From assembly GCA_022827345.1 (NCBI GenBank), contig JAJDTB010000073.1, forward strand, positions 62,001 through 126,000: a stretch of 64,000 bases of DNA, in the 5' to 3' direction. Under the pieces are notes generated by a model that was not told where the DNA came from, ran no database searches, and saw only the letters and a list, made by a program, of their open reading frames with translations. The stretch comes from Gemmatimonadota bacterium (GTDB lineage: Bacteria > Gemmatimonadota > Gemmatimonadetes > Longimicrobiales > Gaopeijiaceae). Made by a program: the position numbers and the translations under genes. Of the stretch, positions 1-64,000 are shown in pieces. Each line of letters opens with the position of its first letter. Within the stretch, counting starts at the first letter, position 1.

Positions 1-1721
1 GCGGGCAGCCTGAGACGCTCAAGTGTCCGCGCATACGCGTCAAGACGTAGACGAAGCCCTCCCCGGGATCCCTCCCAGCCGACCGAAAGCTGGGTGTTGC
101 GAGGAATGGGTTCCGAGTCGACGGGCACGAGCAGGTCGTACGCGAGGAAGCTCGCTCCCAGCGCTTCCTCGTTGCGCACGGAAGATAGTGCCTGATGGGA
201 CCGGGAGGCCGACAATCGCACATCCCACCACGAAGCCGCGTAGCTCATCTCGACAAAGGGCGAAACGGCGGTCGTCAATCCCTGGAAGTGATCGACGCGC
301 ACGCCCGTCAGCGCCGAAAGGCCTTTAGCAAGCCCCACGTTGGCGCTCGAATAGCCCGCGAACCGCCACCGGCGCTCCCGGAGGTCCAGAGGCGAGAAGA
401 AGTAGCCATCGTCCGCCTCGAAATCTTCGTCGAGATCGTATGCGTGATCGCCCGAGAAGCTCGTCGCCTGCGCACCGGTCGTGACCGTAGCACGGCCCAA
501 GTGCCACGTGAGCTTCAGGTCTGCGCGATCCTCGCTCATCGATCCGCTACCGGACAACAAGGTGTCGCTTGGCGGCTCGTAATCGCGCGGCACGCCGTTC
601 AGGTACGACGCGCGGCCCCCGCCCAACCCCAGCAGGTCGCTCGCGAATCGGCTGCGACCGATGGTCACATCTAGTATCCCGGTCGCGCCCAGCCGATCGC
701 GGTAGTGCATCGACAACGCCGCATTGCCCCACTGAAGCTCAAGCGTCTTGGCATCCCGGGAGTCGAAGTTCCGCAGCGCTTCGGAGTTGACGTACCCACT
801 CACGGAGAGGCGGCGGAGACCCCCGAAGTCCTTCGTAACCTTGGCGTGGCCATCCTGGAAGAAATAGGGCGCGTGCTGCTCGATCACCCCAGTCTCCTCC
901 AGCAGGCGGGTGATCCCGTCGATATAGGTGCGGCGCCCGTCGAGCAGGTAAGATACACTTTGTCCGATGGGTCCCTCCATTGAAAGCCGGGACGAGGCCA
1001 GTCCCAACGAACCCGCCACCCGCCGCCGGTCGCGGGCACCGTCCCGGGTGGCGATATCGATCGCGCCGGAGATCGATCCGACCTGTAGCGCCTCGGCACC
1101 CGAGCCCGCCAAGAGAGTCGCCCGCTCGACCACCTCCGCGTTAACCGCCGACAGGAACCCTCCGAGGTGGAAGGCGTTGAACAGCCGTACGCCGTCGAGC
1201 AGCACGGGAGTTCCTTCACTTGTCCCGCCACGGACGTAGGGGATGGAGGCGTAGTCGGAGGGTGCCGACGCGGCCGGCGAGATCGCGGTCGCCCTCAGTA
1301 CGTCCGTCTCAAGGATGGTTGGTAGCGTCCGCATCAGCGCCGAGTCCACGACGAAGGCGTCCCGCGACATCGAAAGCGGGTCGCCAGCACGACCACGGAC
1401 GTTCACTTCGACCCCTTCGAGTCTGATCGGGGCCGGTTGCAAAAGAACCCTGATGGGTGCAGCGGGAAGCTCGTCGTAGCTCCGCGTCCACGGCGCGTAA
1501 CCGAGGGCGCTCACCTCCACGCGGAACCCCCCGACTGCGCGAGTATCCGGTATGACGAACGCTCCGAAGCGGTCGGAGGTGCCTGCCATCACCTCGGCTT
1601 CCGCATCCTTGGCCATAACCGCGACGTGCGCAAACGCGACCGGCTCCAGGTCGACGCTGTCGCGGACGACGCCTGCGAGGGTGACCTGCTGGAGAGTCAC
1701 AAGCAGTAGTGCGCTGATCAC
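1..1721 (-). CDS. TonB-dependent receptor, N-terminal part (cut by window edge)
   Basis: Outer-membrane TonB-dependent receptor; about 573 codons stay open from the start to the left edge. GTG at 1721 is chosen because GGAAGG lies about 9 bases upstream. A short hydrophobic signal is followed by a carboxypeptidase-regulatory-like beta domain (to about residue 95). Next comes a plug domain with LLDGVRLFNAFHLGG near residue 172 and SISGAIDIATR shortly after, then barrel-type alternating strands. Such receptors import siderophores, vitamins, glycans or peptides; the substrate cannot be read here. It follows the lipoprotein gene by 72 bases on the same strand and is probably co-transcribed with it from the promoter carrying the triple operator at 3011-3066. 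Confidence 0.9.
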   Translation of the reverse strand, partial: MISALLLVTLQQVTLAGVVRDSVDLEPVAFAHVAVMAKDAEAEVMAGTSDRFGAFVIPDTRAVGGFRVEVSALGYAPWTRSYDELPAAPIRVLLQPAPIRLEGVEVNVRGRAGDPLSMSRDAFVVDSALMRTLPTILETDVLRATAISPAASAPSDYASIPYVRGGTSEGTPVLLDGVRLFNAFHLGGFLSAVNAEVVERATLLAGSGAEALQVGSISGAIDIATRDGARDRRRVAGSLGLASSRLSMEGPIGQSVSYLLDGRRTYIDGITRLLEETGVIEQHAPYFFQDGHAKVTKDFGGLRRLSVSGYVNSEALRNFDSRDAKTLELQWGNAALSMHYRDRLGATGILDVTIGRSRFASDLLGLGGGRASYLNGVPRDYEPPSDTLLSGSGSMSEDRADLKLTWHLGRATVTTGAQATSFSGDHAYDLDEDFEADDGYFFSPLDLRERRWRFAGYSSANVGLAKGLSALTGVRVDHFQGLTTAVSPFVEMSYAASWWDVRLSASRSHQALSSVRNEEALGASFLAYDLLVPVDSEPIPRNTQLSVGWEGSRGGLRLRLDAYARTLERLRLP

Positions 1722-1793
1722 GTGTGTCCACCTTCCACCACGAAGCGAGGGCCGGCACAGTCGATTGCCGAGAGGCGAATCATGGTCCCTCGC

Positions 1794-2933
1794 CTACCAG
1801 GACAGGTCGACGACGATGCGGGCGAGGACGTAACTCCCCGGGCCTGTATGGTAGTCGAACGAGTCCCAGCCGAGGTCGTCATCGAACAGGATATCCGTTT
1901 CGACCGCGCTCACCTCAAATGTCGCCCCTCCCCGGGCGGGCGAAACGGGCAATATCTCATCCCCCACCGCGTAGCCCTTGAAGGGGTCGACCCCCTCGTA
2001 GCGGGCGGTCCCACTGATCCAGATGCCATCTGCGTTGGCGTATCCAACGGTGATCTCGACTTCCTCCGTTCCGATCTCGGTCGCTACGTTCAGGGCGAAC
2101 GCATCCAGCGTCGTCGGGGAGTTGGATACTGTGCCGCCACCGCCCCCTCCGGTACCGGGAGCATCGCAAGCGTAGCTCAGGGAATCGGCGCAGCCACCTT
2201 GCGCAAGCCCGGTGGCGCCCGTGCCAAATTCGGCTCTCAAGTAGTCCCGCAGTGCTTCGTCGGAATCGAAGCTGCCGAAGTCGACAGACTTCGCCTCCTC
2301 TTCCCCGGTCCTCAGCGTCCAGATCACTGCGATCTCGCCATCGTCCGGATCTTGAATAACCGCACCCGGCACGTCCGCTTGCCGACCGATTCGGGTTCCG
2401 ATTGTTTCCATCGGGCGTACGAGGAAGAGTGCATCATACCCGGCAAGTGCTTCGCTCACGACGATCTCACGACTCGCGCCCGAGGGTTCGTAGACGATGA
2501 GTTCGGGCAGTTCGGAGTCCCACATGCCTGCCACGCCGATTCGGGAGGTCCCCGTCCAGCCAAGGCGGTGTTCCCGAAGTGGGACGACCATCTCGATCTC
2601 CCCGAGTGCCTCGACTTGGGCGATGAAGTCGGAACTCGACATACCCAGCGCGTTCGCGCTCTCGCGAAGGAACGAGGTGCTTTCGCTCGCGCGGAGAAAA
2701 CCGGCGAGCATCAAGCGGTGCTCGACCCCTACGGACGCTCTCATGGCCTCCAGTACAGACATCCGCACATTCGCGGTCGCCATGGAATGCGCAATCGCGG
2801 CAGCCACGGTCGAGAGTTCGTCCTCGCTCTCACCGAGGGTTGGCGAGAACCGAGTCGTGTCGGATGGCGTTATGTCGTTGCAAGCCAACAACATCACAGC
2901 GGCAGAAAGCAGGGGAAGGCTCTCTTTTCTCAT
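1794..2933 (-). CDS. Exported lipoprotein of unknown function
   Basis: I do not recognise a family. The 379-residue product begins with a lipoprotein signal (MRKESLPLLSAAVMLLACND), so it is likely anchored in the outer membrane or periplasm. ATG at 2933 is preferred to the in-frame ATG at 3071 because AGGAG sits 8 bases upstream and the signal begins there. The middle is mixed alpha/beta. A GGCADSLSYACDAPG segment and a glycine run separate it from a beta-rich C-terminal domain of about 110 residues ending in LSW. The gene lies between a two-component system and a TonB receptor, and its promoter carries three phased GGGAWWTCCC boxes. A role as a surface partner of the receptor is inference. 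Confidence 0.8.
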   Translation of the reverse strand: MRKESLPLLSAAVMLLACNDITPSDTTRFSPTLGESEDELSTVAAAIAHSMATANVRMSVLEAMRASVGVEHRLMLAGFLRASESTSFLRESANALGMSSSDFIAQVEALGEIEMVVPLREHRLGWTGTSRIGVAGMWDSELPELIVYEPSGASREIVVSEALAGYDALFLVRPMETIGTRIGRQADVPGAVIQDPDDGEIAVIWTLRTGEEEAKSVDFGSFDSDEALRDYLRAEFGTGATGLAQGGCADSLSYACDAPGTGGGGGGTVSNSPTTLDAFALNVATEIGTEEVEITVGYANADGIWISGTARYEGVDPFKGYAVGDEILPVSPARGGATFEVSAVETDILFDDDLGWDSFDYHTGPGSYVLARIVVDLSW

Positions 2934-3010
2934 CGTTGCATCTCCTTTGGGACTGAGGGCTGAAGCGCCGATGCAACCAAGATGCGATGTTGTGGGTACA
3001 CCCCGGCAGC

Positions 3011-3066
3011 GGGAAATCCCTGTACCGGTGACGGGAAAACCACCGGCTTCACGACGGGAAAATCCC
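3011..3066 (-). promoter_or_regulatory. Triple phased operator (GGGAAATCCC-type boxes) upstream of the lipoprotein gene
   Basis: Three near-palindromic boxes lie at 3011-3020 (GGGAAATCCC), 3033-3042 (GGGAAAACCA, imperfect) and 3056-3066 (GGGAAAATCCC). They are spaced 22 and 23 bases apart, so they fall on one face of the helix. A conserved GGGG follows the proximal box at the same distance as in the second copy at 7097-7152. The adjacent NarL-type regulator (3344-3997) is the obvious candidate binder, by inference. The rest of 2934-3343 holds the lipoprotein leader and the inverted repeat at 3280-3335; no gene is seen there. Confidence 0.65.
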
Positions 3067-3279
3067 TCCATCGACGCTTAGGGCCTTCCGGCGGGTCGTG
3101 CTGATGCGCAATCGAATACCGCGGTCCCGCTCAGCCTTGGCGTCTGCCGCTGACGTGTCGATCCAGCTCCCGCCGGAACAATTCGCCGGGTAGTTGCGGG
3201 CAACCTCCTTGCCGTGATGCGCTGAGCCTCGTGACCCCTTGGAAGCCAGTACCGCCGGATCCGGATTCTCGTTCATGAA

Positions 3280-3335
3280 GGCCGCACCTGCCGACTTGGG
3301 AAGCCCCTCGACGATTCCAACCGCCAGGTGCGGCC
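3280..3335. other. Long inverted repeat downstream of the response regulator gene
   Basis: GGCCGCACCTG (3280-3290) and CAGGTGCGGCC (3325-3335) form a perfect 11-bp inverted repeat around 34 bases. It begins 9 bases after the stop of the response regulator on the minus strand. No T-run follows, so a plain intrinsic terminator is not certain. It may act as a transcript 3' structure or attenuator between the two-component system and the lipoprotein gene. Confidence 0.5.
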
Positions 3336-3343
3336 CGCAGCCC

Positions 3344-3997
3344 CTACCGCTCGCTGTTGGCCTCCAGGAGCCCGGCCCTGAGGGCAAAGCGCACGATGTC
3401 TCGCCGGGTGTGCAGACCCAGCTTCGTCTTGGCGCGGGCGAGGTAGCCCTCGACGGTCTTGGGACTCAGAAGCATCTCTTCCGCCGCCTCTCTGGCCGAA
3501 TAGCCGTTCGCGTACATCGCCACCGCGAGGCGCTCTCGCGCGGAAAGCACCTCGGGTCCCGGTTCCTCGTCAGAGGTGCCCTGTGCCCCTTGGCGCGCGA
3601 GCAGGGCCGCTGCGCGGCGCGTCAGAAAGGAGCGTCCGCGCATGACCGCTTCGATGGCGCCCATGAGGTCGGTGTCGGCGACGGACTTGTTCAGGAAGCC
3701 CGCGGCCCCGGCGTTGAGGACCGGCACGAGGAACTCGTCCTCGTCGTGAATCGTGAGTATCAAGACCTTCGTGTCGAAGCCGAGTGAGGTGATCCGGCGT
3801 GTCGCCTCGACCCCGCCCATCCCGGGCATCGCCAAGTCCATGATGATGATGTCGGGTTCCAGCATCCGTGCCTTGTCCACAGCTTCCTTCCCCGACGATG
3901 CTTCGCCCACGACGTCGATCCGCCCTGTCGATTCGAGCAGTGCCTTCAAACCGGCTCGCATGACGTTGTGGTCGTCGACCAGCAGTACCCTCACCAT
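3344..3997 (-). CDS. NarL/FixJ-family response regulator
   Basis: Cytoplasmic DNA-binding response regulator of 217 residues, the usual length. The receiver domain (1-120) has the acidic pair D8/D9, phospho-acceptor D54, T82 and K104. A LuxR/GerE helix-turn-helix fills about 150-212 (LSARERLAVAMYANGYS, then SPKTVEGYLARAKTKLG). It overlaps the histidine kinase stop by 7 bases (ATGGTGA), so the two are translationally coupled. The triple operator starts about 280 bases downstream on the same strand and a second copy lies at 7097-7152. Regulation of both by this protein is inferred. Confidence 0.93.
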   Translation of the reverse strand: MVRVLLVDDHNVMRAGLKALLESTGRIDVVGEASSGKEAVDKARMLEPDIIIMDLAMPGMGGVEATRRITSLGFDTKVLILTIHDEDEFLVPVLNAGAAGFLNKSVADTDLMGAIEAVMRGRSFLTRRAAALLARQGAQGTSDEEPGPEVLSARERLAVAMYANGYSAREAAEEMLLSPKTVEGYLARAKTKLGLHTRRDIVRFALRAGLLEANSER

Positions 3998-5040
3998 TGC
4001 TCGCGCTCCGGACCCACCATCGGCACTTCGGCCCGAACCGTGGTTCCCGACCCCGGCGATGTCTGTATGGTGAGGCTCCCCCCGACTGCTTCCGCTCTCT
4101 CACGCATCCCGACGAGGCCGACGCCGACGTGGCCATCTTCGAGTGCCACTCCGGGGTCGGACAACTCGAACCCGCATCCTTCGTCTCGGATCTCCGCGAA
4201 GATCATCCCGTCCGCCGATCTGAGGGTCACGGCAGCCTCGCTCACCCTTGCATGCGTCGCGGCGTTGGTCACGGCCTCCTGCACGATCCGGTACACGGCC
4301 AGGACCGTCAACGGATCCAATTCGTCGGCCACCCAGTCGAGGTTGACGCTGGCGCGGATCGTGACTCCGTGCACCTTCCGGGCATCGCGAAACAGGGTGG
4401 CGAGCGCGGAAACAAGCCCCTGTTGTTCGAGTTTCGGCGACCTGAGCCCGCGAATCATCCGCTTTACCCCTCGGATTGCGGTAAGGATCTCGTCGGCGAT
4501 CACTGCCCACGCACGTTCCCTCTTCTCCCGATCCGTTTCGTCCACCAAAAGCCTTCCCCTGATCTTGAACGCGACCAGGAACTGGAGGAACTCGTCATGC
4601 AGCTCGCGGGAAAGGTGCTTTCGCTCGTTCTCGGCCGCTTCCAGCTTCGTTCGGGAGAGCCACCGCATCCGCTTCCAAGCCGAGGTTTCACGGATGGTGC
4701 AGATCACGTGTTCCGGCCCCGATGCCAGTTCGCCGGGGCTCAGACTGATCTCCACCGGGAAGGTCGTGCCATCCTTGCGCAGAGCCTGTAACTCCACTCC
4801 CTGCCCCATCGGTCGCGCTCGCGGCGCTTCGGCCTGGCGCCGACGGTGCTGCCCGTGCCGACTGCGGACACCGGCAGGAACCAGCCGGTCCACGCCGGAG
4901 CCCTCGATCTCTTCGCGGCTCCATCCAAACATCGACGACGCCTGTCGGTTTAAGTCCCGGATGACGCCGTCGGAGTCCACGACGAGCATCGCGTCCGGCG
5001 AGGCCTCGAACACGGCCCTGTAGTCCCTATCGGTCAGCAA
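3991..5040 (-). CDS. PAS-domain sensor histidine kinase (HisKA_3 type)
   Basis: Cognate kinase of the response regulator. A PAS domain (about 5-120, with FEASPDAMLVVDSDGVI) precedes a HisKA_3 dimerisation helix whose RELHDE motif holds the phospho-acceptor His (about H148 from the chosen start). A HATPase_c domain follows, with ITNAATHA-like N-box residues and G-boxes near VGVGLVGMRERAE. No transmembrane segment is visible, so the sensor is cytoplasmic. TTG at 5040 is preferred because GGAGG lies 8 bases upstream and a promoter ends about 70 bases upstream; ATG at 5097 has no ribosome binding site. The signal sensed is unknown. Confidence 0.88.
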   Translation of the reverse strand: MLTDRDYRAVFEASPDAMLVVDSDGVIRDLNRQASSMFGWSREEIEGSGVDRLVPAGVRSRHGQHRRRQAEAPRARPMGQGVELQALRKDGTTFPVEISLSPGELASGPEHVICTIRETSAWKRMRWLSRTKLEAAENERKHLSRELHDEFLQFLVAFKIRGRLLVDETDREKRERAWAVIADEILTAIRGVKRMIRGLRSPKLEQQGLVSALATLFRDARKVHGVTIRASVNLDWVADELDPLTVLAVYRIVQEAVTNAATHARVSEAAVTLRSADGMIFAEIRDEGCGFELSDPGVALEDGHVGVGLVGMRERAEAVGGSLTIQTSPGSGTTVRAEVPMVGPEREQW

Positions 5041-5101
5041 TCCGGTTGCCTCCTTTCCTGCGTCCAAGCGGGTTGGTAACCCATCGCCAACAACCACGCC
5101 G

Positions 5102-5143
5102 GTGTCCGTTCAATCATACGGACACATGGCCGGAGAATGTCAA
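5102..5143 (-). promoter_or_regulatory. Promoter of the kinase-regulator operon with palindromic operator
   Basis: On the minus strand TTGACA (5138-5143) is followed after 19 bases by TATGAT (5113-5118). A perfect inverted repeat, GTGTCCGT (5102-5109) and ACGGACAC (5118-5125) with an 8-base spacer, overlaps the -10 region. Binding there would block or remodel the promoter, so autoregulation is plausible. Confidence 0.55.
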
Positions 5144-5302
5144 CGGGCGTCTGAACGCAAGATGTCATCAAGCCCGCCGTAGCCCGATCCGGGAGGTAGG
5201 AGTCGAAGGCGGCTTCGTCCAGGAGCCGGATCGTCCGGTCGGGGGTCGGCGAGGCAAGCGCTTTCGCCAACGCATCCTACGCGGATTACAGCGCCGTTCG
5301 CC

Positions 5303-5334
5303 GCCGCCGCACGACTCGCTCCGCGTGCGGCGGC
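5303..5334. terminator. GC-rich hairpin in a long intergenic region
   Basis: GCCGCCGCACG (5303-5313) and CGTGCGGCGGC (5324-5334) form a perfect 11-bp stem with a 10-base loop, followed by TTCCTT. It looks like an intrinsic terminator for plus-strand transcription, though no gene ends just before it. The rest of 5144-5628 shows no convincing gene; only the leader of the propeller gene is recognised. Confidence 0.4.
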
Positions 5335-5628
5335 TTCCTTCGGACTCGGGCTGGACGCAAGCCGCTCACTGTCGGAACCGAACTCCTTTCCTAGAACCCC
5401 TCCATGGCCCAATGTTCCGGATAAGGCTGCAACCGCCGAGCCAAGTCACTCGGGGAACGAGGCCGGCCTGTCAAGCCGGTCTTGCCCCCGGCAGGCCCTT
5501 TCGAGAAACTCCTCTGGGCCGTGGGGGAAAGCAGAGAGCGATGGCGCATCGTACCTGTTGGTTTCATTGTAGATGGCTTCGGGTGGGGTCTTGCGACGGA
5601 CGACCCAAACCAAGGAGGAGATGTCGGG

Positions 5629-6909
5629 ATGCTCTGGAAACCACGATTCGTTGCTATCGGGGGCACTTGTCTAGCCGCAGTGCTCGTGGTGGCGATGGGA
5701 ACCATCGTCCTTGAAGCTCAGGAGGTGGTAGACCTCCCCGGCGAGGATCGTCCCGTTTCGGGGGACTTTGAGCTCGTCTACCGCATCGGATCAGTTGCGG
5801 CGGAGGCCGAATGGGAGCAGTTCTCGTCCATCCGGGACCTGGGCTTCGATGCGGCTGGGAACCTCTACCTCATGGATGGTGGAGGCGTGGAGAGCGCCAC
5901 CCGCATCGTAGTGGTCGATCCTTCAGGCCAATACCTGCACGAATTCGGTCGCGCTGGCGAGGGTCCGGGCGAGTTCCGATCGGCGATGCAACTCGTGGTG
6001 TGGGCCGACGGACACACTCTAGTCGAGGACATGCTGCATCAGGCCCATCACGTCTTCGACGCCCGCGGCGAGTTCGAGCGGATGGTGAGGGAAGCGGGCG
6101 CGGACGCGGGTTTCGGCATCTCACGTCGCCCCGGCCTCCGACCGGTTCGGATCGGACAACACCATACGGTGATCGGTCGGAACGGTCGCTCGATCATCAG
6201 CGTTGACATGTCGTCGGAAGAGGTGACGGAGCGCACTTTGGTGGAACCATGGACGCCGCCGGGGCGAGAGGACCATGGTCTGAGGACCGGCGAAATCGAG
6301 GAACTGATCGACGAGGAGTGGGGATTCGAACCCGACGTTGTGTTTGACGTGCTCGCGTCGGGCGGGGTCGTGTTTTCGGATTCCTCGGCCTATGCGATCA
6401 AGATCAGCGATCCATCCGGCGAGGTATCGCATGTCCTCCGCCGACCCATACGGCCGATGCGAGTCACGGAGGCGATGAGAAGCGCGGAGCGTGAGCGCCG
6501 CCTCGAAGAGCAGCGGAACCGACGGGTCACCACCATGAGCGGGAGAGAACCGCCTCCGCAGGTCTTGGAGATGTTCAACCGGGCGCAGGCGGGCTACGCG
6601 GCGGCTGTCGAGAACATGCAGTTTTTCGCCGAAGTGCCGGTGGTCGCGGCCGTGCGCACCAGTTGGAGCGGGGTCTTGTGGATCGAACGCAGCGCGGATC
6701 CGGGGACGGAAGCGCCGGGTCCCATCGATGTAGTCGCGCCGCACTGGGAATACGTCGGCACGCTGCCATCAGGGCAACCTAGGATGCCGGACGCCTTCGG
6801 TCCGGGCGGACTGGTCGCTTTCGTCGAAACCGACGAGTTCGATGTTCCGGTCGTTACGGTAAGGCAAAGCCCGGCGGCGATCCGCAACTTTCGTAGACAT
6901 TCCCGATAA
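5629..6909 (+). CDS. 6-bladed beta-propeller protein, exported
   Basis: A 426-residue protein of the '6-bladed beta-propeller' family (NHL-like repeats). The N-terminus is a signal peptide or membrane anchor (LWKPRFVAIGG, then a hydrophobic run ending LEAQEVV). Blade signatures include GFDAAGNLYLMD and EFGRAGEGPGEFRSAMQL, the hallmark GxGPGEF turn. ATG at 5629 is chosen because AGGAGG lies 8 bases upstream and the signal starts there; the frame is open back to 5482. These proteins are abundant in Bacteroidota and Gemmatimonadota, and their ligand is unknown. Four members lie in this window, two of them broken. Confidence 0.87.
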   Translation: MLWKPRFVAIGGTCLAAVLVVAMGTIVLEAQEVVDLPGEDRPVSGDFELVYRIGSVAAEAEWEQFSSIRDLGFDAAGNLYLMDGGGVESATRIVVVDPSGQYLHEFGRAGEGPGEFRSAMQLVVWADGHTLVEDMLHQAHHVFDARGEFERMVREAGADAGFGISRRPGLRPVRIGQHHTVIGRNGRSIISVDMSSEEVTERTLVEPWTPPGREDHGLRTGEIEELIDEEWGFEPDVVFDVLASGGVVFSDSSAYAIKISDPSGEVSHVLRRPIRPMRVTEAMRSAERERRLEEQRNRRVTTMSGREPPPQVLEMFNRAQAGYAAAVENMQFFAEVPVVAAVRTSWSGVLWIERSADPGTEAPGPIDVVAPHWEYVGTLPSGQPRMPDAFGPGGLVAFVETDEFDVPVVTVRQSPAAIRNFRRHSR

Positions 6910-7096
6910 GCACCCCAACCATTCGCAACTCCAGCGAGCCATTTGGCGGTCGGTTCTAGGGTGGCGAAACCGCAGGACTGAAGGTCCGCGTGCCTCCAGT
7001 TTCGGCAAAACAAGCTTCGGGGCCCCGGCGCTACACAGTGCGATTGGGCCGGGGTATCGGGGTCCCAGAGAAGGGCGTTGCCCTGATGACTTTGGG

Positions 7097-7183
7097 GGGA
7101 TTTCCCGGGGTGGCGTCAGGGGATTTCCCCCTCATGAATTCAGGGTTTTCCCTCTCTTGGGGATACCACGCGTTGTCTATGAT
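7097..7183 (+). promoter_or_regulatory. Second triple phased operator with promoter
   Basis: Boxes GGGATTTCCC (7097-7106), GGGATTTCCC (7120-7129) and GGGTTTTCCC (7143-7152) recur at exactly 23-base intervals. They stand just upstream of a likely promoter (TTGGGG at 7157-7162, TATGAT at 7178-7183) for the lipoprotein gene at 7298. The layout copies the one at 3011-3066, including a GGGG six bases after the proximal box. Boxes upstream of -35 suggest activation. In 6910-7096 nothing else is recognised. Confidence 0.65.
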
Positions 7184-7297
7184 TGGAGTGCGTTCGTCTC
7201 CTCGGCCCCCGAGAGGCACGAAACGGGAAGGAAGAGATTGACGCAAAAACCGTTTTTAGAGGCGCAACCCCAAGTTGCCGAAACGAGGAGGAATCCA

Positions 7298-7753
7298 ATG
7301 AGCAAGAATCAGAACGGCGCAACCGCGATCTTGGTCGCGTCTGCTGTCGCCCTGCTGTCCGCCGGATGCGATGACGGGGGGTTTCTGGCCCCGCCGGGTG
7401 ATCCGTACAATGCGTTGGTCGTGGCGGCGCTGGACCCGGAGTCCCCGGAGCGGTGGGAGGCGGAGTACAACCGTTTGCTCGCCGAGAACCCCGATGTCCT
7501 GCAACTTCACCGCTCCTGGTTCGATGAGAACGAAGAGCCTTGGTTCGACGAGAACGAGGGACCCTCGGAGTTCTTCCGGACATGGGAACCGCCCGCCCGG
7601 CGTTCACGTTGCGGGAATGGGCGGGTGTCGGAGGATGCAATCGCCGCCATCATAGGGGCAATACGAGCGCGCACGGAAGGGCGCACGGCTCCGCCCGAGC
7701 AGCTTGCCGGGGCACTCGACGAGTACTTTGGCGTTTTCGGACTAGGGCTATGA
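7298..7753 (+). CDS. Small exported lipoprotein, unknown function
   Basis: A 151-residue product with a lipoprotein signal (MSKNQNGATAILVASAVALL, then SAGC). No known domain is recognised; the mature part is short, acidic and contains a repeated WFDENE motif (HRSWFDENEEPWFDENEGPS). ATG at 7298 has GAGGAGG upstream; the in-frame ATG at 7157 falls in the promoter. Its stop overlaps the next gene (ATGA), so the two are coupled. It is under the same triple operator as the lipoprotein at 1794-2933, which suggests a shared regulon controlled by the nearby two-component system. Confidence 0.75.
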   Translation: MSKNQNGATAILVASAVALLSAGCDDGGFLAPPGDPYNALVVAALDPESPERWEAEYNRLLAENPDVLQLHRSWFDENEEPWFDENEGPSEFFRTWEPPARRSRCGNGRVSEDAIAAIIGAIRARTEGRTAPPEQLAGALDEYFGVFGLGL

Positions 7754-8445
7754 CGATGAACCGAAGAATACGCCTGCTTTGGCTCGGCATCCCCCTCGCT
7801 CTGGTTCTCATTCCCGCGCTGGCACGCCCGCAGACATCGTCATCGCTTCTGGCTAGGTGGACAGGTCTTGGCCCTGCGCCGGTTTCCACTTGGAAGCGGG
7901 ACATCGGGAACTCAGCTTACTGGCTGGCCGCCCATCCCACGGACTCGACGATATCGTGCGGGAATGTGAAGACGGAGGTGATGCGAGCGCTGAACGGCGG
8001 CGACACTTGGTACGTCGGGGTGGACAAGGTGAGCAACCGGCTGGGAACCCATTACACTCCCCAGCATGAAGTTGTGGTGGACTCCTCCTTGTCCATCGAT
8101 CTGCAGTTGGGGACCGTCATTCACGAAGCCATGCACCATGCGGGCTACGGCAACAGCGGGCCCGATAACAATGACGACTTCATCTCCTGCTTCACGCAGG
8201 GGCGGGAGGACGGGAAAGAGGACGACGAAGACGGGAACGACGGAAATAGCAGCGGCGGTGGCGGCGGCAGCCCCAGAATCGTCAGCAAGGTACCGCACGG
8301 AAACATCCCCAGCGTTTGGGTCATTGTGTATGTTCCCAGATCCTCCAGCGGCAGCGCCGAACTCGGCGAGATCACGGTCGTTTGCGATTACGACGACGAA
8401 ACTTCCTGGCCCGACTGCCCTGACGCCGAAGGAAAGTCGAACTAG
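7750..8445 (+). CDS. Secreted HExxH protein, putative zinc metalloprotease
   Basis: A 231-residue product with a signal peptide (MTMNRRIRLLWLGIPLALVL, then IPALARPQ). The motif VIHEAMHHAGYG near residue 124 is a zincin-type HExxH with a further His; the third ligand cannot be assigned with confidence. A low-complexity acidic and glycine stretch (EDGKEDDEDGNDGN, then GGGGG) separates it from a short C-terminal beta domain. It overlaps the upstream lipoprotein by four bases. The family is not recognised beyond the motif, so peptidase activity is inference. Confidence 0.7.
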   Translation: MTMNRRIRLLWLGIPLALVLIPALARPQTSSSLLARWTGLGPAPVSTWKRDIGNSAYWLAAHPTDSTISCGNVKTEVMRALNGGDTWYVGVDKVSNRLGTHYTPQHEVVVDSSLSIDLQLGTVIHEAMHHAGYGNSGPDNNDDFISCFTQGREDGKEDDEDGNDGNSSGGGGGSPRIVSKVPHGNIPSVWVIVYVPRSSSGSAELGEITVVCDYDDETSWPDCPDAEGKSN

Positions 8446-8548
8446 GATTTTGGGAGTCGAGGCGGCGAAGCCCCTTCGTCAGCTTCCTGCCGGGACCAAG
8501 CGAAGCGTGGCCCCGGGGACTCCCCACCTTTTGTCAACGGTGTTAAGG

Positions 8549-8566
8549 GCGGGGCTGTAACCCCGC
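8549..8566 (+). terminator. Hairpin downstream of the HExxH gene
   Basis: GCGGGG (8549-8554), loop CTGTAA and CCCCGC (8561-8566) form a tight 6-bp stem about 100 bases after the stop at 8445. There is no clear T-tract. In the rest of 8446-8889 I see no gene, only the hairpin at 8770-8806 and GC-rich non-coding sequence next to the IS110 transposase. Confidence 0.35.
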
Positions 8567-8769
8567 ATCGGGGAGCCGGACGGGCTGGGCAGCGTGTCGC
8601 CGGGCGTGCTGGTGGATGTCGGCCGAGCATCGCACCGGGAAGGGCGAGGAAGTGCTCGCGTCCAACCTTGCCCAGGGGTGCGAAGGGGAGCACAGCATCC
8701 CCTCGGCGGCTGCTGCCGGGGTTCGAAGGGGCAACGTCCCTCGCCAGCCCCGCGGTTATACCGTGGGTA

Positions 8770-8806
8770 AGCTGGCTTCCGGCCACTAACGGGTCGGAAG
8801 CCAGCT
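8770..8806. repeat. Hairpin repeat, copy 1 (IS110 flank)
   Basis: AGCTGGCTTCCG (8770-8781) pairs with CGGAAGCCAGCT (8795-8806) around a 13-base loop. A second copy in the same orientation lies at 10388-10430. They differ at five positions within the 35 shared bases, and one pair of differences (T to C and A to G) preserves base pairing. It lies 84 bases past the transposase stop codon. Confidence 0.7.
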
Positions 8807-8889
8807 GCGGGAAGACCGTCGCGGCTGCCCCAGGCCGCAGCGCGCACGCCGCTGTGGACCGCCCCGTTGGTCCGCGCCGGGAGAGGAGA

Positions 8890-10143
8890 TCAGGCCGCAT
8901 GATCCTCCGCCGGCTGTGGAGGCCTGTAGCAGGTCTGGTTTCGGAGCATGGCGCAGGCAACCGCGAGCAGGCGGTCCGCGACGGAACGCAGGGCGCGGGC
9001 ATGGCCGTGGCTGCGCCCGCGAAGGGCGGCGTACTTGGCCTTGCTGACGGGATCGCGCTGGACCGCGACCCGTGCCCAGTGGTAGACTGCGTCACGCAGG
9101 CGGGCATGGGCGGCCATTCGGCGCACGACGAGCTTGTACTTGCCGGATCGCCGTGTGACGGGCGCAACGCCGCACATGCACCGCAGCGCCTTGTAGTCCC
9201 GGCGCGCCAGCGCTTGGGGGGCCTCGGCGAGCAGCGTGGCGAGGACGGTCTGACCGACTCCGGGCAGGGAGGAGAGGACCGTTACGTCGCGCTGCCCGCC
9301 GGGTTGGTCGGAGCCGGAGTCCTCGCTGTCGGCCAGGACGTCGATCAGGCGGGCGATCTCCCGCTTGGCGTGGGCGAGTTGGCGGTGTACGAGGCGGAGG
9401 CGTTCGGAGATGCTTCGGATGTGGGCGACCGCGGCCTCGGTGGTTCCGGGTGCGACGGCAACGGCCGGGGCGCGGAGGATGTCGAAGAGCTGGTCGGCGG
9501 TGATCCGCCGGATCCTGTGGCGCTTGAGAAGGCTCTCAAGGGTCCGGCGCTGGACCCGCCGGGCCTTCGCGGGCGTCGGCACCTTGGCCCAGAGGTCGAG
9601 GACCCAGGGCTCGACCACGCTGCCGACCGCATCGAGGATCTGCGGATAGTAGCGCCACAGCTGCTCCCGCACGCGGTTCGACAGGCGCGTGCGGTCCCGC
9701 GTGAGCTCCTCGTCGATCCGCGACCACGCCCTGAGTTCGATGACGACCGGGTCGACGGGGTCAATCCTCCGGAAGTGGTGAAGATCGGTCCTCAGCGCGT
9801 CGGCGAGGACGCGGGCGTCGAGGCTGTCGTCCTTGGCGCCGGCGGGCGAGTGGCGGTCGCGGAACCGGTCGAGCTGCTTCGGGTTGATCGAGTAGACCGC
9901 GAACCCGTGGTCCATGAGGCTCTCGACGACCGGCCCGTGCGGGATCTCGATCGCCACCGGAATGTCCTCCGGAGCGGCTCCTCCGCACCTCGCTGCGATC
10001 CAATCGGCCATCTCGGCGAGCCCCGCGCCTCCGTGGCGGAAGATGCGTTCCGCCCGCTTCGAGCCGTCGCCGCCGACCACGCAGACGTGGTGCGCTTCCG
10101 ATGCCCAGTCCACGCCGGCGAACCAGGCCTCATGTCTCATCAT
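8890..10143 (-). CDS. IS110-family transposase (DEDD recombinase)
   Basis: A 417-residue DEDD transposase. The N-terminal RuvC-like domain shows D12 in GVDWAS, E66 in AIEIPHG and the KDDSLDA motif (D105-D109). The C-terminal transposase_20 domain contains LSSLPGVGQTVLATLLAE, which carries the catalytic Ser in this family, and a CMCGVAPVTRRSGK block. The start is ATG at 10143 behind GGGAGGGAGC; an immediately following ATG is possible. The protein looks complete, so the copy may be active. Family members are guided by a structured RNA from a non-coding end; here the 5' side is rich in hairpins. Confidence 0.93.
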   Translation of the reverse strand: MMRHEAWFAGVDWASEAHHVCVVGGDGSKRAERIFRHGGAGLAEMADWIAARCGGAAPEDIPVAIEIPHGPVVESLMDHGFAVYSINPKQLDRFRDRHSPAGAKDDSLDARVLADALRTDLHHFRRIDPVDPVVIELRAWSRIDEELTRDRTRLSNRVREQLWRYYPQILDAVGSVVEPWVLDLWAKVPTPAKARRVQRRTLESLLKRHRIRRITADQLFDILRAPAVAVAPGTTEAAVAHIRSISERLRLVHRQLAHAKREIARLIDVLADSEDSGSDQPGGQRDVTVLSSLPGVGQTVLATLLAEAPQALARRDYKALRCMCGVAPVTRRSGKYKLVVRRMAAHARLRDAVYHWARVAVQRDPVSKAKYAALRGRSHGHARALRSVADRLLAVACAMLRNQTCYRPPQPAEDHAA

Positions 10144-10268
10144 GCTCCCTCCCGTGTGAAGGTGTCGCTGGACAGCCGAGGCGGTGACGCGATGCTCGCT
10201 ATTCCCTGTACTGGCGCTCGATGGCGCGAACTCCCCACTGGGCATCCATCGCGGCTTCCGGACCGGGG

Positions 10269-10430
10269 TACAAGTCCCTTGTAGGTGCTCGGTGGCACTG
10301 GTAGGCTGTGGTTACTCCCGGCCTGGTCGCCTGTCGCTGCTGTTAGGATCTTTCGATCTAACGCGAAGCCTACAGAAGGGGTACAGGCTGGGCTGGCTCC
10401 CGGCCAATAGCAGGTCGGGAGCCAGCCCAG
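10269..10430 (-). ncRNA. Candidate IS110 bridge RNA
   Basis: On the minus strand, directly upstream of the transposase, a segment of about 160 bases folds into several elements. A 15-bp hairpin (10388-10430) comes first. A GATC-GAAA-GATC stem with a GNRA tetraloop lies at 10342-10362. Long-range GTAGGCT/AGCCTAC pairing joins 10367-10373 to 10301-10307. TACAAG-GGA-CTTGTA lies at 10269-10283. IS110 elements of this layout are known to express a guide RNA of roughly this size from their 5' non-coding end. The exact ends and the target- and donor-binding loops are not determined. Confidence 0.5.
10388..10430. repeat. Hairpin repeat, copy 2 (IS110 flank)
   Basis: CTGGGCTGGCTCCCG (10388-10402) pairs perfectly with CGGGAGCCAGCCCAG (10416-10430) around a 13-base loop (GCCAATAGCAGGT). 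It matches copy 1 at 8770-8806, whose loop is GCCACTAACGGGT. In 10431-10813 no gene is recognised. Confidence 0.7.
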
Positions 10431-10813
10431 CGGATCTCCTCGGAGCGGTCGCTGAAGACACCGGGCGGGCGGGCCTCGGAGGAAAGGTCGGGGTTCGCCG
10501 GGGATGGCCACATCGGCGGCATGGAGGGCTGTGTCCGCCGAACCCGGCCGTTGCCAACGGCGTAGAGGTGGAAAGCGGACTCCTCTCGATGCCCCATCCT
10601 CTGGTCGGCGGACTGCGGGGCCGGAGCGCGTTCGACAAGGCCCCGCGCTGCCCACTATGCCGCACTGCGGTATGAAAACGACGCAGGGGGCCAATTCACA
10701 CTTTGGCCTGCCCGCGATGCACACTTGCCTTCTCGCTTATCTTGCTTTGCGGCAACGTCTTGCGGCGCCGCCACCGGATGCGCGGTGGCGCACCGGGAGC
10801 AGGTGCCGTGGCT

Positions 10814-10900
10814 GGAGCGACCCCCTGCCCCGAGGGCTTGCTGCGGCATAGCGGCGAGTGTGTTTTCACAACTCGCCGCCCGCCTTCCAAGGGTCGCTCC
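10814..10900. repeat. Long nested palindrome (alpha) upstream of a beta-barrel gene
   Basis: The outer arms GGAGCGACCC (10814-10823) and GGGTCGCTCC (10891-10900) enclose an inner stem, GCGGCGAGT (10851-10859) with ACTCGCCGC (10871-10879), tipped by GTG-TTTT-CAC. The outer arm sequence is shared with the palindrome at 11749-11851. Between 10901 and 11163 no gene or further structure is recognised. Confidence 0.65.
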
Positions 10901-11163
10901 CGCATCAGCGATCCGTGCCGGAAGGCCGTTCAGCGCCGCTTCGAGGCGGCGGGGCCAGCGTTCTCCGTCCACACGTTTGCCGGAGCCGGCGGGCGTCTCC
11001 GGCCCGCCCTGGTTCGCCCGACGAGCCTTTGTGGTCCAACGCGACCGGGCGGTCCATTCCTCCCTGCGTTACGTTGATTCCAGCGTTTCGGTTTCGTACG
11101 CAAGCCGTCGGCTCGGCTCCGACGTGCCGATGCACTCTACAGACTTGGGATCGGACAATCGCG

Positions 11164-11655
11164 ATGAGGAAGCTCTTGCTTCTGGGGCTGGCGCTGCTGC
11201 CCGCACAGGCCGAGGCGCAGGAGGCGTCGGGCCGTTTCATGCTCGAAGCCGGAATCGCGGGGGACAGCAGAGCGTGTCCCGGATACTACGTCGGCATCGA
11301 CGCCCAGGTCGCGGGGCCGGTGTCGTTGTACGGGATGGTGGAGAACTACCGGTGCTCCGAGCGGACCGAGGACATCGATCTTGGCGGCGGCATCACCGGA
11401 ACCGTCACCTACCCCCGCCGGGTCGGGTCGGACAACCGGATCGGGGCCTCGGTCCTGCTTGGACGTTCCAGTTGGCTCGTTCGCCCGGCGTTGCGCGCGG
11501 GGATCCAGTATGGCAGCGGGAACTACGTTGGGCCGACCGCCGGTGCGAGCCTGACCTTCGGACGGCGCCACGGGGCGCGCTTCATGCTCCACGTCGAGGA
11601 GTGCGGCAGCACAGCCTGCGCGCGCTTCCAGATGGGCGGTTACGTTTCGTTCTAG
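11164..11655 (+). CDS. Small outer-membrane beta-barrel-like protein
   Basis: A 163-residue exported protein. The signal peptide is MRKLLLLGLALLPAQAEAQ, with cleavage likely after the AEAQ. The mature part is alternating beta strands rich in Gly, Tyr and Arg, ending in VSF, a terminal aromatic typical of outer-membrane barrels. ATG at 11164 marks the signal start; the frame is open far upstream but that part is non-coding. Two Cys pairs may be oxidised. The gene stands alone between two related palindromes and upstream of an integrase, so it may be mobile cargo. Confidence 0.75.
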   Translation: MRKLLLLGLALLPAQAEAQEASGRFMLEAGIAGDSRACPGYYVGIDAQVAGPVSLYGMVENYRCSERTEDIDLGGGITGTVTYPRRVGSDNRIGASVLLGRSSWLVRPALRAGIQYGSGNYVGPTAGASLTFGRRHGARFMLHVEECGSTACARFQMGGYVSF

Positions 11656-11748
11656 CCCCCAACGACCGGTCTGGAGGCGACTGCTTCGGCGCCACGGGCG
11701 CACCAGCTGCGGAACGCGGGGCTCGGTGGCCTTCCCGCACGGGACTGA

Positions 11749-11851
11749 TGGATGGGAGCGACCCCTTGGCGGAGGGGAGGATGGGGATATACATCGCCAT
11801 CCCGCCCGATGCCGATCGAGGCATGCCGAGATGGGGGGTCGCTCCCATCCA
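11749..11851. repeat. Long palindrome (beta) downstream of the beta-barrel gene
   Basis: TGGATGGGAGCGACCCC (11749-11765) and GGGGTCGCTCCCATCCA (11835-11851) form a perfect 17-bp inverted repeat. An inner GGATGG/CCATCC pairing lies within. The GGAGCGACCC core is the same as in the palindrome at 10814-10900. Confidence 0.7.
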
Positions 11852-12007
11852 CGGCCAGAGCGCGCGGATCGGCATCGGCGTTTCGCTGGCCGTCGCCCAA
11901 CCGCAAGCGCTCCAGCGACTTGCGAAACCGGCGGCGTGTACATCGCAGGCGCGATTTCCTGTCCGGCGACCCCCCAAGCGCCATGTACACTCGCGGATCG
12001 GCATCGG
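11805..12007. repeat. Iterated GATCGGCATCGG sites before the integrase
   Basis: A 16-base direct repeat, CGCGGATCGGCATCGG, occurs at 11863-11878 and 11992-12007. An inverted copy of its core (CCCGATGCCGATC) lies at 11805-11817, inside the palindrome. Between them GTTTCGC/GCGAAAC and GTGTACAT/ATGTACAC make further stems. Such iterons just upstream of an integrase gene are typical of arm-type attachment sites; this is inference. No gene is seen in 11656-12209. Confidence 0.55.
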
Positions 12008-12209
12008 GAGCGTCGAAAACCGCCTCGAAAACACGGCTTCCAACTCGACAGTCGTGAAACTCTTCCGTGGCGGGTGCAGGCCTCGTTGTCACCCCACAAT
12101 TCGCGGAAGGATCCACCCCGCCCGAACCTCCGATCCGTCTGGCGCACATGGCTTCTCTCCGCGAAGTTCCGATGCGCAGATCGTGCAGTCCATCACGATA
12201 AGGAATCGA

Positions 12210-13373
12210 ATGATGGCACGCACGAAACGAAGTCGGCGCAGTTACGGCGCCGGCGAATGGGGCCGGAATCGGGTCCGGGTGTTTCCCGATCCGAAAACCG
12301 GCCTGTACCAAGTGGAGTGGCGCGACAACGGGCGAAGGCTCACCCGGTCGCTGGGGCACCGCGAGTGGGTGAGGGCGAAGCGGGAGGCGGACGAATTCGC
12401 CGCCGGGTTCGCGACGCTTCGGCCCAATGGCAAGGCGGAGGCCGAGCCCGGGCCGCTCACCTTGGGACGGCTTCTTGACATGTACGGGGAAGAGGTGACG
12501 CCGACGAAGGCGGAGTCCTCTCAGCGGTCCGACCGGGCCGCGACGAGGATGTTCCTCCAGTTCTTCGGGCGGGACCGCAAGCCCTCCACCCTGTCCCAGC
12601 GGGATTGGGACCGGTTCATCCGGGCGCGGCGCGCGGGCAGGATCGGAGCGAGCGGCAAGCCGGTATCCGACGCGACGCTCGAACACGACCTGAAGTTCCT
12701 GATCGCCGTGTTCAACTGGGCCGCGAGGTCGAAGAACGAGCGAGGCCGCCTGCTTCTCGACAGGAACCCGTTGAAGGGCCTGAAGATGCCCACGGAGAAG
12801 AACCCCAGGCGGGTGGTGTTGTCCGAGGAGGAATACCAGGCACTTCTCGGAGTGTCCCGCCGGGTTGATTGGCGCTTTCACGTTGCGCTCGTTCTCGCGC
12901 ACGAAACCGGACACCGGATCGGCGCCATCCGTCACCTGCGATGGACGGACATCGACCTTGAAGCCGGGGTCATCCGGTGGAGAGCGGAGCACGAGAAGAC
13001 CGGCTACGAACACCGGACGCCGGCCACCCCCGAGGCGTTGGCCGTCCTTGAGGAGGCGCGGAGGCGGAACCCCGGGATCGGGGACATTCCGCTGCTGCCC
13101 GCACCGAGGGATCCGTCGCGGTGCGCGGGCCGGACGCTCGTGCGATCGTGGTGGAACCGAGCCCAGAAGCTCGCCGCGCTCGAACCGAAGCGCGGGCGAG
13201 GCTGGCACTCGCTGAGGCGCAAGTTTGCTTCGGATCTCATGGACCAGCCGCTCAAGGTGCTCTGCGAGTTGGGGGGTTGGAAGACCGCCAAGACGGTGCT
13301 CCAGTGCTATCAGCGAGCCGACGAAGGACAGCTTCGGAAGGCACTGGAAGCCCGCCGGAGACCCGGCGGCTGA
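12210..13373 (+). CDS. Tyrosine recombinase / integrase
   Basis: A 387-residue phage-type integrase. The N-terminal arm-binding part (1-80) is followed by a SAM-like core-binding domain (about 85-190) and a catalytic domain with R236 (ETGHRIGAIRHLRW), K263 (HEKTGYEH), H333 and R336 (WHSLRRKF), W357 (GGWKTA) and nucleophile Y367 (CYQRAD). All catalytic positions are present. The start is the ATG-ATG pair at 12210 behind AAGGAA. Its 3' end overlaps, tail to tail, the last 64 bases of a symporter gene whose C-terminus looks replaced, so the element probably integrated there. Confidence 0.92.
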   Translation: MMARTKRSRRSYGAGEWGRNRVRVFPDPKTGLYQVEWRDNGRRLTRSLGHREWVRAKREADEFAAGFATLRPNGKAEAEPGPLTLGRLLDMYGEEVTPTKAESSQRSDRAATRMFLQFFGRDRKPSTLSQRDWDRFIRARRAGRIGASGKPVSDATLEHDLKFLIAVFNWAARSKNERGRLLLDRNPLKGLKMPTEKNPRRVVLSEEEYQALLGVSRRVDWRFHVALVLAHETGHRIGAIRHLRWTDIDLEAGVIRWRAEHEKTGYEHRTPATPEALAVLEEARRRNPGIGDIPLLPAPRDPSRCAGRTLVRSWWNRAQKLAALEPKRGRGWHSLRRKFASDLMDQPLKVLCELGGWKTAKTVLQCYQRADEGQLRKALEARRRPGG

Positions 13374-14866
13374 AGCTCACGAATCAGCGGGAGTGATTTA
13401 GCGGGAATCTGGCCGACGGAGCGCGTAACAATCAGTGATCGCACGAGATACGGATTTGAGAGCGCATGACGTAACGTGAGGGTCGCCATGAACGCCGAGA
13501 TCACCAGGAACGTGATCGCCATGTGGTGCAGGAACGCGACCTCGGGGAGCAGCCACAGGAGCGCCCCGTACACCGGAATCCCCAGAATCATCCCGCCGAA
13601 GGCCGCGGCGGGCGGTGTCCGCGGCACGAACAGCCCGAAGAGGAACGCCGCCACGATCCCCGGCGAGATGAATCCCCAGAACATCTGGATGTACTCGAAG
13701 ACGCTTCCGGCCCTGGCTACCACCGGTGCCCACAGGCAGCCGACCAGCACCAGCACCGCCGTCGTCCACCGCCCGATCTTCATCAGGCTGCGCGACGACG
13801 CCTCGGGCCGCAGGTGCCGCTTGTACAGGTCGACGCTGAAGATCGTCGCCGCCGAGTTGAGCATCGAGTCGAGCGAACTCATCACGGCGCCGAAGAGCGC
13901 GGCGAACATCGCGCCGGTGAGCCCGGCGGGGAGCAGCTCGCGCATCATGACCGGATAGGCCTGGTCGGGGTTGGTCACCTGATCGGCGAAGAGCTCCGCC
14001 GCCATGATGCCGGGGAAGATGATGATGAACGGGATCACCAGCTTGATGAACCCGGCCAGGAACAGCCCGCGCTGACCGTCCGCCAGACTCCGAGCCGCCA
14101 GCGTCCGCTGCGTGATGAACTGGTTCAGTCCCCAGTAGAAGAGGTTCGGGATCCACAGCCCGCCGATGAAGACCGCGAGCCACGGCATCTCCGGGTGATT
14201 CCATGGGAGGACGGTGTGCAGCTTGCCGTCGGCGGCCTCGAGGAAGGGCTCGATCCCGCCCATCGCGCGGAAGCCGAGCACCGTCACCACCACGCCGCCC
14301 AGGATCAGCGCCACCCCCTGGATCAGGTCGGACCACACCACCGCCTTCAGTCCGCCGTAGATCGTGTAGCCACCGGCCAGGATGCCGATCAGCCAGATGC
14401 CCAGGTTCGTGTCGATGCCGAAGATGGACTCGAGAGCGAGGGCGCCGGAATAGAGCACGGTGGCGAGGGCGACGAAGACGTACGCGGCCATGATGAAGGC
14501 GGCCATCAGCGTGCGGGTGCGCACGTCGTAACGGAACTCGAGGAACTCCGGGATCGTGTAGATGCCGGCCTGCAAGAACTTCGGCAGGAAAAAGAGCCCG
14601 ACGAGCACGAGGGTGACCGCCGCCATCCACTCGTAACTGGCGATGGCCAGGCCGAGCTCGTACCCGCGCCCTGCCATCCCCACGAAGTGCTCCGTCGAGA
14701 TGTTGGACGCGATCAGCGAGAAGCCGATCAGCCACCAGGGCAGGTTGCGGCCGGCCAGGAAGTAGTCGGCCGCGTCGTGCTTCCCGCGTGAGGCGTAGAG
14801 CGAGACGCCGACGACAACGAGCAGGAACCCGACGAAAGCGGCGATGTCGAGCGGTTGAAAGGACAT
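13310..14866 (-). CDS. Sodium:solute symporter (SSS family), C-terminus altered
   Basis: A 518-residue inner-membrane SSS/SGLT-type symporter with about 12 hydrophobic segments. Family hallmarks include FSLIASNISTEHFVGMAG near residue 50 and GAVMSSLDSMLNSAATIF in the middle. It likely imports a sugar together with sodium; its start lies 52 bases from the divergent glycosidase gene, which supports this. The last 49 residues, from SNPYLVRS, are polar and Arg/Ser-rich, are encoded partly by integrase DNA, and lack the terminal membrane segment expected of the family. Function of this version is uncertain. Confidence 0.88.
   Translation of the reverse strand: MSFQPLDIAAFVGFLLVVVGVSLYASRGKHDAADYFLAGRNLPWWLIGFSLIASNISTEHFVGMAGRGYELGLAIASYEWMAAVTLVLVGLFFLPKFLQAGIYTIPEFLEFRYDVRTRTLMAAFIMAAYVFVALATVLYSGALALESIFGIDTNLGIWLIGILAGGYTIYGGLKAVVWSDLIQGVALILGGVVVTVLGFRAMGGIEPFLEAADGKLHTVLPWNHPEMPWLAVFIGGLWIPNLFYWGLNQFITQRTLAARSLADGQRGLFLAGFIKLVIPFIIIFPGIMAAELFADQVTNPDQAYPVMMRELLPAGLTGAMFAALFGAVMSSLDSMLNSAATIFSVDLYKRHLRPEASSRSLMKIGRWTTAVLVLVGCLWAPVVARAGSVFEYIQMFWGFISPGIVAAFLFGLFVPRTPPAAAFGGMILGIPVYGALLWLLPEVAFLHHMAITFLVISAFMATLTLRHALSNPYLVRSLIVTRSVGQIPAKSLPLIRELQPPGLRRASSAFRSCPSSAR
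13374..13480. other. Probable integration junction of the tyrosine-recombinase element
   Basis: The symporter reading frame changes from membrane-type to unrelated sequence at about 13455-13475, just outside the integrase stop. A short direct repeat, AGCGGGA (13387-13393 and 13402-13408), lies here. The exact core site is not resolved because the other end of the element was not found. Confidence 0.4.
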
Positions 14867-14917
14867 GTGGGCGGCTCCAGGTTTCGAGCAGGAGCCAACC
14901 TAACCGAGAGGCCTCGA

Positions 14918-17104
14918 ATGCGCATCCGGATGTTCAGCGGCGTTGCCGCGGTGCTGGTTTTGTCGTGTGTGACGGGGTGCGGGGATCGGGGAGCATCGAC
15001 GGGGGCGGACGCGGAATCGGGTGGGCCCGATCGACCGGACGCCGGCGTCGGGACCCGGACTCCCGCCGGCGCACAACCCCCCGGCGACCCCTGGCCCGAT
15101 CGGCACTCCGAATACCACGACAGCGTGGGCGACGTCCCGGAGTACCGCGCCATCCAGGCCGGACTCGCACGCGGCTGGAACACCTGGGACAGTCGGGACG
15201 TGCTGCGCTACGTCCTGCTGCCCGAGGGCCTCGCGGTCGACCTGGCGATCAAGCGGCACGCGTGGCTCGAAGAGGGCTACCTGAACGACGCGCTGATCGG
15301 ACGACGCGGCGACGACGTCGAGACGATCCGCCCCGGCGTGCACGCGCTCGACGGCTCGTACATGCGGCTGGAAATCGAATGGCAGGGGCTCGCGGCCACC
15401 GTCGAGGCGGGACACGCGGGCGATGACCTGGTGGTGCTGGTGACGCCGGGCGGCGCCGATAGCACCGAGTTTGTCGGCCAAAATGAGCCAGAAATGGCCG
15501 ACAACGATCAGGAATCGCCGCTTGTCGGCCAGAATCGCCCCGAAATGGCCGACAAAACCGGCCACTACGAACTGATCGTCAGTGCCGGGCTGGCCTGGAA
15601 CCGCCCGGGAGTGGTCGAATCGACCGAAGCCGGCCCCGTCGCCCGGCTGCCGTCCGACACATATCCGGTTCACGTCATCGGCACGACAGAGAGCGACCCC
15701 TACACCGAGACCCTCCTCCCGCACCAGGTCGTGCGCCTCGACCGGCCCGCCGGCATCTCCACCGGCCGCCCCCGCACCCTCGACGACATCCGCGCCGCCC
15801 TCGACGCCGCCCGGCAATCGCTCCAGGCCCGCGCCGCCAGCTACGGCGCCCTCGCCGACGCCTACCTTGCCGTCACCTCCGGCATCGCCTGGAACACCAT
15901 CTACGAGCCCCGCCACGACCGCGTCGTCTCGACCGTCGGCCGCCTCTGGAACCAGGAGTACGGCGGCGTGGCCCTCTTCGGCTGGGACAACTTCTTCCTG
16001 GCCTACATGACCGCGCTCGACAACCGCGAACTGGCGCTGGCCAACGTCATCGAGCACCTGCGCGGCGCGACGGCCGAGGGATTCCTCCCCAACGACAACC
16101 GCGGCAACGGCAGCAAGTCCTGGGACCGCTCCCAGCCGCCGGTGGGCGGGATCATGGTGCGCGAGGTGTACCGCCGGTACCCCGAGCCGTGGTTCCTGGA
16201 GGCCGCCTTCGATCCCCTCCTGGCATGGAACCGCTGGTGGCCGACGAAGCGGCTCAACGAAGGGCTCCTCAGCTACGGTTCCCACGAGGCGCGGAACCCG
16301 TTCGACGAGCCGTCAGTGCGCACGAAGACCACCGCCGGCTACGAGTCCGGCATGGACGACTCGCCGATGTACGAGGACGTGCCGTTCAACCGCGAGAAGA
16401 ACACGCTCGAGCTGCAGGACGTGGGGCTGACCAGCCTCTACATCGCCGACTGCCTGGCGCTGGCCGAGCTGGCCGGCCTCCTCGGCCGGGGCGCCGAAGC
16501 CGCCGAGCTGACCGACCGGGCGCGCGCGTTCTCGGAAGCCCTGGACGCCCTCTGGGTCGAGGACCGCGGCTATTACCTGAACTACCGCACCGACCTCGGC
16601 CGGCCCTCGACCCGCCGCTCCCCGACCCTCTTCTACCCGCTGCTCGCAGGAGTGCCCGCCGCGCCGCGCGCCGAACGCATGATCAGGGAGCATCTGCTCA
16701 ACCCGGCCGAATTCTGGGGCGACTACGTCCTCCCCTCCACGACGCGCGACGATCCCTCCTTCCCTCGCCAGCGATACTGGAAGGGAGCGATATGGCCGCC
16801 CTTGAACTTCCTCACCTACCTCGGGCTGCGCCGGGCGGGGGCCTACGACGTGGCGTCGGAGCTGTCGCAGCGCTCGCTGGACATGTTCGTCTCCGAGTGG
16901 CACCGGAAGGGGTACGTGAGCGAGAACTACTCGTCGATCACCGGCGCGGGCGACGACGAGCGGCTGTCGAGCGATCCGTTCCATTCGTGGGGAGCGCTGT
17001 TCGGGATCATGGCGTTCATCGAGGCGGGGCATCTGGCGGCGCCGGAGGGTGCGCTCCCGCAAAGGCAGTCAAACCAGAGACGATCCAGGGGCGGCGCGAC
17101 CTGA
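14918..17104 (+). CDS. GH63/MGH1-like glycoside hydrolase, lipoprotein
   Basis: A 728-residue exported glycosidase. The lipoprotein signal is MRIRMFSGVAAVLVLSCVTG before Cys. A beta-sandwich N-domain precedes an (alpha/alpha)6 barrel from about residue 300. Barrel motifs are GWDNFFLAYM, SGMDDSPMYE (likely general acid Asp) and GYVSENYSS (likely catalytic base Glu), as in GH63 glucosidases such as YgjK. It probably releases sugar that the divergent symporter imports. The N-domain contains a 17-codon in-frame duplication formed by two palindromes (15471-15555), giving VGQNEPEMAD and VGQNRPEMAD. Confidence 0.88.
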   Translation: MRIRMFSGVAAVLVLSCVTGCGDRGASTGADAESGGPDRPDAGVGTRTPAGAQPPGDPWPDRHSEYHDSVGDVPEYRAIQAGLARGWNTWDSRDVLRYVLLPEGLAVDLAIKRHAWLEEGYLNDALIGRRGDDVETIRPGVHALDGSYMRLEIEWQGLAATVEAGHAGDDLVVLVTPGGADSTEFVGQNEPEMADNDQESPLVGQNRPEMADKTGHYELIVSAGLAWNRPGVVESTEAGPVARLPSDTYPVHVIGTTESDPYTETLLPHQVVRLDRPAGISTGRPRTLDDIRAALDAARQSLQARAASYGALADAYLAVTSGIAWNTIYEPRHDRVVSTVGRLWNQEYGGVALFGWDNFFLAYMTALDNRELALANVIEHLRGATAEGFLPNDNRGNGSKSWDRSQPPVGGIMVREVYRRYPEPWFLEAAFDPLLAWNRWWPTKRLNEGLLSYGSHEARNPFDEPSVRTKTTAGYESGMDDSPMYEDVPFNREKNTLELQDVGLTSLYIADCLALAELAGLLGRGAEAAELTDRARAFSEALDALWVEDRGYYLNYRTDLGRPSTRRSPTLFYPLLAGVPAAPRAERMIREHLLNPAEFWGDYVLPSTTRDDPSFPRQRYWKGAIWPPLNFLTYLGLRRAGAYDVASELSQRSLDMFVSEWHRKGYVSENYSSITGAGDDERLSSDPFHSWGALFGIMAFIEAGHLAAPEGALPQRQSNQRRSRGGAT
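15471..15555 (+). repeat. Two tandem 34-bp palindromes inside the glycosidase gene
   Basis: TTGTCGGCCA and TGGCCGACAA form perfect 10-bp arms at 15471-15480/15495-15504 and again at 15522-15531/15546-15555, each around a 14-base loop. The two units are offset by 51 bases, so the reading frame is kept. Confidence 0.9.
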
Positions 17105-17152
17105 CCGGCCACTCCCCATGCAACGCACCCTTGCAATCAAGTGCGCAGTAGC

Positions 17153-17172
17153 ACCGAACCCGGTCATTCGGT
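17153..17172. promoter_or_regulatory. Inverted repeat upstream of hicBA
   Basis: ACCGAA (17153-17158) and TTCGGT (17167-17172) flank an 8-base spacer, 76 bases before the antitoxin start. It could be an autoregulatory operator, but this HicB has no obvious separate DNA-binding domain. Confidence 0.35.
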
Positions 17173-17247
17173 AGAGTCAATGGACCATGAATCTCGACCC
17201 GATCCGTACCACTTTGGTCGGCAACCCAAATAGCTGGGAGGTCTGTT

Positions 17248-17469
17248 ATGGACCTGCAATGCATGGCGGTGTTCCGGAAAGTTCCTGAAGGCTACATCGC
17301 CTTCATCGAGGAGTTTCCCGGTGCCAACACCCAAGGCGCTTCGCTCGAAGAAGCGCGAGCGAACCTTCGCGAAGCCGTCGCCCTGGTGATCGAGGCCAAC
17401 CGGGAAATGGCACGCGAGGACACCAGCGGCGAGGCGGTCATCAGAGAGTCCATCACCGTCACGGCGTGA
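17248..17469 (+). CDS. hicB: HicB-family antitoxin
   Basis: A 73-residue HicB antitoxin with the partial RNase-H-like fold: FRKVPEGYIAFIEEFPGANT, then QGASLEEARANLREAVALVI. It neutralises HicA by direct binding. It is at the short end for the family and lacks the C-terminal HTH or ribbon-helix-helix extension many HicB proteins carry. ATG at 17248 follows GGGAGG. Its stop overlaps the start of hicA (GTGA), giving the antitoxin-first order. Confidence 0.9.
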   Translation: MDLQCMAVFRKVPEGYIAFIEEFPGANTQGASLEEARANLREAVALVIEANREMAREDTSGEAVIRESITVTA

Positions 17470-17660
17470 AGCGTCGGGACTTGCTGCGGCACTTGGCACA
17501 ACACGGGTGTGTCTTCCTGCGTGAGGGCGGGAACCACACCCTCTACATCAACCGGACGGCCAAGAAGGTCTCGACGATTCCCCGGCACAACGAGATCAAC
17601 CGGGACCTTGCCAGAAAGATCTGCAAGGATCTCCAGGTGCCCCGGCCTCCAGACAGCTAA
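17466..17660 (+). CDS. hicA: HicA-family mRNA interferase toxin
   Basis: A 64-residue HicA toxin with a dsRBD-like fold: KRRDLLRHLAQHGCVFLREG, then GNHTLYIN with the catalytic His at position 24 and TIPRHNEINRDLARKICKDL. It degrades mRNA ribosome-independently unless bound by HicB. It starts with GTG at 17466, overlapping the hicB stop by four bases. All conserved residues are present, so it should be active. Confidence 0.9.
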   Translation: MKRRDLLRHLAQHGCVFLREGGNHTLYINRTAKKVSTIPRHNEINRDLARKICKDLQVPRPPDS

Positions 17661-17730
17661 GATGGCGACGGCAACCAATCGGCCGATGGTGGTGTCCACA
17701 CCGTAACGTCGCGAATGGAGATCCGAGTTC

Positions 17731-18926
17731 GTGAGGTCGGTATCGATGGTTCCAGACCCGGTCAGTCAAATGCGTCCGCAGTCAGGCGTGGTCCTGACGG
17801 CGGCTCTGGGTGCGTGCGCGATCGCGCAGGACGGCGGCGCCCCTAGCGTCGTCGAAAACACCCTGGCGTCGAGCTGGCAGTCGACCGGCGAATGGACGCT
17901 GGAAGAGGATCTGCGGCTGTACGGTCCTCCCGGCGGTTACTTCGGGGCCGTCGGCGCGGTTACGACGGACTCCCGCGACAACATCTTCGTGCTCGATGGA
18001 TTCGCGCAGGAGATCCATGTCTTCGATTCCGAGGGCGCCCACCTCCGGACCATGGGTGGGGAGGGCGAAGGCCCCGGCGAATTCAGGATGGCGCAGGCGC
18101 TGGCCATGGGGCCGGGCGATAGTCTGTGGGTTACGGATCCGATGATCAGGCGGTACTCGGTGTTCGGTCCGGACAGCGGGTTTGCAAGGGTGCTGACCCG
18201 TCGAATCAATGGGGGAGCCGTGTCGGAGCGGTGCAGCCTGGCTGAGGACGGCAGCTACCTGGAGTGGGCGACGCGCTTTCCGAATGAGGAACGAACCGGG
18301 GACCTGGGTGACATCGATCTTCTCCACATCTATCCCGTGCGGGTCTCGCCGGACGGCGAGCGGCAGGACACGCTGCCGAGGCTGGAGTTCGTCCAGGCAA
18401 TGACGGACATGCCGTCGATGGGAATACGCAGACCGGTCTGGATCGGCCCGGCGCTGCGACGCACCTTCAACTGCAGCGGCAGCTTCTGGTTTGCGCAGAG
18501 CGAGAGTACCGTCTCTACAGGCGCACTCTCGAAGGAGACACCACGTTGATCACTTCGCTGACCGACGCCAGGCCCGCGGATACCGGCGAGGCCGACCGGG
18601 ACGAGCTGCGCCGCCTGTTCGGGGAGAGGCCGGCTGTGTTGGCGGACCAGCTGCGCGCCCTGCCGGAAAAGAAGCCGATCATCGAAAAGATGTTCGTGGA
18701 CGGAGCGGGCCGCCTGTTCGTGATTCCGGAGACCTCCCGGGTGGAACCGGGCACCGCAATCGATGTGTTCCGCGATGACGGATTGTACGTGGGCCGGCTT
18801 GAGGTGCCGGAAACCGTGACGCTGACGTACCACCGGGGCGCCCACGCGACCCCCGAATACCTGCTCTTCGCAGGTGCGGATGACGCGGGAACCCCGTACG
18901 TCACCCGGCTGCGAATGAGGCCGTAG
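17731..18926 (+). pseudogene. 6-bladed beta-propeller lipoprotein, frameshifted
   Basis: The first frame (17731-18549) encodes the N-terminal two thirds of a propeller: LGAC lipobox, ITTD-like blade starts, and MGGEGEGPGEFRMAQALAMG. The second (open to 18926) encodes the C-terminal third. Reading the second frame back gives EREYRLYRRTLEGDTTLITS, the usual propeller continuation. The frame changes by -1 near 18490-18505, best explained by loss of one base. The start is uncertain: GTG 17731, or ATG 17770, where MRPQSGVVLTAALGAC makes a better signal. It is either decayed or a sequencing error. Confidence 0.75.
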
Positions 18927-18928
18927 CC

Positions 18929-19651
18929 ATGTCGACATCCCATTCCGCAGCCGCGCCCAAGCTCGGACCCCTGGCCCCCGGTGCCGTTGCTCCATCGGGC
19001 CTGGGCGACGGCCGCGAGACCGGTCAGCGCCGTGCAACCAATCCCCGGCCCACCGGTGTCACCGTTCCGAAAGCAGGAGAACCGGCGCACGACCGGAGAC
19101 TCGGCTCGGTGACCGAAGCGCAACTCATACAGCGGTTGAAGGACGGAGATCAGTCGGTCGCGCGCACGCTGTACGATTCGCACGTCGACCGGGTCTTCCG
19201 GCTGTGCTATCGGTTCGCGGGAGAGTACGACCTCGCCCAGGACTTCACCCAGGAGACGTTCGTGCGCGCGTTCACCAGGATCGGCATGTTCCGCGGCGAG
19301 GCGGCGTTCGGCACCTGGATCTCGGCGATCGCGACGACCGTCTCGCTCAACGCCTTGAGGCGCGTGAAGCGCTTCCGCACCCGCGAGGTGGAGCTGAACG
19401 ACGAACTCCGCGGCCATGGCCCGTCCTCTTCCGTCGAACCCGACGTCAAGGCGGACCTGTACCGCGCCATCGACCGACTCCCCGAACGCAGCCGGGCCGT
19501 CTTCGTGCTCCACGACATCGAGGGCTACACCCACGAGGAGATCGGCACCATCCTCGGCATCCATACGGGAACCTCCAAATCACAGCTCTTCCGCGCCCGC
19601 AAACGGTTGCGCAAGGCGCTGGCGATCCACGCGGCGGAGTGGCAGTCGTGA
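18929..19651 (+). CDS. RNA polymerase ECF sigma factor
   Basis: A sigma-70 family ECF factor of 240 residues. Region 2 (FRLCYRFAGEYDLAQDFTQE) and region 4 (LPERSRAVFVLHDIEGYTHE, then IGTILGIHTGTSKSQLFRAR) are both clear. The first 60 residues are low-complexity; GTG at 19109 (VTEAQLIQRLKDGD) is a possible shorter start. ATG at 18929 has GAGG upstream. It overlaps the anti-sigma gene by four bases and heads a four-gene set with a HEAT protein and a propeller. Confidence 0.9.
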   Translation: MSTSHSAAAPKLGPLAPGAVAPSGLGDGRETGQRRATNPRPTGVTVPKAGEPAHDRRLGSVTEAQLIQRLKDGDQSVARTLYDSHVDRVFRLCYRFAGEYDLAQDFTQETFVRAFTRIGMFRGEAAFGTWISAIATTVSLNALRRVKRFRTREVELNDELRGHGPSSSVEPDVKADLYRAIDRLPERSRAVFVLHDIEGYTHEEIGTILGIHTGTSKSQLFRARKRLRKALAIHAAEWQS

Positions 19652-20724
19652 GCGGCCTCGACCGGTTCACGGCGTTCCTCCGGCGTACGGCAGCGGGCTA
19701 CAACGAGCCGCCCGAAGTCCCTGCGGAAGCGATCTGGAGGGGTGTGGAGGAGGGTGTGGCGGACTCCGCGGCGGCGCTCTCGGATGCGACCGGCCAGCCA
19801 GCCCATGCAGGTGCGCCTGCGGGTGCCGACCCTGCGGACGCTGCCCCGATCCACGCGCCCGGCTACCATGCCCCCCCCCCGCCCCCCCCACGCGACGAGA
19901 TGTGGGAGCGGATCGAGGCGTCCTGGGCGCTGCGACAGGCAGCCCCCCCGGCTTCCGCCAAGGCTGGAGCGGCCCCCCGCTGGCGCCCGGCGTGGACGGG
20001 TCGGCGCGGGACGGCTGGTTGGGCCGCGGCACTCGCGGCGGCCGCGTCCCTCGTGCTGGGCATCGTGCTCGGCCGCGGAGCGAGCACCCCGGATTCCGGC
20101 GGGATGGCGGTGCCAACCGCCGCTCCGACCCCCGCCGCCCTGGCGCCCGAAACCGAGATGCCGTCCGTCGCAGCAGCTGAGCCGGCGCCGGAGCAGACAG
20201 ACGATCCCGGTGTTTTCGGTGCGGAGGCAGCCAGCGACGAAACGACTGCGGTGGCCGCATCCGTCGACATGCCGGAGGCCGGGACGGAAGCGCGCCGCCT
20301 GATAGCGGTCAACGCGCGGGCGGAGCCTGCGGCGGCGGTCAGCCACGAGGCCCTGCACACGGGCCGGCACCTTCAACCTCGCCGCTACGCACCCGAGCAG
20401 GACTACCTCACCGCCCGGCACCTGGGACGGGCCGCCACCCTGCTCACCGCCTTCCGGACGGACCGGCGAACTACCGCATCCGAACAGGACCTGGCGCAGT
20501 GGGCGCGAGAGCTGCTGGTGGACACCCGCATGTTCCTGGGCCTGTCCGATTTCGGTTCGCCGATCGAACAGGTGCTGCTCGAAGACCTGGAACTCGTCCT
20601 GATCCAGATCGCCGGCCTGGGTCCCGGCGCACCGGACTTCGAGTGGGCTCTGGCGCGTGAGAGCATGGAGCGGCGGGGCACGCTGACCCGACTGCGGACC
20701 GCAAGCGTGGAAGGCGAGACATGA
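19648..20724 (+). CDS. Membrane anti-sigma factor-like protein
   Basis: A 358-residue protein starting with GTG at 19648, overlapping the sigma factor stop, so coupled to it. A cytoplasmic N-terminal part (FTAFLRRTAAGYNEPPEVPA) and a polyproline stretch precede one membrane segment (GWAAALAAAASLVLGIVLG, about residue 125). The periplasmic part is Ala/Pro-rich and ends in a helical domain. No zinc motif is seen, so the assignment rests on position and topology. It carries a C10-G-C8 tract (19871-19889) that could slip. Confidence 0.75.
   Translation: MSGLDRFTAFLRRTAAGYNEPPEVPAEAIWRGVEEGVADSAAALSDATGQPAHAGAPAGADPADAAPIHAPGYHAPPPPPPRDEMWERIEASWALRQAAPPASAKAGAAPRWRPAWTGRRGTAGWAAALAAAASLVLGIVLGRGASTPDSGGMAVPTAAPTPAALAPETEMPSVAAAEPAPEQTDDPGVFGAEAASDETTAVAASVDMPEAGTEARRLIAVNARAEPAAAVSHEALHTGRHLQPRRYAPEQDYLTARHLGRAATLLTAFRTDRRTTASEQDLAQWARELLVDTRMFLGLSDFGSPIEQVLLEDLELVLIQIAGLGPGAPDFEWALARESMERRGTLTRLRTASVEGET
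19871..19889 (+). repeat. Poly-C tract (C10-G-C8) inside the anti-sigma gene
   Basis: Ten C, one G and eight C encode the polyproline stretch upstream of the membrane segment. Homopolymers this long are prone to slipped-strand changes; loss or gain of one base would truncate the protein before its membrane anchor. Confidence 0.85.
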
Positions 20725-20780
20725 CCGAGAGCGACCGAATCGCACATGTGACGTGCGGTCACGATACAGGAGGCAGAGAG

Positions 20781-22559
20781 ATGACGATCCGAAATGCAAC
20801 GACCAACGGCAGGAAGATGATGACGGCCGCCGGGATGACCCTGGCCCTTCTCGTGGCGGCGGACGCAACCGTGATGACCGCCGGGTCCGCGGCTCCATGG
20901 GGAAGCGGCCATCTCAACGCGCAGAATGCTGTCGAGGAGACGCTGTTCCTCGAGGCGAGGTCGCTGATCAACCAGACGAATTGGCAGGAAGCCGCCAACA
21001 AGTTCCGGGAACTCCGCGAGAACTTCCCCGGAGGATACCACGTCAACGATTCGTTCTACTGGGAAGCCTTCGCCCGCTACCGGGGGCTGGGCCAGAAGGA
21101 ACAGGCGGTCCTGCTCCTCGAAAACATGCTGGAGAACGTTCCGGATACCATTTCGGCCGATGGAGTGGAATTCCATCGCGTCAACGACGCGCGTCAGCTC
21201 CGCCTGCGCATCCTCGGCGAGTTGGCGGAAGAGGGCGATCCCCGAGCCGCGCAAGAGGTGCTGCGCCAGTCGGAGCTGGCTATCGGACGGGCAGCGGACG
21301 TTGCTGCGGTCAGAAGATCAATGGAGGCTTCCCTTTCGGCGGCAGAGCGCCAGTCGGAACTGGCTATCGGACGCCTAGCGGCCGTTGCATCGGTCAGGAG
21401 ATCAATGGAGGCTTCCCTTTCGGCGGCAGATTCCGCAATGACCGCCATGTTGCCGTCCCTCGACACGCTGGAAGAGGTGACCCGATCGGGCCTTGAGGTG
21501 CTGACGGACACGCAAGGTGAGGTGGTCCTCCGTGCGGCCGATGTGACATACAGATCACTCGGCGGGTTGTTGGAGGCTCTTTCGGATGGAGTCTTGAGAC
21601 GCAACAGGCGCCAACTGCCGGAACACTGTGAGGACGCGTCGGTTCAGCAGGAGGCGCTGACGGCGCTGATGCGCCTGGAGACGGACCGCATCCAGATCCT
21701 GCGCAGCGTGATCGACCGGGACGACGAGTGTTCCGTCAATCTGCGCGATTACGCGGTCGAGCGGCTTGCGCGTGAAGAGACCGAGGAGGCACAGCGGGAA
21801 CTGATCGCTCTGGCCGCCAACCATCCGGATCCCGAGACCAGGCGGTCGGCCGTGCAGGGCCTGCGCCGGTTCGACACCCAGGCGGCGGTGGATGCCCTCG
21901 TCAACGTGCTCACGCAAGCGGACGACTCGGACATCCAGGAGGCGGCGATCGCGGGGCTCCAGCGCAGCGAAAACGCGGGTGCGCTCACCGCTCTCGAAGC
22001 CTATGCCGCGGACGCGTCCAGGCCGGAGGAACTCCGCGAGGACGCGATCGTGGCCCTGGGCAGACGCTCCGACATCGAAGCCGGAGTCCTGATCCGGCTG
22101 TATCCCGCACTCGAGACTGAAGATCTGAAGTCCGCTCTGATCGGCAGATTGCGAAGGATCGTGGAGAACGGGGACGAGGAAGCGGAATCCTGGCTCTTAG
22201 ACCTGACCTTCAACACCGGGGAGGCGGTGGACATTCGTTCCGAGGCGCTCGACGCCTGGTTGAGAAGCCAGTCGCTGCAGCTTTCAAGTCTGGCCGAGGC
22301 CCACGGGCGCCTGACGGAATCCAGCTTGAGGGAACGCATCTTCTACGCCCTGTACCGCAGGGCTGATCGCGCCGACGACGAGGCCGACAAAACCGAGGTC
22401 GTCAGGATGATGGTCGAGCTCGCCCGGATGGAATCCGACCCGGAGGTACGCGAGCGCGCGGTGTACTGGCTGGGCAGAACCGGATCCCCTGAAGCGGTCG
22501 ACTTCCTCCTGGAATTGCTGCGCGCACCTCCCATGGATACCTTGCCAAAGACCAGGTGA
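20781..22559 (+). CDS. Exported HEAT-repeat protein
   Basis: A 592-residue exported protein. The signal peptide runs through TAAGMTLALLVAADATVMTA; ATG at 20781 is used because AGGAGG lies just upstream. A tetratricopeptide-like N-terminal helical domain (FLEARSLINQTNWQEAANKF) is followed by HEAT/PBS repeats through the C-terminal half (AVQGLRRFDTQAAVDALVNV, EAAIAGLQRSENAGALTALE). Residues 162-217 hold an almost exact 28-residue tandem duplication. It follows the sigma/anti-sigma pair, a common arrangement in this kind of bacterium, and probably works in the envelope as a protein-binding scaffold. Confidence 0.85.
   Translation: MTIRNATTNGRKMMTAAGMTLALLVAADATVMTAGSAAPWGSGHLNAQNAVEETLFLEARSLINQTNWQEAANKFRELRENFPGGYHVNDSFYWEAFARYRGLGQKEQAVLLLENMLENVPDTISADGVEFHRVNDARQLRLRILGELAEEGDPRAAQEVLRQSELAIGRAADVAAVRRSMEASLSAAERQSELAIGRLAAVASVRRSMEASLSAADSAMTAMLPSLDTLEEVTRSGLEVLTDTQGEVVLRAADVTYRSLGGLLEALSDGVLRRNRRQLPEHCEDASVQQEALTALMRLETDRIQILRSVIDRDDECSVNLRDYAVERLAREETEEAQRELIALAANHPDPETRRSAVQGLRRFDTQAAVDALVNVLTQADDSDIQEAAIAGLQRSENAGALTALEAYAADASRPEELREDAIVALGRRSDIEAGVLIRLYPALETEDLKSALIGRLRRIVENGDEEAESWLLDLTFNTGEAVDIRSEALDAWLRSQSLQLSSLAEAHGRLTESSLRERIFYALYRRADRADDEADKTEVVRMMVELARMESDPEVRERAVYWLGRTGSPEAVDFLLELLRAPPMDTLPKTR
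21264..21431 (+). repeat. 84-bp tandem duplication in the HEAT-repeat gene
   Basis: Units 21264-21347 and 21348-21431 are nearly identical, encoding RQSELAIGRAADVAAVRRSM and RQSELAIGRLAAVASVRRSM plus EASLSAA. The high identity points to a recent in-frame duplication of a helical segment. Confidence 0.9.
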
Positions 22560-22584
22560 TCCCGGTAGATGCGGAGGTACAACC

Positions 22585-23739
22585 ATGGGGCGTGCGCGGA
22601 CTCGGGCGACTACAGTTGCGGCGATCCTGCTGGCGGCAGGCTGTGGCGGTGGAGACGACAGCCCGGATTCCGGCGTCCAGCCCGACGTCCCCGTCTACGA
22701 GGGCGCGATCGACCTCGAGATCGGTGAATTCGAGGGCGACGATCCCTACCTGTTCACCTATATCGGCCATGTGGTCTCTGACGAACGGGGACGGATCGTC
22801 GTCGCCGACATGCGCACGAGCGAGGTTCGCGTCTTCGAGCCCGACGGGCGCTTCGCCTTCCGCTTCGGCGGCCCCGGAGAGGGGCCCGGTGAACTGACCG
22901 ACCCCTCCTCTCTGGAGTTCGGTCCCGATGGCGGACTCTGGGTGCGCGAGAGCACCCGGTTCAGCGTGTTCAGCCTTGATTCGGCGGGCGCGGAGTACCA
23001 GAGGGTCGTGAGAAGTCCCAATGTCGGCGTGGTCGGAGTCATTGGTCCCTTCACCTTCGACCCGGACGGACAGCTGATCGCCGTTGGGTCCCTGTTCGAC
23101 GGCCAGGCGAGCCGGGAGGTGCGACTCCGCCTCGATGCCGACGGGAGGGTGGACACCCTTCATCTGGCCCCCGCGGAGCGCCAGGCCGCGGGCCAGACCA
23201 CGGTCCCGGTCGAAAGAGGGCCCTTCAGGGGCGTGTCCTACCTTCATCAGCCCTTCGGACCAACGTGGGTTCACGCTCACGCGCGTGGAGGTTCATGGGC
23301 AGAGGCGGTCACGACCGAGTACGCGATCAACTACCATGCGCAGGACGGCACCGTGTCCTTGATTGAGGGTCCGTCGTTCCCGGGACCGCCGCTCAGCGAG
23401 GATGACCGGGAATGGGCGCGGACCCGGATGGACCGCGAGGTGGACCGGGCCGGGATTGCGGAACACCCGTTTGGGATTCCCGAGCGCAAGCCTCCGCTGG
23501 CCGGGATGTTCTTCGACCGCAATGACCGTCTGTGGGTCGAGCGGACGCCAGCCCACGGGGCGACAATGCGCGAGGCCGATGTCTATGACGGCACGACGCT
23601 CATGGCGAGGTACCGCTGGCCGCGCCGAATCCAGGACTACCCGAGGCCCTGGGCTACCGAGTCGCTGCTGTACGGAGTGACCGTCGACTCGCTCGGCGTC
23701 CAGCGCGTGGCACGGGTGCGCTTCGGCCCTGGCTCCTGA
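22585..23739 (+). CDS. 6-bladed beta-propeller lipoprotein
   Basis: An intact 384-residue propeller lipoprotein. The signal is MGRARTRATTVAAILLAAGC. Blade motifs are HVVSDERGRIVVADMRTSEV, FRFGGPGEGPGELTDPSSLE and a C-terminal PLAGMFFDRNDRLWVERTPA. ATG at 22585 has GGAGG seven bases upstream. It is the last gene of the sigma/anti-sigma/HEAT set, 25 bases after the HEAT gene, and is convergent with osmC. The ligand is unknown. Confidence 0.87.
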   Translation: MGRARTRATTVAAILLAAGCGGGDDSPDSGVQPDVPVYEGAIDLEIGEFEGDDPYLFTYIGHVVSDERGRIVVADMRTSEVRVFEPDGRFAFRFGGPGEGPGELTDPSSLEFGPDGGLWVRESTRFSVFSLDSAGAEYQRVVRSPNVGVVGVIGPFTFDPDGQLIAVGSLFDGQASREVRLRLDADGRVDTLHLAPAERQAAGQTTVPVERGPFRGVSYLHQPFGPTWVHAHARGGSWAEAVTTEYAINYHAQDGTVSLIEGPSFPGPPLSEDDREWARTRMDREVDRAGIAEHPFGIPERKPPLAGMFFDRNDRLWVERTPAHGATMREADVYDGTTLMARYRWPRRIQDYPRPWATESLLYGVTVDSLGVQRVARVRFGPGS

Positions 23740-23746
23740 CGCGCGG

Positions 23747-24211
23747 CTACGCCTCCGTCACATCCGCCGTCCAGGTCACCTCCACCGCCCCCTTCAGGCT
23801 GCACGCCGTCGGGCACTTCGCAACGTGCGTCGACAGCGCCCGATCCACCTTGTCGCGCGGCGCCCCCGCGGGCAGCCGGATCGTGTAGTGCGCGTGGATC
23901 TTCGTGAGCACCACCATCCGGTCCACCACTTCGTTCACGCCCTCCGCCTTCACGCTGATCGCGTCGTTGGCCATCGGGATCCCGCGCACCTCCAGTGCGC
24001 CGTTGAGGGTCCCGAGTAGTCAGCCGGCGGCGGCCGCGACCAGGTAGTCGACCGGCAGGGGGCGGTCCGGCTCGGAGTCGAGGCGGTAGTGGGCCTTGAT
24101 CGGGCCGTGGACGCCGAAGTCCACCTCGGTGCCGTCCTCCAGGGTCGCGCGGCGGTGGATGCCGTCGACCTTGGCGACGGAGGAGCGGGCGGTGTAGAAG
24201 GGTTGGCTCAT
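23747..24211 (-). CDS. OsmC-family peroxiredoxin, probable selenoprotein (in-frame UGA at residue 64)
   Basis: Two collinear open segments (24211-24023 and 24019-23747) are separated only by one TGA at 24020-24022. Together they make a normal-length 154-residue OsmC-like protein: PLPVDYLVAAAAG, then U64, then LLGTLNGALEVRGIP. The UGA sits exactly where the family has its peroxidatic Cys (AAGC). The second conserved Cys is present in HVAKCPTAC. A hairpin of bacterial SECIS type starts 19 bases after the UGA. OsmC-like selenoproteins are known, so insertion of selenocysteine is the best reading; a nonsense mutation is the alternative. It would reduce organic hydroperoxides. Confidence 0.75.
23984..24000 (-). 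promoter_or_regulatory. SECIS-like hairpin in osmC
   Basis: Minus-strand GCGCAC (24000-23995), loop UGGAG (23994-23990) and GUGCGC (23989-23984). The stem is a perfect 6 bp, the loop has G in its first two positions, and its distance from the UGA (about 25 bases to the loop) fits the bacterial SECIS pattern. Confidence 0.6.
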
Positions 24212-24340
24212 GGGGAAGGCCTCGCCGGTCGGGGGGAGCGTGTCTCCCGAAGGTATTCGGGCGTCGGCGCCGGGGGAAGCGGGTGAGGGTACGGCGCCCC
24301 AGTGGCCTCTGGCCGGGGTGAGGGTGACGACCGCGGCGGA

Positions 24341-25576
24341 TCAGCCGTTCGCCGTCCCCACGATCCGCTCGTACAACTCCGCATCCGTGGCCCCCTCGGT
24401 GTTGAACAGCAGCACGCGCGACCGCTCGCCCAGCCCGATTGCCTGTCGCAGTTCCGCATCGCCGGCCGCCTCGACCAGCCCCAGCAGTCCCGCCACCCCC
24501 GACTCCCCGCCCTCGAACGGGTCGCCGAACTCGCCCCGGGCCGCCGCCCTCATGACCGGCGCGATGCCCTCGTCCCGCACGGTCATGAAGGCGTGCGCGC
24601 CGACGCCCACGACCTCCCACGCCAGCGGTGAGATCTCGCGGCAGCTCAGCCCCCCCATGATCGTGTCGAGATCACCCAGTGCGGCCCGCGGCTCGCCCGC
24701 CCGTCCACTCTGGTACAGCCCGTCAGATGTCTCCGGCTCCACGATGACCGCGACCGGGCGATCCGGCCCGAGCCGCCCCCACAGGTGGCCGATCACCGCT
24801 GCCGCAAGGCCGCCCACACCGCCCTGGATGAACACATGGGTGGGCGTGGGGTCCATGTGGGCACCCCTGGATGCCTCGAGCATGCTTTGCCATGCCCCCA
24901 GTGCCGCCATGGCCTCCTCCACCATGACCGTGTATCCCACCATCACCACGCGCGGGATCTCCATGTAGCCCGGGTAGGACGTGTCCGAGATCACCGTCCA
25001 CCCGTTGTCGCGCGCGTCGCGGGCCGCCTGCGCGACCGCGTCGTCGTATTCGCCGTCCACCCGCACCACGCGGGCGCCGAACGACCGGATCGCCTCGGCG
25101 CGCATCTCGGTGACGTGGCTCGGCAGGTAGATGACGGCGCCGAGCCCGAACATCCGCGCCCCCCAGGCCACGGCGCGGCCATGGTTGCCGTCGGAAGCGC
25201 AGGTGACGGTGGGCGCCGGGTCGCCGCCGCGCCGATTGCCGGCCCCGTCGCCCCGCGCTGACCCCGGCTCCCCGGTGAAGCCCCGCGCGCCCGCGTCCGT
25301 ATCCCCACCCATCATCACCTGACGCACACCGTACGCCCCGCCCAGCGCCTTGAAGCTCCCGAGCCCGAAACGGCCGCTCTCATCCTTCACACCCACCCAA
25401 CCCAGCCCCAACCGCGATGCCAGAAAGTGAAGCGACCGGAGCGGAGTCGCCTCGTAGCCGGGCCAGGACTCGATTTCGGCTCGCGCGGCGTCGTGGGCCC
25501 CGGAACCGAGGATTGCTTCCAGATGCGCCGGGTAGGGACCGGGCGGAGCGGTCTTCGCATTCAGTGTCCAGGGCAC
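24341..25576 (-). CDS. dpaL: Diaminopropionate ammonia-lyase
   Basis: A 411-residue PLP enzyme of fold type II that deaminates 2,3-diaminopropionate to pyruvate and ammonia. PLP Lys lies in GRFGLGSFKALGGAYG, the cofactor Asn in TCASDGNHGRAVAWGA, and a glycine-rich phosphate loop in FIQGGVGGLAAAV. The start is GTG at 25576 (VPWTLNAKT) with GGAGG eight bases upstream; the frame is open to 26566 but that part overlaps msrA and the channel gene. An unusual Gly/Asp-rich insert (GGDTDAGARGFTGEPGSA) follows the Lys motif. It is divergent from msrA. Confidence 0.88.
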   Translation of the reverse strand: MPWTLNAKTAPPGPYPAHLEAILGSGAHDAARAEIESWPGYEATPLRSLHFLASRLGLGWVGVKDESGRFGLGSFKALGGAYGVRQVMMGGDTDAGARGFTGEPGSARGDGAGNRRGGDPAPTVTCASDGNHGRAVAWGARMFGLGAVIYLPSHVTEMRAEAIRSFGARVVRVDGEYDDAVAQAARDARDNGWTVISDTSYPGYMEIPRVVMVGYTVMVEEAMAALGAWQSMLEASRGAHMDPTPTHVFIQGGVGGLAAAVIGHLWGRLGPDRPVAVIVEPETSDGLYQSGRAGEPRAALGDLDTIMGGLSCREISPLAWEVVGVGAHAFMTVRDEGIAPVMRAAARGEFGDPFEGGESGVAGLLGLVEAAGDAELRQAIGLGERSRVLLFNTEGATDAELYERIVGTANG

Positions 25577-25639
25577 GGGCCGGGCCTCCGGGGCAGCGAG
25601 CAGGAAAAAACCAGTGAACCCTATTACCTTCCTTGAGCC

Positions 25640-26311
25640 ATGGATCTGCGTCAAATGTTTGGGAGTAGCGTGAAGCTCCGCAGGCCCGAGCCACATGAGG
25701 CGCTGACGGGCCGGACCGAGCCGCTGAGCGTGCCGAGCGCGCACTACGTGAGCGGGAACAGGATCAAGCCTCCATTCCCGGATGGATTGGTGCAGGCGTA
25801 TTTCGGGATGGGGTGCTTCTGGGGGGCCGAGCGGCTCTTCTGGGAGTTGCCGGGCGTCTATTCGACGGCGGTCGGATACCAGGGCGGACTCACCGCCAAC
25901 CCCACCTACGCCGAGGTCTGCACGGGGCGCACGGGGCACGCCGAAGTGGTGCTCGTCGTCTTCGACCCGGACCGGATCGCCTACGCGACGCTGCTCGCCG
26001 GCTTCTGGGAGGGCCACGACCCCACCCAGGGCATGCGCCAGGGCGGCGATGTGGGGACCCAGTACCGCAGCGCCATCTACACGGCCGGTGACGAGCAGCG
26101 GCGGCTGGCCCTCGAGTCCCGCGACCGCTACCAGGGCCGGCTGGCCGGTGCGGGCTACGGCGCCGTCACGACGGAGATCGTGGACGCGCCCGCCTTCTAC
26201 TACGCCGAGGAATACCACCAGCAGTATCTCGCGAAGAATCCGGGAGGGTACTGCGGGCTGGGGGGCACCGGAGTGTCCTGCCCCAGCGGAATCGCGGATC
26301 CGGTGGATTAG
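25640..26311 (+). CDS. msrA: Peptide methionine (S)-S-oxide reductase MsrA
   Basis: A 223-residue MsrA, repairing oxidised methionine. Catalytic Cys59 lies in [15 protein letters not shown], followed by [20 protein letters not shown] and the C-terminal [14 protein letters not shown] with resolving Cys residues. It has no signal peptide, so it acts in the cytoplasm. The 50-residue N-terminal extension is longer than the minimal enzyme. It sits with osmC and a bacilliredoxin in a stretch rich in thiol-redox genes. Confidence 0.95.
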
Positions 26312-26336
26312 GCAGGATGGGAGAGGCGATCCCGGC

Positions 26337-27233
26337 ATGACTCCGGCGTCGAACCGTGCGCAGAACGGCCCGGAATGGAGGGGCCGCCTCTTCGACATCA
26401 TCTTTGAGACCGACGTCCACCCCGGAGCGCGCGCTTTCGATGTCGCCCTGATCGTCACCATCCTGGCCAGCGTCCTGGTGGTGATGCTGGACTCGGTGGA
26501 AACGATCGCGGAATCGCACCACCGGCTTCTGTACGTCGTCGAGTGGGTGTTCACCGCGCTGTTCACAATCGAATACGCCGCCAGGCTGGCTTCGGTGCAG
26601 TCGAAGCGCCGCTACGCGTTGAGTTTCTTCGGCATCATCGATCTCCTGGCGATCATCCCCACCTACCTTAGTCTCCTGTTTCCGGGCTCGGAGTACCTGG
26701 CGATCATCCGGGTCCTCAGGGTGCTGCGCGTCTTCCGGGTGCTCAAGCTGGTGCGGTACCTCGGCGAGGCCAGAATGCTCGGGCGCGCGATGGCGGCGAG
26801 CCGCTACCGGATCACCGTTTTCCTCATCACGGTAGTGACGGCGGTGGTGATCCTGGGTTCGATCATGTATCTGATCGAGAGTCCCATCCCGGGCACGGAA
26901 TTCACCTCGATCCCGGCATCCGTCTACTGGGCGGTGGTGACGTTGACCACCGTCGGTTTCGGCGACATTACCCCGGCCACCGTCGCCGGGCAGTTCCTGG
27001 CTTCGGTGATCATGCTGATGGGGTACGGGATGATTGCCGTGCCGACGGGAATCGTCAGCGTCGAGCTCGCGCACGCCGTGCAGTCCGCGAGGGAATCGGG
27101 CGTGGCGGCCCCGTCGGTGCTGGTGGGCGGGGAAGAGATGGTCTGCTCGGGGTGCCGGAGCGCGGGCCACGACGACGACGCGCGGTTCTGCAAGAAGTGT
27201 GGGGGGACGGTGATCGCCGTGCTGCTCGAATGA
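26337..27233 (+). CDS. Voltage-gated potassium channel
   Basis: A 298-residue six-helix channel. S1-S3 occupy about 35-125, S4 carries the charged run RVLRVLRVFRVLKLVRYL, and the pore has the selectivity filter TLTTVGFGDITP before S6. After S6 a short cytoplasmic tail ends in a zinc ribbon, MVCSGCRSAGHDDDARFCKK followed by CGG, a tail also found in other bacterial relatives as far as I recall. The ATG at 26337 is used; the stop overlaps the next gene (ATGA). Confidence 0.9.
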   Translation: MTPASNRAQNGPEWRGRLFDIIFETDVHPGARAFDVALIVTILASVLVVMLDSVETIAESHHRLLYVVEWVFTALFTIEYAARLASVQSKRRYALSFFGIIDLLAIIPTYLSLLFPGSEYLAIIRVLRVLRVFRVLKLVRYLGEARMLGRAMAASRYRITVFLITVVTAVVILGSIMYLIESPIPGTEFTSIPASVYWAVVTLTTVGFGDITPATVAGQFLASVIMLMGYGMIAVPTGIVSVELAHAVQSARESGVAAPSVLVGGEEMVCSGCRSAGHDDDARFCKKCGGTVIAVLLE

Positions 27234-27979
27234 GTGACCGGAAGCGTCCGGGTCACGGTGAGTCCCTCCCGGTGGATGTGGGGTTGGAGGACGACGATCC
27301 TCTGGCCTCGGCCCGCGAGGAGACGATCGAGCTGCTGAGCGAGTGTTTCGCACATGACGTGCTGACGATCGAGGAATTCGAGCGGCGGGCGGGGCTGGCG
27401 CACGGGGCCCGCACGATGACGGAGCTGGGGGCGGCGATCGACGGCATCGAGACCGGTGCCGCCGCCGTGGCGGTACCGGAGAGCCCGGCCATCGCGAGAC
27501 TGCGCCGGGCCTCGCCGGATCTGCCCGCGGCGCGCATACGGCCCAGCGACCTGGCGATCGCGATCTTCGGCGAGACCAGGCGGGCCGGGCAGTGGATTCC
27601 GGCGCGGCGGACCAACGCGGTGGCCGTGATGGGTTCGGCGGTGCTGGACCTGCGCGAGGCCCAGTTCGGCCCGGGTGAGACGGCGATCTCGGCGTTTGCG
27701 GTCATGGGATCGGTCGAGGTCGTGGTGCCGCCGGGGCTCTACGTGGAGTGTGCCGGCTCCGCCGTCATGGGATCCTTCGAGGAGCAGCGCCAGAGCGTCG
27801 CCACGCCGTTCAGTCCGGATGCTCCGTTGCTGCGGGTCGACGGTTTCGCGCTCATGGGATCGGTCGAGATCAAGTACCGCTACGCGGGTGAGACCAAGCG
27901 CGAGGCTCGGCGCCGGCGCCGCGGGGAGAAGCGCGAGGCCAGGCGCCGACTGCGGCAGGAGCGGAAGAGGCTTCGGTAG
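27230..27979 (+). CDS. DUF1707 / LiaF-like C-terminal domain protein
   Basis: A 249-residue cytoplasmic protein. A DUF1707 (SHOCT-like) domain (about 28-75, REETIELLSECFAHDVLTIE) is followed by a LiaF/DUF2154-type beta-helical domain with repeated VMGSV motifs (NAVAVMGSAVLDLREAQFGP, AFAVMGSVEVVVPPGL). The C-terminal tail is extremely basic (about 30 residues of R, K and E). In Firmicutes, LiaF-type domains regulate envelope stress sensing; here the role is unknown. It is coupled to the K+ channel by a four-base overlap. Confidence 0.82.
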   Translation: MSDRKRPGHGESLPVDVGLEDDDPLASAREETIELLSECFAHDVLTIEEFERRAGLAHGARTMTELGAAIDGIETGAAAVAVPESPAIARLRRASPDLPAARIRPSDLAIAIFGETRRAGQWIPARRTNAVAVMGSAVLDLREAQFGPGETAISAFAVMGSVEVVVPPGLYVECAGSAVMGSFEEQRQSVATPFSPDAPLLRVDGFALMGSVEIKYRYAGETKREARRRRRGEKREARRRLRQERKRLR

Positions 27980-28172
27980 CCGTCGGCGGCACAAACCACG
28001 GCCGCCGCCATGCGGGGAGCCGGCACCTCCTGTCGAGCCCGATCGGTGGTGGACGGCCCTTTGCGCCCGCTCGCCGGAAGCCCTACCGTGAGCGTGTTTT
28101 CACCAAACTCCGCGCGTGGCCGGCGGCTGTCCGGCCCGCCCGGTCACCTGCACCAGAGGAGGCGTAGCGAAC

Positions 28173-28583
28173 ATGTTCAACAAGGAAAACCCCGGATTGA
28201 AGGTTCTGAGCCACAATGCGCTGCGCATCGTCGCCGGCCTTCTCTTCGCTCAGCACGGGGCCCAGAAGCTCTTCGGGGTGCTCGGACGGGACGCGGTCGA
28301 CAGCCTGGGAAGCTTGCTGGGTGTGGCCGGGATCATCGAGTTCTTCGGCGGACTCCTGATCGCAGCCGGTCTGTTCACCCGGCCGGTGGCCTTCATCGCG
28401 TGCGGCCAGATGGCGGTGGCGTACTTCATGGCCCACGTGCCGCAGGGGTTCTGGCCGATCCTGAACGGGGGCGAACTCGCCGCGTTCTACTGCTTCACCT
28501 GGCTCTTCTTCTTCACGCACGGGCCGGGCAAGTACTCGGTCGACGGCTGGCTGGCCTGCCGGAAGGCGGAGGCGGAAGGCTAG
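28173..28583 (+). CDS. DoxX-family membrane protein
   Basis: A 136-residue integral membrane protein with four hydrophobic segments. The DoxX motif RIVAGLLFAQHGAQKLFG opens the first helix. ATG at 28173 has AGAGGAGG upstream; the frame is open earlier but without a ribosome binding site. DoxX proteins are linked to redox and thiol stress; the exact role is uncertain. In the preceding 27980-28172 nothing is recognised. Confidence 0.88.
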   Translation: MFNKENPGLKVLSHNALRIVAGLLFAQHGAQKLFGVLGRDAVDSLGSLLGVAGIIEFFGGLLIAAGLFTRPVAFIACGQMAVAYFMAHVPQGFWPILNGGELAAFYCFTWLFFFTHGPGKYSVDGWLACRKAEAEG

Positions 28584-28595
28584 CCCGGTGAGCCA

Positions 28596-28633
28596 AGCTG
28601 GCCAGATTAGCTGGCTAGCCGATCTGGCCAGCT
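28596..28633. terminator. Palindromic bidirectional terminator
   Basis: AGCTGGCCAGAT (28596-28607) and ATCTGGCCAGCT (28622-28633) form a perfect 12-bp stem between the convergent DoxX and bacilliredoxin genes, so it probably stops both transcripts. The loop (TAGCTGGCTAGCCG) is itself partly self-complementary. Confidence 0.6.
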
Positions 28634-28657
28634 AGTTCATAAGCTGGCCAAAGCCGC

Positions 28658-29074
28658 TCAGCAGTGCTCCGCGAAGGCCGTCTGCAGGTCGCTGGCGATG
28701 GCGGGGGCCGAGCGGCCCTCGATCTGGAAGCGCTCGAGCATGAAGACCACGTCGCCGTCCTTGAGCAGGGCGATCGAGGGTGACGACGGCGGGTAGCCGA
28801 TCAGGTGGCGTCTGGCCGCCGCGGTGGCGTCCAGGTCCTGGCCCGCGAAGACCGTGACCATGTGGTCGGGCTGGTGGTCGCCCTGCAGCGCCATGGCCAC
28901 GGCGGGCCGGAAGATCCCCGCCGCGCAGCCGCAGATGGAGTTGACCGCGACGAGCACGGTGCCGTCCATCGCGTCCATCGCCTGCTGGACCTGCTCGGCG
29001 TCGCCGAGTTCCTGGAATCCCATGCGCACCATGTCCGCCCTCATGGGGGCGACCATCATCTCGGGATAGGGCAT
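28658..29074 (-). CDS. Bacilliredoxin, BrxA/BrxB (YphP/YqiW) family
   Basis: A 138-residue thioredoxin-like protein with the family motif NSICGCAAG (C48-G-C50). Members remove bacillithiol from proteins, or act as disulfide isomerases in species without it. MPYPEMMVAPMRADMVRMGF is the typical N-terminus and fixes ATG at 29074. It is convergent with doxX and divergent from the molybdenum hydroxylase genes. Confidence 0.92.
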   Translation of the reverse strand: MPYPEMMVAPMRADMVRMGFQELGDAEQVQQAMDAMDGTVLVAVNSICGCAAGIFRPAVAMALQGDHQPDHMVTVFAGQDLDATAAARRHLIGYPPSSPSIALLKDGDVVFMLERFQIEGRSAPAIASDLQTAFAEHC

Positions 29075-29212
29075 ATTAGACGAGTCCTTCGGTAGGGGTC
29101 GATTCGGTCGTTGCAGCAGTCCAAGTCTACCCGCTAACGCGCACGGATTCCAGAGGACGGGCGACATGGCACGTTTTGGGGTATTGTTTCTGAGGGAAGG
29201 AGGTATACCCGG

Positions 29213-29680
29213 ATGGAAGTAGTTCGCCTGCGCGTGAACGGAGACCAGCGCGTCTGCGGGGTGCCGTCCCACTACACCCTGCTCGAGACGCTGCGCTACG
29301 GATTGGGGCTGACGGGCTCGAAGCAGGGGTGCGACAAGGGCGACTGTGGCGCTTGCACGGTGATCGTGGACGGGCGGGCCGTGCTGTCGTGCATCACGCC
29401 GGTGTGGGAGGCGGAGGGGAAGGACGTACGCACCGTGGAGGGTCTCGCCAGCGGGACCGAGCCGCATCCGGTGCAGGACGAGTTCGACCTGAACGGAGCC
29501 GCGCAGTGCGGGTTCTGCACGCCGGGCATTCTGTGCAGCTCGGTCGCGCTGCTCGACCGCAATACTGCCCCCACGCGCGAGGAGATCCGGACGGCACTCG
29601 CGGGCAACCTGTGCCGCTGCACCGGCTACGAGAAGATCTACGACGCGGTCGAGGCGGCGGCGGAGAGGCTGGGGGGCTGA
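29213..29680 (+). CDS. [2Fe-2S] subunit of a molybdenum hydroxylase (4-hydroxybenzoyl-CoA reductase gamma-like)
   Basis: A 155-residue iron-sulfur subunit with a plant-type [2Fe-2S] site (C40, C45, C48, C60) and a second four-helix [2Fe-2S] site (C99, C102, C134, C136). It carries electrons between the Mo and flavin subunits. ATG at 29213 has AAGGAGG upstream. Its stop overlaps the start of the large subunit (TGATG). The [4Fe-4S]-bearing flavin subunit at 32983 makes this complex resemble 4-hydroxybenzoyl-CoA reductase (HcrC) rather than xanthine dehydrogenase. Confidence 0.9.
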   Translation: MEVVRLRVNGDQRVCGVPSHYTLLETLRYGLGLTGSKQGCDKGDCGACTVIVDGRAVLSCITPVWEAEGKDVRTVEGLASGTEPHPVQDEFDLNGAAQCGFCTPGILCSSVALLDRNTAPTREEIRTALAGNLCRCTGYEKIYDAVEAAAERLGG

Positions 29681-32085
29681 TGAGCGGGCGCGGCATCACC
29701 GAGGCCCCGCCAACCGTGCGCTCGCCCTCGCCGAACGGACCGGGCGGCGCGGACGGGACGCGCGCCGAGCTCGCCACCATCGGCCGCCGCATGCGCAAGG
29801 TGGACGGATTTGCGAAGGCATCCGGGCGCGCGCGCTACACCGACGACATCCAGCTCGCCGGCATGCTGCACGGCAAGATCCTGCGCAGCCCCCACCCGCA
29901 CGCCCGGATCGTCGCCATCGACACCTCCCGCGCCGAGGCGCTGCCCGGCGTGCATGCGGTCGTGACCGGCAGGGACATGCCCGTCACCTACGGCATCATC
30001 CCCTGGACGCCCGACGAGTACCCGCTCTGCGTGGACAGGGTGCGCTACGTGGGCGACGGCGTGGCCGCGTTGGCGGCGGTCGACGAGGACACAGCCATCG
30101 CCGCCCTCGACCTGATCGAAGTCACCTACGAGGAGCTGCCGGCCTACCTCGATCCGCACGGGGCGATTGAGGCGACCGCCGGCCCGTACATCCACGAGCC
30201 CCGCAAGCCGGGCCGCAACGGCAACATCACCAAGGTCGTCGAGCTGGCGTTCGGCGATGTCGAGGGCGGCCTGGCCGATGCCGATCTGGTTGTCGAGGGC
30301 GACTACTTCTTCGAGGGAACGACCCACACCCCCATCGAGCCCCACTGCGCGATCGGGCTGGCCGAGCCGAACGGCAAGCTGACGGTGTGGTCGGCGACGC
30401 AGGTCCCCCACTACCTGCACCGCGAACTCGCCCGCGTGCTGAACGTCGATCCCGCGCTCGTGCGCGTCGTGCAGCCCCCGGTGGGCGGCGCATTCGGCGG
30501 CAAGTCGGAACCCTTCGACCTCGAGTTCTGCGTGGCCAAACTGGCCATGATGACCGGCCGCCCCGTGAAGATCCTTTACACGCGCGAGGAGGTGTTCTAC
30601 TCGCACCGCGGACGCCATCCCTTCCACATGCGCTACCGCACCGGCGCCACGAAGGAGGGCATGCTCACCTCTGTCGACGCCGACATCGTTCTGGACGGCG
30701 GCGCCTACGCGTCCTTCGGGCTCGTCACGACCTACTACTCGGGCCAGCTCCTAACCGCGCCCTACCGGATGCCGGCCTACCGCTTCCACTCCACCCGGGC
30801 CTACACCAACAAGCCCGCCTGCGGACCGAAGCGGGGGCACGGCTCCGTCCAGCCGCGCTTCGCCTTCGAGGTGCAGCTCGACCGCATCGCCGAAGCGCTG
30901 GCGATCGACCCGATCGAGCTGCGCCGGCGCAACTTCATCGGCTCCGACACCCGCACCGTCAACGACCTGCGCGTCACCTCCAACGGCTTCCTGGAGTGCC
31001 TCGACGCGGTGGAGCGCGCGAGCGACTGGAAGGGCAAACACGGCCGCCTGCCGTACGGGCGCGGTGTCGGCGTGGCCGGATCGACCTACATCACCGGCAC
31101 CAACTACCCGGTCTACCCCAACGAGATGCCGCAGTCGGGCATCCAGCTGCAGGTCGACCGTTCCGGGCGCGTGGCGGTCTTCTCGGGCGCCTCCGAGATC
31201 GGCCAGGGCGTCGACTCGATGGTGACGTACATCGTGGCCGAGGAGCTGGGCGTCCCGCTGGAGCACATCCGCGTGCTCGCCGGCGACACCGACTTCACGC
31301 CGGTCGACCTGGGCGCCTACTCCTCGCGGGTGACGTTCATGCTCGGCAACGCCTGCATCGATGCCGCGCGGCGGATCAAGGCGATGGTGCAGGAGGCGGT
31401 GGCGGAGGAGTGGGGGACGAAGCCGCGCGCTGTGCTGCTGGCGGGCGGTCTCGCGGTGATGGCCGGCGACACCGGCACGGCGATGCCCCTGCGCGAGGCC
31501 TTCAACCTGGCCGAGGCGAAGTACGGCACCCTGGGCGCGACGGGCTCGTACAACACGCCCAAGGACGTGCATGGGAGCTACCGCGGGGCGACGATCGGCG
31601 CGTCCCCGGCGTATTCGTTCACCGCGCACGTGGCCGAGGTGGAGGTCGATGCGGAGACGGGTTTCGTGACGGTCGAGAAGATCTGGATCGCGCACGACTG
31701 CGGGCGCGCACTGAACCCCGTGCTCGTGGAAGGCCAGATGGAGGGGTCGGCGTACATGGGCTTCGCGGAGGCGCTCATGGAGGAACAGATCTTCAAGACG
31801 GCGGACCAGGGCCGCGCCGGGCTGCACAACGCCCCGTCTCTGCTGGACTACCGCATTCCGACGAGCCTGGACACCCCCGCGCTCGAATCTCTGATCATCG
31901 AGTCGATCGACCCGGAGGGGCCGTACGGGGCCAAGGAGGCCGGCGAGGGGCCGCTGCATCCGTCGATTCCCGCGATCGCCAACGCCATTTACGACGCGGT
32001 GGGCGTGCGGATGAATGCGCTGCCGTTCTCGCCGCCGCGGGTGTGGCGCGCGATTCGGGCAGCCGGGAAGGGGAGGGTGGGATGA
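29680..32085 (+). CDS. Molybdopterin-binding large subunit (4-hydroxybenzoyl-CoA reductase alpha-like)
   Basis: An 801-residue xanthine-dehydrogenase family Mo subunit. The N-terminal aldehyde oxidase/xanthine dehydrogenase a/b domain spans about 45-160; Mo-cofactor domains follow with QPPVGGAFGGKSEPFDLEFC, KPACGPKRGHGSVQPRFAFE and the C-terminal GPYGAKEAGEGPLHPS, which holds the catalytic Glu. With the small and flavin subunits it should reductively remove or introduce a hydroxyl on an aromatic or heterocyclic substrate. The substrate is not certain, since no benzoyl-CoA pathway genes follow. Confidence 0.9.
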   Translation: MSGRGITEAPPTVRSPSPNGPGGADGTRAELATIGRRMRKVDGFAKASGRARYTDDIQLAGMLHGKILRSPHPHARIVAIDTSRAEALPGVHAVVTGRDMPVTYGIIPWTPDEYPLCVDRVRYVGDGVAALAAVDEDTAIAALDLIEVTYEELPAYLDPHGAIEATAGPYIHEPRKPGRNGNITKVVELAFGDVEGGLADADLVVEGDYFFEGTTHTPIEPHCAIGLAEPNGKLTVWSATQVPHYLHRELARVLNVDPALVRVVQPPVGGAFGGKSEPFDLEFCVAKLAMMTGRPVKILYTREEVFYSHRGRHPFHMRYRTGATKEGMLTSVDADIVLDGGAYASFGLVTTYYSGQLLTAPYRMPAYRFHSTRAYTNKPACGPKRGHGSVQPRFAFEVQLDRIAEALAIDPIELRRRNFIGSDTRTVNDLRVTSNGFLECLDAVERASDWKGKHGRLPYGRGVGVAGSTYITGTNYPVYPNEMPQSGIQLQVDRSGRVAVFSGASEIGQGVDSMVTYIVAEELGVPLEHIRVLAGDTDFTPVDLGAYSSRVTFMLGNACIDAARRIKAMVQEAVAEEWGTKPRAVLLAGGLAVMAGDTGTAMPLREAFNLAEAKYGTLGATGSYNTPKDVHGSYRGATIGASPAYSFTAHVAEVEVDAETGFVTVEKIWIAHDCGRALNPVLVEGQMEGSAYMGFAEALMEEQIFKTADQGRAGLHNAPSLLDYRIPTSLDTPALESLIIESIDPEGPYGAKEAGEGPLHPSIPAIANAIYDAVGVRMNALPFSPPRVWRAIRAAGKGRVG

Positions 32086-32978
32086 TGTGGCGGACCGTGG
32101 GCGCCGCAATCCTCGCATGGAGCGCCGCCGGTGGCGCGACCGCACAGGAACGTCCGGCGGGCGGGACCGCCATGGACTGGGAGATCGCGCGCGAACACGT
32201 CGCCTGGGCGATCGACACCCGACGCCACGGAGGCGCCGCGGACTTCGGCGACCTCCTCGGTGCAATCGGCGAACGCCTGGTGGGCACGCCCTATGAGCCT
32301 CACACCCTGGAAATCCCCGGCCCCGAGCGCCTCGTGATCAACCTGGAAGCGCTCGACTGCGTCACCTTCGTCGAAAACGTGCTGGTGATGGCCCGGCTTG
32401 CGTGGGCGGCGCCACCCGGGCTCGTCGACGACCCCGAACGCTTCGCAGCCGCCTATCGGCGCGAACTCACCGCAATCCGCTACCGCGGCGGCAACCTCGA
32501 CGGATACCCCAGCCGCCTTCACTACTTCAGCGAATGGATCGCCGACAACGACGCGATGGGACTGGTGGAGACGGTTACGCGCGAGTTGGGTGGGGTGGAG
32601 GACGAGTCGCCGATCGACTTCATGTCGACGCACCCGGATGCGTACCGTCAGCTGGCCGACGCAGGCGCGCTTGCGCAAATCACCGCCATGGAGGCCCGGC
32701 TCGCGGGCGTGCCGCGCCACTACCTTCCCGAGCACGGCATCGCGGCCGCGGCTCCCGGAATACGCGAAGGCGACATCATCGCCGCGACCAGCACCGTGTC
32801 CGGCCTCGACATCGCGCACACCGGGATCGCGGTCCGGCGGGACGGAGTGCTGAGGCTCATGCACGCGCCGCTGGTGGGTTCGCACGTCCAGATCAGCGAA
32901 GAGTCGCTCGCCGAACGGATCCTGCGGATCGAGGGGCAGGACGGGATCATGGTCGCGCGGCCGCTCCCGCCGCGCTGA
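32082..32978 (+). CDS. DUF1460 (N-acetylmuramoyl-L-alanine amidase-like) exported protein
   Basis: A 298-residue DUF1460 protein with a signal peptide (WRTVGAAILAWSAAGGATAQ). The NlpC/P60-like fold shows the putative catalytic Cys in NLEALDCVTFVENVLVMARL, with SRLHYFSEW and DIAHTGIAV further on. Relatives are predicted periplasmic amidases acting on peptidoglycan fragments. It lies, oddly, between the alpha and beta subunit genes of the Mo hydroxylase and overlaps the alpha stop by four bases. Confidence 0.85.
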   Translation: MMWRTVGAAILAWSAAGGATAQERPAGGTAMDWEIAREHVAWAIDTRRHGGAADFGDLLGAIGERLVGTPYEPHTLEIPGPERLVINLEALDCVTFVENVLVMARLAWAAPPGLVDDPERFAAAYRRELTAIRYRGGNLDGYPSRLHYFSEWIADNDAMGLVETVTRELGGVEDESPIDFMSTHPDAYRQLADAGALAQITAMEARLAGVPRHYLPEHGIAAAAPGIREGDIIAATSTVSGLDIAHTGIAVRRDGVLRLMHAPLVGSHVQISEESLAERILRIEGQDGIMVARPLPPR

Positions 32979-32982
32979 GCGC

Positions 32983-34008
32983 ATGCTGCGGCTGCATCCC
33001 TTCCGGTATCACCGTCCCGACACGGTCGAGGATGCGGTCGCGCTGCTGGCCGGCTTCGGCGAAGACGCCATGCCGATGGCGGGCGGTACGGATCTGATGC
33101 CGAACATGAAGCACCGCCTTTTCACGCCCGGTCATGTGGTCTCGCTGAACCGCATCGCCGCGATGAGAGGCGTCGCTCTCAGCCCAACGGGCTCCCACCT
33201 CAGAATCGGCGCGCTCGAGACCCTTGCCGACGTCTCCGCGAACCTGCTCGTCCGGCGGCACTTTCCCGGGCTTGCGGATGCCGCGGGCCTGGTCGCGGGC
33301 CCGCAGCTGCGCAACATGGGGACCATCGGTGGCAACGTCTGCCTCGACACGCGCTGCACGTACTACAACCAGACGGAGTTCTGGCGGGGCGCGCTCGGCT
33401 ATTGCCTGAAGAAGGACGGCACGGTGTGCCACGTCACCAGGGTCGGCGCCAAGTGTGTGGCGGCGCACTCCGCGGATACGCCCCCGAACCTGATCGCGCT
33501 TGGGGCCGGGTTGACGCTGGCAGGTCCCGGCGGGGTCCGCACCATCCCCGCCGCCGAGTTTTTCATCACCGACGGGATCTGGAACACGCGGCGGGCCCGG
33601 GACGAGATTCTGACCGAGATCCGCATCCCCGTCGGAGGACCCGGGCGGCGGAGCGCGTACCGGAAGCTGCGGCAGCGGCATTCCATTGACTTTCCGCTGC
33701 TGTCGGTGGCCGCGGTCGGCGACTTTGATGAAAACGGGGCCGTGGAACGTATTAATGGAGTTGTGTCGGCGCTGGGCGCGCGTCCCCGGGTGCTCGCCGG
33801 CTGGGACGAGATCGCGGTCGGCGAGCGGCTCGGGCGACGGGTGATCGATGCGCTTGCCGATCGGGCCTACGCGCAGTGCCGGCCGCTGGAGAACATCATC
33901 GTCGATGCCGAGTGGCGTCGGGCGATGGTGCGGGTATATGTCAAACGTGCGTTGAGCGAACTGGCCGGACGGTCCGGCCGGCAGGGCAACACGGAGGCGA
34001 AATCATGA
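32983..34008 (+). CDS. FAD / [4Fe-4S] subunit (4-hydroxybenzoyl-CoA reductase beta-like)
   Basis: A 341-residue flavoprotein subunit. FAD-binding motifs are PMAGGTDLMPNMKH and MGTIGGNVCLDTRC. A loop insertion carries C125, C141, C149 and C158 (NQTEFWRGALGYCLKKDG region), spaced 16-8-9. This matches, as I recall, the [4Fe-4S] ligands specific to the beta subunit of 4-hydroxybenzoyl-CoA reductase, and is absent from xanthine dehydrogenases. ATG at 32983 begins four bases after the DUF1460 gene. Confidence 0.9.
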   Translation: MLRLHPFRYHRPDTVEDAVALLAGFGEDAMPMAGGTDLMPNMKHRLFTPGHVVSLNRIAAMRGVALSPTGSHLRIGALETLADVSANLLVRRHFPGLADAAGLVAGPQLRNMGTIGGNVCLDTRCTYYNQTEFWRGALGYCLKKDGTVCHVTRVGAKCVAAHSADTPPNLIALGAGLTLAGPGGVRTIPAAEFFITDGIWNTRRARDEILTEIRIPVGGPGRRSAYRKLRQRHSIDFPLLSVAAVGDFDENGAVERINGVVSALGARPRVLAGWDEIAVGERLGRRVIDALADRAYAQCRPLENIIVDAEWRRAMVRVYVKRALSELAGRSGRQGNTEAKS

Positions 34009-34523
34009 GAGGCGGCGACGTCTTCTATCGGGAACGGACCTGGGCGCCCGCCTGGGTGATGGTGCTTCTGCTGACCGTCTGTCTCGCTGCCGCGGGCGCG
34101 GTGGCCTACGATCTCTACCGGTCGGGCTGGGGCGGAGACGGGTCCATCTCGATGCTTGGCGCCGTCGCGGCCATGGGGGCCTCGCTCGGTCTCCCCGTCC
34201 TGATCGGGATGCTGTTCTCGCGGCTCGACGTTGAGGTGCATGCGGACCAGGTGCACATCGCCTTCGGTCCGCTCCACCTGATCCGCAAGCGAATCCCCTT
34301 CACCGAGATCGACACGGTGCGGGGACTGACCTATCGGCCGCTGCGCGAGTTCGGCGGGTGGGGTATTCGTCCCCGGGGAGGCAAAACGGCGTGGACCATT
34401 CGCGGCAACCAGGCGGTGAAGGTCACGCTGCACAGCGGCAAACTGGTGTACGTGGGGTCGCGTTTTCCGCAGCGGCTGGAGGAGCGGATCCGCACGGCGA
34501 TGAGGGCAGCCGCGGCAGGGTAG
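34005..34523 (+). CDS. Small membrane protein with PH-like domain
   Basis: A 172-residue protein with two membrane segments (WAPAWVMVLLLTVCLAAAGA and SMLGAVAAMGASLGLPVLIG), then a cytoplasmic beta domain resembling bacterial PH-like proteins (RKRIPFTEIDTVRGLTYRPL). The family is not identified. ATG at 34005 overlaps the stop of the flavin subunit gene, so it belongs to the operon. Confidence 0.72.
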   Translation: MRGGDVFYRERTWAPAWVMVLLLTVCLAAAGAVAYDLYRSGWGGDGSISMLGAVAAMGASLGLPVLIGMLFSRLDVEVHADQVHIAFGPLHLIRKRIPFTEIDTVRGLTYRPLREFGGWGIRPRGGKTAWTIRGNQAVKVTLHSGKLVYVGSRFPQRLEERIRTAMRAAAAG

Positions 34524-34551
34524 CGGCCGCGGGCCCGGCCCGGCACAGGTA

Positions 34552-35826
34552 TTACACCCGCTCGAACACCATCGCGAAGCCCATGCCGCCCGCGGCACAG
34601 ACGGTCACCATCCCGAATTGGCCATCGCGCCGCCGGAGCTCGTGCAGGAGCGTGGTCGTGAGTCGGCCGCCGGTCGCGCCGAAGGGGTGGCCGATCGCGA
34701 TCGAGCCGCCCATCACATTGATCACCTCGGGATCGGGGTGGCCCAGCTTGCCGGCGCGGCCCAGCTCGTCGCGACAGAAACCGTCCGAGTCCCACGCCTG
34801 CAGGTTCGAGAGCACCTGTGCGGCGAAGGCCTCGTGCATCTCGAGGAGGTCGATGTCCGTCATGGCGATGCCGGCGCGCTCGAGGGCGATGGGGGCGGCA
34901 TAGGCGGGGCCCTGCAGGAGCTGGCCGCCGGGATCGAGGGCGGTGATCGCGTAGCTGCGGACGTAGCCGAGCGGCTCCAGGCCGAGATCCCGGGCCTTCT
35001 CCGGCGACGCGAGGAGGACGGCCGAGGCGCCGTCGGTGAGCGGGGAGGCGTTGCCGGCGGTGACCGAGCCGAACTCGCGGTCGAAGACGGGACGCAGCCC
35101 TGACAGCGCCTCGCTCGAGGTGTCGGGGCGGATCCCGTTGTCGCGCTCGACGGTGACCTTGTAGCGCGGCGGGACATGGAAGGGGGCGATCTCGGCGGTG
35201 AGGCGGCCGTCCTCGGTCCCGGCGTGGGCTTTCCGGTGCGACCCCAGCGCCCAGCGGTCCTGGTCCTCGCGCGAAATGCCGTTCTCCTTGGCCATGCGTT
35301 CGGCGGCCTGGCCCATGGTCTCGCCGGTGGAGTACTCGGCGATGGCCGGGGCGACGGGGATGAGGTCGCGGGGGCGGAGGCGCGTGAAGGCGCCGAGGCG
35401 GGCACCGAGGGACTTGGCGCGGGAGGCCGCGACGAGGGTGCCGGCCAGCCGGTCGGAGGCGAGGATGGGGATGCGGGAGAGGCATTCGGCGCCACCCGCA
35501 ATGACCACGTCGGCGCACCCGGTTTCGATGAGGTTGACCGCGTCGGCGATGGCCTGGTTCGCCGAGGCGCAGGCGCGTGAGACGGTCACTGCGGGGACGC
35601 GGTCCGGGAGGGTGGCCAGGCCGACTTCGCGCGCCAGGTTGGGGGCCTGGGCGTCGTGGACGACGGTGCCGAAGATGAGGTGGTCGACGGATTCGGGCGG
35701 CAGCTCGGTTCTGGCGAGGAGCTCGGTGACCGCGTGCCGGCCGAGATCGATGGCCGTGAGGCCTCGGAAGTGCGTGCCGGCCCTCACGAATGGGGTCCGG
35801 CACCCGGCGATGATGGCTGTCTTCAT
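34552..35826 (-). CDS. Thiolase (acetyl-CoA C-acyltransferase, FadI-like)
   Basis: A 424-residue thiolase cleaving 3-ketoacyl-CoA with CoA. The nucleophile C86 is in VSRACASANQAI, the catalytic His pair lies in MHEAFAAQVL and GHPFGATGGR, and the second Cys in VCAAGGMGFAM. It is convergent with the Mo hydroxylase operon and divergent from the alcohol dehydrogenase. Its presence with an enoyl-CoA hydratase and an acyl-CoA synthetase points to acyl- or aryl-CoA breakdown. Confidence 0.94.
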   Translation of the reverse strand: MKTAIIAGCRTPFVRAGTHFRGLTAIDLGRHAVTELLARTELPPESVDHLIFGTVVHDAQAPNLAREVGLATLPDRVPAVTVSRACASANQAIADAVNLIETGCADVVIAGGAECLSRIPILASDRLAGTLVAASRAKSLGARLGAFTRLRPRDLIPVAPAIAEYSTGETMGQAAERMAKENGISREDQDRWALGSHRKAHAGTEDGRLTAEIAPFHVPPRYKVTVERDNGIRPDTSSEALSGLRPVFDREFGSVTAGNASPLTDGASAVLLASPEKARDLGLEPLGYVRSYAITALDPGGQLLQGPAYAAPIALERAGIAMTDIDLLEMHEAFAAQVLSNLQAWDSDGFCRDELGRAGKLGHPDPEVINVMGGSIAIGHPFGATGGRLTTTLLHELRRRDGQFGMVTVCAAGGMGFAMVFERV

Positions 35827-35950
35827 GTGAGATCCTTCCCCGGAGGGCCGCTCCGCGCCACTTTACGACCTTCGGGGCGTCCGTGCACCCGCCGTGGCCG
35901 CGGACGATCCGATCCCGCCCTTTTCGAGCCAGAAGCGTACGAATGCACCA

Positions 35951-37201
35951 GTGAAAGCCGTCGAGTTCAACGTAACCATTCCGGGCTACATCCTCGCAAA
36001 GAGCCTGGGGCGGGTCAGCGGGTCGTTCGTGTACGGGCGGGCGTCCCGGCTCCGGATGGTCGACCGGGCACCGCCTGCCATTCCGGGCGAGGACTGGGTG
36101 AGGATCGAGGTACTGCTGTGCGGAATCTGCGGCAGCGACCTGGGGAACGTGTCGTACAAGTCGAGTCCCGCGATGGAGCCCTTCGGGTCGTTTCCGGCGG
36201 TGCTGGGGCACGAGATTCTGGGACGGGTTGTGGAGATCGGCATGGGGGTGACGCACGTTGCGGTGGGAGACCGGGTGGTGGTCGACCCGATGCTGCACTG
36301 CGAGGTGCGGGGTTGGGAGGCGGCGTCGTGGTGTCCGTCGTGTGCGTCCGGGGCGCACTCCACCTGTGAGATGGCGGGGGAGGAGGGGGCGCCGCGGGCC
36401 GGCGGGGATGGATTGGCGGCCGGGCTGACGATCGGTTACCACAAGGACCTGCCCGGGGGGTGGGGCGAGGAGATGATCGCGCACAGGCGTCAGGTCTTCG
36501 CGGTGCCCGGTGGGATCCCGGATCGGGTGGCGGTGCTCACCGAACCTCTGTCGATCGGGATGCATGGGGTGTTGCAGAGTGGGGCGCTTCGGTCGCGGGG
36601 TCCGATTCTGGTGATCGGCAGCGGCGCCATCGCGTTCGGCACGATCTGGGCGCTGCGAACGCTGGGTTACGCGGGCCGGCTCGTGGCGCAGGCGAAGCGC
36701 CCCCACGAAGTGGAGATCGCGTCCGGGCTCGGGGCGGACGCGACGATCACCCCCGGCGACGAGGCCAGGCAGGCGCTGATCGATACCGGCGCCATGGCCT
36801 ACATGCCGGTCGTGGGGCCGGAAGTGTATGCGGGTGGCGGGTTCGACTGCGTGTTCGACTGCGTCGGCAACCGGTCCAGCCTCATGCAGTCACTCGGATT
36901 CGCGTCTCCCCGGGGCCAGATCGTGCTTCTGGGGTGCGCCGGCGAGATCCGCAAGCTGGACCTCTCCTTCCTGTGGGCGAAGGAGCTGCGGCTTCAGGGC
37001 TACGTGGGGTACGGGGCCGAGGCCTGGGGCGCGCGCCGGGCACACACCTTCGAAATCACACTCGAACGAATGCTCGCCGACCCCCGCGTACTGGATTCGC
37101 TGGTGACCCACGTCTTCCCGCTCGAACAATACCGGGACGCGTTGCGGGCGGCGTATGACCACCGCCGCAGCGGGGCGGTGAAGGTGGCGCTGCGACCCTG
37201 A
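35951..37201 (+). CDS. Zinc-dependent medium-chain alcohol dehydrogenase
   Basis: A 416-residue MDR dehydrogenase. A GroES-like N-terminal domain has CGICGSDLGN and GHEILGRVV (catalytic zinc ligands); the Rossmann part has VIGSGAIAFGTIWALR. The structural-zinc region (CPSCASGAHSTCEMAG) is present. GTG at 35951 (VKAVEFNVTIP) is the likeliest start, though GTG at 35894 is possible; neither has a strong ribosome binding site. The substrate is unknown. Confidence 0.86.
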   Translation: MKAVEFNVTIPGYILAKSLGRVSGSFVYGRASRLRMVDRAPPAIPGEDWVRIEVLLCGICGSDLGNVSYKSSPAMEPFGSFPAVLGHEILGRVVEIGMGVTHVAVGDRVVVDPMLHCEVRGWEAASWCPSCASGAHSTCEMAGEEGAPRAGGDGLAAGLTIGYHKDLPGGWGEEMIAHRRQVFAVPGGIPDRVAVLTEPLSIGMHGVLQSGALRSRGPILVIGSGAIAFGTIWALRTLGYAGRLVAQAKRPHEVEIASGLGADATITPGDEARQALIDTGAMAYMPVVGPEVYAGGGFDCVFDCVGNRSSLMQSLGFASPRGQIVLLGCAGEIRKLDLSFLWAKELRLQGYVGYGAEAWGARRAHTFEITLERMLADPRVLDSLVTHVFPLEQYRDALRAAYDHRRSGAVKVALRP

Positions 37202-37203
37202 TG

Positions 37204-38447
37204 CTACGGGTGGCCGAGTTGGTACATCGCCACCGTCTGGACCCCGAGTTCGTCCACCTCCACACCGAGAGCGTAGTCGGCGCCGAACTCGAGGACGTTG
37301 AAGCTCGGGGGCTGTGTGAGGTGACAGAGGAACGTGCCGTCGGGCCGGAACGCCATGAATCCGCGCCGATCCTGCCCCGGTCTCTGGTACGGCAATACCC
37401 ATAGCCGGCCGTCGCGTCCCAGCATGATGTAGGTGAAGGCCGGGAAGAAGTCGGCGGCGGGAATCTCGGGGTCGACCCGCACGTCGTCGAATGGGCTCCA
37501 TCGGTCCGAATTGCGGCCCCCTCGGCTCTCCGCGTAGTTGTCGCGCCATTCCCTGACGTCTGCCGGGGTTACCTCTCTACCGGGATCCGACCAGCGCACG
37601 ATGCGCCGGAGCTGGAACGCGCTGTCTAGGAGCCGGACTTCAGGACTTCCCCCGTGACCTGTGGCCACCGTGGTCCCGGCCGCATCCGCCATGGCACGCG
37701 CGGCAAAGAGTGGGCGGAGCACGAGGTTGATGCCCAGGGCCTCCGACTTGCCGGTCATTCCGTTGGCCACGTCCGGAACGCGGGCAATGGTGCTCACGAG
37801 GCGACCATCCGTGTCGTGTGCTTCGACGATGAGCGTGTCGGGTATGACAAAGCTCGGTTCGACGGGGCCGCCGTTCCTGACATTGACGGAAACGCTGTTG
37901 TCGAGCACGCCTCCCCATGGTGACTGGGGTAGGCCGGAGTCATCGGCACCGCCCTGACGAACTCACCGGCGGACGTGAAGACGTTGTAGCGCCAGGGGCG
38001 CCAGTCCCCGGCCCAGAGCGTGTCGCCGGGAAGCACCCAGAGGAACCAGGCGTTGCTGAATTCTCCGGGGCCCTCTCCGCCCCCACCCATCGAGCGCAGA
38101 TGGCGGCCATCTTCGGCAAAGATCCGGATCTCGTTGCTGTGCCTGTCGATTGCGGCAACCGACCCGTCCGACAGAAGCCCGAGACCGATGACTTCGCTGA
38201 ACAGGAAGCTCTCATCGCCGCTTTCATCACCGACCGCGAACACCGGCTCTTCGCTCAGGCTGCAGGCCGCGTCCGAGCCGAGTGGATCGCTTGTCACGAT
38301 CTGGACGCCGGCGCTGTCCGCGGTCATGAGACCGGGGGCCGTGTCGCTCGGTTCACAGGCGGCGAAAGCGAGAATGGCGGCGGGGAGAAAGCTCGGGGCC
38401 AGGCGGAATGCCGCGCCGTTGGAGAGCGAAGGGATCGGAGTGGACAT
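37204..38447 (-). pseudogene. 6-bladed beta-propeller lipoprotein, frameshifted
   Basis: The N-terminal part (38447 down to about 37925) has a lipobox (AAILAFAAC) and the GGGGEGPGEFSNAWFLWV blade. The C-terminal part continues in another frame (VLDNSVSVNVRNGGPVEPSF down to 37204). Removing two bases near 37918-37926 restores PSPWGGVLDNS, so a two-base insertion (an extra AC) is the simplest cause. The start has AGGAGA upstream. This is the second broken propeller in the window. Confidence 0.75.
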
Positions 38448-38534
38448 CAAGTTCTCCTGTGACGGCGATACGTTCGGTTTTCGGTGACGGCGGTCCTGCC
38501 CGAAGAGGATGCCGTTCTGTTTTGTTTGAAGCCG

Positions 38535-40763
38535 TCAGGACCTACCTGGTTGCATCGTGCTGCGCCCCGACTTGCTCCGCAGCACCACCCTCGCATCGAC
38601 GGGCACCACGCGCTCCGGATACACGAAGAGCGGGTTGACCTCGACCTCGGCGACATCCGGCCACCGCATCACGCAATCGGCGACCGCGGCGGCAGCCTCG
38701 ACGATCGGGCCCGGCCGCACGGCTTGCTTCCCGCGCGCGCCGGCGAGCAGAGCCCTCACCTTCAGCTCGCTCAGCGCCGTCTCGATCTCGCTGGCATCCA
38801 CCGGGAGGACGCGGTGGACAACGTCGCGCAGCACCTCCACCCAGATCCCGCCGGCCCCGATGGTGAGCACGGGCCCGAGCTGGGGATCGCGGCACGCACC
38901 CACCAGGAGTTCGGCGACGGGAGCCGGGAGCATCGGCGATACGGTCGCGGAGCACCCCTCCTGTGGCAGCGCGTGGGTACGGGCGTAGGCGCGGGCGTTC
39001 GCGGCAACGCTCTCGAAGGCGGCGCGGGCCTCGTCTCCGCCCGTCACGTTCAGGTACACGCCGCCCGCGTCCGACTTATGGGTGATGTGACGCGACAGCA
39101 GCTTGAACGCGACCGGGCCGCCAATGAGTTCGACCGCGGCCGCGGCCTCGTCGGCGGAGTGGACAACCTCCAGGGGCCCGAATGGCAGCCCGGACGCAGC
39201 GAGGAGTTCCCGCGATTCCGTTTCGGCAAGGGTGATGCGATCCTCGCGGCGCACCGTGCGGATGACTGGATGCGCCTTCGCATCCGATTCGCCTCCGGCG
39301 CCCCGCGGCCGATCCGGACCGGTAGCCGTGTCGGGCCGCGCCGTACCGCCACGACCCCACTGCCGCCGAGCGACAAGGCTCGCCCCCCGCCGCTGCAACT
39401 CCGCCACCGCCCGGCATGCGACCTCGAGCGACCCGATCACGGGCACGTGCGCCTCGCGAAACGCGTCCAGCGCGGCACTGGGATGCGACGCGTACTGGGA
39501 GTGCACGACCAGCCCCTTGCCGCGCCCGCGCATCAGCGCCGCCATCGACCGGGCCGTCTCGGCCTCGATTTCGGCCAACGTCTCCGAAAAGCGAATCCCG
39601 TACCCGCCGAAGAGGCCGACCACCATCGCCACCCCGACCGACGGGTCGGCGGCGATGATCTTGAGCGCACGGGCGAACACGCCCGGATCGGCGTCGGCCG
39701 CGCCGGCCACGTCAACGGGCGTGCGCACCGCGGCGGCCGGACCCAGGCAGGCGCGCAGTGCGGCCGATGTCTCCGGGGTAAGGTCCGCCAGCGGCACCCC
39801 CATCTCGTGCAGAGTGTCCACGGCCAGCGTGCTCTGACCGCCGCCGTCGGAGAGGATGGCGACGCCGGCCCGGGAGGGGCTGCAGGGCTGCGATCCCAGG
39901 GCGATGGCCACGGGCAGCAACTCGTCGGTTCGGGTGACCTCGACGACCCCGGCCTGCGCGAGGCCGGCCCGGAGGCGGTCGTAGGGCCCCGCGATCGCAC
40001 CGGTGTGGGAGAGCGCCGCGTGGGCGCCGGCGGACGTGCGGCCCGACTTGATGACGACGACGGGCTTGCGGCGCGTCACCGCAGCCGCGGCGCGGAGGAG
40101 GGCGCGGGGATCCTTGCAGCCTTCGATGTGGGCGATGATCACGTCGGTGTCGTCATGGTCGCCGAGGAAGGCGAGCACCTCGCCGAACCCGACGTCCGCC
40201 TCGTTGCCCAGGCCGCAGCAGATCGAGATGCCCATGCGGGAGCCCTCGGTGACCCGGGTCATCAGGTCCAGCGCGATGTTGCCCGACTGCACCAGCAGCG
40301 CGATCCCGCCGGGACGGACGCCGCGCGCGCCGATCAGGTTGACGCCCATGGGCAGGTTGAGGAGGCCGGAGGTGTTGGGGCCGACTACGCGGACGCCGCC
40401 CTTGCGCGCCGCTCGCCGCAGCCGCGCTTCCAGCTCCGCCCCTGCCGGGCCTGCCTCCCCGAATCCGACGGCAAGCACCACCGCGCCGGCAACGCCGCGC
40501 TCGCCGCAGGCCCGCAGCAGATCCGGCACGGTCGCCGCGGGTGTGCAGATCACCGCCAGATCCGCCGCCTCCGGCATCTCCTCCAAAGAGGTATACACCT
40601 CATGGCCCAGCAGACGGCCGCCTTTGGGGCTGACCGCGTAGACGCTACCCTCGTAGCCGGAGTCGCCAAGGGCGCGCAGGATCTGGTGGCCGCGCTTTGT
40701 GGGGTTGCTGCTGGCCCCGACGACCGCGATCGAGCGTGGCTCGAAGATCGGGCCGAGCGTCAT
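38535..40763 (-). CDS. ADP-forming acetate/acyl-CoA ligase
   Basis: A 742-residue single-chain ADP-forming acyl-CoA synthetase: CoA-binding domain (1-130, IAVVGASSNPTKRGHQILRA), succinyl-CoA-ligase-like domains with the phospho-His in ALSHTGAIAG, and a C-terminal ATP-grasp (about 510-735, GGPVAFKLLSRHITHKSDAG). It makes or consumes an acyl-CoA with ATP/ADP. A low-complexity linker sits before the ATP-grasp domain. It overlaps the enoyl-CoA hydratase gene by four bases. Confidence 0.9.
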   Translation of the reverse strand: MTLGPIFEPRSIAVVGASSNPTKRGHQILRALGDSGYEGSVYAVSPKGGRLLGHEVYTSLEEMPEAADLAVICTPAATVPDLLRACGERGVAGAVVLAVGFGEAGPAGAELEARLRRAARKGGVRVVGPNTSGLLNLPMGVNLIGARGVRPGGIALLVQSGNIALDLMTRVTEGSRMGISICCGLGNEADVGFGEVLAFLGDHDDTDVIIAHIEGCKDPRALLRAAAAVTRRKPVVVIKSGRTSAGAHAALSHTGAIAGPYDRLRAGLAQAGVVEVTRTDELLPVAIALGSQPCSPSRAGVAILSDGGGQSTLAVDTLHEMGVPLADLTPETSAALRACLGPAAAVRTPVDVAGAADADPGVFARALKIIAADPSVGVAMVVGLFGGYGIRFSETLAEIEAETARSMAALMRGRGKGLVVHSQYASHPSAALDAFREAHVPVIGSLEVACRAVAELQRRGASLVARRQWGRGGTARPDTATGPDRPRGAGGESDAKAHPVIRTVRREDRITLAETESRELLAASGLPFGPLEVVHSADEAAAAVELIGGPVAFKLLSRHITHKSDAGGVYLNVTGGDEARAAFESVAANARAYARTHALPQEGCSATVSPMLPAPVAELLVGACRDPQLGPVLTIGAGGIWVEVLRDVVHRVLPVDASEIETALSELKVRALLAGARGKQAVRPGPIVEAAAAVADCVMRWPDVAEVEVNPLFVYPERVVPVDARVVLRSKSGRSTMQPGRS

Positions 40764-41545
40764 CTCCCCTGGAAGTTCGGCGGGCGTTTCGCGTGAAATG
40801 CGGCCAGGCCCTCGCGCCAGTCGGAGGTTTCGAAGATGGCCTCGAGGGCGACTTTCTCGCGCTTCATCGCCTCTTCGCGCGACATCTCCGCGGCCGGGCC
40901 GATCAGGCGTTTTGCGGCGGCCAGCGGGATGGGCGCGCGACGGGCGAGGCGTTCTGCCAGCCGTGTGGCTTCGGGCAGCACGTCGGCGGCGGGGACGGCC
41001 CGGTTGGCGACCCCCATGTCGGCCGCGTCGGCGCCCGAGAAGAAGTCGCCCAGGAAGATGATCTCGCGGGCTTTGGGCACGCCCACGCGGTTGGAAAGCG
41101 TGTAGACCGCGCCCCCGCCCACGAAGGTGCCGAGGGCGATCTCGGGGAGCCGCAATTTCGCGTTCTCGGCCACGATGGCGAAGTCCGCCGAGAGGGCCAA
41201 TTCCAGACCCGCGCCGATGGCGTGGCCGTTGACTGCGGCGACTACCGGGGTGCCGATCGTCTGGATCAGGTGGTTGGCGCGCTGCGCGATTTCGGTGTAG
41301 TGGCGCCGCTCGTCCAGGGTCATCTCCCTGTCGCGGTGTTCCTTGAGATCGGCGCCGGCGCAGAAGGCGCGTCCGGTCCCGGTGAGGATCACGCAGCGGA
41401 TGTCGTTGTCCTGGTCAGCCCGCTCCAGTCCGCGCACGAGGCCCTCGTACAGCCCGACATTCACCGCGTTGAGGCGGTGGGGACGGTTGAGCGTGAGGAT
41501 CAGGAGGGCGCCGTCGCGCGACGCCAGGACCTCACTGCCCGCCAT
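40760..41545 (-). CDS. Enoyl-CoA hydratase/isomerase
   Basis: A 261-residue crotonase-fold protein. The oxyanion-hole segments are AFCAGADLKEH and VNGHAIGAGLELALSAD; LPEIALGTFVGGG follows. The second acidic residue of true hydratases is not obvious, so isomerase or another crotonase activity is possible. It overlaps both neighbours, so the three genes form one operon. Confidence 0.9.
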   Translation of the reverse strand: MAGSEVLASRDGALLILTLNRPHRLNAVNVGLYEGLVRGLERADQDNDIRCVILTGTGRAFCAGADLKEHRDREMTLDERRHYTEIAQRANHLIQTIGTPVVAAVNGHAIGAGLELALSADFAIVAENAKLRLPEIALGTFVGGGAVYTLSNRVGVPKAREIIFLGDFFSGADAADMGVANRAVPAADVLPEATRLAERLARRAPIPLAAAKRLIGPAAEMSREEAMKREKVALEAIFETSDWREGLAAFHAKRPPNFQGR

Positions 41546-43181
41546 CGTATGCCGCGCCGCCGCGCAGGATCGGACGCCCGGCGAGGGCCATCGTGGCCTC
41601 CCCGTCGCGCACGGCGAATGCCCCGTTGACGAGCACGTGTACCGTGCCGCGCGAGTACTGGTGGGGATTCTCGTAGGTTGCCATGTCCTGGACGCTCTCC
41701 AGATCGAGGACGGCGATGTCGGCGGCGTAGCCCTCGCGGATGTACCCGCGGTCGGGCCAGCCGAGGAAGTCTGCGGCGAGCCCCGTCATCGAGCGGACGG
41801 CATGCGGCAGCGCGATCAGCTGCTCGTCCAGGACGAGGTCGCGGATCTTCTTCGTGAACGACCCGAAGGCGCGGGGGTGGGTGACGGGGCGGGTCGGGCC
41901 GGGATCGCGGCCGTCGGTGCAGGTCATCATCCAGTCGAGCTGGGCCAGATGGCGGATGTTCTCGATGTCGTACAGGCCCAGGTTCATCACGGACGCGTTT
42001 CCGTCGCGCAGGATGCGGCGGGCGGCGGCGGGGGCGTCGATTCCCCACTCGTCGGCCACGTCCTGCAGCGTCCTGCCGTTCAGGTCGGGTCGCCGGTCCG
42101 CGAAGAGGATGCGCGCGGCGCCTCCCCTGATCGCGAGCATCTCGCGGGTCTGCGCATCGATGATCTGCAGGGTGTCGGGGTGGTCGAAGCGCCGCACCAT
42201 CGCCGTGTCGCCGCCGTCGACCGCCCAGCCGGGGATGGTGTAGGAGCGCAGGTTCGACTGGGTCGCCGTATAGGAGTGGTGCGCACCCGCGACTGCGACG
42301 CCGCGTTCCCGGGCGGCTTCGATCAGCGCGGCGCCCTCGTGCGCGCGTCCGTAGTTGTGGGCGCCCTGGGCGTTGAAGTGGCTGAAGATGACCTTGGTCC
42401 CCGCTTCCTCCCCGATGCGGATACCCTCGGCGATCGACTCCAGGTAGCCGAAGGAGGGATAGGCCGCGCCCAGATCGCGGTCGTGAGTGTCGTAGATGGC
42501 GCCCGGGTACTCGGCGGCGACGCGGTTGAGTTCGATCACCTCCTCGGTCTCGGCGTAGTTGCCCGGCAGATAGAACAGTCCCGACGAGAGCCCGTGGGCG
42601 CCCTCGTCCATGCCCTGGCGCACCAGCGCCCCCATTTCATCGAGCTCCGCGCCGGTGGGCACGCGGTCCTCCATCCCCATCACCCATGCCCGCACCGAAT
42701 TGTGGCCCACGAACAGGAACGCGTTCACGCCGATCCCGTCGGCCTGCCAACCGGCCATCCGCGCATCGACGTCTGCGCTGCCCCCACCGTCCATGCCGAG
42801 CGCGACGGTGGTGATTCCCTGGTAGAGGAAGGCGCGTCCGTCGCGTCCGTGGTCCGCGTCCAGTTCCGCGTGCGAGTGCATGTCGATGAAGCCGGGCGTC
42901 ACGACCAGTCCCGTCGCGTCGATCGTGTCGGCAGCCTGCACTCCGGCCTGGGCGGCATCGCCCACAAGGACGATGCGATCGCCGGTGACCGCGACATCGG
43001 CTGACACGGCGGCGCTCCCCGTGCCGTCGAGCACGGAACCGCCGGCGATCAAGAGGTCGGCGGGCGCGTCGTCGGCGGTGCATGCGGCGAGCGTGACGGC
43101 AGCCAGCGCGAAAGACGGGACGAGCCTGCCGAAGGTGCCGCGGGCCGGGGGCGGGTCAACCGTGAGAGCCGTGTGAGTCAT
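41532..43181 (-). CDS. N-acyl-D-amino-acid deacylase family amidohydrolase, exported
   Basis: A 549-residue metal-dependent amidohydrolase of the D-aminoacylase family. The metal motif FIDMHSHAELD and ALGMDGGGSADV are visible, with the later GYIREGYAADIAVLD typical of the C-terminal beta domain. The N-terminus has a lipoprotein-like signal (SFALAAVTLAAC), so it should act in the periplasm. It starts at ATG 43181 with a -10 box immediately before it. It is the first gene of the operon with the crotonase and the acyl-CoA ligase. Confidence 0.88.
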   Translation of the reverse strand: MTHTALTVDPPPARGTFGRLVPSFALAAVTLAACTADDAPADLLIAGGSVLDGTGSAAVSADVAVTGDRIVLVGDAAQAGVQAADTIDATGLVVTPGFIDMHSHAELDADHGRDGRAFLYQGITTVALGMDGGGSADVDARMAGWQADGIGVNAFLFVGHNSVRAWVMGMEDRVPTGAELDEMGALVRQGMDEGAHGLSSGLFYLPGNYAETEEVIELNRVAAEYPGAIYDTHDRDLGAAYPSFGYLESIAEGIRIGEEAGTKVIFSHFNAQGAHNYGRAHEGAALIEAARERGVAVAGAHHSYTATQSNLRSYTIPGWAVDGGDTAMVRRFDHPDTLQIIDAQTREMLAIRGGAARILFADRRPDLNGRTLQDVADEWGIDAPAAARRILRDGNASVMNLGLYDIENIRHLAQLDWMMTCTDGRDPGPTRPVTHPRAFGSFTKKIRDLVLDEQLIALPHAVRSMTGLAADFLGWPDRGYIREGYAADIAVLDLESVQDMATYENPHQYSRGTVHVLVNGAFAVRDGEATMALAGRPILRGGAAYDGGQ

Positions 43182-43187
43182 GGGAGC

Positions 43188-43194
43188 AAATATA
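43188..43194 (-). promoter_or_regulatory. Leaderless-type -10 box before the aminoacylase gene
   Basis: TATATT (43194-43189) ends seven bases before the ATG at 43181, so transcription would begin at or next to the start codon. No ribosome binding site is present. Confidence 0.45.
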
Positions 43195-43306
43195 GGCGCG
43201 GGGGCACGGGCGCAGCCACCCGGACAAAGTGCCGCGCCGCCAGCGAAATGACCGGACCGGTTCGGGGTAGGACGGAATGTCGCGAAAACACGGCGCGGCC
43301 CGTAGG

Positions 43307-44587
43307 TCAGCTTCCGGAATACCTCACGAAGAACACACCGCCGTTCATCGAAGTCACGGCAATCACACCGCTGTCGAAGAAGGGATAATTGCTCCAGCTG
43401 CCGTCGAATCCGGGTTCGTCCTCGCCGATGGGCTCCACATCGAAGTACGCGACCTCTCTCGGGTTCTCTCGGTCTTCGATGTTCAGGATCCGCAGCCCCG
43501 CCCTGTAGTTGGACTGATACAGCAGGTCGCCGTCCACGTACAGGTTGTGATCCGAGGCGGCGGTAGAGCCCAGGAACTCGCTGGCGATGATCGGATCATC
43601 GAGATCCTTGATGTCCCATACCAGGGTCCTGGTCTGCGAAAAACTGCCGAACTCGTCGAACTCGTCGTTCATGTAGAGGTACTCGTGAGCGGCATCGACC
43701 CAGACCTGATGGGTGTAGCCGGAATCGGGATACCTGGCTACGGCAACCGCGACCGGTGCATCCTTGTCCGTGACGTCGGCGATGCTCAGCGCCGTCTCGT
43801 TGGCCCCGAAACAGACTTCCTTGCCTCTGTGTTCGGAATCGGGACCCCTGTAGACCACGCACATCGCGTCATGCGTGTAGCCAGTCTGGTTGAATCCGGT
43901 CGAGCCGTCGGCGAAGCAGCCGGCAAAACGGGGGTTGGCGGGGTCGCCGATGTCGATCATGTGGAGACCGCCACCGCAATGCTCGCCCCCGCTGTTGCTG
44001 CCAACGGCGTAGGCAAAGCCGGTCTCTTCGTTGATCACGATGTTGTGGACGCTCGCGACGTTGTCGTAGTGCGCGGTTGCCGCGTAGGTGACGGGCGCGC
44101 TGCCGCCCTGGCGAAGCTGCGTGAGGTCGAAGACCTGCATCCCGTGCGGTCCCGCCCCATCGGCGACGATGAAAGCGTGGTCGCTGTAGACCTTGATGTC
44201 GCGCCAAACGCTGGAACTCGCTCCCTGTGTCATCGGCAGCACGCCCATGTACACAGGATTCCGCGGATCGCCAAGCGATACGAAGGAGGTGCCGCTGGAA
44301 TGTCCCACCAGTGCCCATTCGATGCCGGTCACCGGATCGGTCCATCCCCACAGGTCGCTCACCACCGACTGCGCGTCGATCTGGTGCATCTCCAGCTTCG
44401 AAACCAGGTCTATCCTGTCGCACGGATACTGGTTGGCCGTTCCGCTTTCGCATCTGGCCTCGACCAGAGGATTGACGGGAGGTTCGGGCGGCGGGGCCGT
44501 GGGTGGATCGGCGCCCCTGTCACCGCAGGATGCCAGCGCAAGCACCCCAAGCATCGGCGTCAGGCCTGTCGACGTTCTGTAGATCAC
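43307..44587 (-). CDS. Choice-of-anchor B family protein (LVIVD-type repeats), lipoprotein
   Basis: A 426-residue exported protein of the choice-of-anchor B / LVIVD-repeat family, predicted to form a beta-propeller. Repeats include GDPRNPVYMGVLPM, GDPANPRFAGCFAD and DKDAPVAVAVARYPDSGYTH. GTG at 44587 is used because AGGAAG lies six bases upstream and a lipobox follows (LGVLALASC). The role is unknown. The 44588-44781 gap holds no recognised gene. Confidence 0.87.
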   Translation of the reverse strand: MIYRTSTGLTPMLGVLALASCGDRGADPPTAPPPEPPVNPLVEARCESGTANQYPCDRIDLVSKLEMHQIDAQSVVSDLWGWTDPVTGIEWALVGHSSGTSFVSLGDPRNPVYMGVLPMTQGASSSVWRDIKVYSDHAFIVADGAGPHGMQVFDLTQLRQGGSAPVTYAATAHYDNVASVHNIVINEETGFAYAVGSNSGGEHCGGGLHMIDIGDPANPRFAGCFADGSTGFNQTGYTHDAMCVVYRGPDSEHRGKEVCFGANETALSIADVTDKDAPVAVAVARYPDSGYTHQVWVDAAHEYLYMNDEFDEFGSFSQTRTLVWDIKDLDDPIIASEFLGSTAASDHNLYVDGDLLYQSNYRAGLRILNIEDRENPREVAYFDVEPIGEDEPGFDGSWSNYPFFDSGVIAVTSMNGGVFFVRYSGS

Positions 44588-44781
44588 GGGTTTCTTCCTG
44601 CGTTCCAGACACGCTGAACTGCCGCCGTGCACGTGGGCACCGGTCCAGAATCCTATCCCGCCCGACACAGGAGAGTTCCATCAGTGACCAACTGTTGCCA
44701 GCGGCCGACAACAGCACCATCCACAGCTATTGTACCTGGTCCGGGCCGGGAGCGCCACTTGAAAGTTTCCCGGCCCAGTTG

Positions 44782-45411
44782 TTATGGGTGACGCAGGTCG
44801 ACCACCAGACGCGGATTAACCGACATTTCCATGATGCGGTAATCCACGGCGCCGCTCGTACCGAGGAGCCACCTCACCTTGCCATCCGCATCGCAGGCCT
44901 GAACCGCATCGACCAGTGCCGGGAAGCCGGTCGAGCGGCTCCGGTCCCTGACGAGGGGGGAACCGCCATCACTGGACACCGCGCGCTCGAACTCGACCAC
45001 GAGGTGCGCGGGTGCGTCCGATGCCGACTCGGTTCCGTCACATCCGCCTCCGGCGTCCGTCGACATCGCGAGCCGATAGCCGGGAAGCGCCGGAGAGAAC
45101 GAGAAGGTCACGCGATCGAAGCCCCGTGAGCGGTCGGTGCTCACCGCTGTAAGCTGTGCGGGCGCGTCTTCGGGGTCCGGATCCCGAGTGATCCTGTTGC
45201 CGGTCCAGGGCAGGCTGAGCGCGACCTCCGATGGCTCCAGCTCTCCGTAGTCGGCGTCGGTCATGGTTTGGCGCGGGCTCTCCGTGGAGACCAGAGGATC
45301 CGGTTCGGGTGGCTCCGCGTCCTCGGCGCCGTCGCCGCCGCAACCGAGGGCCGCGGAGACCAGCAGAAGGGCGCAGAAGCGGTGTACGTCAATTCCTGAT
45401 GATGCGAACAA
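44782..45411 (-). CDS. Lipoprotein with AMIN-like domain
   Basis: A 209-residue lipoprotein (CALLLVSAALGC). A linker rich in Pro and Glu is followed by an AMIN-like beta domain (TDRSRGFDRVTFSFSPALPG, HLVVEFERAVSSDGGSPLV). TTG at 45411 is preferred because GAGGGG stands seven bases upstream; no ATG or GTG fits the signal. AMIN-like domains bind cell-envelope polymers in known cases; here this is inference. Confidence 0.72.
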   Translation of the reverse strand: MFASSGIDVHRFCALLLVSAALGCGGDGAEDAEPPEPDPLVSTESPRQTMTDADYGELEPSEVALSLPWTGNRITRDPDPEDAPAQLTAVSTDRSRGFDRVTFSFSPALPGYRLAMSTDAGGGCDGTESASDAPAHLVVEFERAVSSDGGSPLVRDRSRSTGFPALVDAVQACDADGKVRWLLGTSGAVDYRIMEMSVNPRLVVDLRHP

Positions 45412-45469
45412 TCGATGTCCCCTCGTGAATGGGTTGTCGTGTCGTGTGGCGGCTCGGGGTCGTGACGCT

Positions 45470-46714
45470 TCAGGAAAGCAGGAGTTCCCTGGCCGTCCCG
45501 ATCCCTTCGGCCAACCGGTGCACTTCTTCGTTGCTGTTGTAAAGGTAGAAGGATGCCCGGGTCGTGGCGGAGAGCCCATAGCGGTCGACCACCAGTTGGG
45601 CGCAGTGATGCCCGGCTCTCACCGCGATTCCCTGCGCATCGAGGATTGTGGCCACGTCCTGGGCGGAGGTGCCGTCGATTACGAACGGAATCACCCCGGC
45701 CCGCTCTTCCGCGCTGGCCGGGCCGAGAATGCGGAGACCATCCACGTTGGCCAGCAGACGCATCGCGGTGCGCGTCAGCGCCATCTCGTGCTCATGGATG
45801 GCGTCCAGCCCCACGCTGTCCAGGTAGTCGACCGCGGCCGCCATCCCCACGGCTCCCGCGATGTTGGGCGTCCCGGCCTCGAACTTGTGTGGCACCTCGG
45901 CCCAGGTGCTCGACTGCCGCGACACCCTTTCGATCATCTCTCCGCCGCCCTGGTACGGCGGCATCTCGTCCAGAAGCTCCTTCCGGCCCCACAGCACGCC
46001 CATCCCCGTCGGGCCGCACATCTTGTGCCCCGAGAACGCGTAGAAGTCGCACCCGATCGCCTGGACATCGACGGGGAGATGGGGCGCCGCCTGGGCGCCG
46101 TCGAGGATGTACACGGCGTTTGATCGGTCGCGGATCAGCGTCCCGATGTCCGTGACCGGGTTGATTGTCCCCAGGGCGTTGGAGACGTGCGGGAACGATA
46201 CGACCTTCGTGCGCGACCCCAGCAGCCCCTCGAGATGGTCGAGATCGATGTGTCCATCGTCGGTGAGTCCGACGTAGCGAAGGCGTGCGCCCGTCCTGGC
46301 GGCCAGCAGCTGCCAGGGGACCAGATTGGAGTGGTGCTCCATCTCGGAGATGACGATTTCGTCGCCCTTGCGCACGCGCGCCTGACCGATCGAGAAGGCC
46401 ACCAGGTTGAGCGCCTCGCTGGTGCCGCGCGTCCACACGATCTCGTGCGCGTCCGCCGCGTTCACCCAGCGGGCAACGCGTTCCCGGCTGTTCTCGTAGG
46501 CCTCGGTGGCCCGGCGGGCGAGCTCGTGGACGCCGCGGTGCACGTTGGCGTGGTCGCGCAGGTAGTACCTGCTGATCGCCTCGATGACCTGGCGCGGCTT
46601 CTGGGACGACGCCGCGCTGTCGAGGTAGACCAGGGGCTTGCCGTCGACCGTCTGGTCGAGGATCGGGAAGTCCTGCCTGATCGTATCGAGGTCAAGAGCC
46701 GAGGCAGCCGGCAC
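45470..46714 (-). CDS. sufS: Cysteine desulfurase SufS
   Basis: A 414-residue group-II cysteine desulfurase supplying sulfur for Fe-S cluster assembly. PLP Lys lies in YAFSGHKMCGPTG, the conserved block in ISEMEHHSNLVPWQ, and the catalytic Cys in IAVRAGHHCAQ. Length and motifs are standard. It is the last gene of the suf operon, 61 bases after the Rieske gene. No SufE or SufU partner is seen in the window. Confidence 0.96.
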   Translation of the reverse strand: MPAASALDLDTIRQDFPILDQTVDGKPLVYLDSAASSQKPRQVIEAISRYYLRDHANVHRGVHELARRATEAYENSRERVARWVNAADAHEIVWTRGTSEALNLVAFSIGQARVRKGDEIVISEMEHHSNLVPWQLLAARTGARLRYVGLTDDGHIDLDHLEGLLGSRTKVVSFPHVSNALGTINPVTDIGTLIRDRSNAVYILDGAQAAPHLPVDVQAIGCDFYAFSGHKMCGPTGMGVLWGRKELLDEMPPYQGGGEMIERVSRQSSTWAEVPHKFEAGTPNIAGAVGMAAAVDYLDSVGLDAIHEHEMALTRTAMRLLANVDGLRILGPASAEERAGVIPFVIDGTSAQDVATILDAQGIAVRAGHHCAQLVVDRYGLSATTRASFYLYNSNEEVHRLAEGIGTARELLLS

Positions 46715-46775
46715 GCGTGCGCCCTTTCACTGGCAGGATGTGGATGAACGCGCGGGGGTTTTGTCCACGGGCTGC

Positions 46776-47123
46776 CTAGTCCAGCAGAATGTAGACCGCG
46801 CCATCCCGCACCTCGACGTCGAACGTGCGCACGGGTGCAATCGCGGGGAGCTGCGTAGCCCGCCCGCTGCACACGTCGAATCTGGCGCCGTGAAACGAGC
46901 ACTCGAGCTGGCCGTCCTCCAACTCGCCCGCGGAAAGGGGGTAGTCCTGGTGCGAACACCGATCCTCGAGGGCGTAGATGGTGCCTTCATGATTCGCGAG
47001 CACAACCGGTCCCCGTTCGGTCTGCACGGCCTTGAGGTGGTCGACCGGCACGTCGTCCGCCGACGCGACTTCCGTCCACCGGGGCGCAGCCGCAGCCGAT
47101 TTCCTCTTCAGCATGTCCGGCAC
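46776..47123 (-). CDS. Rieske-type [2Fe-2S] ferredoxin in the suf operon
   Basis: A 115-residue non-haem Rieske protein with ligands in EDRCSHQDYPLSAG and CSFHGARFDVCSGRA. It has no signal peptide, so it is cytoplasmic. It lies between sufD and sufS, starting with GTG at 47123 directly after the sufD stop, or ATG at 47114, which has a better ribosome binding site (AGGTAGG). An electron-transfer role in cluster assembly is likely but not established. Confidence 0.9.
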   Translation of the reverse strand: MPDMLKRKSAAAAPRWTEVASADDVPVDHLKAVQTERGPVVLANHEGTIYALEDRCSHQDYPLSAGELEDGQLECSFHGARFDVCSGRATQLPAIAPVRTFDVEVRDGAVYILLD

Positions 47124-48482
47124 CTACCTGACATTCCCCAGCTTGGCTTCGATCGCCCTGGTCACCTTCTCCGTGACCCCGCCCAGCGGCAGCCGCGAAA
47201 GGACCTCGCCCAGGAATCCCAGAACGACGAGTCGTTCCGCCTGTTCGCGGTTCAGCCCCCGGCTCATGAGATAGAAGAGCGACTCCGCGTCCAGCTGGCC
47301 CACCGTGGCCCCGTGCGAGCAGCGCACGTCGTCCGCGCCGATTTCCAGGTTGGGAAGCGACGTGGCCACCGCCCTGTCCGAGAGGATCAGATTGCGGTTG
47401 GTCTGATACGCGTCCGTGCCCTGGGCCCCCTCGTGCACCCGGATGATCCCGCGGAAGACGCCCCGCGCGGAATCGTCGAGCGCTCCCTTGTACAGGAGGT
47501 CGCTGTGGGCGTGCGGCGCCACGTGATCCTGGCTGGTGTTGAAGTCGAAGTGCTGGTCGTGATCGCCGAAGTAGAGGCCCAGCATGTCGCTGTTGGCCCC
47601 GGGTCCCAGCAGCCGCGCGTTGAGGTCGACCCGGCCCACCGAGCCGCCGAGGGCGACGTTGAGGGTGTCCAGGGTGGAGTCGCGTTCCGCCAGCGTGCGC
47701 TGGTTTGCGAGGTAGAACCCGCCCTTGCCCATCCGCTGAAGCGACACGTACTGAATCTGGGCGCCCGCGCGTGAAAACAGCTCCACGGCGGTGTTGACCA
47801 GGGTGGGCGACTCGAAGTCCGGGGACAGGCACTCGTCCACGAAAGAGACCTGGCTGTGGTTCTCCGCCACAATGAGGATGCGGGTGAAAGTCGCGCTTCC
47901 CGAGTGCGAAACCCACCGGCTCAGCCGGATGGGCCCGTCGAGGTGGACATTCGCCGGGACCCTGAGGAAAACCCCGTCCGTCCACAGGGCCGCGTTCAGC
48001 GCCGGGAACTTCCCCTCGGACGCCGGAACGGCCCTTGTCGCCAGCAGCGACTCCACCACGGGATCGCCGTCGCGTGCGGCCTGGCGCAGCGACTTCAGCA
48101 CCACTCCCTGACGGGTCAGGGACTCGTCCAGCTCGACCGCCACGATGGCCCCGTCCACGTCGACGATTCTGCCCGCGCTGTGCCTGTCCTGGGCCATCGC
48201 CCGGCGCACGGGCTCGGGCACCGTTCCATCGCCATTTGCCGCCGCCGGAACCGCCAGGCTGACATCCGCGGGGACCAGCGCGTCCAGCGGCAGCATCCGC
48301 GACAGGTCCGTATAGCGCCATTCCTCGGAGCGCGTGGAGGGCAGCGGCGTGTCCAGGTAGATGTCCCAGGCCTTCGCCCGCCGCCCCCGAAGCCAATCCG
48401 GATCGACGGCCCCCGCCTTCGGCACCGCCCCGGTCACGAAGGCCGCGCGCGGCTTCTCGGGCTCAGTCACGACCCGGCTCAC
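47124..48482 (-). CDS. sufD: Fe-S cluster assembly protein SufD
   Basis: A 452-residue SufD, scaffold partner of SufB and SufC. C-terminal beta-helix motifs are [40 protein letters not shown]-type sequence, and [20 protein letters not shown] with the conserved Cys-Ser-His. It overlaps the sufB stop by four bases. The N-terminal domain is divergent, as usual for SufD. Confidence 0.94.
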
Positions 48483-49894
48483 CCGACGCTCCCTTCCATC
48501 TCGAGCTCGATCAGCCGGTTCAGCTCGACCGCGTACTCGAGCGGCAGCTCCTTGGCGATCGGCTCGATGAATCCGCGCACGATCAGCGCCATCGCCTCGG
48601 CCTCGTCCATCCCGCGGCTCATCAGGTAGAAGAGCTGTTCATCGCCAACCTTCGACACGGTGGCCTCGTGTCCCACCGAAGCACTCCGCTCGTCGATCTC
48701 GATGTACGGGAAGGTGTCGGTCCGGGACGTCTCGTTGATGAGCAGCGCGTCGCACTCGACGTTCGACTTCGCGTTCGTCGCGCCGTCGTACACCTTGCAC
48801 AGTCCCCGGTAGGACGAGCGTCCCGTGCCCTTCGAAATCGACTTCGACACGATGCTGGAGGATGTGTTCGGCGCCACGTGGATCACCTTGCCGCCCGTGT
48901 CCTGGTGCTGTCCGTCGCCCGCGTACGCGATCGACATGATCTCGCCGTGCGCGCCCTCCTCCATGAGGTAGCAGGAAGGGTACTTCATCGTCAGCTTGGA
49001 GCCGAGGTTGCCGTCCAGCCACTCCATGTGGGCACCCCGGTGCACACGCGCCCGCTGGGTGACCAGGTTGTACATGTTGTTCGACCAGTTCTGGATGGTC
49101 GTGTACCGGAAGAAGGCGTCGCGGTTGACGATGATCTCGATCACGCCCGAGTGGAACGAATCGGTCGAGTACACCGGGGCCGTGCACCCCTCGATGTAGT
49201 GCGCCCGCGACCCCTCGTCCGCGATGATCAGCGTGCGCTCGAACTGCCCCAGCCGCTCCTGGTTGACCCGAAAGTACGCCTGCAGCGGCGTCTCGAGCTC
49301 CACGCCCGGCGGGATGTAGACGAACGAGCCGCCCGACCACACCGCCGAGTTCAGCGCGGCGAACTTGTTGTCGGCTGCGGGGATCACCGTCCCGAAGTGC
49401 TTCCGAAAGAGCTCCGGATGATTCCTGAGCCCGTCCTCGATCGAATCGAAGATCACGCCCTTGGACTCCCACTCCTCCTTGAGCGAATGGTAGACCATCT
49501 CGGAATCGTACTGCGCCCCCACGCCAGCCAGGAGCTTGCGCTCGGCCTCGGGGATGCCCAGCCGCTCGAAAGTCTGTTTAATGTTCTCGGGCACGTCGTC
49601 CCAGGACCGCTCCATCTGCTCCTGGGGCTTCACGTAGAAATAGGTCTGGTCCAGGGTCTCCTGCAGCTCGGACAGATCGCCTCCCCAGTCCGGCATCGGC
49701 TTCGCATCGTAGATCCTGAGCGCCTTGAGACGACGCTTGAGCATCCACTCCGGCTCGTCCTTGCGCTCGGAGATCTGCCGCACGATCTCGGCGTCGAGGC
49801 CGGGCCGCGTGCGGAAGACAGGTTCGGAATCGGTGACGAAACCGAACTTGTAGTCGTCCAGCCCCAGTCCCTGTATGACTTCGTTGGTTGGCAT
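48479..49894 (-). CDS. sufB: Fe-S cluster assembly scaffold SufB
   Basis: A 471-residue SufB, the main scaffold of the SufBC2D complex. Typical segments are [40 protein letters not shown] and [20 protein letters not shown]. The length is standard and it starts with ATG at 49894. It lies 54 bases after sufC, in the operon read from the Fur-like box. Confidence 0.97.
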
Positions 49895-49948
49895 CAGCTT
49901 CTCCTCGCGTCGCCCGGCCGGCTGTCCCGGCCAGAAAGCCCGTCGCGG

Positions 49949-50722
<774 letters not shown>

Positions 50723-50747
50723 TCGTTGAAGACTCCCGCCGGTTTTC

Positions 50748-50766
50748 GATAATAAGAATGATTATT
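50748..50766 (-). promoter_or_regulatory. Fur-like box at the suf promoter
   Basis: GATAATAAGAATGATTATT matches the classical 19-base Fur consensus at 15 of 19 positions and is an island of AT in GC-rich DNA. A TATTAT -10 candidate (50754-50749) lies inside it, so Fur binding would block transcription. Iron-responsive control of the suf operon is therefore likely. Confidence 0.65.
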
Positions 50767-50935
50767 GTTTAGAGCTTTCTAAGCTACTTGACGTACGCAC
50801 ACGGGTCAAGCGGGGATCCAGGGTTCCGGGGTTCCGCGTGCGTAGCCGCTAAAGGATTGCCAAGCAACTACTTATAGGGTGTGCAGCAAGCGGCCTGCGA
50901 TTCCCTTCCGCTCCCTTTGCCGGAGCCGGCGGCGA

Positions 50936-52567
50936 TTACTCGAACACCGGTCCCCGGATCCAGGTGTCCGATCGTGCCCATGCATCCTGGAACCGACCGT
51001 GCACCTCTTCGGCTTCGGCCGTGCGGCCAAGGGCCCGCAGAGCGGCCTCCAACCCGTACAGCGACCACCCGTTCATGGGATGATCCTCGAGCGCGGCCTC
51101 GAAGACAGGCACCGCGTCCGCGTAGCGTTCCAGCTCCAGCAGCAGGTCACCCAGCCAGTGCCTGGCGGAGAAGTTGAGCGGCTCCGGTTCGTCGTAGCGC
51201 AGGCCGTCCTCGACGACGATGGCCGCCTCCAGCACCTCGACCGCCGCGTCGTTGTCGCCCTCCTGGCGCAGGATCTCCCCTTCGAGGATCCCGGCGACCA
51301 CGCCCAGCAGATCTGCGGCCGAATGGCCGCGGAAGGACTCGCTTGCGGGCGTGTTCTCGGCCGCGCGCCGCACCCGTTCCAGGTAGACCGAAGCGCGCCC
51401 CGGCTCATCGTGCCGAAGGTAGGCGTAGCCGCGCGCGAAGTCCCAGAATCCGCGCTGAATGCCGCCCTCGGGCGGATCCTCAAGCTCGAGAATCTCGTCG
51501 AAGCGCCCGAAGCGGAGCAGCGTCATCGCCTCGTAGAAGTTCCCGCTCGGTACGATCTTGCCGTAGTCCTTCGCGGCCTGGATCGCGATTGCGCCCTGCC
51601 CGTCCATCGATGCCGCGAAGAGCAGCATGTGGAGGTTGTGGGAAGGGTAGATGGCCCACGCCAGGTCCTCTTCAGCACGCTGGTCGGAGTGCCAGGCGGC
51701 GAGATTGCCCCTGACGGCGTCGCCCCAGCGCCCGATCCGGTTGTAGGTGTGCGAAGGCATGTGCTGGATATGACTCGCGCCGGGGATCGAAGCGCCCAGG
51801 TGGTCGGCGCATCCCTCCGCCTTCTCGGGCTTGATCGTGGGTTCGGTCGCGTGGACGTACAGGTGGCAGGCACCCGGATGCTCGATGCTCAGCGCCAGGA
51901 CGCCTTCCAGGATCCCGTGGATCTTCTGCACCGCCGGCTTCTCGATATCCCAACGGCCGCGCCGGGGCTCGAGCAGCATCAGCGATTCGCCGTACAGCGT
52001 GCCGACGTCGAGGTCGTCGGGGAACCGCTCATGCACGTCGGCCATCGCACGTGCGTAGGCCGAGTCGAGCTGCTTGCGCTCGTCCGCGTCGTGCTCGGGC
52101 GCATACCGCACCGACATCGCTTCGATCAGCGCGCGCTCGACGTCATTCGCGTGTTCGCCGGCCAGTTTCTTCGCCTTCATGATGTTCTCGTGCGCACGCG
52201 GTGCGTCGTCGGGCCCCATCCCGCCGTTCAGGTACGGTCCCCAGGCCCACGCTTCGCCCCAGAAGCACATCGCGCAGTTCGGGTCTTCGCGCTGGGCCTT
52301 GCGGAAGGACCGCGCGGCCCGCAGCGGCGTGAACGCGTACATCATCTGGACGCCCTGGTCGAAGAACTGCTGCGCGCGCAGCGACTTGGTCGTGATCGGC
52401 CGGGTCAGCGGTCCGAGCGCCTCGGGGTAGTACGTCGCCTCTTCGTCGAAACCGGCCGGATAGTCCACGTCCTGCGCGGCGGATGGTTCAGGGGCGATGG
52501 CGGCGAGCAGGGAGATGATCGCGGCTGCAAGGATGGCGCGGCAGAGCCGTGTACAAGCGGGTTCCAT
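50936..52567 (-). CDS. Exported TPR-repeat protein
   Basis: A 543-residue protein with a signal peptide (TRLCRAILAAAIISLLAAIA, then APEPSAAQ). TPR repeats follow, including QFFDQGVQMMYAFTPLRAAR, DPNCAMCFWGEAWAWGPYLN and C-terminal repeats from about residue 440. Two conserved blocks, HIQHMPSHTYNRIGRWGDAV and AIYPSHNLHMLLFAASMDGQ, are typical of a large unnamed family. ATG at 52567 begins the signal. In 50767-50935 nothing is recognised. Confidence 0.85.
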   Translation of the reverse strand: MEPACTRLCRAILAAAIISLLAAIAPEPSAAQDVDYPAGFDEEATYYPEALGPLTRPITTKSLRAQQFFDQGVQMMYAFTPLRAARSFRKAQREDPNCAMCFWGEAWAWGPYLNGGMGPDDAPRAHENIMKAKKLAGEHANDVERALIEAMSVRYAPEHDADERKQLDSAYARAMADVHERFPDDLDVGTLYGESLMLLEPRRGRWDIEKPAVQKIHGILEGVLALSIEHPGACHLYVHATEPTIKPEKAEGCADHLGASIPGASHIQHMPSHTYNRIGRWGDAVRGNLAAWHSDQRAEEDLAWAIYPSHNLHMLLFAASMDGQGAIAIQAAKDYGKIVPSGNFYEAMTLLRFGRFDEILELEDPPEGGIQRGFWDFARGYAYLRHDEPGRASVYLERVRRAAENTPASESFRGHSAADLLGVVAGILEGEILRQEGDNDAAVEVLEAAIVVEDGLRYDEPEPLNFSARHWLGDLLLELERYADAVPVFEAALEDHPMNGWSLYGLEAALRALGRTAEAEEVHGRFQDAWARSDTWIRGPVFE

Positions 52568-52744
52568 GGCAGAGCTGTCCGTTGGGGTTGTTGCTGTTGG
52601 TCGATTCCCGAAAAAGGTGTGCTTTGGCCGGGGAACCCGCCAGCCCCCCGGCGGTACGGGCAGCACCGGCGGGGCGTCTCAATCAAACACGTCGATGTCC
52701 CGTATCCGGCTGCATGAAGCGCTTTCGGCCGGCAAGCCGTTAGA

Positions 52745-53368
52745 ATGATTCGGCGCCCGCGTGCGTACTGCCACAAAACTGTGCTACCCCAACCGGGAGG
52801 CAGCTTGCTACCTGACGTGGAAAGGGAACTCCTGCGGAAATGTCAGGCGGGCAATGCAAGATTCTTCGAACCCATAGTAAGAGCCTACGAGCGTCCGGGA
52901 ATGCGCGTGGCCCTCGGAATGATGGGAAACCAGGACGACGCGACGGACGCCCTTCAGGACGCATTCATCAAGGCGTGGCGCTCGCTCCGCAGCTTCGACC
53001 TGAAGCGGTCGTTCAGCCCCTGGTTCTTCCAGATCCTCCGCAACCAGTGCCGGGACGCCCTCAGGAAGCGCCAGGTCCGGTTCCGGCTGGAAGCGCTGGA
53101 CGAACGCCTGGAAATGAGACCGTCCGATCCGGAGCAGAGCCCGGCGCGGATCCATGAGAAGAAGGCGGCCAGGGAGCGGATCTGGAAGGCGCTGGAGCAG
53201 CTCGGTGAAGATCACCGCGAGATCCTCGTACTGAAGGAAATCGAGGGATTTCGCTACGGCGAGATCGCAAGGATATTGGACATTCCGGAGGGAACGGTGG
53301 CGAGCCGCCTCTTCCACGCGCGGCGGGCGCTGGCGACGGTGCTGCGCGAGACAGGGAACAGCCCATGA
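52745..53368 (+). CDS. RNA polymerase ECF sigma factor
   Basis: A sigma-70 family ECF factor. Region 2 is seen in MMGNQDDATDALQDAFIKAW and region 4 in LGEDHREILVLKEIEGFRYG, then EIARILDIPEGTVASRLFHA. The start is uncertain: ATG 52745, TTG 52805 right after GGGAGG, or GTG 52817 (VERELLRKCQAG), which best matches the family N-terminus. It overlaps the next gene by four bases (ATGA) and heads a three-gene module. Confidence 0.9.
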   Translation: MIRRPRAYCHKTVLPQPGGSLLPDVERELLRKCQAGNARFFEPIVRAYERPGMRVALGMMGNQDDATDALQDAFIKAWRSLRSFDLKRSFSPWFFQILRNQCRDALRKRQVRFRLEALDERLEMRPSDPEQSPARIHEKKAARERIWKALEQLGEDHREILVLKEIEGFRYGEIARILDIPEGTVASRLFHARRALATVLRETGNSP

Positions 53369-53796
53369 ACAAGAACGTCCCGGCAAGGGTCAGTCAGGAA
53401 GACCTGATGCGCTTCCTCGACGGCGAGGTGTCGCCCGCCGAAAGAGCGGCGGTGGAGCGCGTCCTGGAGACATCGAGCGAACTGCGCCGCGAGGTCGCGC
53501 TGTTCCGCTCCATGAAGGAGAACCTCCAGGATCTGTCGCTCACGCACGGCGACATTTCGGTGTGGCGTCGCATCAGAACCCGGATCACGATGCCCATCGG
53601 CTGGATTCTGACCACGACCGGGGTAGTCGCGTGGCTGGGCTACGGCGCCTGGGCCTTCGTCAGGTCGCCGTCGGGCATCGTGGTGAAGCTGGCCACCGGC
53701 GGCGTGGCGATCGGAATCCTGGTACTGCTCGCGCACGTCATCTGGGATCGCTACAAGGAATACGGAACCGACCCCTACCGGAACGTCCACCGATGA
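53365..53796 (+). CDS. Anti-sigma factor-like membrane protein
   Basis: A 143-residue protein. The N-terminal helical part (QEDLMRFLDGEVSPAERAAV) resembles the anti-sigma domain of zf-HC2-type proteins but has no Cys or His zinc ligands. Two membrane segments follow (IGWILTTTGVVAWLGYGAWA and ATGGVAIGILVLLAHVI). Coupling to the ECF gene by overlap supports the role. Confidence 0.78.
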   Translation: MNKNVPARVSQEDLMRFLDGEVSPAERAAVERVLETSSELRREVALFRSMKENLQDLSLTHGDISVWRRIRTRITMPIGWILTTTGVVAWLGYGAWAFVRSPSGIVVKLATGGVAIGILVLLAHVIWDRYKEYGTDPYRNVHR

Positions 53797-54116
53797 TCAT
53801 TGTCACGCGAGAAAACGTTGCCGGGTACCGTGTGGTGCGCACACTGGGGATGGTCCGGGGCAGCTCGGTCCGGGTCCGCCACGTGGGCCTGGACCTGATG
53901 GCCAGCCTTCGCAACCTGGCCGGCGGGGAGGTGCCGGAGTACACGAAGCTCCTGGCCGAAGTCCGCGAGCAGGCGGTGGACCGGATGATCGCCGAGGCCG
54001 AGACCCTGGGCGCCAACGGAATCCTGGCGGTGCGCTTCCAGTCGGCCGAAGTCAGCCGCAACGCGGCCGAGATGATGTGCTACGGGACGGCGGTGGAGCT
54101 GCGCCCGGAGGGCTGA
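53793..54116 (+). CDS. YbjQ/DUF74-family protein
   Basis: A 107-residue YbjQ-like protein (IIVTRENVAGYRVVRTLGMV, AEAETLGANGILAVRFQSAE). Members are small homo-oligomers sometimes annotated as heavy-metal binding; the function is not established. ATG at 53793 overlaps the anti-sigma stop, so it is part of that module. Confidence 0.9.
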   Translation: MIIVTRENVAGYRVVRTLGMVRGSSVRVRHVGLDLMASLRNLAGGEVPEYTKLLAEVREQAVDRMIAEAETLGANGILAVRFQSAEVSRNAAEMMCYGTAVELRPEG

Positions 54117-54161
54117 GACACAGGCAAAGCGCCGGGCTCACGCACCCGCGCGGCGCCCCCG

Positions 54162-54824
54162 TCAGGCACCGGCGGCGACCTGCCTTGTGTGGTGCTTCAT
54201 CTGCATGCGGTGCACTCTCCCGATCATGGCGGCGAGAAACAGGGCGGCAGGAATCCGCAATCCGAAACTGATCGCGTCGGAGGCGGATTCCAGAACCTCA
54301 CGATTCCCGTCGTTCACGAAGTCGCCGGTCCACCCAGCCAAGTCCACACCGTTCACAACGAGGAAGTTGAGGATCCAGAATGACCACCAGCACCAAAGGA
54401 GTGCTGATCCTGCCTGGCGGCGCCATTCACGCGGATTGACGCTTGCGCGCCAGGTCTCCGTCATCGCCTGAAAGGGCTTCCAGAGGTTGGCGATCGGGAT
54501 GAAGTACCATCCGACCGACCATCCGGGCGTGAACTTCAACCCGGTCGCACCCAAGGCACGTATGTTGCAGCTCGCCCGGTGGGTCCACGTCAGCACGAGC
54601 ACACCAGTCACCAGTGTGACCACGAGGACGATCGGTATCATCCAAAGCGGCGGCAAGGCAACAGCGTCACCGCGCACCAGCGCCCGATACTCCGTAGCAC
54701 GGGTCCACACGAGGAACGCGCTCACGGCGGCGTAGGCGCAAAGAAAGCCGCGTGTGCCATTCACGAGCGCCGTCGGGTCCCTGAAGCGATCCCGTTGTGC
54801 GCTTGCAGTCGATTGGGTCTCCAT
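54162..54824 (-). CDS. DUF4328 membrane protein
   Basis: A 220-residue integral membrane protein with about five hydrophobic segments and the DUF4328 signature KFTPGWSVGWYFIPIANLWK. ATG at 54824 is used because GGGAGG lies six bases upstream. A paralogue lies directly upstream, so the pair arose by tandem duplication. Function unknown. Confidence 0.88.
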   Translation of the reverse strand: METQSTASAQRDRFRDPTALVNGTRGFLCAYAAVSAFLVWTRATEYRALVRGDAVALPPLWMIPIVLVVTLVTGVLVLTWTHRASCNIRALGATGLKFTPGWSVGWYFIPIANLWKPFQAMTETWRASVNPREWRRQAGSALLWCWWSFWILNFLVVNGVDLAGWTGDFVNDGNREVLESASDAISFGLRIPAALFLAAMIGRVHRMQMKHHTRQVAAGA

Positions 54825-54905
54825 GCTCATCCTCCCGTGCCGATTTCAAGTTCCACCCTGCAAGCTGCGGGACAGAGGCGGAGTTGTGTCCGGAGGGGCC
54901 GATCT

Positions 54906-55550
54906 TCAGTCCGCCGCTGCCTGCTCCTGGCGATGCGCCATCTGCATTCGGTTCACCGTCCCCATGATGGCCAGCAGGACGAACACCAACGGTATGTCCA
55001 GCGCGCTGCTCACGACGCTCATCGCCGCGTCCAGCGTCTCCGTGCCCGCCTCCGCGAGACTGCGGCCCACCGCCAAATCCACCAGCGACACTCCCCAGAA
55101 CGGTACAATCCACAGGATCCACCACCAGTGCAGCAGCGGGGACACGGTTTGTCGGCCCCAATCGGCGGGATCGGAGCTGGCCTTCCAGATCTCCTTCATG
55201 GCCTGATAGGGCTTCCAGAACCACGCGATCGGCACGAAGTACCAACCCACGGCCCACCCGGGCGTGTACCTCATACCGTCGGCGCCCAGATGCCTGGCAT
55301 TGTGATTGGCGCGATGAATCCAGGTGAGCACGCAGATCGCGTTGGCCAGCAGGACTGCCATCATTGCGAAGGCGCGCAGGACCACGAACCTGAGCCCGGT
55401 TGCCGATTCCTGGCCACCTAAGCCCAACAGGTCACGGACATCGGGCCATGCCACGATGAGCGAAAGAGCCAGGTACGCATAGAGAGATCCCTTGGCCCAC
55501 CGAGTGAGCCCGGTCGGGTCGCGGAAGCCGGTCTGAGGTTCGGTCGTCAC
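54906..55550 (-). CDS. DUF4328 membrane protein, paralogue
   Basis: A 214-residue membrane protein with the same signature (RYTPGWAVGWYFVPIAWFWK). GTG at 55550 with GAGGA nine bases upstream is preferred; TTG at 55580, overlapping the methyltransferase stop, is possible. Several shared residues with the downstream paralogue, such as FRDPT near the N-terminus, confirm the duplication. Confidence 0.86.
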   Translation of the reverse strand: MTTEPQTGFRDPTGLTRWAKGSLYAYLALSLIVAWPDVRDLLGLGGQESATGLRFVVLRAFAMMAVLLANAICVLTWIHRANHNARHLGADGMRYTPGWAVGWYFVPIAWFWKPYQAMKEIWKASSDPADWGRQTVSPLLHWWWILWIVPFWGVSLVDLAVGRSLAEAGTETLDAAMSVVSSALDIPLVFVLLAIMGTVNRMQMAHRQEQAAAD

Positions 55551-55576
55551 CTTGTGGAATCCTCGATTCGTTGAGG

Positions 55577-56458
55577 TCAATCGCCGCCGCCCGGAAACCC
55601 CACGCAGTCCGCCCCGAACCCCCCCAGCCGCTCCGCCATCACCCGCACCGCTTCCGGATTCGAATCCACAAGAATGTAGTCTCTGCCATGGCGCGCCGCC
55701 GCCTCACCTGTCGTCCCACTGCCGGCGAAGAAGTCGAGCACCGTGTCTCCAGGGTTCGAGTGCACCCTGACAATACGTTCCAGCACCCCCAGAGGCTTCT
55801 GCGTCGGATACCCCGTCTTCTCCCCGCCGGTGGGACTCACGATCGTGTGCCACCACACATCGGTCGGTGTCTTGCCGCGCGCGGCCTTCTCCTTCCCGAC
55901 CAGCCCCGGTGCCATGTACGGAATCCGGTCCATCTCGTCGAAGTTGAAGGTGTAGGCCCCCGGATCCTTCGCGTACCAGAAGATCGTGTCGTGCTTGGCC
56001 GGCCACTTGCGCTTCGAACGCGCCCCGTAGTCGTACGCCCAGATGATCTCGTTCATGAACGACGCGCGCCCGAAGATCTCGTCGAGCAGGATCTTGCAGT
56101 AGTGCGCTTCGCGGTAGTCTATGTGGAGGAAGAGCGACCCCGTCGGCGCGAGGACGCGGTGCGCCTCGCGAAGGCGCGGAGCCAGAAAGGCGAGGTAGTC
56201 GTCGTGGCGGTCGTCGTAGCTGGAGCTGCCGATCACGGTGGAGCGGTAGCGAGCGCCCTGAAAGCCCGTGCGGTCGCCGTCCTCATCGCGGTCGACCCGA
56301 ATGCGCGTTCGCTGCTGCGCCTTCCCCGTATTGAAGGGCGGATCGATGTAGATGAGGTGGACACGCTCCCGCTCCATCGCCCGCAGAAAGGGGAGGTTGT
56401 CGGCCAGAATGATCCGCCCGGCGGACGCCGGGTCTGCTGGTGTCTTGCTTGGGGGCAC
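55577..56458 (-). CDS. DNA adenine/cytosine-N4 methyltransferase (beta class)
   Basis: A site-specific DNA methyltransferase with the beta-class motif order: catalytic motif IV LIYIDPPFNTG early and AdoMet motif I LDFFAGSGTTGEAA late. GYPTQKPLGVLERIV precedes motif I. GTG at 56458 is chosen because it follows the upstream barrel stop; the frame is open to 56809 but that part overlaps the barrel gene. No restriction endonuclease is adjacent, so it is probably an orphan enzyme. The target sequence is unknown. Confidence 0.9.
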   Translation of the reverse strand: MPPSKTPADPASAGRIILADNLPFLRAMERERVHLIYIDPPFNTGKAQQRTRIRVDRDEDGDRTGFQGARYRSTVIGSSSYDDRHDDYLAFLAPRLREAHRVLAPTGSLFLHIDYREAHYCKILLDEIFGRASFMNEIIWAYDYGARSKRKWPAKHDTIFWYAKDPGAYTFNFDEMDRIPYMAPGLVGKEKAARGKTPTDVWWHTIVSPTGGEKTGYPTQKPLGVLERIVRVHSNPGDTVLDFFAGSGTTGEAAARHGRDYILVDSNPEAVRVMAERLGGFGADCVGFPGGGD

Positions 56459-56483
56459 GGGCGGGAACGGTTCGCTGGAGACT

Positions 56484-57062
56484 TCAGAAACGCAGGAGGC
56501 GGACCTGGAAGTGAACGCCCACCTGAAGATACTGCGGTACGTCAGGCGCATGGACTTCTCCGAGCCCCAGTTCAAAGGCGGCGCCAAGCCGGCCCCCGGC
56601 AAGTCCCGCACCAACCCCGAAGCCGGAGACGCTGTGTATCTGTCCGGTGTTCGGTCCCTCGGTAAACCGCCGCCGACCTCTATCAAGGAAGACAAACAGG
56701 CTTCCTCCGTCTCCCTTGCCCATGGAGGCCTTGATTCGTGCCATGAGGTAGAGGTCACGATGCTCCTCATCGGCGAACAACCGCGATTCCCAGCGAGTAC
56801 CGAATGCAAAGAGCTGCACGGACAGCGCCGGCAGTCGTCCGGGGGTATTCCAGGTAAGATCGATGCTGCCCCCCGGCGAACTGCCTGCCATGAGTCTCAA
56901 ACCCGGCAGGAACTCCAAACGCGGATGTTCCACCAATCCGCCATCCTGAACCAACTCCGGATCCGGCAGGGAATCCAACTTCTGGGCGTGGGTCTCGACC
57001 GCCCCTGCGAACAGGGCAACGAATACAAACCACGGCGTGACGCCAGCTTCCGACGCGCCCAC
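56484..57062 (-). CDS. Outer-membrane beta-barrel-like protein
   Basis: A 192-residue exported protein. The signal peptide is in VTPWFVFVALFAGAVETHAQ. The mature part is beta-rich and ends in VGVHFQVRLLRF with a terminal Phe, typical of outer-membrane barrels. GTG at 57062 has GGAGG seven bases upstream. It leads a set with the methyltransferase and the two DUF4328 genes. Confidence 0.75.
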   Translation of the reverse strand: MGASEAGVTPWFVFVALFAGAVETHAQKLDSLPDPELVQDGGLVEHPRLEFLPGLRLMAGSSPGGSIDLTWNTPGRLPALSVQLFAFGTRWESRLFADEEHRDLYLMARIKASMGKGDGGSLFVFLDRGRRRFTEGPNTGQIHSVSGFGVGAGLAGGRLGAAFELGLGEVHAPDVPQYLQVGVHFQVRLLRF

Positions 57063-57177
57063 AGCTCATCCTCCGGCAAGTGCCAGTTGCGACCCGGTGG
57101 ATGGTACAGCACTCGTCGCGTGTTGGTTCCTTCCTGCCCCGGAAGCTGGCGATGAAACCGAGAGCTACTGCATCCGG

Positions 57178-58803
57178 TCACCTATCCCCGTCGGACACCG
57201 CCCTTTCCTCCTTGGCCTTGCGGACCATCTCGCGCACGTCGGCCAGCAGCTGCTGCGCGTCGTAGACGATGCCGTCCTTGATCGTGTACTTGATGCCGCC
57301 GACGCGCTCGGTCTCGCCGGTCTCGTCGTTGAGGCGCGGGGTGCCGTTGCCGTAGAGGACCTTGAGGTTCTGAAGCGGGTTCTCGTCAACGACGACCATG
57401 TCGGCCTTGAGCCCGGGGCGCAGGATTCCGAAGTCGATGGCGGTGCCCTTGGGGTCGTGGAGCTCCTCGGCCCCGAACAGGGTCGCGGAACGGATCACCT
57501 CGACCGGGTGGAAGCCGGCCTCGCGGAGCAGCTCCAGCTCACGGATGTAGTCGAAGCCGTAGAGCTTGTAGATGAAGCCGGAATCGGAGCCGGTCGTGAC
57601 CCGACCGCCCGCGTTCTTGTAGTCGTTGAGAAAGTGCATCCACTTGTTGAAGAAGCGCTTCCAGTGGTACTCGTCCTCGCTCGTCCAGTAGAACCAGTAG
57701 GAGCCGTGCGCGCGGCGCGACGGCTGGTAGAAGTCCCACTGGCTGGGAAGCGTGTACTCGTCGTGGAAGTCGGCCTCGCGGGACCGCATCACGTCGCGGC
57801 TGGCCTCGTAGATGGTCATCGTGGGGTCGAGACCGAAGTCGAGTTCGAGGAAGCGGTCGATCAGGTCGTTCCACTGCTCCGAGCCGGGCTCGGCGGCCTG
57901 GTGCCAGAGGCGTCCGACGTTGCCGAAGCGGTGCTGCTCGTCCTGGTAGTTGTAGTCGAGCGGCCAGTCCTGGACGCTGTAGTCGGTCAGCATCGACTCC
58001 ATGAGTCCGTAGTAGTGCGTCATCATGTCGAGGCCGACCTCGGCGGCGTCGAGCGCGGTCATGCGCACCACGCCCATCTGGCCGAGGTGGGCGACGGTGC
58101 CGAGGCCGTGCTGGCGCCCCTCGTCGATCACCGCGGCCATGATGTCGGGGTCCATCGCGCCGAGCTTGAGGCCGTCGATCTTCGCGCCATCCACGTCGAC
58201 TTCGGCGGCCCAGCGCACCCACTCGCGCGCCTTCTCGGGCGAATCGACCGGGCCGTTGTCCCACGCCTCGCCGGGACGGGCGTAGGTGAACATGCGCGGG
58301 GCGACGATCTCGTTGCGGGCCGCAGCCGCCTTCTCCTCGAGCGCCCACATCATCGGGCCGTGGCCGACGCCGCGCGAGGTGGTGATCCCGTGCCCCATCC
58401 ACAGCTTGTAGGTGTACTCGGGCTGGGGTGCCTTCCCGCCGCCGCCGGTGTGGGCGTGCATGTCCACGAAGCCGGGCATGATGAACATGCCGGACATGTC
58501 GATCTCTTTCGTGGCGCCGGAGGGGCGGCTGTCCTCGTTGATCGGCACCCCGGGATATCCAACAGTCTGGATCGAGGATATCCGATCGCCTTCGATCACG
58601 ATATCCACCGGGCCCATGGGCGGTGCGCCGGTGCCGTCGATGATTGTGGCGCCGCGAAGGATCAGCCGCTCGTGGGGGCCGTCCCCCTCGTCGGCACCGC
58701 GGGGGGTGGTCGGCTCCATCTGCGCTGCGAGCGCGGCTGGAATGGCCGCGGCCGTGGCGAGGGCGAGAGCGAACTGGCGGATCGGGCCGCGTGAGAACTG
58801 CAT
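57178..58803 (-). CDS. Exported amidohydrolase
   Basis: A 541-residue periplasmic amidohydrolase. The signal peptide is RQFALALATAAAIPAALAAQ. Metal-binding motifs are GFVDMHAHTGGGG and TVAHLGQMGV, with SDSGFIYKLYGFDYIREL and a later GLKADMVVVDENPLQNLKVL. ATG at 58803 has AGGAGG seven bases upstream. The substrate (dipeptide, hydantoin or similar) is not known. Its own promoter probably lies before 58970. Confidence 0.89.
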   Translation of the reverse strand: MQFSRGPIRQFALALATAAAIPAALAAQMEPTTPRGADEGDGPHERLILRGATIIDGTGAPPMGPVDIVIEGDRISSIQTVGYPGVPINEDSRPSGATKEIDMSGMFIMPGFVDMHAHTGGGGKAPQPEYTYKLWMGHGITTSRGVGHGPMMWALEEKAAAARNEIVAPRMFTYARPGEAWDNGPVDSPEKAREWVRWAAEVDVDGAKIDGLKLGAMDPDIMAAVIDEGRQHGLGTVAHLGQMGVVRMTALDAAEVGLDMMTHYYGLMESMLTDYSVQDWPLDYNYQDEQHRFGNVGRLWHQAAEPGSEQWNDLIDRFLELDFGLDPTMTIYEASRDVMRSREADFHDEYTLPSQWDFYQPSRRAHGSYWFYWTSEDEYHWKRFFNKWMHFLNDYKNAGGRVTTGSDSGFIYKLYGFDYIRELELLREAGFHPVEVIRSATLFGAEELHDPKGTAIDFGILRPGLKADMVVVDENPLQNLKVLYGNGTPRLNDETGETERVGGIKYTIKDGIVYDAQQLLADVREMVRKAKEERAVSDGDR

Positions 58804-58834
58804 CCGGAAACCTCCTGGGTGGTGAAATGACTGA

Positions 58835-62711
<3,877 letters not shown>

Positions 62712-62715
<4 letters not shown>

Positions 62716-63680
62716 CGACACTGTACGTTCTTCTCCTCGTCGGCGGGTTCGGCGCGCTCTACTTCGGGGCTGAGTGGCTCGTGCGGGGCGCGGCCCGGAT
62801 CGCCGCCGCGATGGGCACGAGTCCCGTCGTCGTGGGGCTCACGCTGGTGTCGCTGGGAACATCCGCGCCGGAGCTGGTCGTGGGCGTCATCGCCACTCTC
62901 AACGGCGAAGGCGGGCTCCTGATGGGCAATGTCCTGGGATCCAATCTCGCCAATATCGGCCTGATCCTGGGCGCTACGGCGCTCATCGCCCCTCTGGCGG
63001 TGCCCGACCGGGTAATCAGCCGCGATGTCCCGATCATGGTGCTCATCACGATCTTCGTCTTCCCCCTGGTGCTGGACCTGGAGGTCGACTGGGGGGACGG
63101 GATGATCATGCTCTTCCTCCTCGTCCTGTATGTGGCCTTCACGTTCTGGAGCGCCGATGACGAGATCCACAGCATTCAGCAGGAGGTGGGGAGCTTCGTG
63201 GAAGAGGCGCGGGATGGCCAGACGGGAGTGGGCTGGCTGCGCAATCTGGGGTTGGTGACCGCGGGGGCCGTGGGACTTGGGGTCGGCGGGCAGGCCATCG
63301 TGGTCGCGGCCATCTTTCTGGCCGAGGAACTGGGTGCGAGCACGGAATTCATCGGGCTGACGATCGTCGCGATCGGGACTTCGCTCCCGGAGCTGGTCAC
63401 TTCGCTGGTGGCTGCCGCGCGCAAGCAGGTCGACATCGCGGTGGGCAACATCGTGGGCTCGAACATCTTCAACATCACGGCCGTCATGGGCGTTTCGGCC
63501 GTCGTGCGGGGCTATCCCGTCGGGGAGTCGATCGTGGGGCTGCAACTGCCCGCGGTGCTGATTCTCTCGTTTCTGGTCTGGCCGATCGTGGCCAGCGCGA
63601 GGACCGTCAGGCGCTTCGAAGGGCTGCTGCTGCTGCTCGCCTATTTCGGCTTCATGGGGTGGGTCACGTTTGTCGGCTGA
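62712..63680 (+). CDS. Calcium/sodium antiporter (CaCA family)
   Basis: A 322-residue inner-membrane exchanger with about ten membrane helices. The two alpha-repeat motifs are SLGTSAPELVVGVIATLNGE with GNVLGSNLANIGL, and AIGTSLPELVTSLVAA with GNIVGSNIFNITA. TTG at 62712 overlaps the polX stop and has AGAGG upstream; no ATG fits the first helix. It probably exports Ca2+ in exchange for Na+. Confidence 0.92.
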
Positions 63681-64000
63681 AGCAGGCCGCCGCGAATGGG
63701 CCGTGCGGCTTTCCCGTGTAGAGAGCCGCAACGTCACCTTTCTCGACCGGCCTCCTCCGTTCTGGACGGACGCCGCGGGGTCGGAGGTCAGGGACGCGGC
63801 CGGCAGCGTCTACCTCGACTTCTCCGGTGCTTTCGGCGTGGCCTTCGCGGGGCATCGGCACCCGGTGGTGATGAAGCGGATCGCCGCCCAGGCCGAACGC
63901 CTGGTTCACGGGATGGGCGACATTCATCCGCCGGCCGTCAAGGTGGAGTTCCTCGAAGCGCTGGCGGGGCGGATGCCCTGGCCGGACTCGCGCGCGATCC
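63670..64000 (+). CDS. Class-III PLP aminotransferase, N-terminal part (cut by window edge)
   Basis: Open to the right edge. LSRVESRNVTFLDRPPPFW and VYLDFSGAFGVAFAGHRHPV, then LVHGMGDIHPPAVKVEFLEA, are the N-terminal region of class-III aminotransferases such as 4-aminobutyrate aminotransferase. The PLP Lys lies outside the window. The start is uncertain: TTG at 63670 (overlapping the antiporter) or GTG at 63703. Confidence 0.78.
   Translation, partial: MSAEAGRREWAVRLSRVESRNVTFLDRPPPFWTDAAGSEVRDAAGSVYLDFSGAFGVAFAGHRHPVVMKRIAAQAERLVHGMGDIHPPAVKVEFLEALAGRMPWPDSRAI

Follow-up and report, generated by a model that had tools for sequence, protein, structure and literature searches.

Two promoters of a Gemmatimonadota genome carry three evenly spaced boxes each, and a two-component system lies between them, which raises the question of what reads the boxes and what the arrangement controls. 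Both promoters are in the window, the whole stretch of 64,000 nucleotides analyzed here (contig JAJDTB010000073.1, positions 62,001 to 126,000). We computed the operator, its recurrence in related genomes, its place before genes, the enrichment of exported products behind it, and its linkage to one clade of regulators.

Two triple-box promoters flank a two-component system

Reading toward the gene, the minus-strand promoter presents GGGATTTTCCC (3066-3056), TGGTTTTCCC (3042-3033), and GGGATTTCCC (3020-3011) in steps of 23 and 22 bp; on the plus strand, GGGATTTCCC (7097-7106), GGGATTTCCC (7120-7129), and GGGTTTTCCC (7143-7152) follow one another in two steps of 23 bp. Both operators (3011-3066, minus, and 7097-7152, plus) were read directly from the sequence and are also matched by the family model described below, at 2973-3067 with 53.3 bits and at 7095-7192 with 67.8 bits. 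An earlier note on this DNA had placed boxes at 3011, 3033, 3056, 7097, 7120, and 7143, with a common core GGGAWWTCCC, a spacing of 22-23 bp, and a GGGG at equal distance past the proximal box. All six boxes are present; in the window, the spacing holds for both promoters and the GGGG lies 6 bases past the proximal box in each, and the exact core is found in three of the six boxes (3011, 7097, and 7120). Putative -10 elements are CATCTT (2979-2984, minus strand), about 26 nt beyond the proximal box, where promoters of the family have their conserved downstream element, and TATGAT (7178-7183, plus strand), at the conserved position 25 nt beyond the proximal box.

The gene called behind the minus operator encodes a 379-aa lipoprotein (1794-2933, minus strand) that has no Pfam or NCBIfam match; its structure model was too poor (mean pLDDT 35.5), and we dropped it as a source of functional clues. 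A TonB-receptor-like protein (3-1721, minus strand) extends past the start of the window, and a related protein in locus L100 has CarboxypepD_reg and Plug domains. Behind the plus operator, the gene call gives a 151-aa lipoprotein (7298-7753, plus strand), overlapped by the gene of a 230-aa exported protein (7753-8445, plus strand), the translation of which contains HEAMHH, an HExxH-type motif; Pfam and NCBIfam scans of the 230-aa protein gave no match, and it is possibly a secreted metalloprotease. The expectation of small lipoproteins behind both promoters is correct as to lipoproteins, and as to size for the 151-aa product, but the 379-aa product is not small. A three-box operator also precedes the ortholog of the 379-aa lipoprotein in L079/L096 (one contig, judging by length) and the orthologs of the 151-aa protein in L108 and L100, in agreement with the earlier prediction that the triple would stand upstream of orthologous genes.

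Between the promoters, as the earlier note had it, lie a NarL-type regulator and its kinase. The regulator (3344-3997, minus strand), the proposed operator binder, consists of a receiver and a LuxR-type HTH and belongs to the NarL/FixJ type by PF00072 (98.3 bits) and PF00196 (49 bits), both above cut-off. Its partner, the gene of which overlaps the regulator gene (3991-5097, minus strand; the start may be 5040), is a histidine kinase of the HisKA_3 class, partners of NarL-type regulators, with PAS, HisKA_3, and HATPase_c domains (PF00989, PF07730, and PF02518, the latter two above cut-off). There is no operator in front of these two genes (3344-5097). An exported protein resembling a 6-bladed beta-propeller (5629-6909, plus strand) likewise has no operator of its own; it scores 22.2 bits against DUF5128, and a protein of L065 scores 21.4, both below the curated cut-off of 22.9. 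Propeller-like genes recur beside operators elsewhere.

The three-box arrangement defines an operator family

Taken singly, the boxes are as frequent in the window as chance predicts (90 matches with up to two mismatches, 89.9 expected). The spaced pair TTTCCCN{15,18}TTTCCC has nine occurrences in the 4.79-Mb genome, of which four fall in the window, and its backwards control has none; outside the window, the same genome has two more full triples, on contigs C2 and C69. Pairs at C2:22251, C64:79329, and C67:53189 were not counted as operators, the third box being missing. Searching the window's genome and its relatives with a gapped three-box pattern, we found 17 places in 9 of 98 genomes (backwards pattern, 3), and all nine genomes belong to the window's genus (9 of 23, against 0 of 75 others). 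The triple in L017 (G013:C54) is a different repeat, CGGGAACTTTTTCCC, present in four copies before a sigma-factor-like gene, and was set aside; the CGGGAACTTTTTCCC-like repeats form a different phased array at similar spacing.

We built a sequence-only model from 16 aligned promoters (16 of the 17 pattern places, L017 being left out). Of the 23 genomes of the window's genus, 22 have a match to it at E 0.1 or better, with at least 150 operator places between them. At E 0.001 or better the model matches in at least 27 of 116 genomes of the family and at least 39 of 395 of the phylum, both of which are lower bounds because the stricter filters applied above 40 genomes lose weak matches. Of the 39 genomes, 29 are from the window's family and 7 from a single genus (g58) in another family; the other 3, placed elsewhere, have weak matches (2e-5 to 4e-4). 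Within the window's genus, G001 has neither an operator nor a regulator of the clade defined below; G008 lacks a clade regulator and has only a match at 0.012, and the single-contig genome G021 has an operator at 2e-11 and no clade regulator.

Among 119 distinct matches in the loci that we fetched, our own scoring rule finds three boxes in 107. The spacing of 22-23 bp seen in the window is not fixed in the family: the distal step varies from 21 to 27 bp (23-25 in 89 of 107), and the proximal step is 22-23 bp in 92 of 107. Symmetry of the boxes is limited to the outer GGG and CCC, with a center that is mostly TTTT or ATTT, and after the proximal box the sequence usually continues with TCT. We rejected the strict palindrome GGGAWWTCCC, since the family consensus is asymmetric in its center and two exact copies at the given spacing occur at only one place in the genome. 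The GGGG past the proximal box is weakly conserved across the 107 promoters (G at about 40-50% there). An element conserved roughly as TTGCCGATATTGGAG lies about 25 bases past the proximal box; its GATATT part would fall at the -10 position, and the proximal box would abut the -35 position, which is poor in sequence. The spacers diverge, whereas boxes, spacing, and downstream element are kept.

Operators precede genes for exported proteins

Placement of the operators is far from random. A called gene start lies within 300 bp downstream on the same strand for 88 of the 107, compared with 12.6% at 4000 random positions, and a single operator lies inside a gene, compared with 63% at random. Using our own codon-usage gene caller, we assigned a first gene within 400 bp to 91 of the 107 operators and none to 16. 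Of the 91 first genes, 67 have a product that looks exported; among the remaining genes of these loci the figure is 185 of 528 (p = 9e-12). The signal-peptide calls were made by a simple rule of our own, not a trained predictor, and three of the 67 are kinases and false positives.

The 91 first genes are spread over many families, among them 52-aa lipoproteins, Cys-rich secreted peptides, lipoproteins of 170-210 aa, an SLT and LysM enzyme, a TonB-receptor-like protein, and propeller-like proteins; 2 of the 10 scanned representatives scored above Pfam cut-offs. A further family of 84 aa without a signal peptide recurs behind operators; its structure model is usable (mean pLDDT 80.6), but a search of the PDB with it returned nothing at E 0.001 or better. 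In 4 of the 91 cases (L106, L118, L123, and L124), the operator is followed first by the kinase gene, suggesting that some pairs are probably autoregulated.

Two sets of short products share sequence features. The 52-aa lipoproteins of L063, L064, and L065 are almost identical in their signal sequences and end alike (in DEVVKR or DEVDER, for example); all have an operator of their own and stand in tandem next to kinase and regulator genes. The other set consists of peptides 47-94 aa long (L058:1645-1788, L076:2751-2987, L107:4546-4830, and L068:5405-5635), most of which have a signal sequence; they share the C-terminal end L-R-R-S/A-G-L-I, and three are encoded by the first gene behind an operator. 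These peptides could be signaling peptides.

The operator is linked to one clade of NarL-type regulators

In the window's genus, 51 relatives of the window regulator (itself included) have at least 59% identity to it and 19 have at most 48%, with none between. Among the matches listed, an operator lies no more than 3 kb from at least 33 of these 51 clade members (0.7 expected) and no more than 5 kb from at least 40, against at least 2 of the 19 other NarL-type regulators at either distance, which bears out the earlier claim that the triple is tied to this regulator and not scattered. Without the training operators (17 listed places dropped), the clade counts are still at least 31 and at least 38 of 51. 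Named loci centered on a regulator gave the same picture: at E 0.1 or better, 48 of 55 clade loci carry an operator, whereas none of the 31 controls does (23 other NarL-type regulators, 6 relatives from other genera, and 2 intermediates); several of the seven clade loci without a match are truncated. Across the 116 genomes of the family, operator and clade regulator occur together in 23, the regulator alone in none, the operator alone in 4 (G021, G148, G151, and, weakly, G028; 4 of 27 operator-positive genomes), and neither in 89 (p = 2e-20, a statistic that ignores kinship). We also repeated this test leaving out G153.

Most genomes have several paralogous regulators, up to six in G003. In an alignment of 78 rows, which does not include every locus, Glu183-Gly184 of the recognition helix are found in all 53 clade rows and in 4 and 3, respectively, of the remaining 25. 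The helix of the window regulator reads KTVEGY, and paralogs on contigs C64 and C75 of the same genome have the same helix and would thus be expected to read the same boxes. Six relatives from other genera have KTVDTY, with an operator match at none of the six loci. In a maximum-likelihood tree of 59 rows, the clade (100/100) stands apart from the other-genus relatives and two distant rows; sequences of a second family (Candidatus Palauibacter, L139 and L114, with L111) and of genus g12 fall inside groups of the window's genus, as transfer or shared ancestry of several paralogs would produce. The co-occurrence and the helix change are not independent in phylogenetic terms, and few events may lie behind them.

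Genomic context and hosts

Relaxase and MobC genes lie near three operators of the window's own genome (L011, L012, and L071), with a VirD4-like gene in L012, and a tyrosine recombinase is common to L011, L012, L072, L081, and the window (12213-13361). Some operators may travel in mobilizable islands. G153, the regulator of which is 100% identical, was considered as evidence of inter-genus transfer and rejected: its contig is the window's own DNA, at 99.85-100% over more than 8.6 kb, and so could be a binning artifact. Two contigs of that genome, which is placed in another genus (L093 and L131, JAJEBS01), are 99.85-100% identical to DNA of the window's genome and are likely the result of co-binning.

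The named loci with a clade regulator come almost only from Gemmatimonadota MAGs, including Candidatus Palauibacter, and their sponge origin is our reading of isolate names and literature, not a record-by-record result. Clade regulators and operators are also present in L118 and L138, two records titled Gammaproteobacteria; L138 agrees in its coordinates with G144:C67 of the window's family, so its title is probably wrong. Among the papers listed by a literature search, judged by titles and abstract openings, none describes this operator or circuit. The main text of the Palauibacterales genome paper (PMC10469786) does not mention a two-component system, response regulator, histidine kinase, promoter, or regulon.

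A proposed circuit for surface proteins

We estimate a probability of roughly three in four that the three boxes are the operator of the NarL-type response regulator, which together with its paired PAS kinase would activate a dispersed regulon of surface and secreted proteins. From the sequence data we infer binding, phosphorylation, activation rather than repression, sharing between paralogs, and the nature of the signal. The PAS kinase (3991-5097) would phosphorylate the regulator (3344-3997), one paralog of several, on a signal that is probably internal, since by eye the kinase has no obvious membrane span. Regulator dimers would line up on the three boxes, with the nearest box up against the -35 position, and the bound regulator would switch on the weak promoters of lipoproteins and other exported proteins; it is the promoter geometry alone that points to activation. 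In most genomes, several paralogous kinase/regulator pairs would share one operator, which would therefore mark a dispersed surface- and secreted-protein regulon in sponge-associated Gemmatimonadota. The small surface-protein regulon first suggested from two promoters is supported by recurrence, exported products, and linkage, but the circuit is much larger than those two.

Another DNA-binding protein, either a different regulator or an alternative sigma factor, might read the boxes, with the two-component genes as island neighbors or targets. We regard this as improbable but deserving of some weight: G021, G148, and G151 carry operators without a clade regulator, the kinase gene is sometimes first behind an operator and so can be a target, and 80 of the 150 operators among the matches listed are on contigs, many of them short, that have no clade member. 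Against it, none of the 23 regulator-positive genomes of the family lacks an operator, the linkage is specific to the clade (neither the other NarL-type regulators nor the 31 control loci show it), the clade-specific residues fall in the recognition helix, and the two-component genes of the window have no operator in front of them.

That the boxes are mainly a repressor site, through which the regulator shuts off surface genes under some condition, strikes us as quite unlikely. The geometry alone is compatible with such a site, and boxes arrayed upstream can also act by bending the DNA or obstructing RNA polymerase, but the boxes stand farther upstream than the -35 and -10 positions, which they do not cover, and the -35 is weak, as is expected of activator-dependent promoters. 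We give hardly any credence to copied repeat DNA without regulatory meaning, whether a mobile repeat or a recent duplication carrying a promoter: several operators do sit in islands with mobilization genes and some are near-copies (L063:6701 and L063:12718, for example, score alike), yet the spacers diverge while the other features persist, the first genes belong to many families, and the placement before gene starts is strongly non-random.

We favor the activated regulon, and a wider version of it can be offered tentatively, as a possibility that we would not bet on: a modular, plug-in surface regulon in which the operator is a common address, mobile islands add genes for exported proteins, and several paralogous PAS kinase/regulator pairs read the address. 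Such a regulon would have spread between families of sponge-associated Gemmatimonadota and would connect different internal signals to one cell surface that can change. A defined operator offers a direct route to listing candidate host- or neighbor-facing proteins (lipoproteins, Cys-rich peptides, propellers, the SLT/LysM enzyme, and TonB receptors) in bacteria known mostly from metagenomes, and it raises the testable question of how up to six paralogous regulators in one genome (G003) share one operator. The triple operator probably marks a control circuit for surface proteins of sponge-associated bacteria that is so far undescribed.

Comparison with known systems

NarL-type regulators of other genera in the same family are the nearest outgroup of the clade (49-56% identity). 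They differ in having KTVDTY in place of KTVEGY, in the absence of a nearby operator match at the six examined, and in being present, as a rule, in one copy per genome. Among NCBIfam models, UvrY/SirA/GacA (NF007018) scores best for the window regulator and matches it over its full length, but at 173.4 bits against a cut-off of 280 the regulator is not a member. GacA-type regulators have small RNAs as targets, whereas the targets here are protein genes.

The box of DevR/DosR, a regulator of Mycobacterium tuberculosis, has GGG and CCC arms. As described in two reports, DevR/DosR belongs to the NarL subfamily, binds cooperatively to two or more close boxes upstream of its target promoters, the nearest overlapping the -35, and is autoregulated (PMC3029386, PMC3338549). 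The present system resembles it in pairing a NarL-type regulator, as putative binder, with three adjacent boxes in 107 of 119 matches, the nearest at the -35 position. By that likeness we propose that cooperative binding leads to activation; the kinase-first loci fit autoregulation. The two differ in box and spacing, in the kinase, which here has PAS and HisKA_3 domains and no GAF among its Pfam matches, and in the several paralogous pairs per genome and the surface and secreted proteins that are the targets here. The window regulator does not appear to be a DosR ortholog: the best 25 of its 107 NCBIfam matches include no DosR-like family, and the sensor is of the PAS type without a GAF match. 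We judge the operator and its putative regulon to be new, and the type of circuit that they suggest, a multi-box, NarL-type two-component activator, to be a known one.

Follow-up and report, generated by a model that had tools for sequence, protein, structure and literature searches.

An OsmC-family gene with an in-frame UGA codon

The question raised by this locus is whether an OsmC-family gene carrying an in-frame UGA is a broken gene or encodes a selenoprotein, with selenocysteine (Sec) in place of the peroxidatic Cys. The gene lies in a window, by which we mean the whole stretch of DNA analysed (64,000 nucleotides), from a Gemmatimonadota genome of 4.79 Mb (75 contigs, 97% complete). It starts with ATG at 24211-24209 and stops with TAG at 23749-23747 on the minus strand and, when UGA is read as Sec, contains a sole in-frame UGA, which is codon 64 (24022-24020) and is flanked by the residues AAAAG-U-LLGTLNG. 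An earlier note on this DNA had placed the gene at exactly these boundaries and recognized the single TGA as the only interruption of an otherwise complete OsmC gene. Our reading agrees, yielding a protein of 154 residues, and adds the strand, which that note did not give. Its expectation that gene finders would split the gene into two short ORFs is also correct, since calling with translation table 11 returns ORFs of 63 aa (24020-24211) and 80 aa (23747-23989). The features discussed below are the following.

23747..24211, minus strand: osmC gene read as a selenoprotein gene, 154 aa, ATG...UGA(Sec64)...TAG; Pfam OsmC domain, AlphaFold mean pLDDT 96.2, structure matches to OsmC/Ohr
24020..24022, minus strand: in-frame UGA, read as Sec, at residue 64, the peroxidatic position; kept in 60/60 distinct orthologues and in 20/20 paralogues; matches the Cys of Thermus OsmC 1ukk in an alignment
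23984..24000, minus strand: SECIS-like hairpin beginning 19 nt after the UGA, with stem GCGCAC/GUGCGC and loop UGGAG; pairing covariation and a freeze of synonymous sites
23813..23815, minus strand: codon 133, invariant Cys of a Cys-Pro motif (67 sequences), putative resolving Cys; matches the Cys of CPVS in 1ukk

Conservation of the UGA and selection on both sides of it

A search of the family retrieved 69 matches in 67 genomes, 58-99% identical and each with one TGA. Two of these matches also have a TAG, which ends the gene a few codons early, and no other interruptions were found. At the level of the phylum, further UGA-containing osmC genes occur in other genomes from the order and class. 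Read codon by codon, the 60 distinct orthologous coding sequences all have TGA as codon 64, and neither Cys nor any other sense codon is found at this site among them, down to ~58% identity. Comparisons within the genus give a median dN/dS of 0.130 for the part before the UGA and 0.149 for the part beyond the hairpin, and this second value, low and similar to the first, indicates that the second half of the gene is translated and used. As expected of a bacterial selenoprotein gene, the UGA thus takes the place of a functional Cys, and coding constraint is seen both before and after it. Close relatives with an ordinary Cys codon, along with evidence of decay in this copy, had been named in the earlier note as what would speak against Sec; the relatives all have UGA and no sign of decay is seen. 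Cys-containing OsmC matches were considered as a Cys version among the relatives and rejected, as the ones that these genomes contain are distantly related (27-32% identity, covering part of the protein) and represent other OsmC subfamilies.

That the UGA is a genuine stop, in a decaying OsmC pseudogene or between two short proteins as the table-11 ORFs would suggest, can for all practical purposes be dismissed, because a pseudogene is not expected to preserve a single stop at a fixed codon and the second ORF would be devoid of most of the catalytic helix H53-75. The reading is contradicted by a lone UGA shared at this site, with no sense codon, by 60 distinct orthologues to ~58% identity, by low dN/dS in both halves and by a hairpin kept through compensatory change.

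A scan of contigs, which reaches close relatives only, gave 46 loci with titles naming Gemmatimonadota, Gemmatimonadetes, Gemmatimonadales, Longimicrobiales or Bacterium HR33. Two of these loci, on contigs (L055 and L056) of one bin titled Deltaproteobacteria (RHO3_bin_65), are 92% identical, with a near-identical gene neighbourhood, and are probably mis-binned or misnamed.

A hairpin under constraint at the RNA level

Downstream of the UGA, the earlier note had pointed to a perfect 6-bp stem with the loop UGGAG, 19 bases away, and had read it as a SECIS-like element. The description is exact (GCGCAC-UGGAG-GUGCGC at 24000-23984, with a 5-nt loop, 19 nt between UGA and stem and a UGA-to-loop distance of 25 nt), and conservation and covariation support the SECIS reading. 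In keeping with the general pattern of bacterial SECIS elements (PMC1088965), the hairpin comes right after the UGA and exposes a G in a small apical loop. It shows no difference in kind from such elements, its codons being here almost invariant at synonymous sites. Folding of the single window sequence brings a modest gain only (z -2.3 versus shuffles), and the evidence for the hairpin therefore rests on comparison across relatives.

Codons 71-76 form the most codon-conserved six-codon stretch of the gene, with an excess codon identity of 0.56 versus a median of 0.08 (60 distinct orthologous CDS), and genus-level comparison gives codons 71-77 a synonymous pS of 0.000, versus 0.365 upstream and 0.397 downstream. 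Taken with the UGA present in 60 of 60 orthologues, the conservation of codons 71-76 puts the observation far beyond chance. Across 37 distinct sequences, orthologues and paralogues together, every one of the 222 pair cells of the stem is a standard pair (100%). Nineteen pair cells are changed on both sides, a count that 0 of 500 shuffles reached, and sliding the partner abolishes the signal. Compensatory changes are found at two of the six stem pairs, as A-U/G-C and C-G/U-A exchanges. In the stem of the paralogues described below, the 5' codon GCG (Ala) is replaced by GTG (Val) and is paired with a synonymous replacement of GCG by GCA on the 3' side, a coupled change which selection on the protein alone would not explain.

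Searching the host genome for the hairpin consensus after a TGA returned five places, two of which are the two osmC genes, compared with one place for the reversed-pattern control, while Rfam gave no match at gathering score within the window. In three distant UGA-containing relatives (L171, L173 and L174), which were left out of the stem-pairing count, the post-UGA sequence GGAGCCCTGGAAGCC is without the same hairpin by eye, and a different SECIS shape may be in use.

Selenocysteine machinery of the host genome

A lack of sel genes in the genome had also been named in the earlier note as speaking against Sec, and the search it proposed found them all. SelA (508 bits), SelB (321 bits) and SelD (378 bits) are encoded together with a tRNA-Sec (SelC; 76.5 bits, anticodon UCA), so that the set that accompanies a bacterial selenoprotein is complete. 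The tRNA gene is located on a contig other than that of the window, in which ARAGORN detected no tRNA. The host SelD gene (L018, G000:C61:28808-29728) has an in-frame UGA of its own, in the context HGAG-U-ACKLG and followed by a GC-rich stem GCUCGG...CCGAGC; this is the site at which SelD selenoproteins carry Sec. Among 121 genomes of the family, SelA was detected in 80 of the 85 that carry a Sec-OsmC gene versus 12 of the 36 non-carriers (Fisher p 6e-12, a value that is overstated since the genomes are related). The five carriers in which SelA was not detected are all MAGs, of 63-89% completeness.

Read-through of UGA with other residues exists in general, and the codon might be decoded as another amino acid, by near-cognate insertion of Trp or Cys or by a local change of the code. 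We consider this very improbable given the complete Sec apparatus, with its UCA tRNA-Sec and SelB, the SECIS-like hairpin at a suitable distance, the location of codon 64 at the catalytic Cys position of the fold and the coincidence of Sec-OsmC carriers with SelA. Altogether, the gene almost certainly encodes a selenoprotein of OsmC fold in which residue 64 is Sec.

Predicted fold and active site

The protein scores 51.9 bits against the Pfam OsmC model (PF02566, cut-off 27.5), which assigns it by sequence to the OsmC/Ohr superfamily. In the AlphaFold model, calculated with 67 aligned window- and locus-derived sequences (pTM 0.89), residue 64 is carried by a long helix comprising residues 53-75. 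Searches with this model by Foldseek gave E. coli OsmC 1qwi as top match (E 7.5e-10), followed by Ohr, and VIA-align gave Z scores of 15.6 to 2onf and 14.1 to 1qwi, and an OsmC fold is confidently predicted. The likeness to OsmC/Ohr hydroperoxide reductases (E. coli OsmC 1qwi and 1nye, Thermus OsmC 1ukk, Chromobacterium Ohr 6eb4) extends from the fold (Z 13-14, TM ~0.7) to the shared positions of the peroxidatic and Cys-Pro residues, whereas the differences consist of Sec for Cys, of Val/Leu/Ile for Glu at position -10, next to an invariant Asp at -9, and of an overall identity of ~20%.

Alignment to Thermus OsmC 1ukk by phmmer matches U64 with the peroxidatic Cys, where the earlier note had placed the UGA, and C133-P134 with the Cys-Pro that contains the resolving Cys, and the peroxidatic and resolving pair of OsmC/Ohr peroxidases (Cys/Sec ... 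Cys-Pro) is thus present. The residues U64, C133, P134, R20, H35, D55, Y56, G67, T68, R76, R124 and H129 are invariant in the 67 sequences. Ohr/OsmC enzymes have a catalytic Glu 10 residues ahead of the peroxidatic Cys. Present in 1ukk, it is found in none of the 67 sequences, which have Val (51), Leu (15) or Ile (1) at this position. With the Glu replaced and the Asp at -9 kept, the chemistry of the active site may differ from that of these enzymes. The absence of the Glu is compatible with the low pKa of Sec; alternatively, it could reflect a different chemistry.

The replacement of this Glu of the Ohr/OsmC charge relay (V54/L54), alongside the invariant D55, Y56, R20, H35, R124 and H129, would suit a selenoprotein with a main role other than peroxide removal, for instance in thiol-disulfide or electrophile/sulfide chemistry on an OsmC scaffold. 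We hold such a role to be unlikely, though deserving of consideration, as no variation occurs at the two catalytic positions, U64 and C133-P134, and the closest solved structures belong to OsmC/Ohr proteins, several of which are peroxidases. Our preferred reading is that of an obligate selenoprotein acting as an OsmC-fold thiol/selenol peroxidase, and the peroxidase step taken alone appears reasonably probable.

For this peroxidase we infer Sec insertion, activity, substrate and reductant as follows. When a ribosome reaches UGA64, SelB with Sec-tRNA-Sec(UCA) would bind the GCGCAC-UGGAG-GUGCGC hairpin and deliver Sec, allowing synthesis of the full 154-aa protein. The selenolate of Sec64 would then attack an organic, lipid-type hydroperoxide, and the selenenic acid formed at Sec64 would condense with Cys133 to give a selenenylsulfide, which would in turn be reduced by a cellular dithiol. 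In known Ohr/OsmC enzymes, the reducing dithiol is dihydrolipoamide.

Related UGA-containing OsmC groups

The same genome has a diverged OsmC paralogue (C13:237901-238341; L096:501-959) with 32% identity, a UGA at the same codon and a compensated hairpin of its own, GCGUGC-UGGAG-GCACGC. All 20 members of this paralogue group that were read have the UGA, which is likewise present at the equivalent codon in further related genes (L171-L175). In a different Gemmatimonadota family, an OsmC group (L159, L161 and L163, from genomes G231, G184 and G206) has UGA at the catalytic position within LGAUTSMTIALYA, and a Cys homologue (L155) lies near this group in the tree. The Sec rows are compact in the maximum-likelihood tree, but three Cys OsmCs fall within group A, joined by a branch 4.4 long; as the tree program itself warns of long-branch joins, we conclude nothing about where the root lies or in which order Cys and Sec replaced each other.

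Relation to described OsmC-like selenoproteins

OsmC-like selenoproteins (COG1765/PF02566) were first described from the Sargasso Sea, with three sequences and a UxxT motif (PMC1088965), and were relisted later (PMC9312934, PMC13188914). The statement in the earlier note that such proteins are known in other bacteria is therefore sound, with the refinement that the present gene appears to belong to a distinct OsmC subfamily and not to the described family. Common to both are an OsmC domain, a Sec that replaces the redox Cys and a bacterial SECIS downstream. The distinction is drawn from the published motif: the motif here is U-x-x-G-T instead of UxxT, with G67 at +3 and T68 at +4 in 67 of 67 sequences. 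The present proteins further differ in their Gemmatimonadota hosts, in forming two paralogous subfamilies and in having no close Cys homologue. Among NCBIfam models, the best-scoring one for the window protein is NF041052 (OsmC_like_Se, 'OsmC-related (seleno)protein'), with 30.6 bits for a cut-off of 95 bits; three paralogues tested scored at most 18.2 bits, and a match over the cut-off was found in 0 of 150 Gemmatimonadota genomes. This score far below the cut-off and the U-x-x-G-T motif lead us to file the gene outside the described OsmC-like selenoprotein family, and the window-type proteins look like separate Sec-OsmC subfamilies, while qualifying as products of selenoprotein genes and as members of the OsmC superfamily. 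A literature search retrieved no paper on OsmC selenoproteins in Gemmatimonadota, a weak result as few subscription journals were covered, and the name of the phylum is absent from the main text of two selenoproteome papers (PMC13188914, PMC5029168).

It is conceivable, although we would stop short of calling it probable, that the two related Gemmatimonadota OsmC subfamilies are obligate selenoproteins without close Cys counterpart, which have shed the Glu and rely on Sec with an invariant set of Asp, His and Arg residues. They would then constitute a class of selenium-dependent peroxidases, usually with two genes per genome in the family, that is missed by the standard selenoprotein model and by gene finders. 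The present findings add at least two Sec-only OsmC subfamilies beyond the reach of the existing OsmC selenoprotein model, with genes that gene finders cut in two. Since Sec is never swapped for Cys among the relatives read, these proteins are well suited to testing why Sec would be needed by an enzyme, and the almost invariant hairpin provides a clean target for work on SelB-SECIS recognition beyond the usual model bacteria.

Gene neighbourhood

Adjoining osmC in the window (24341-26311) are genes for an ammonia-lyase-like PLP enzyme and for MsrA, in an order kept in most genus-level relatives and mostly not beyond; being held mainly within the genus, this order carries little information on function.
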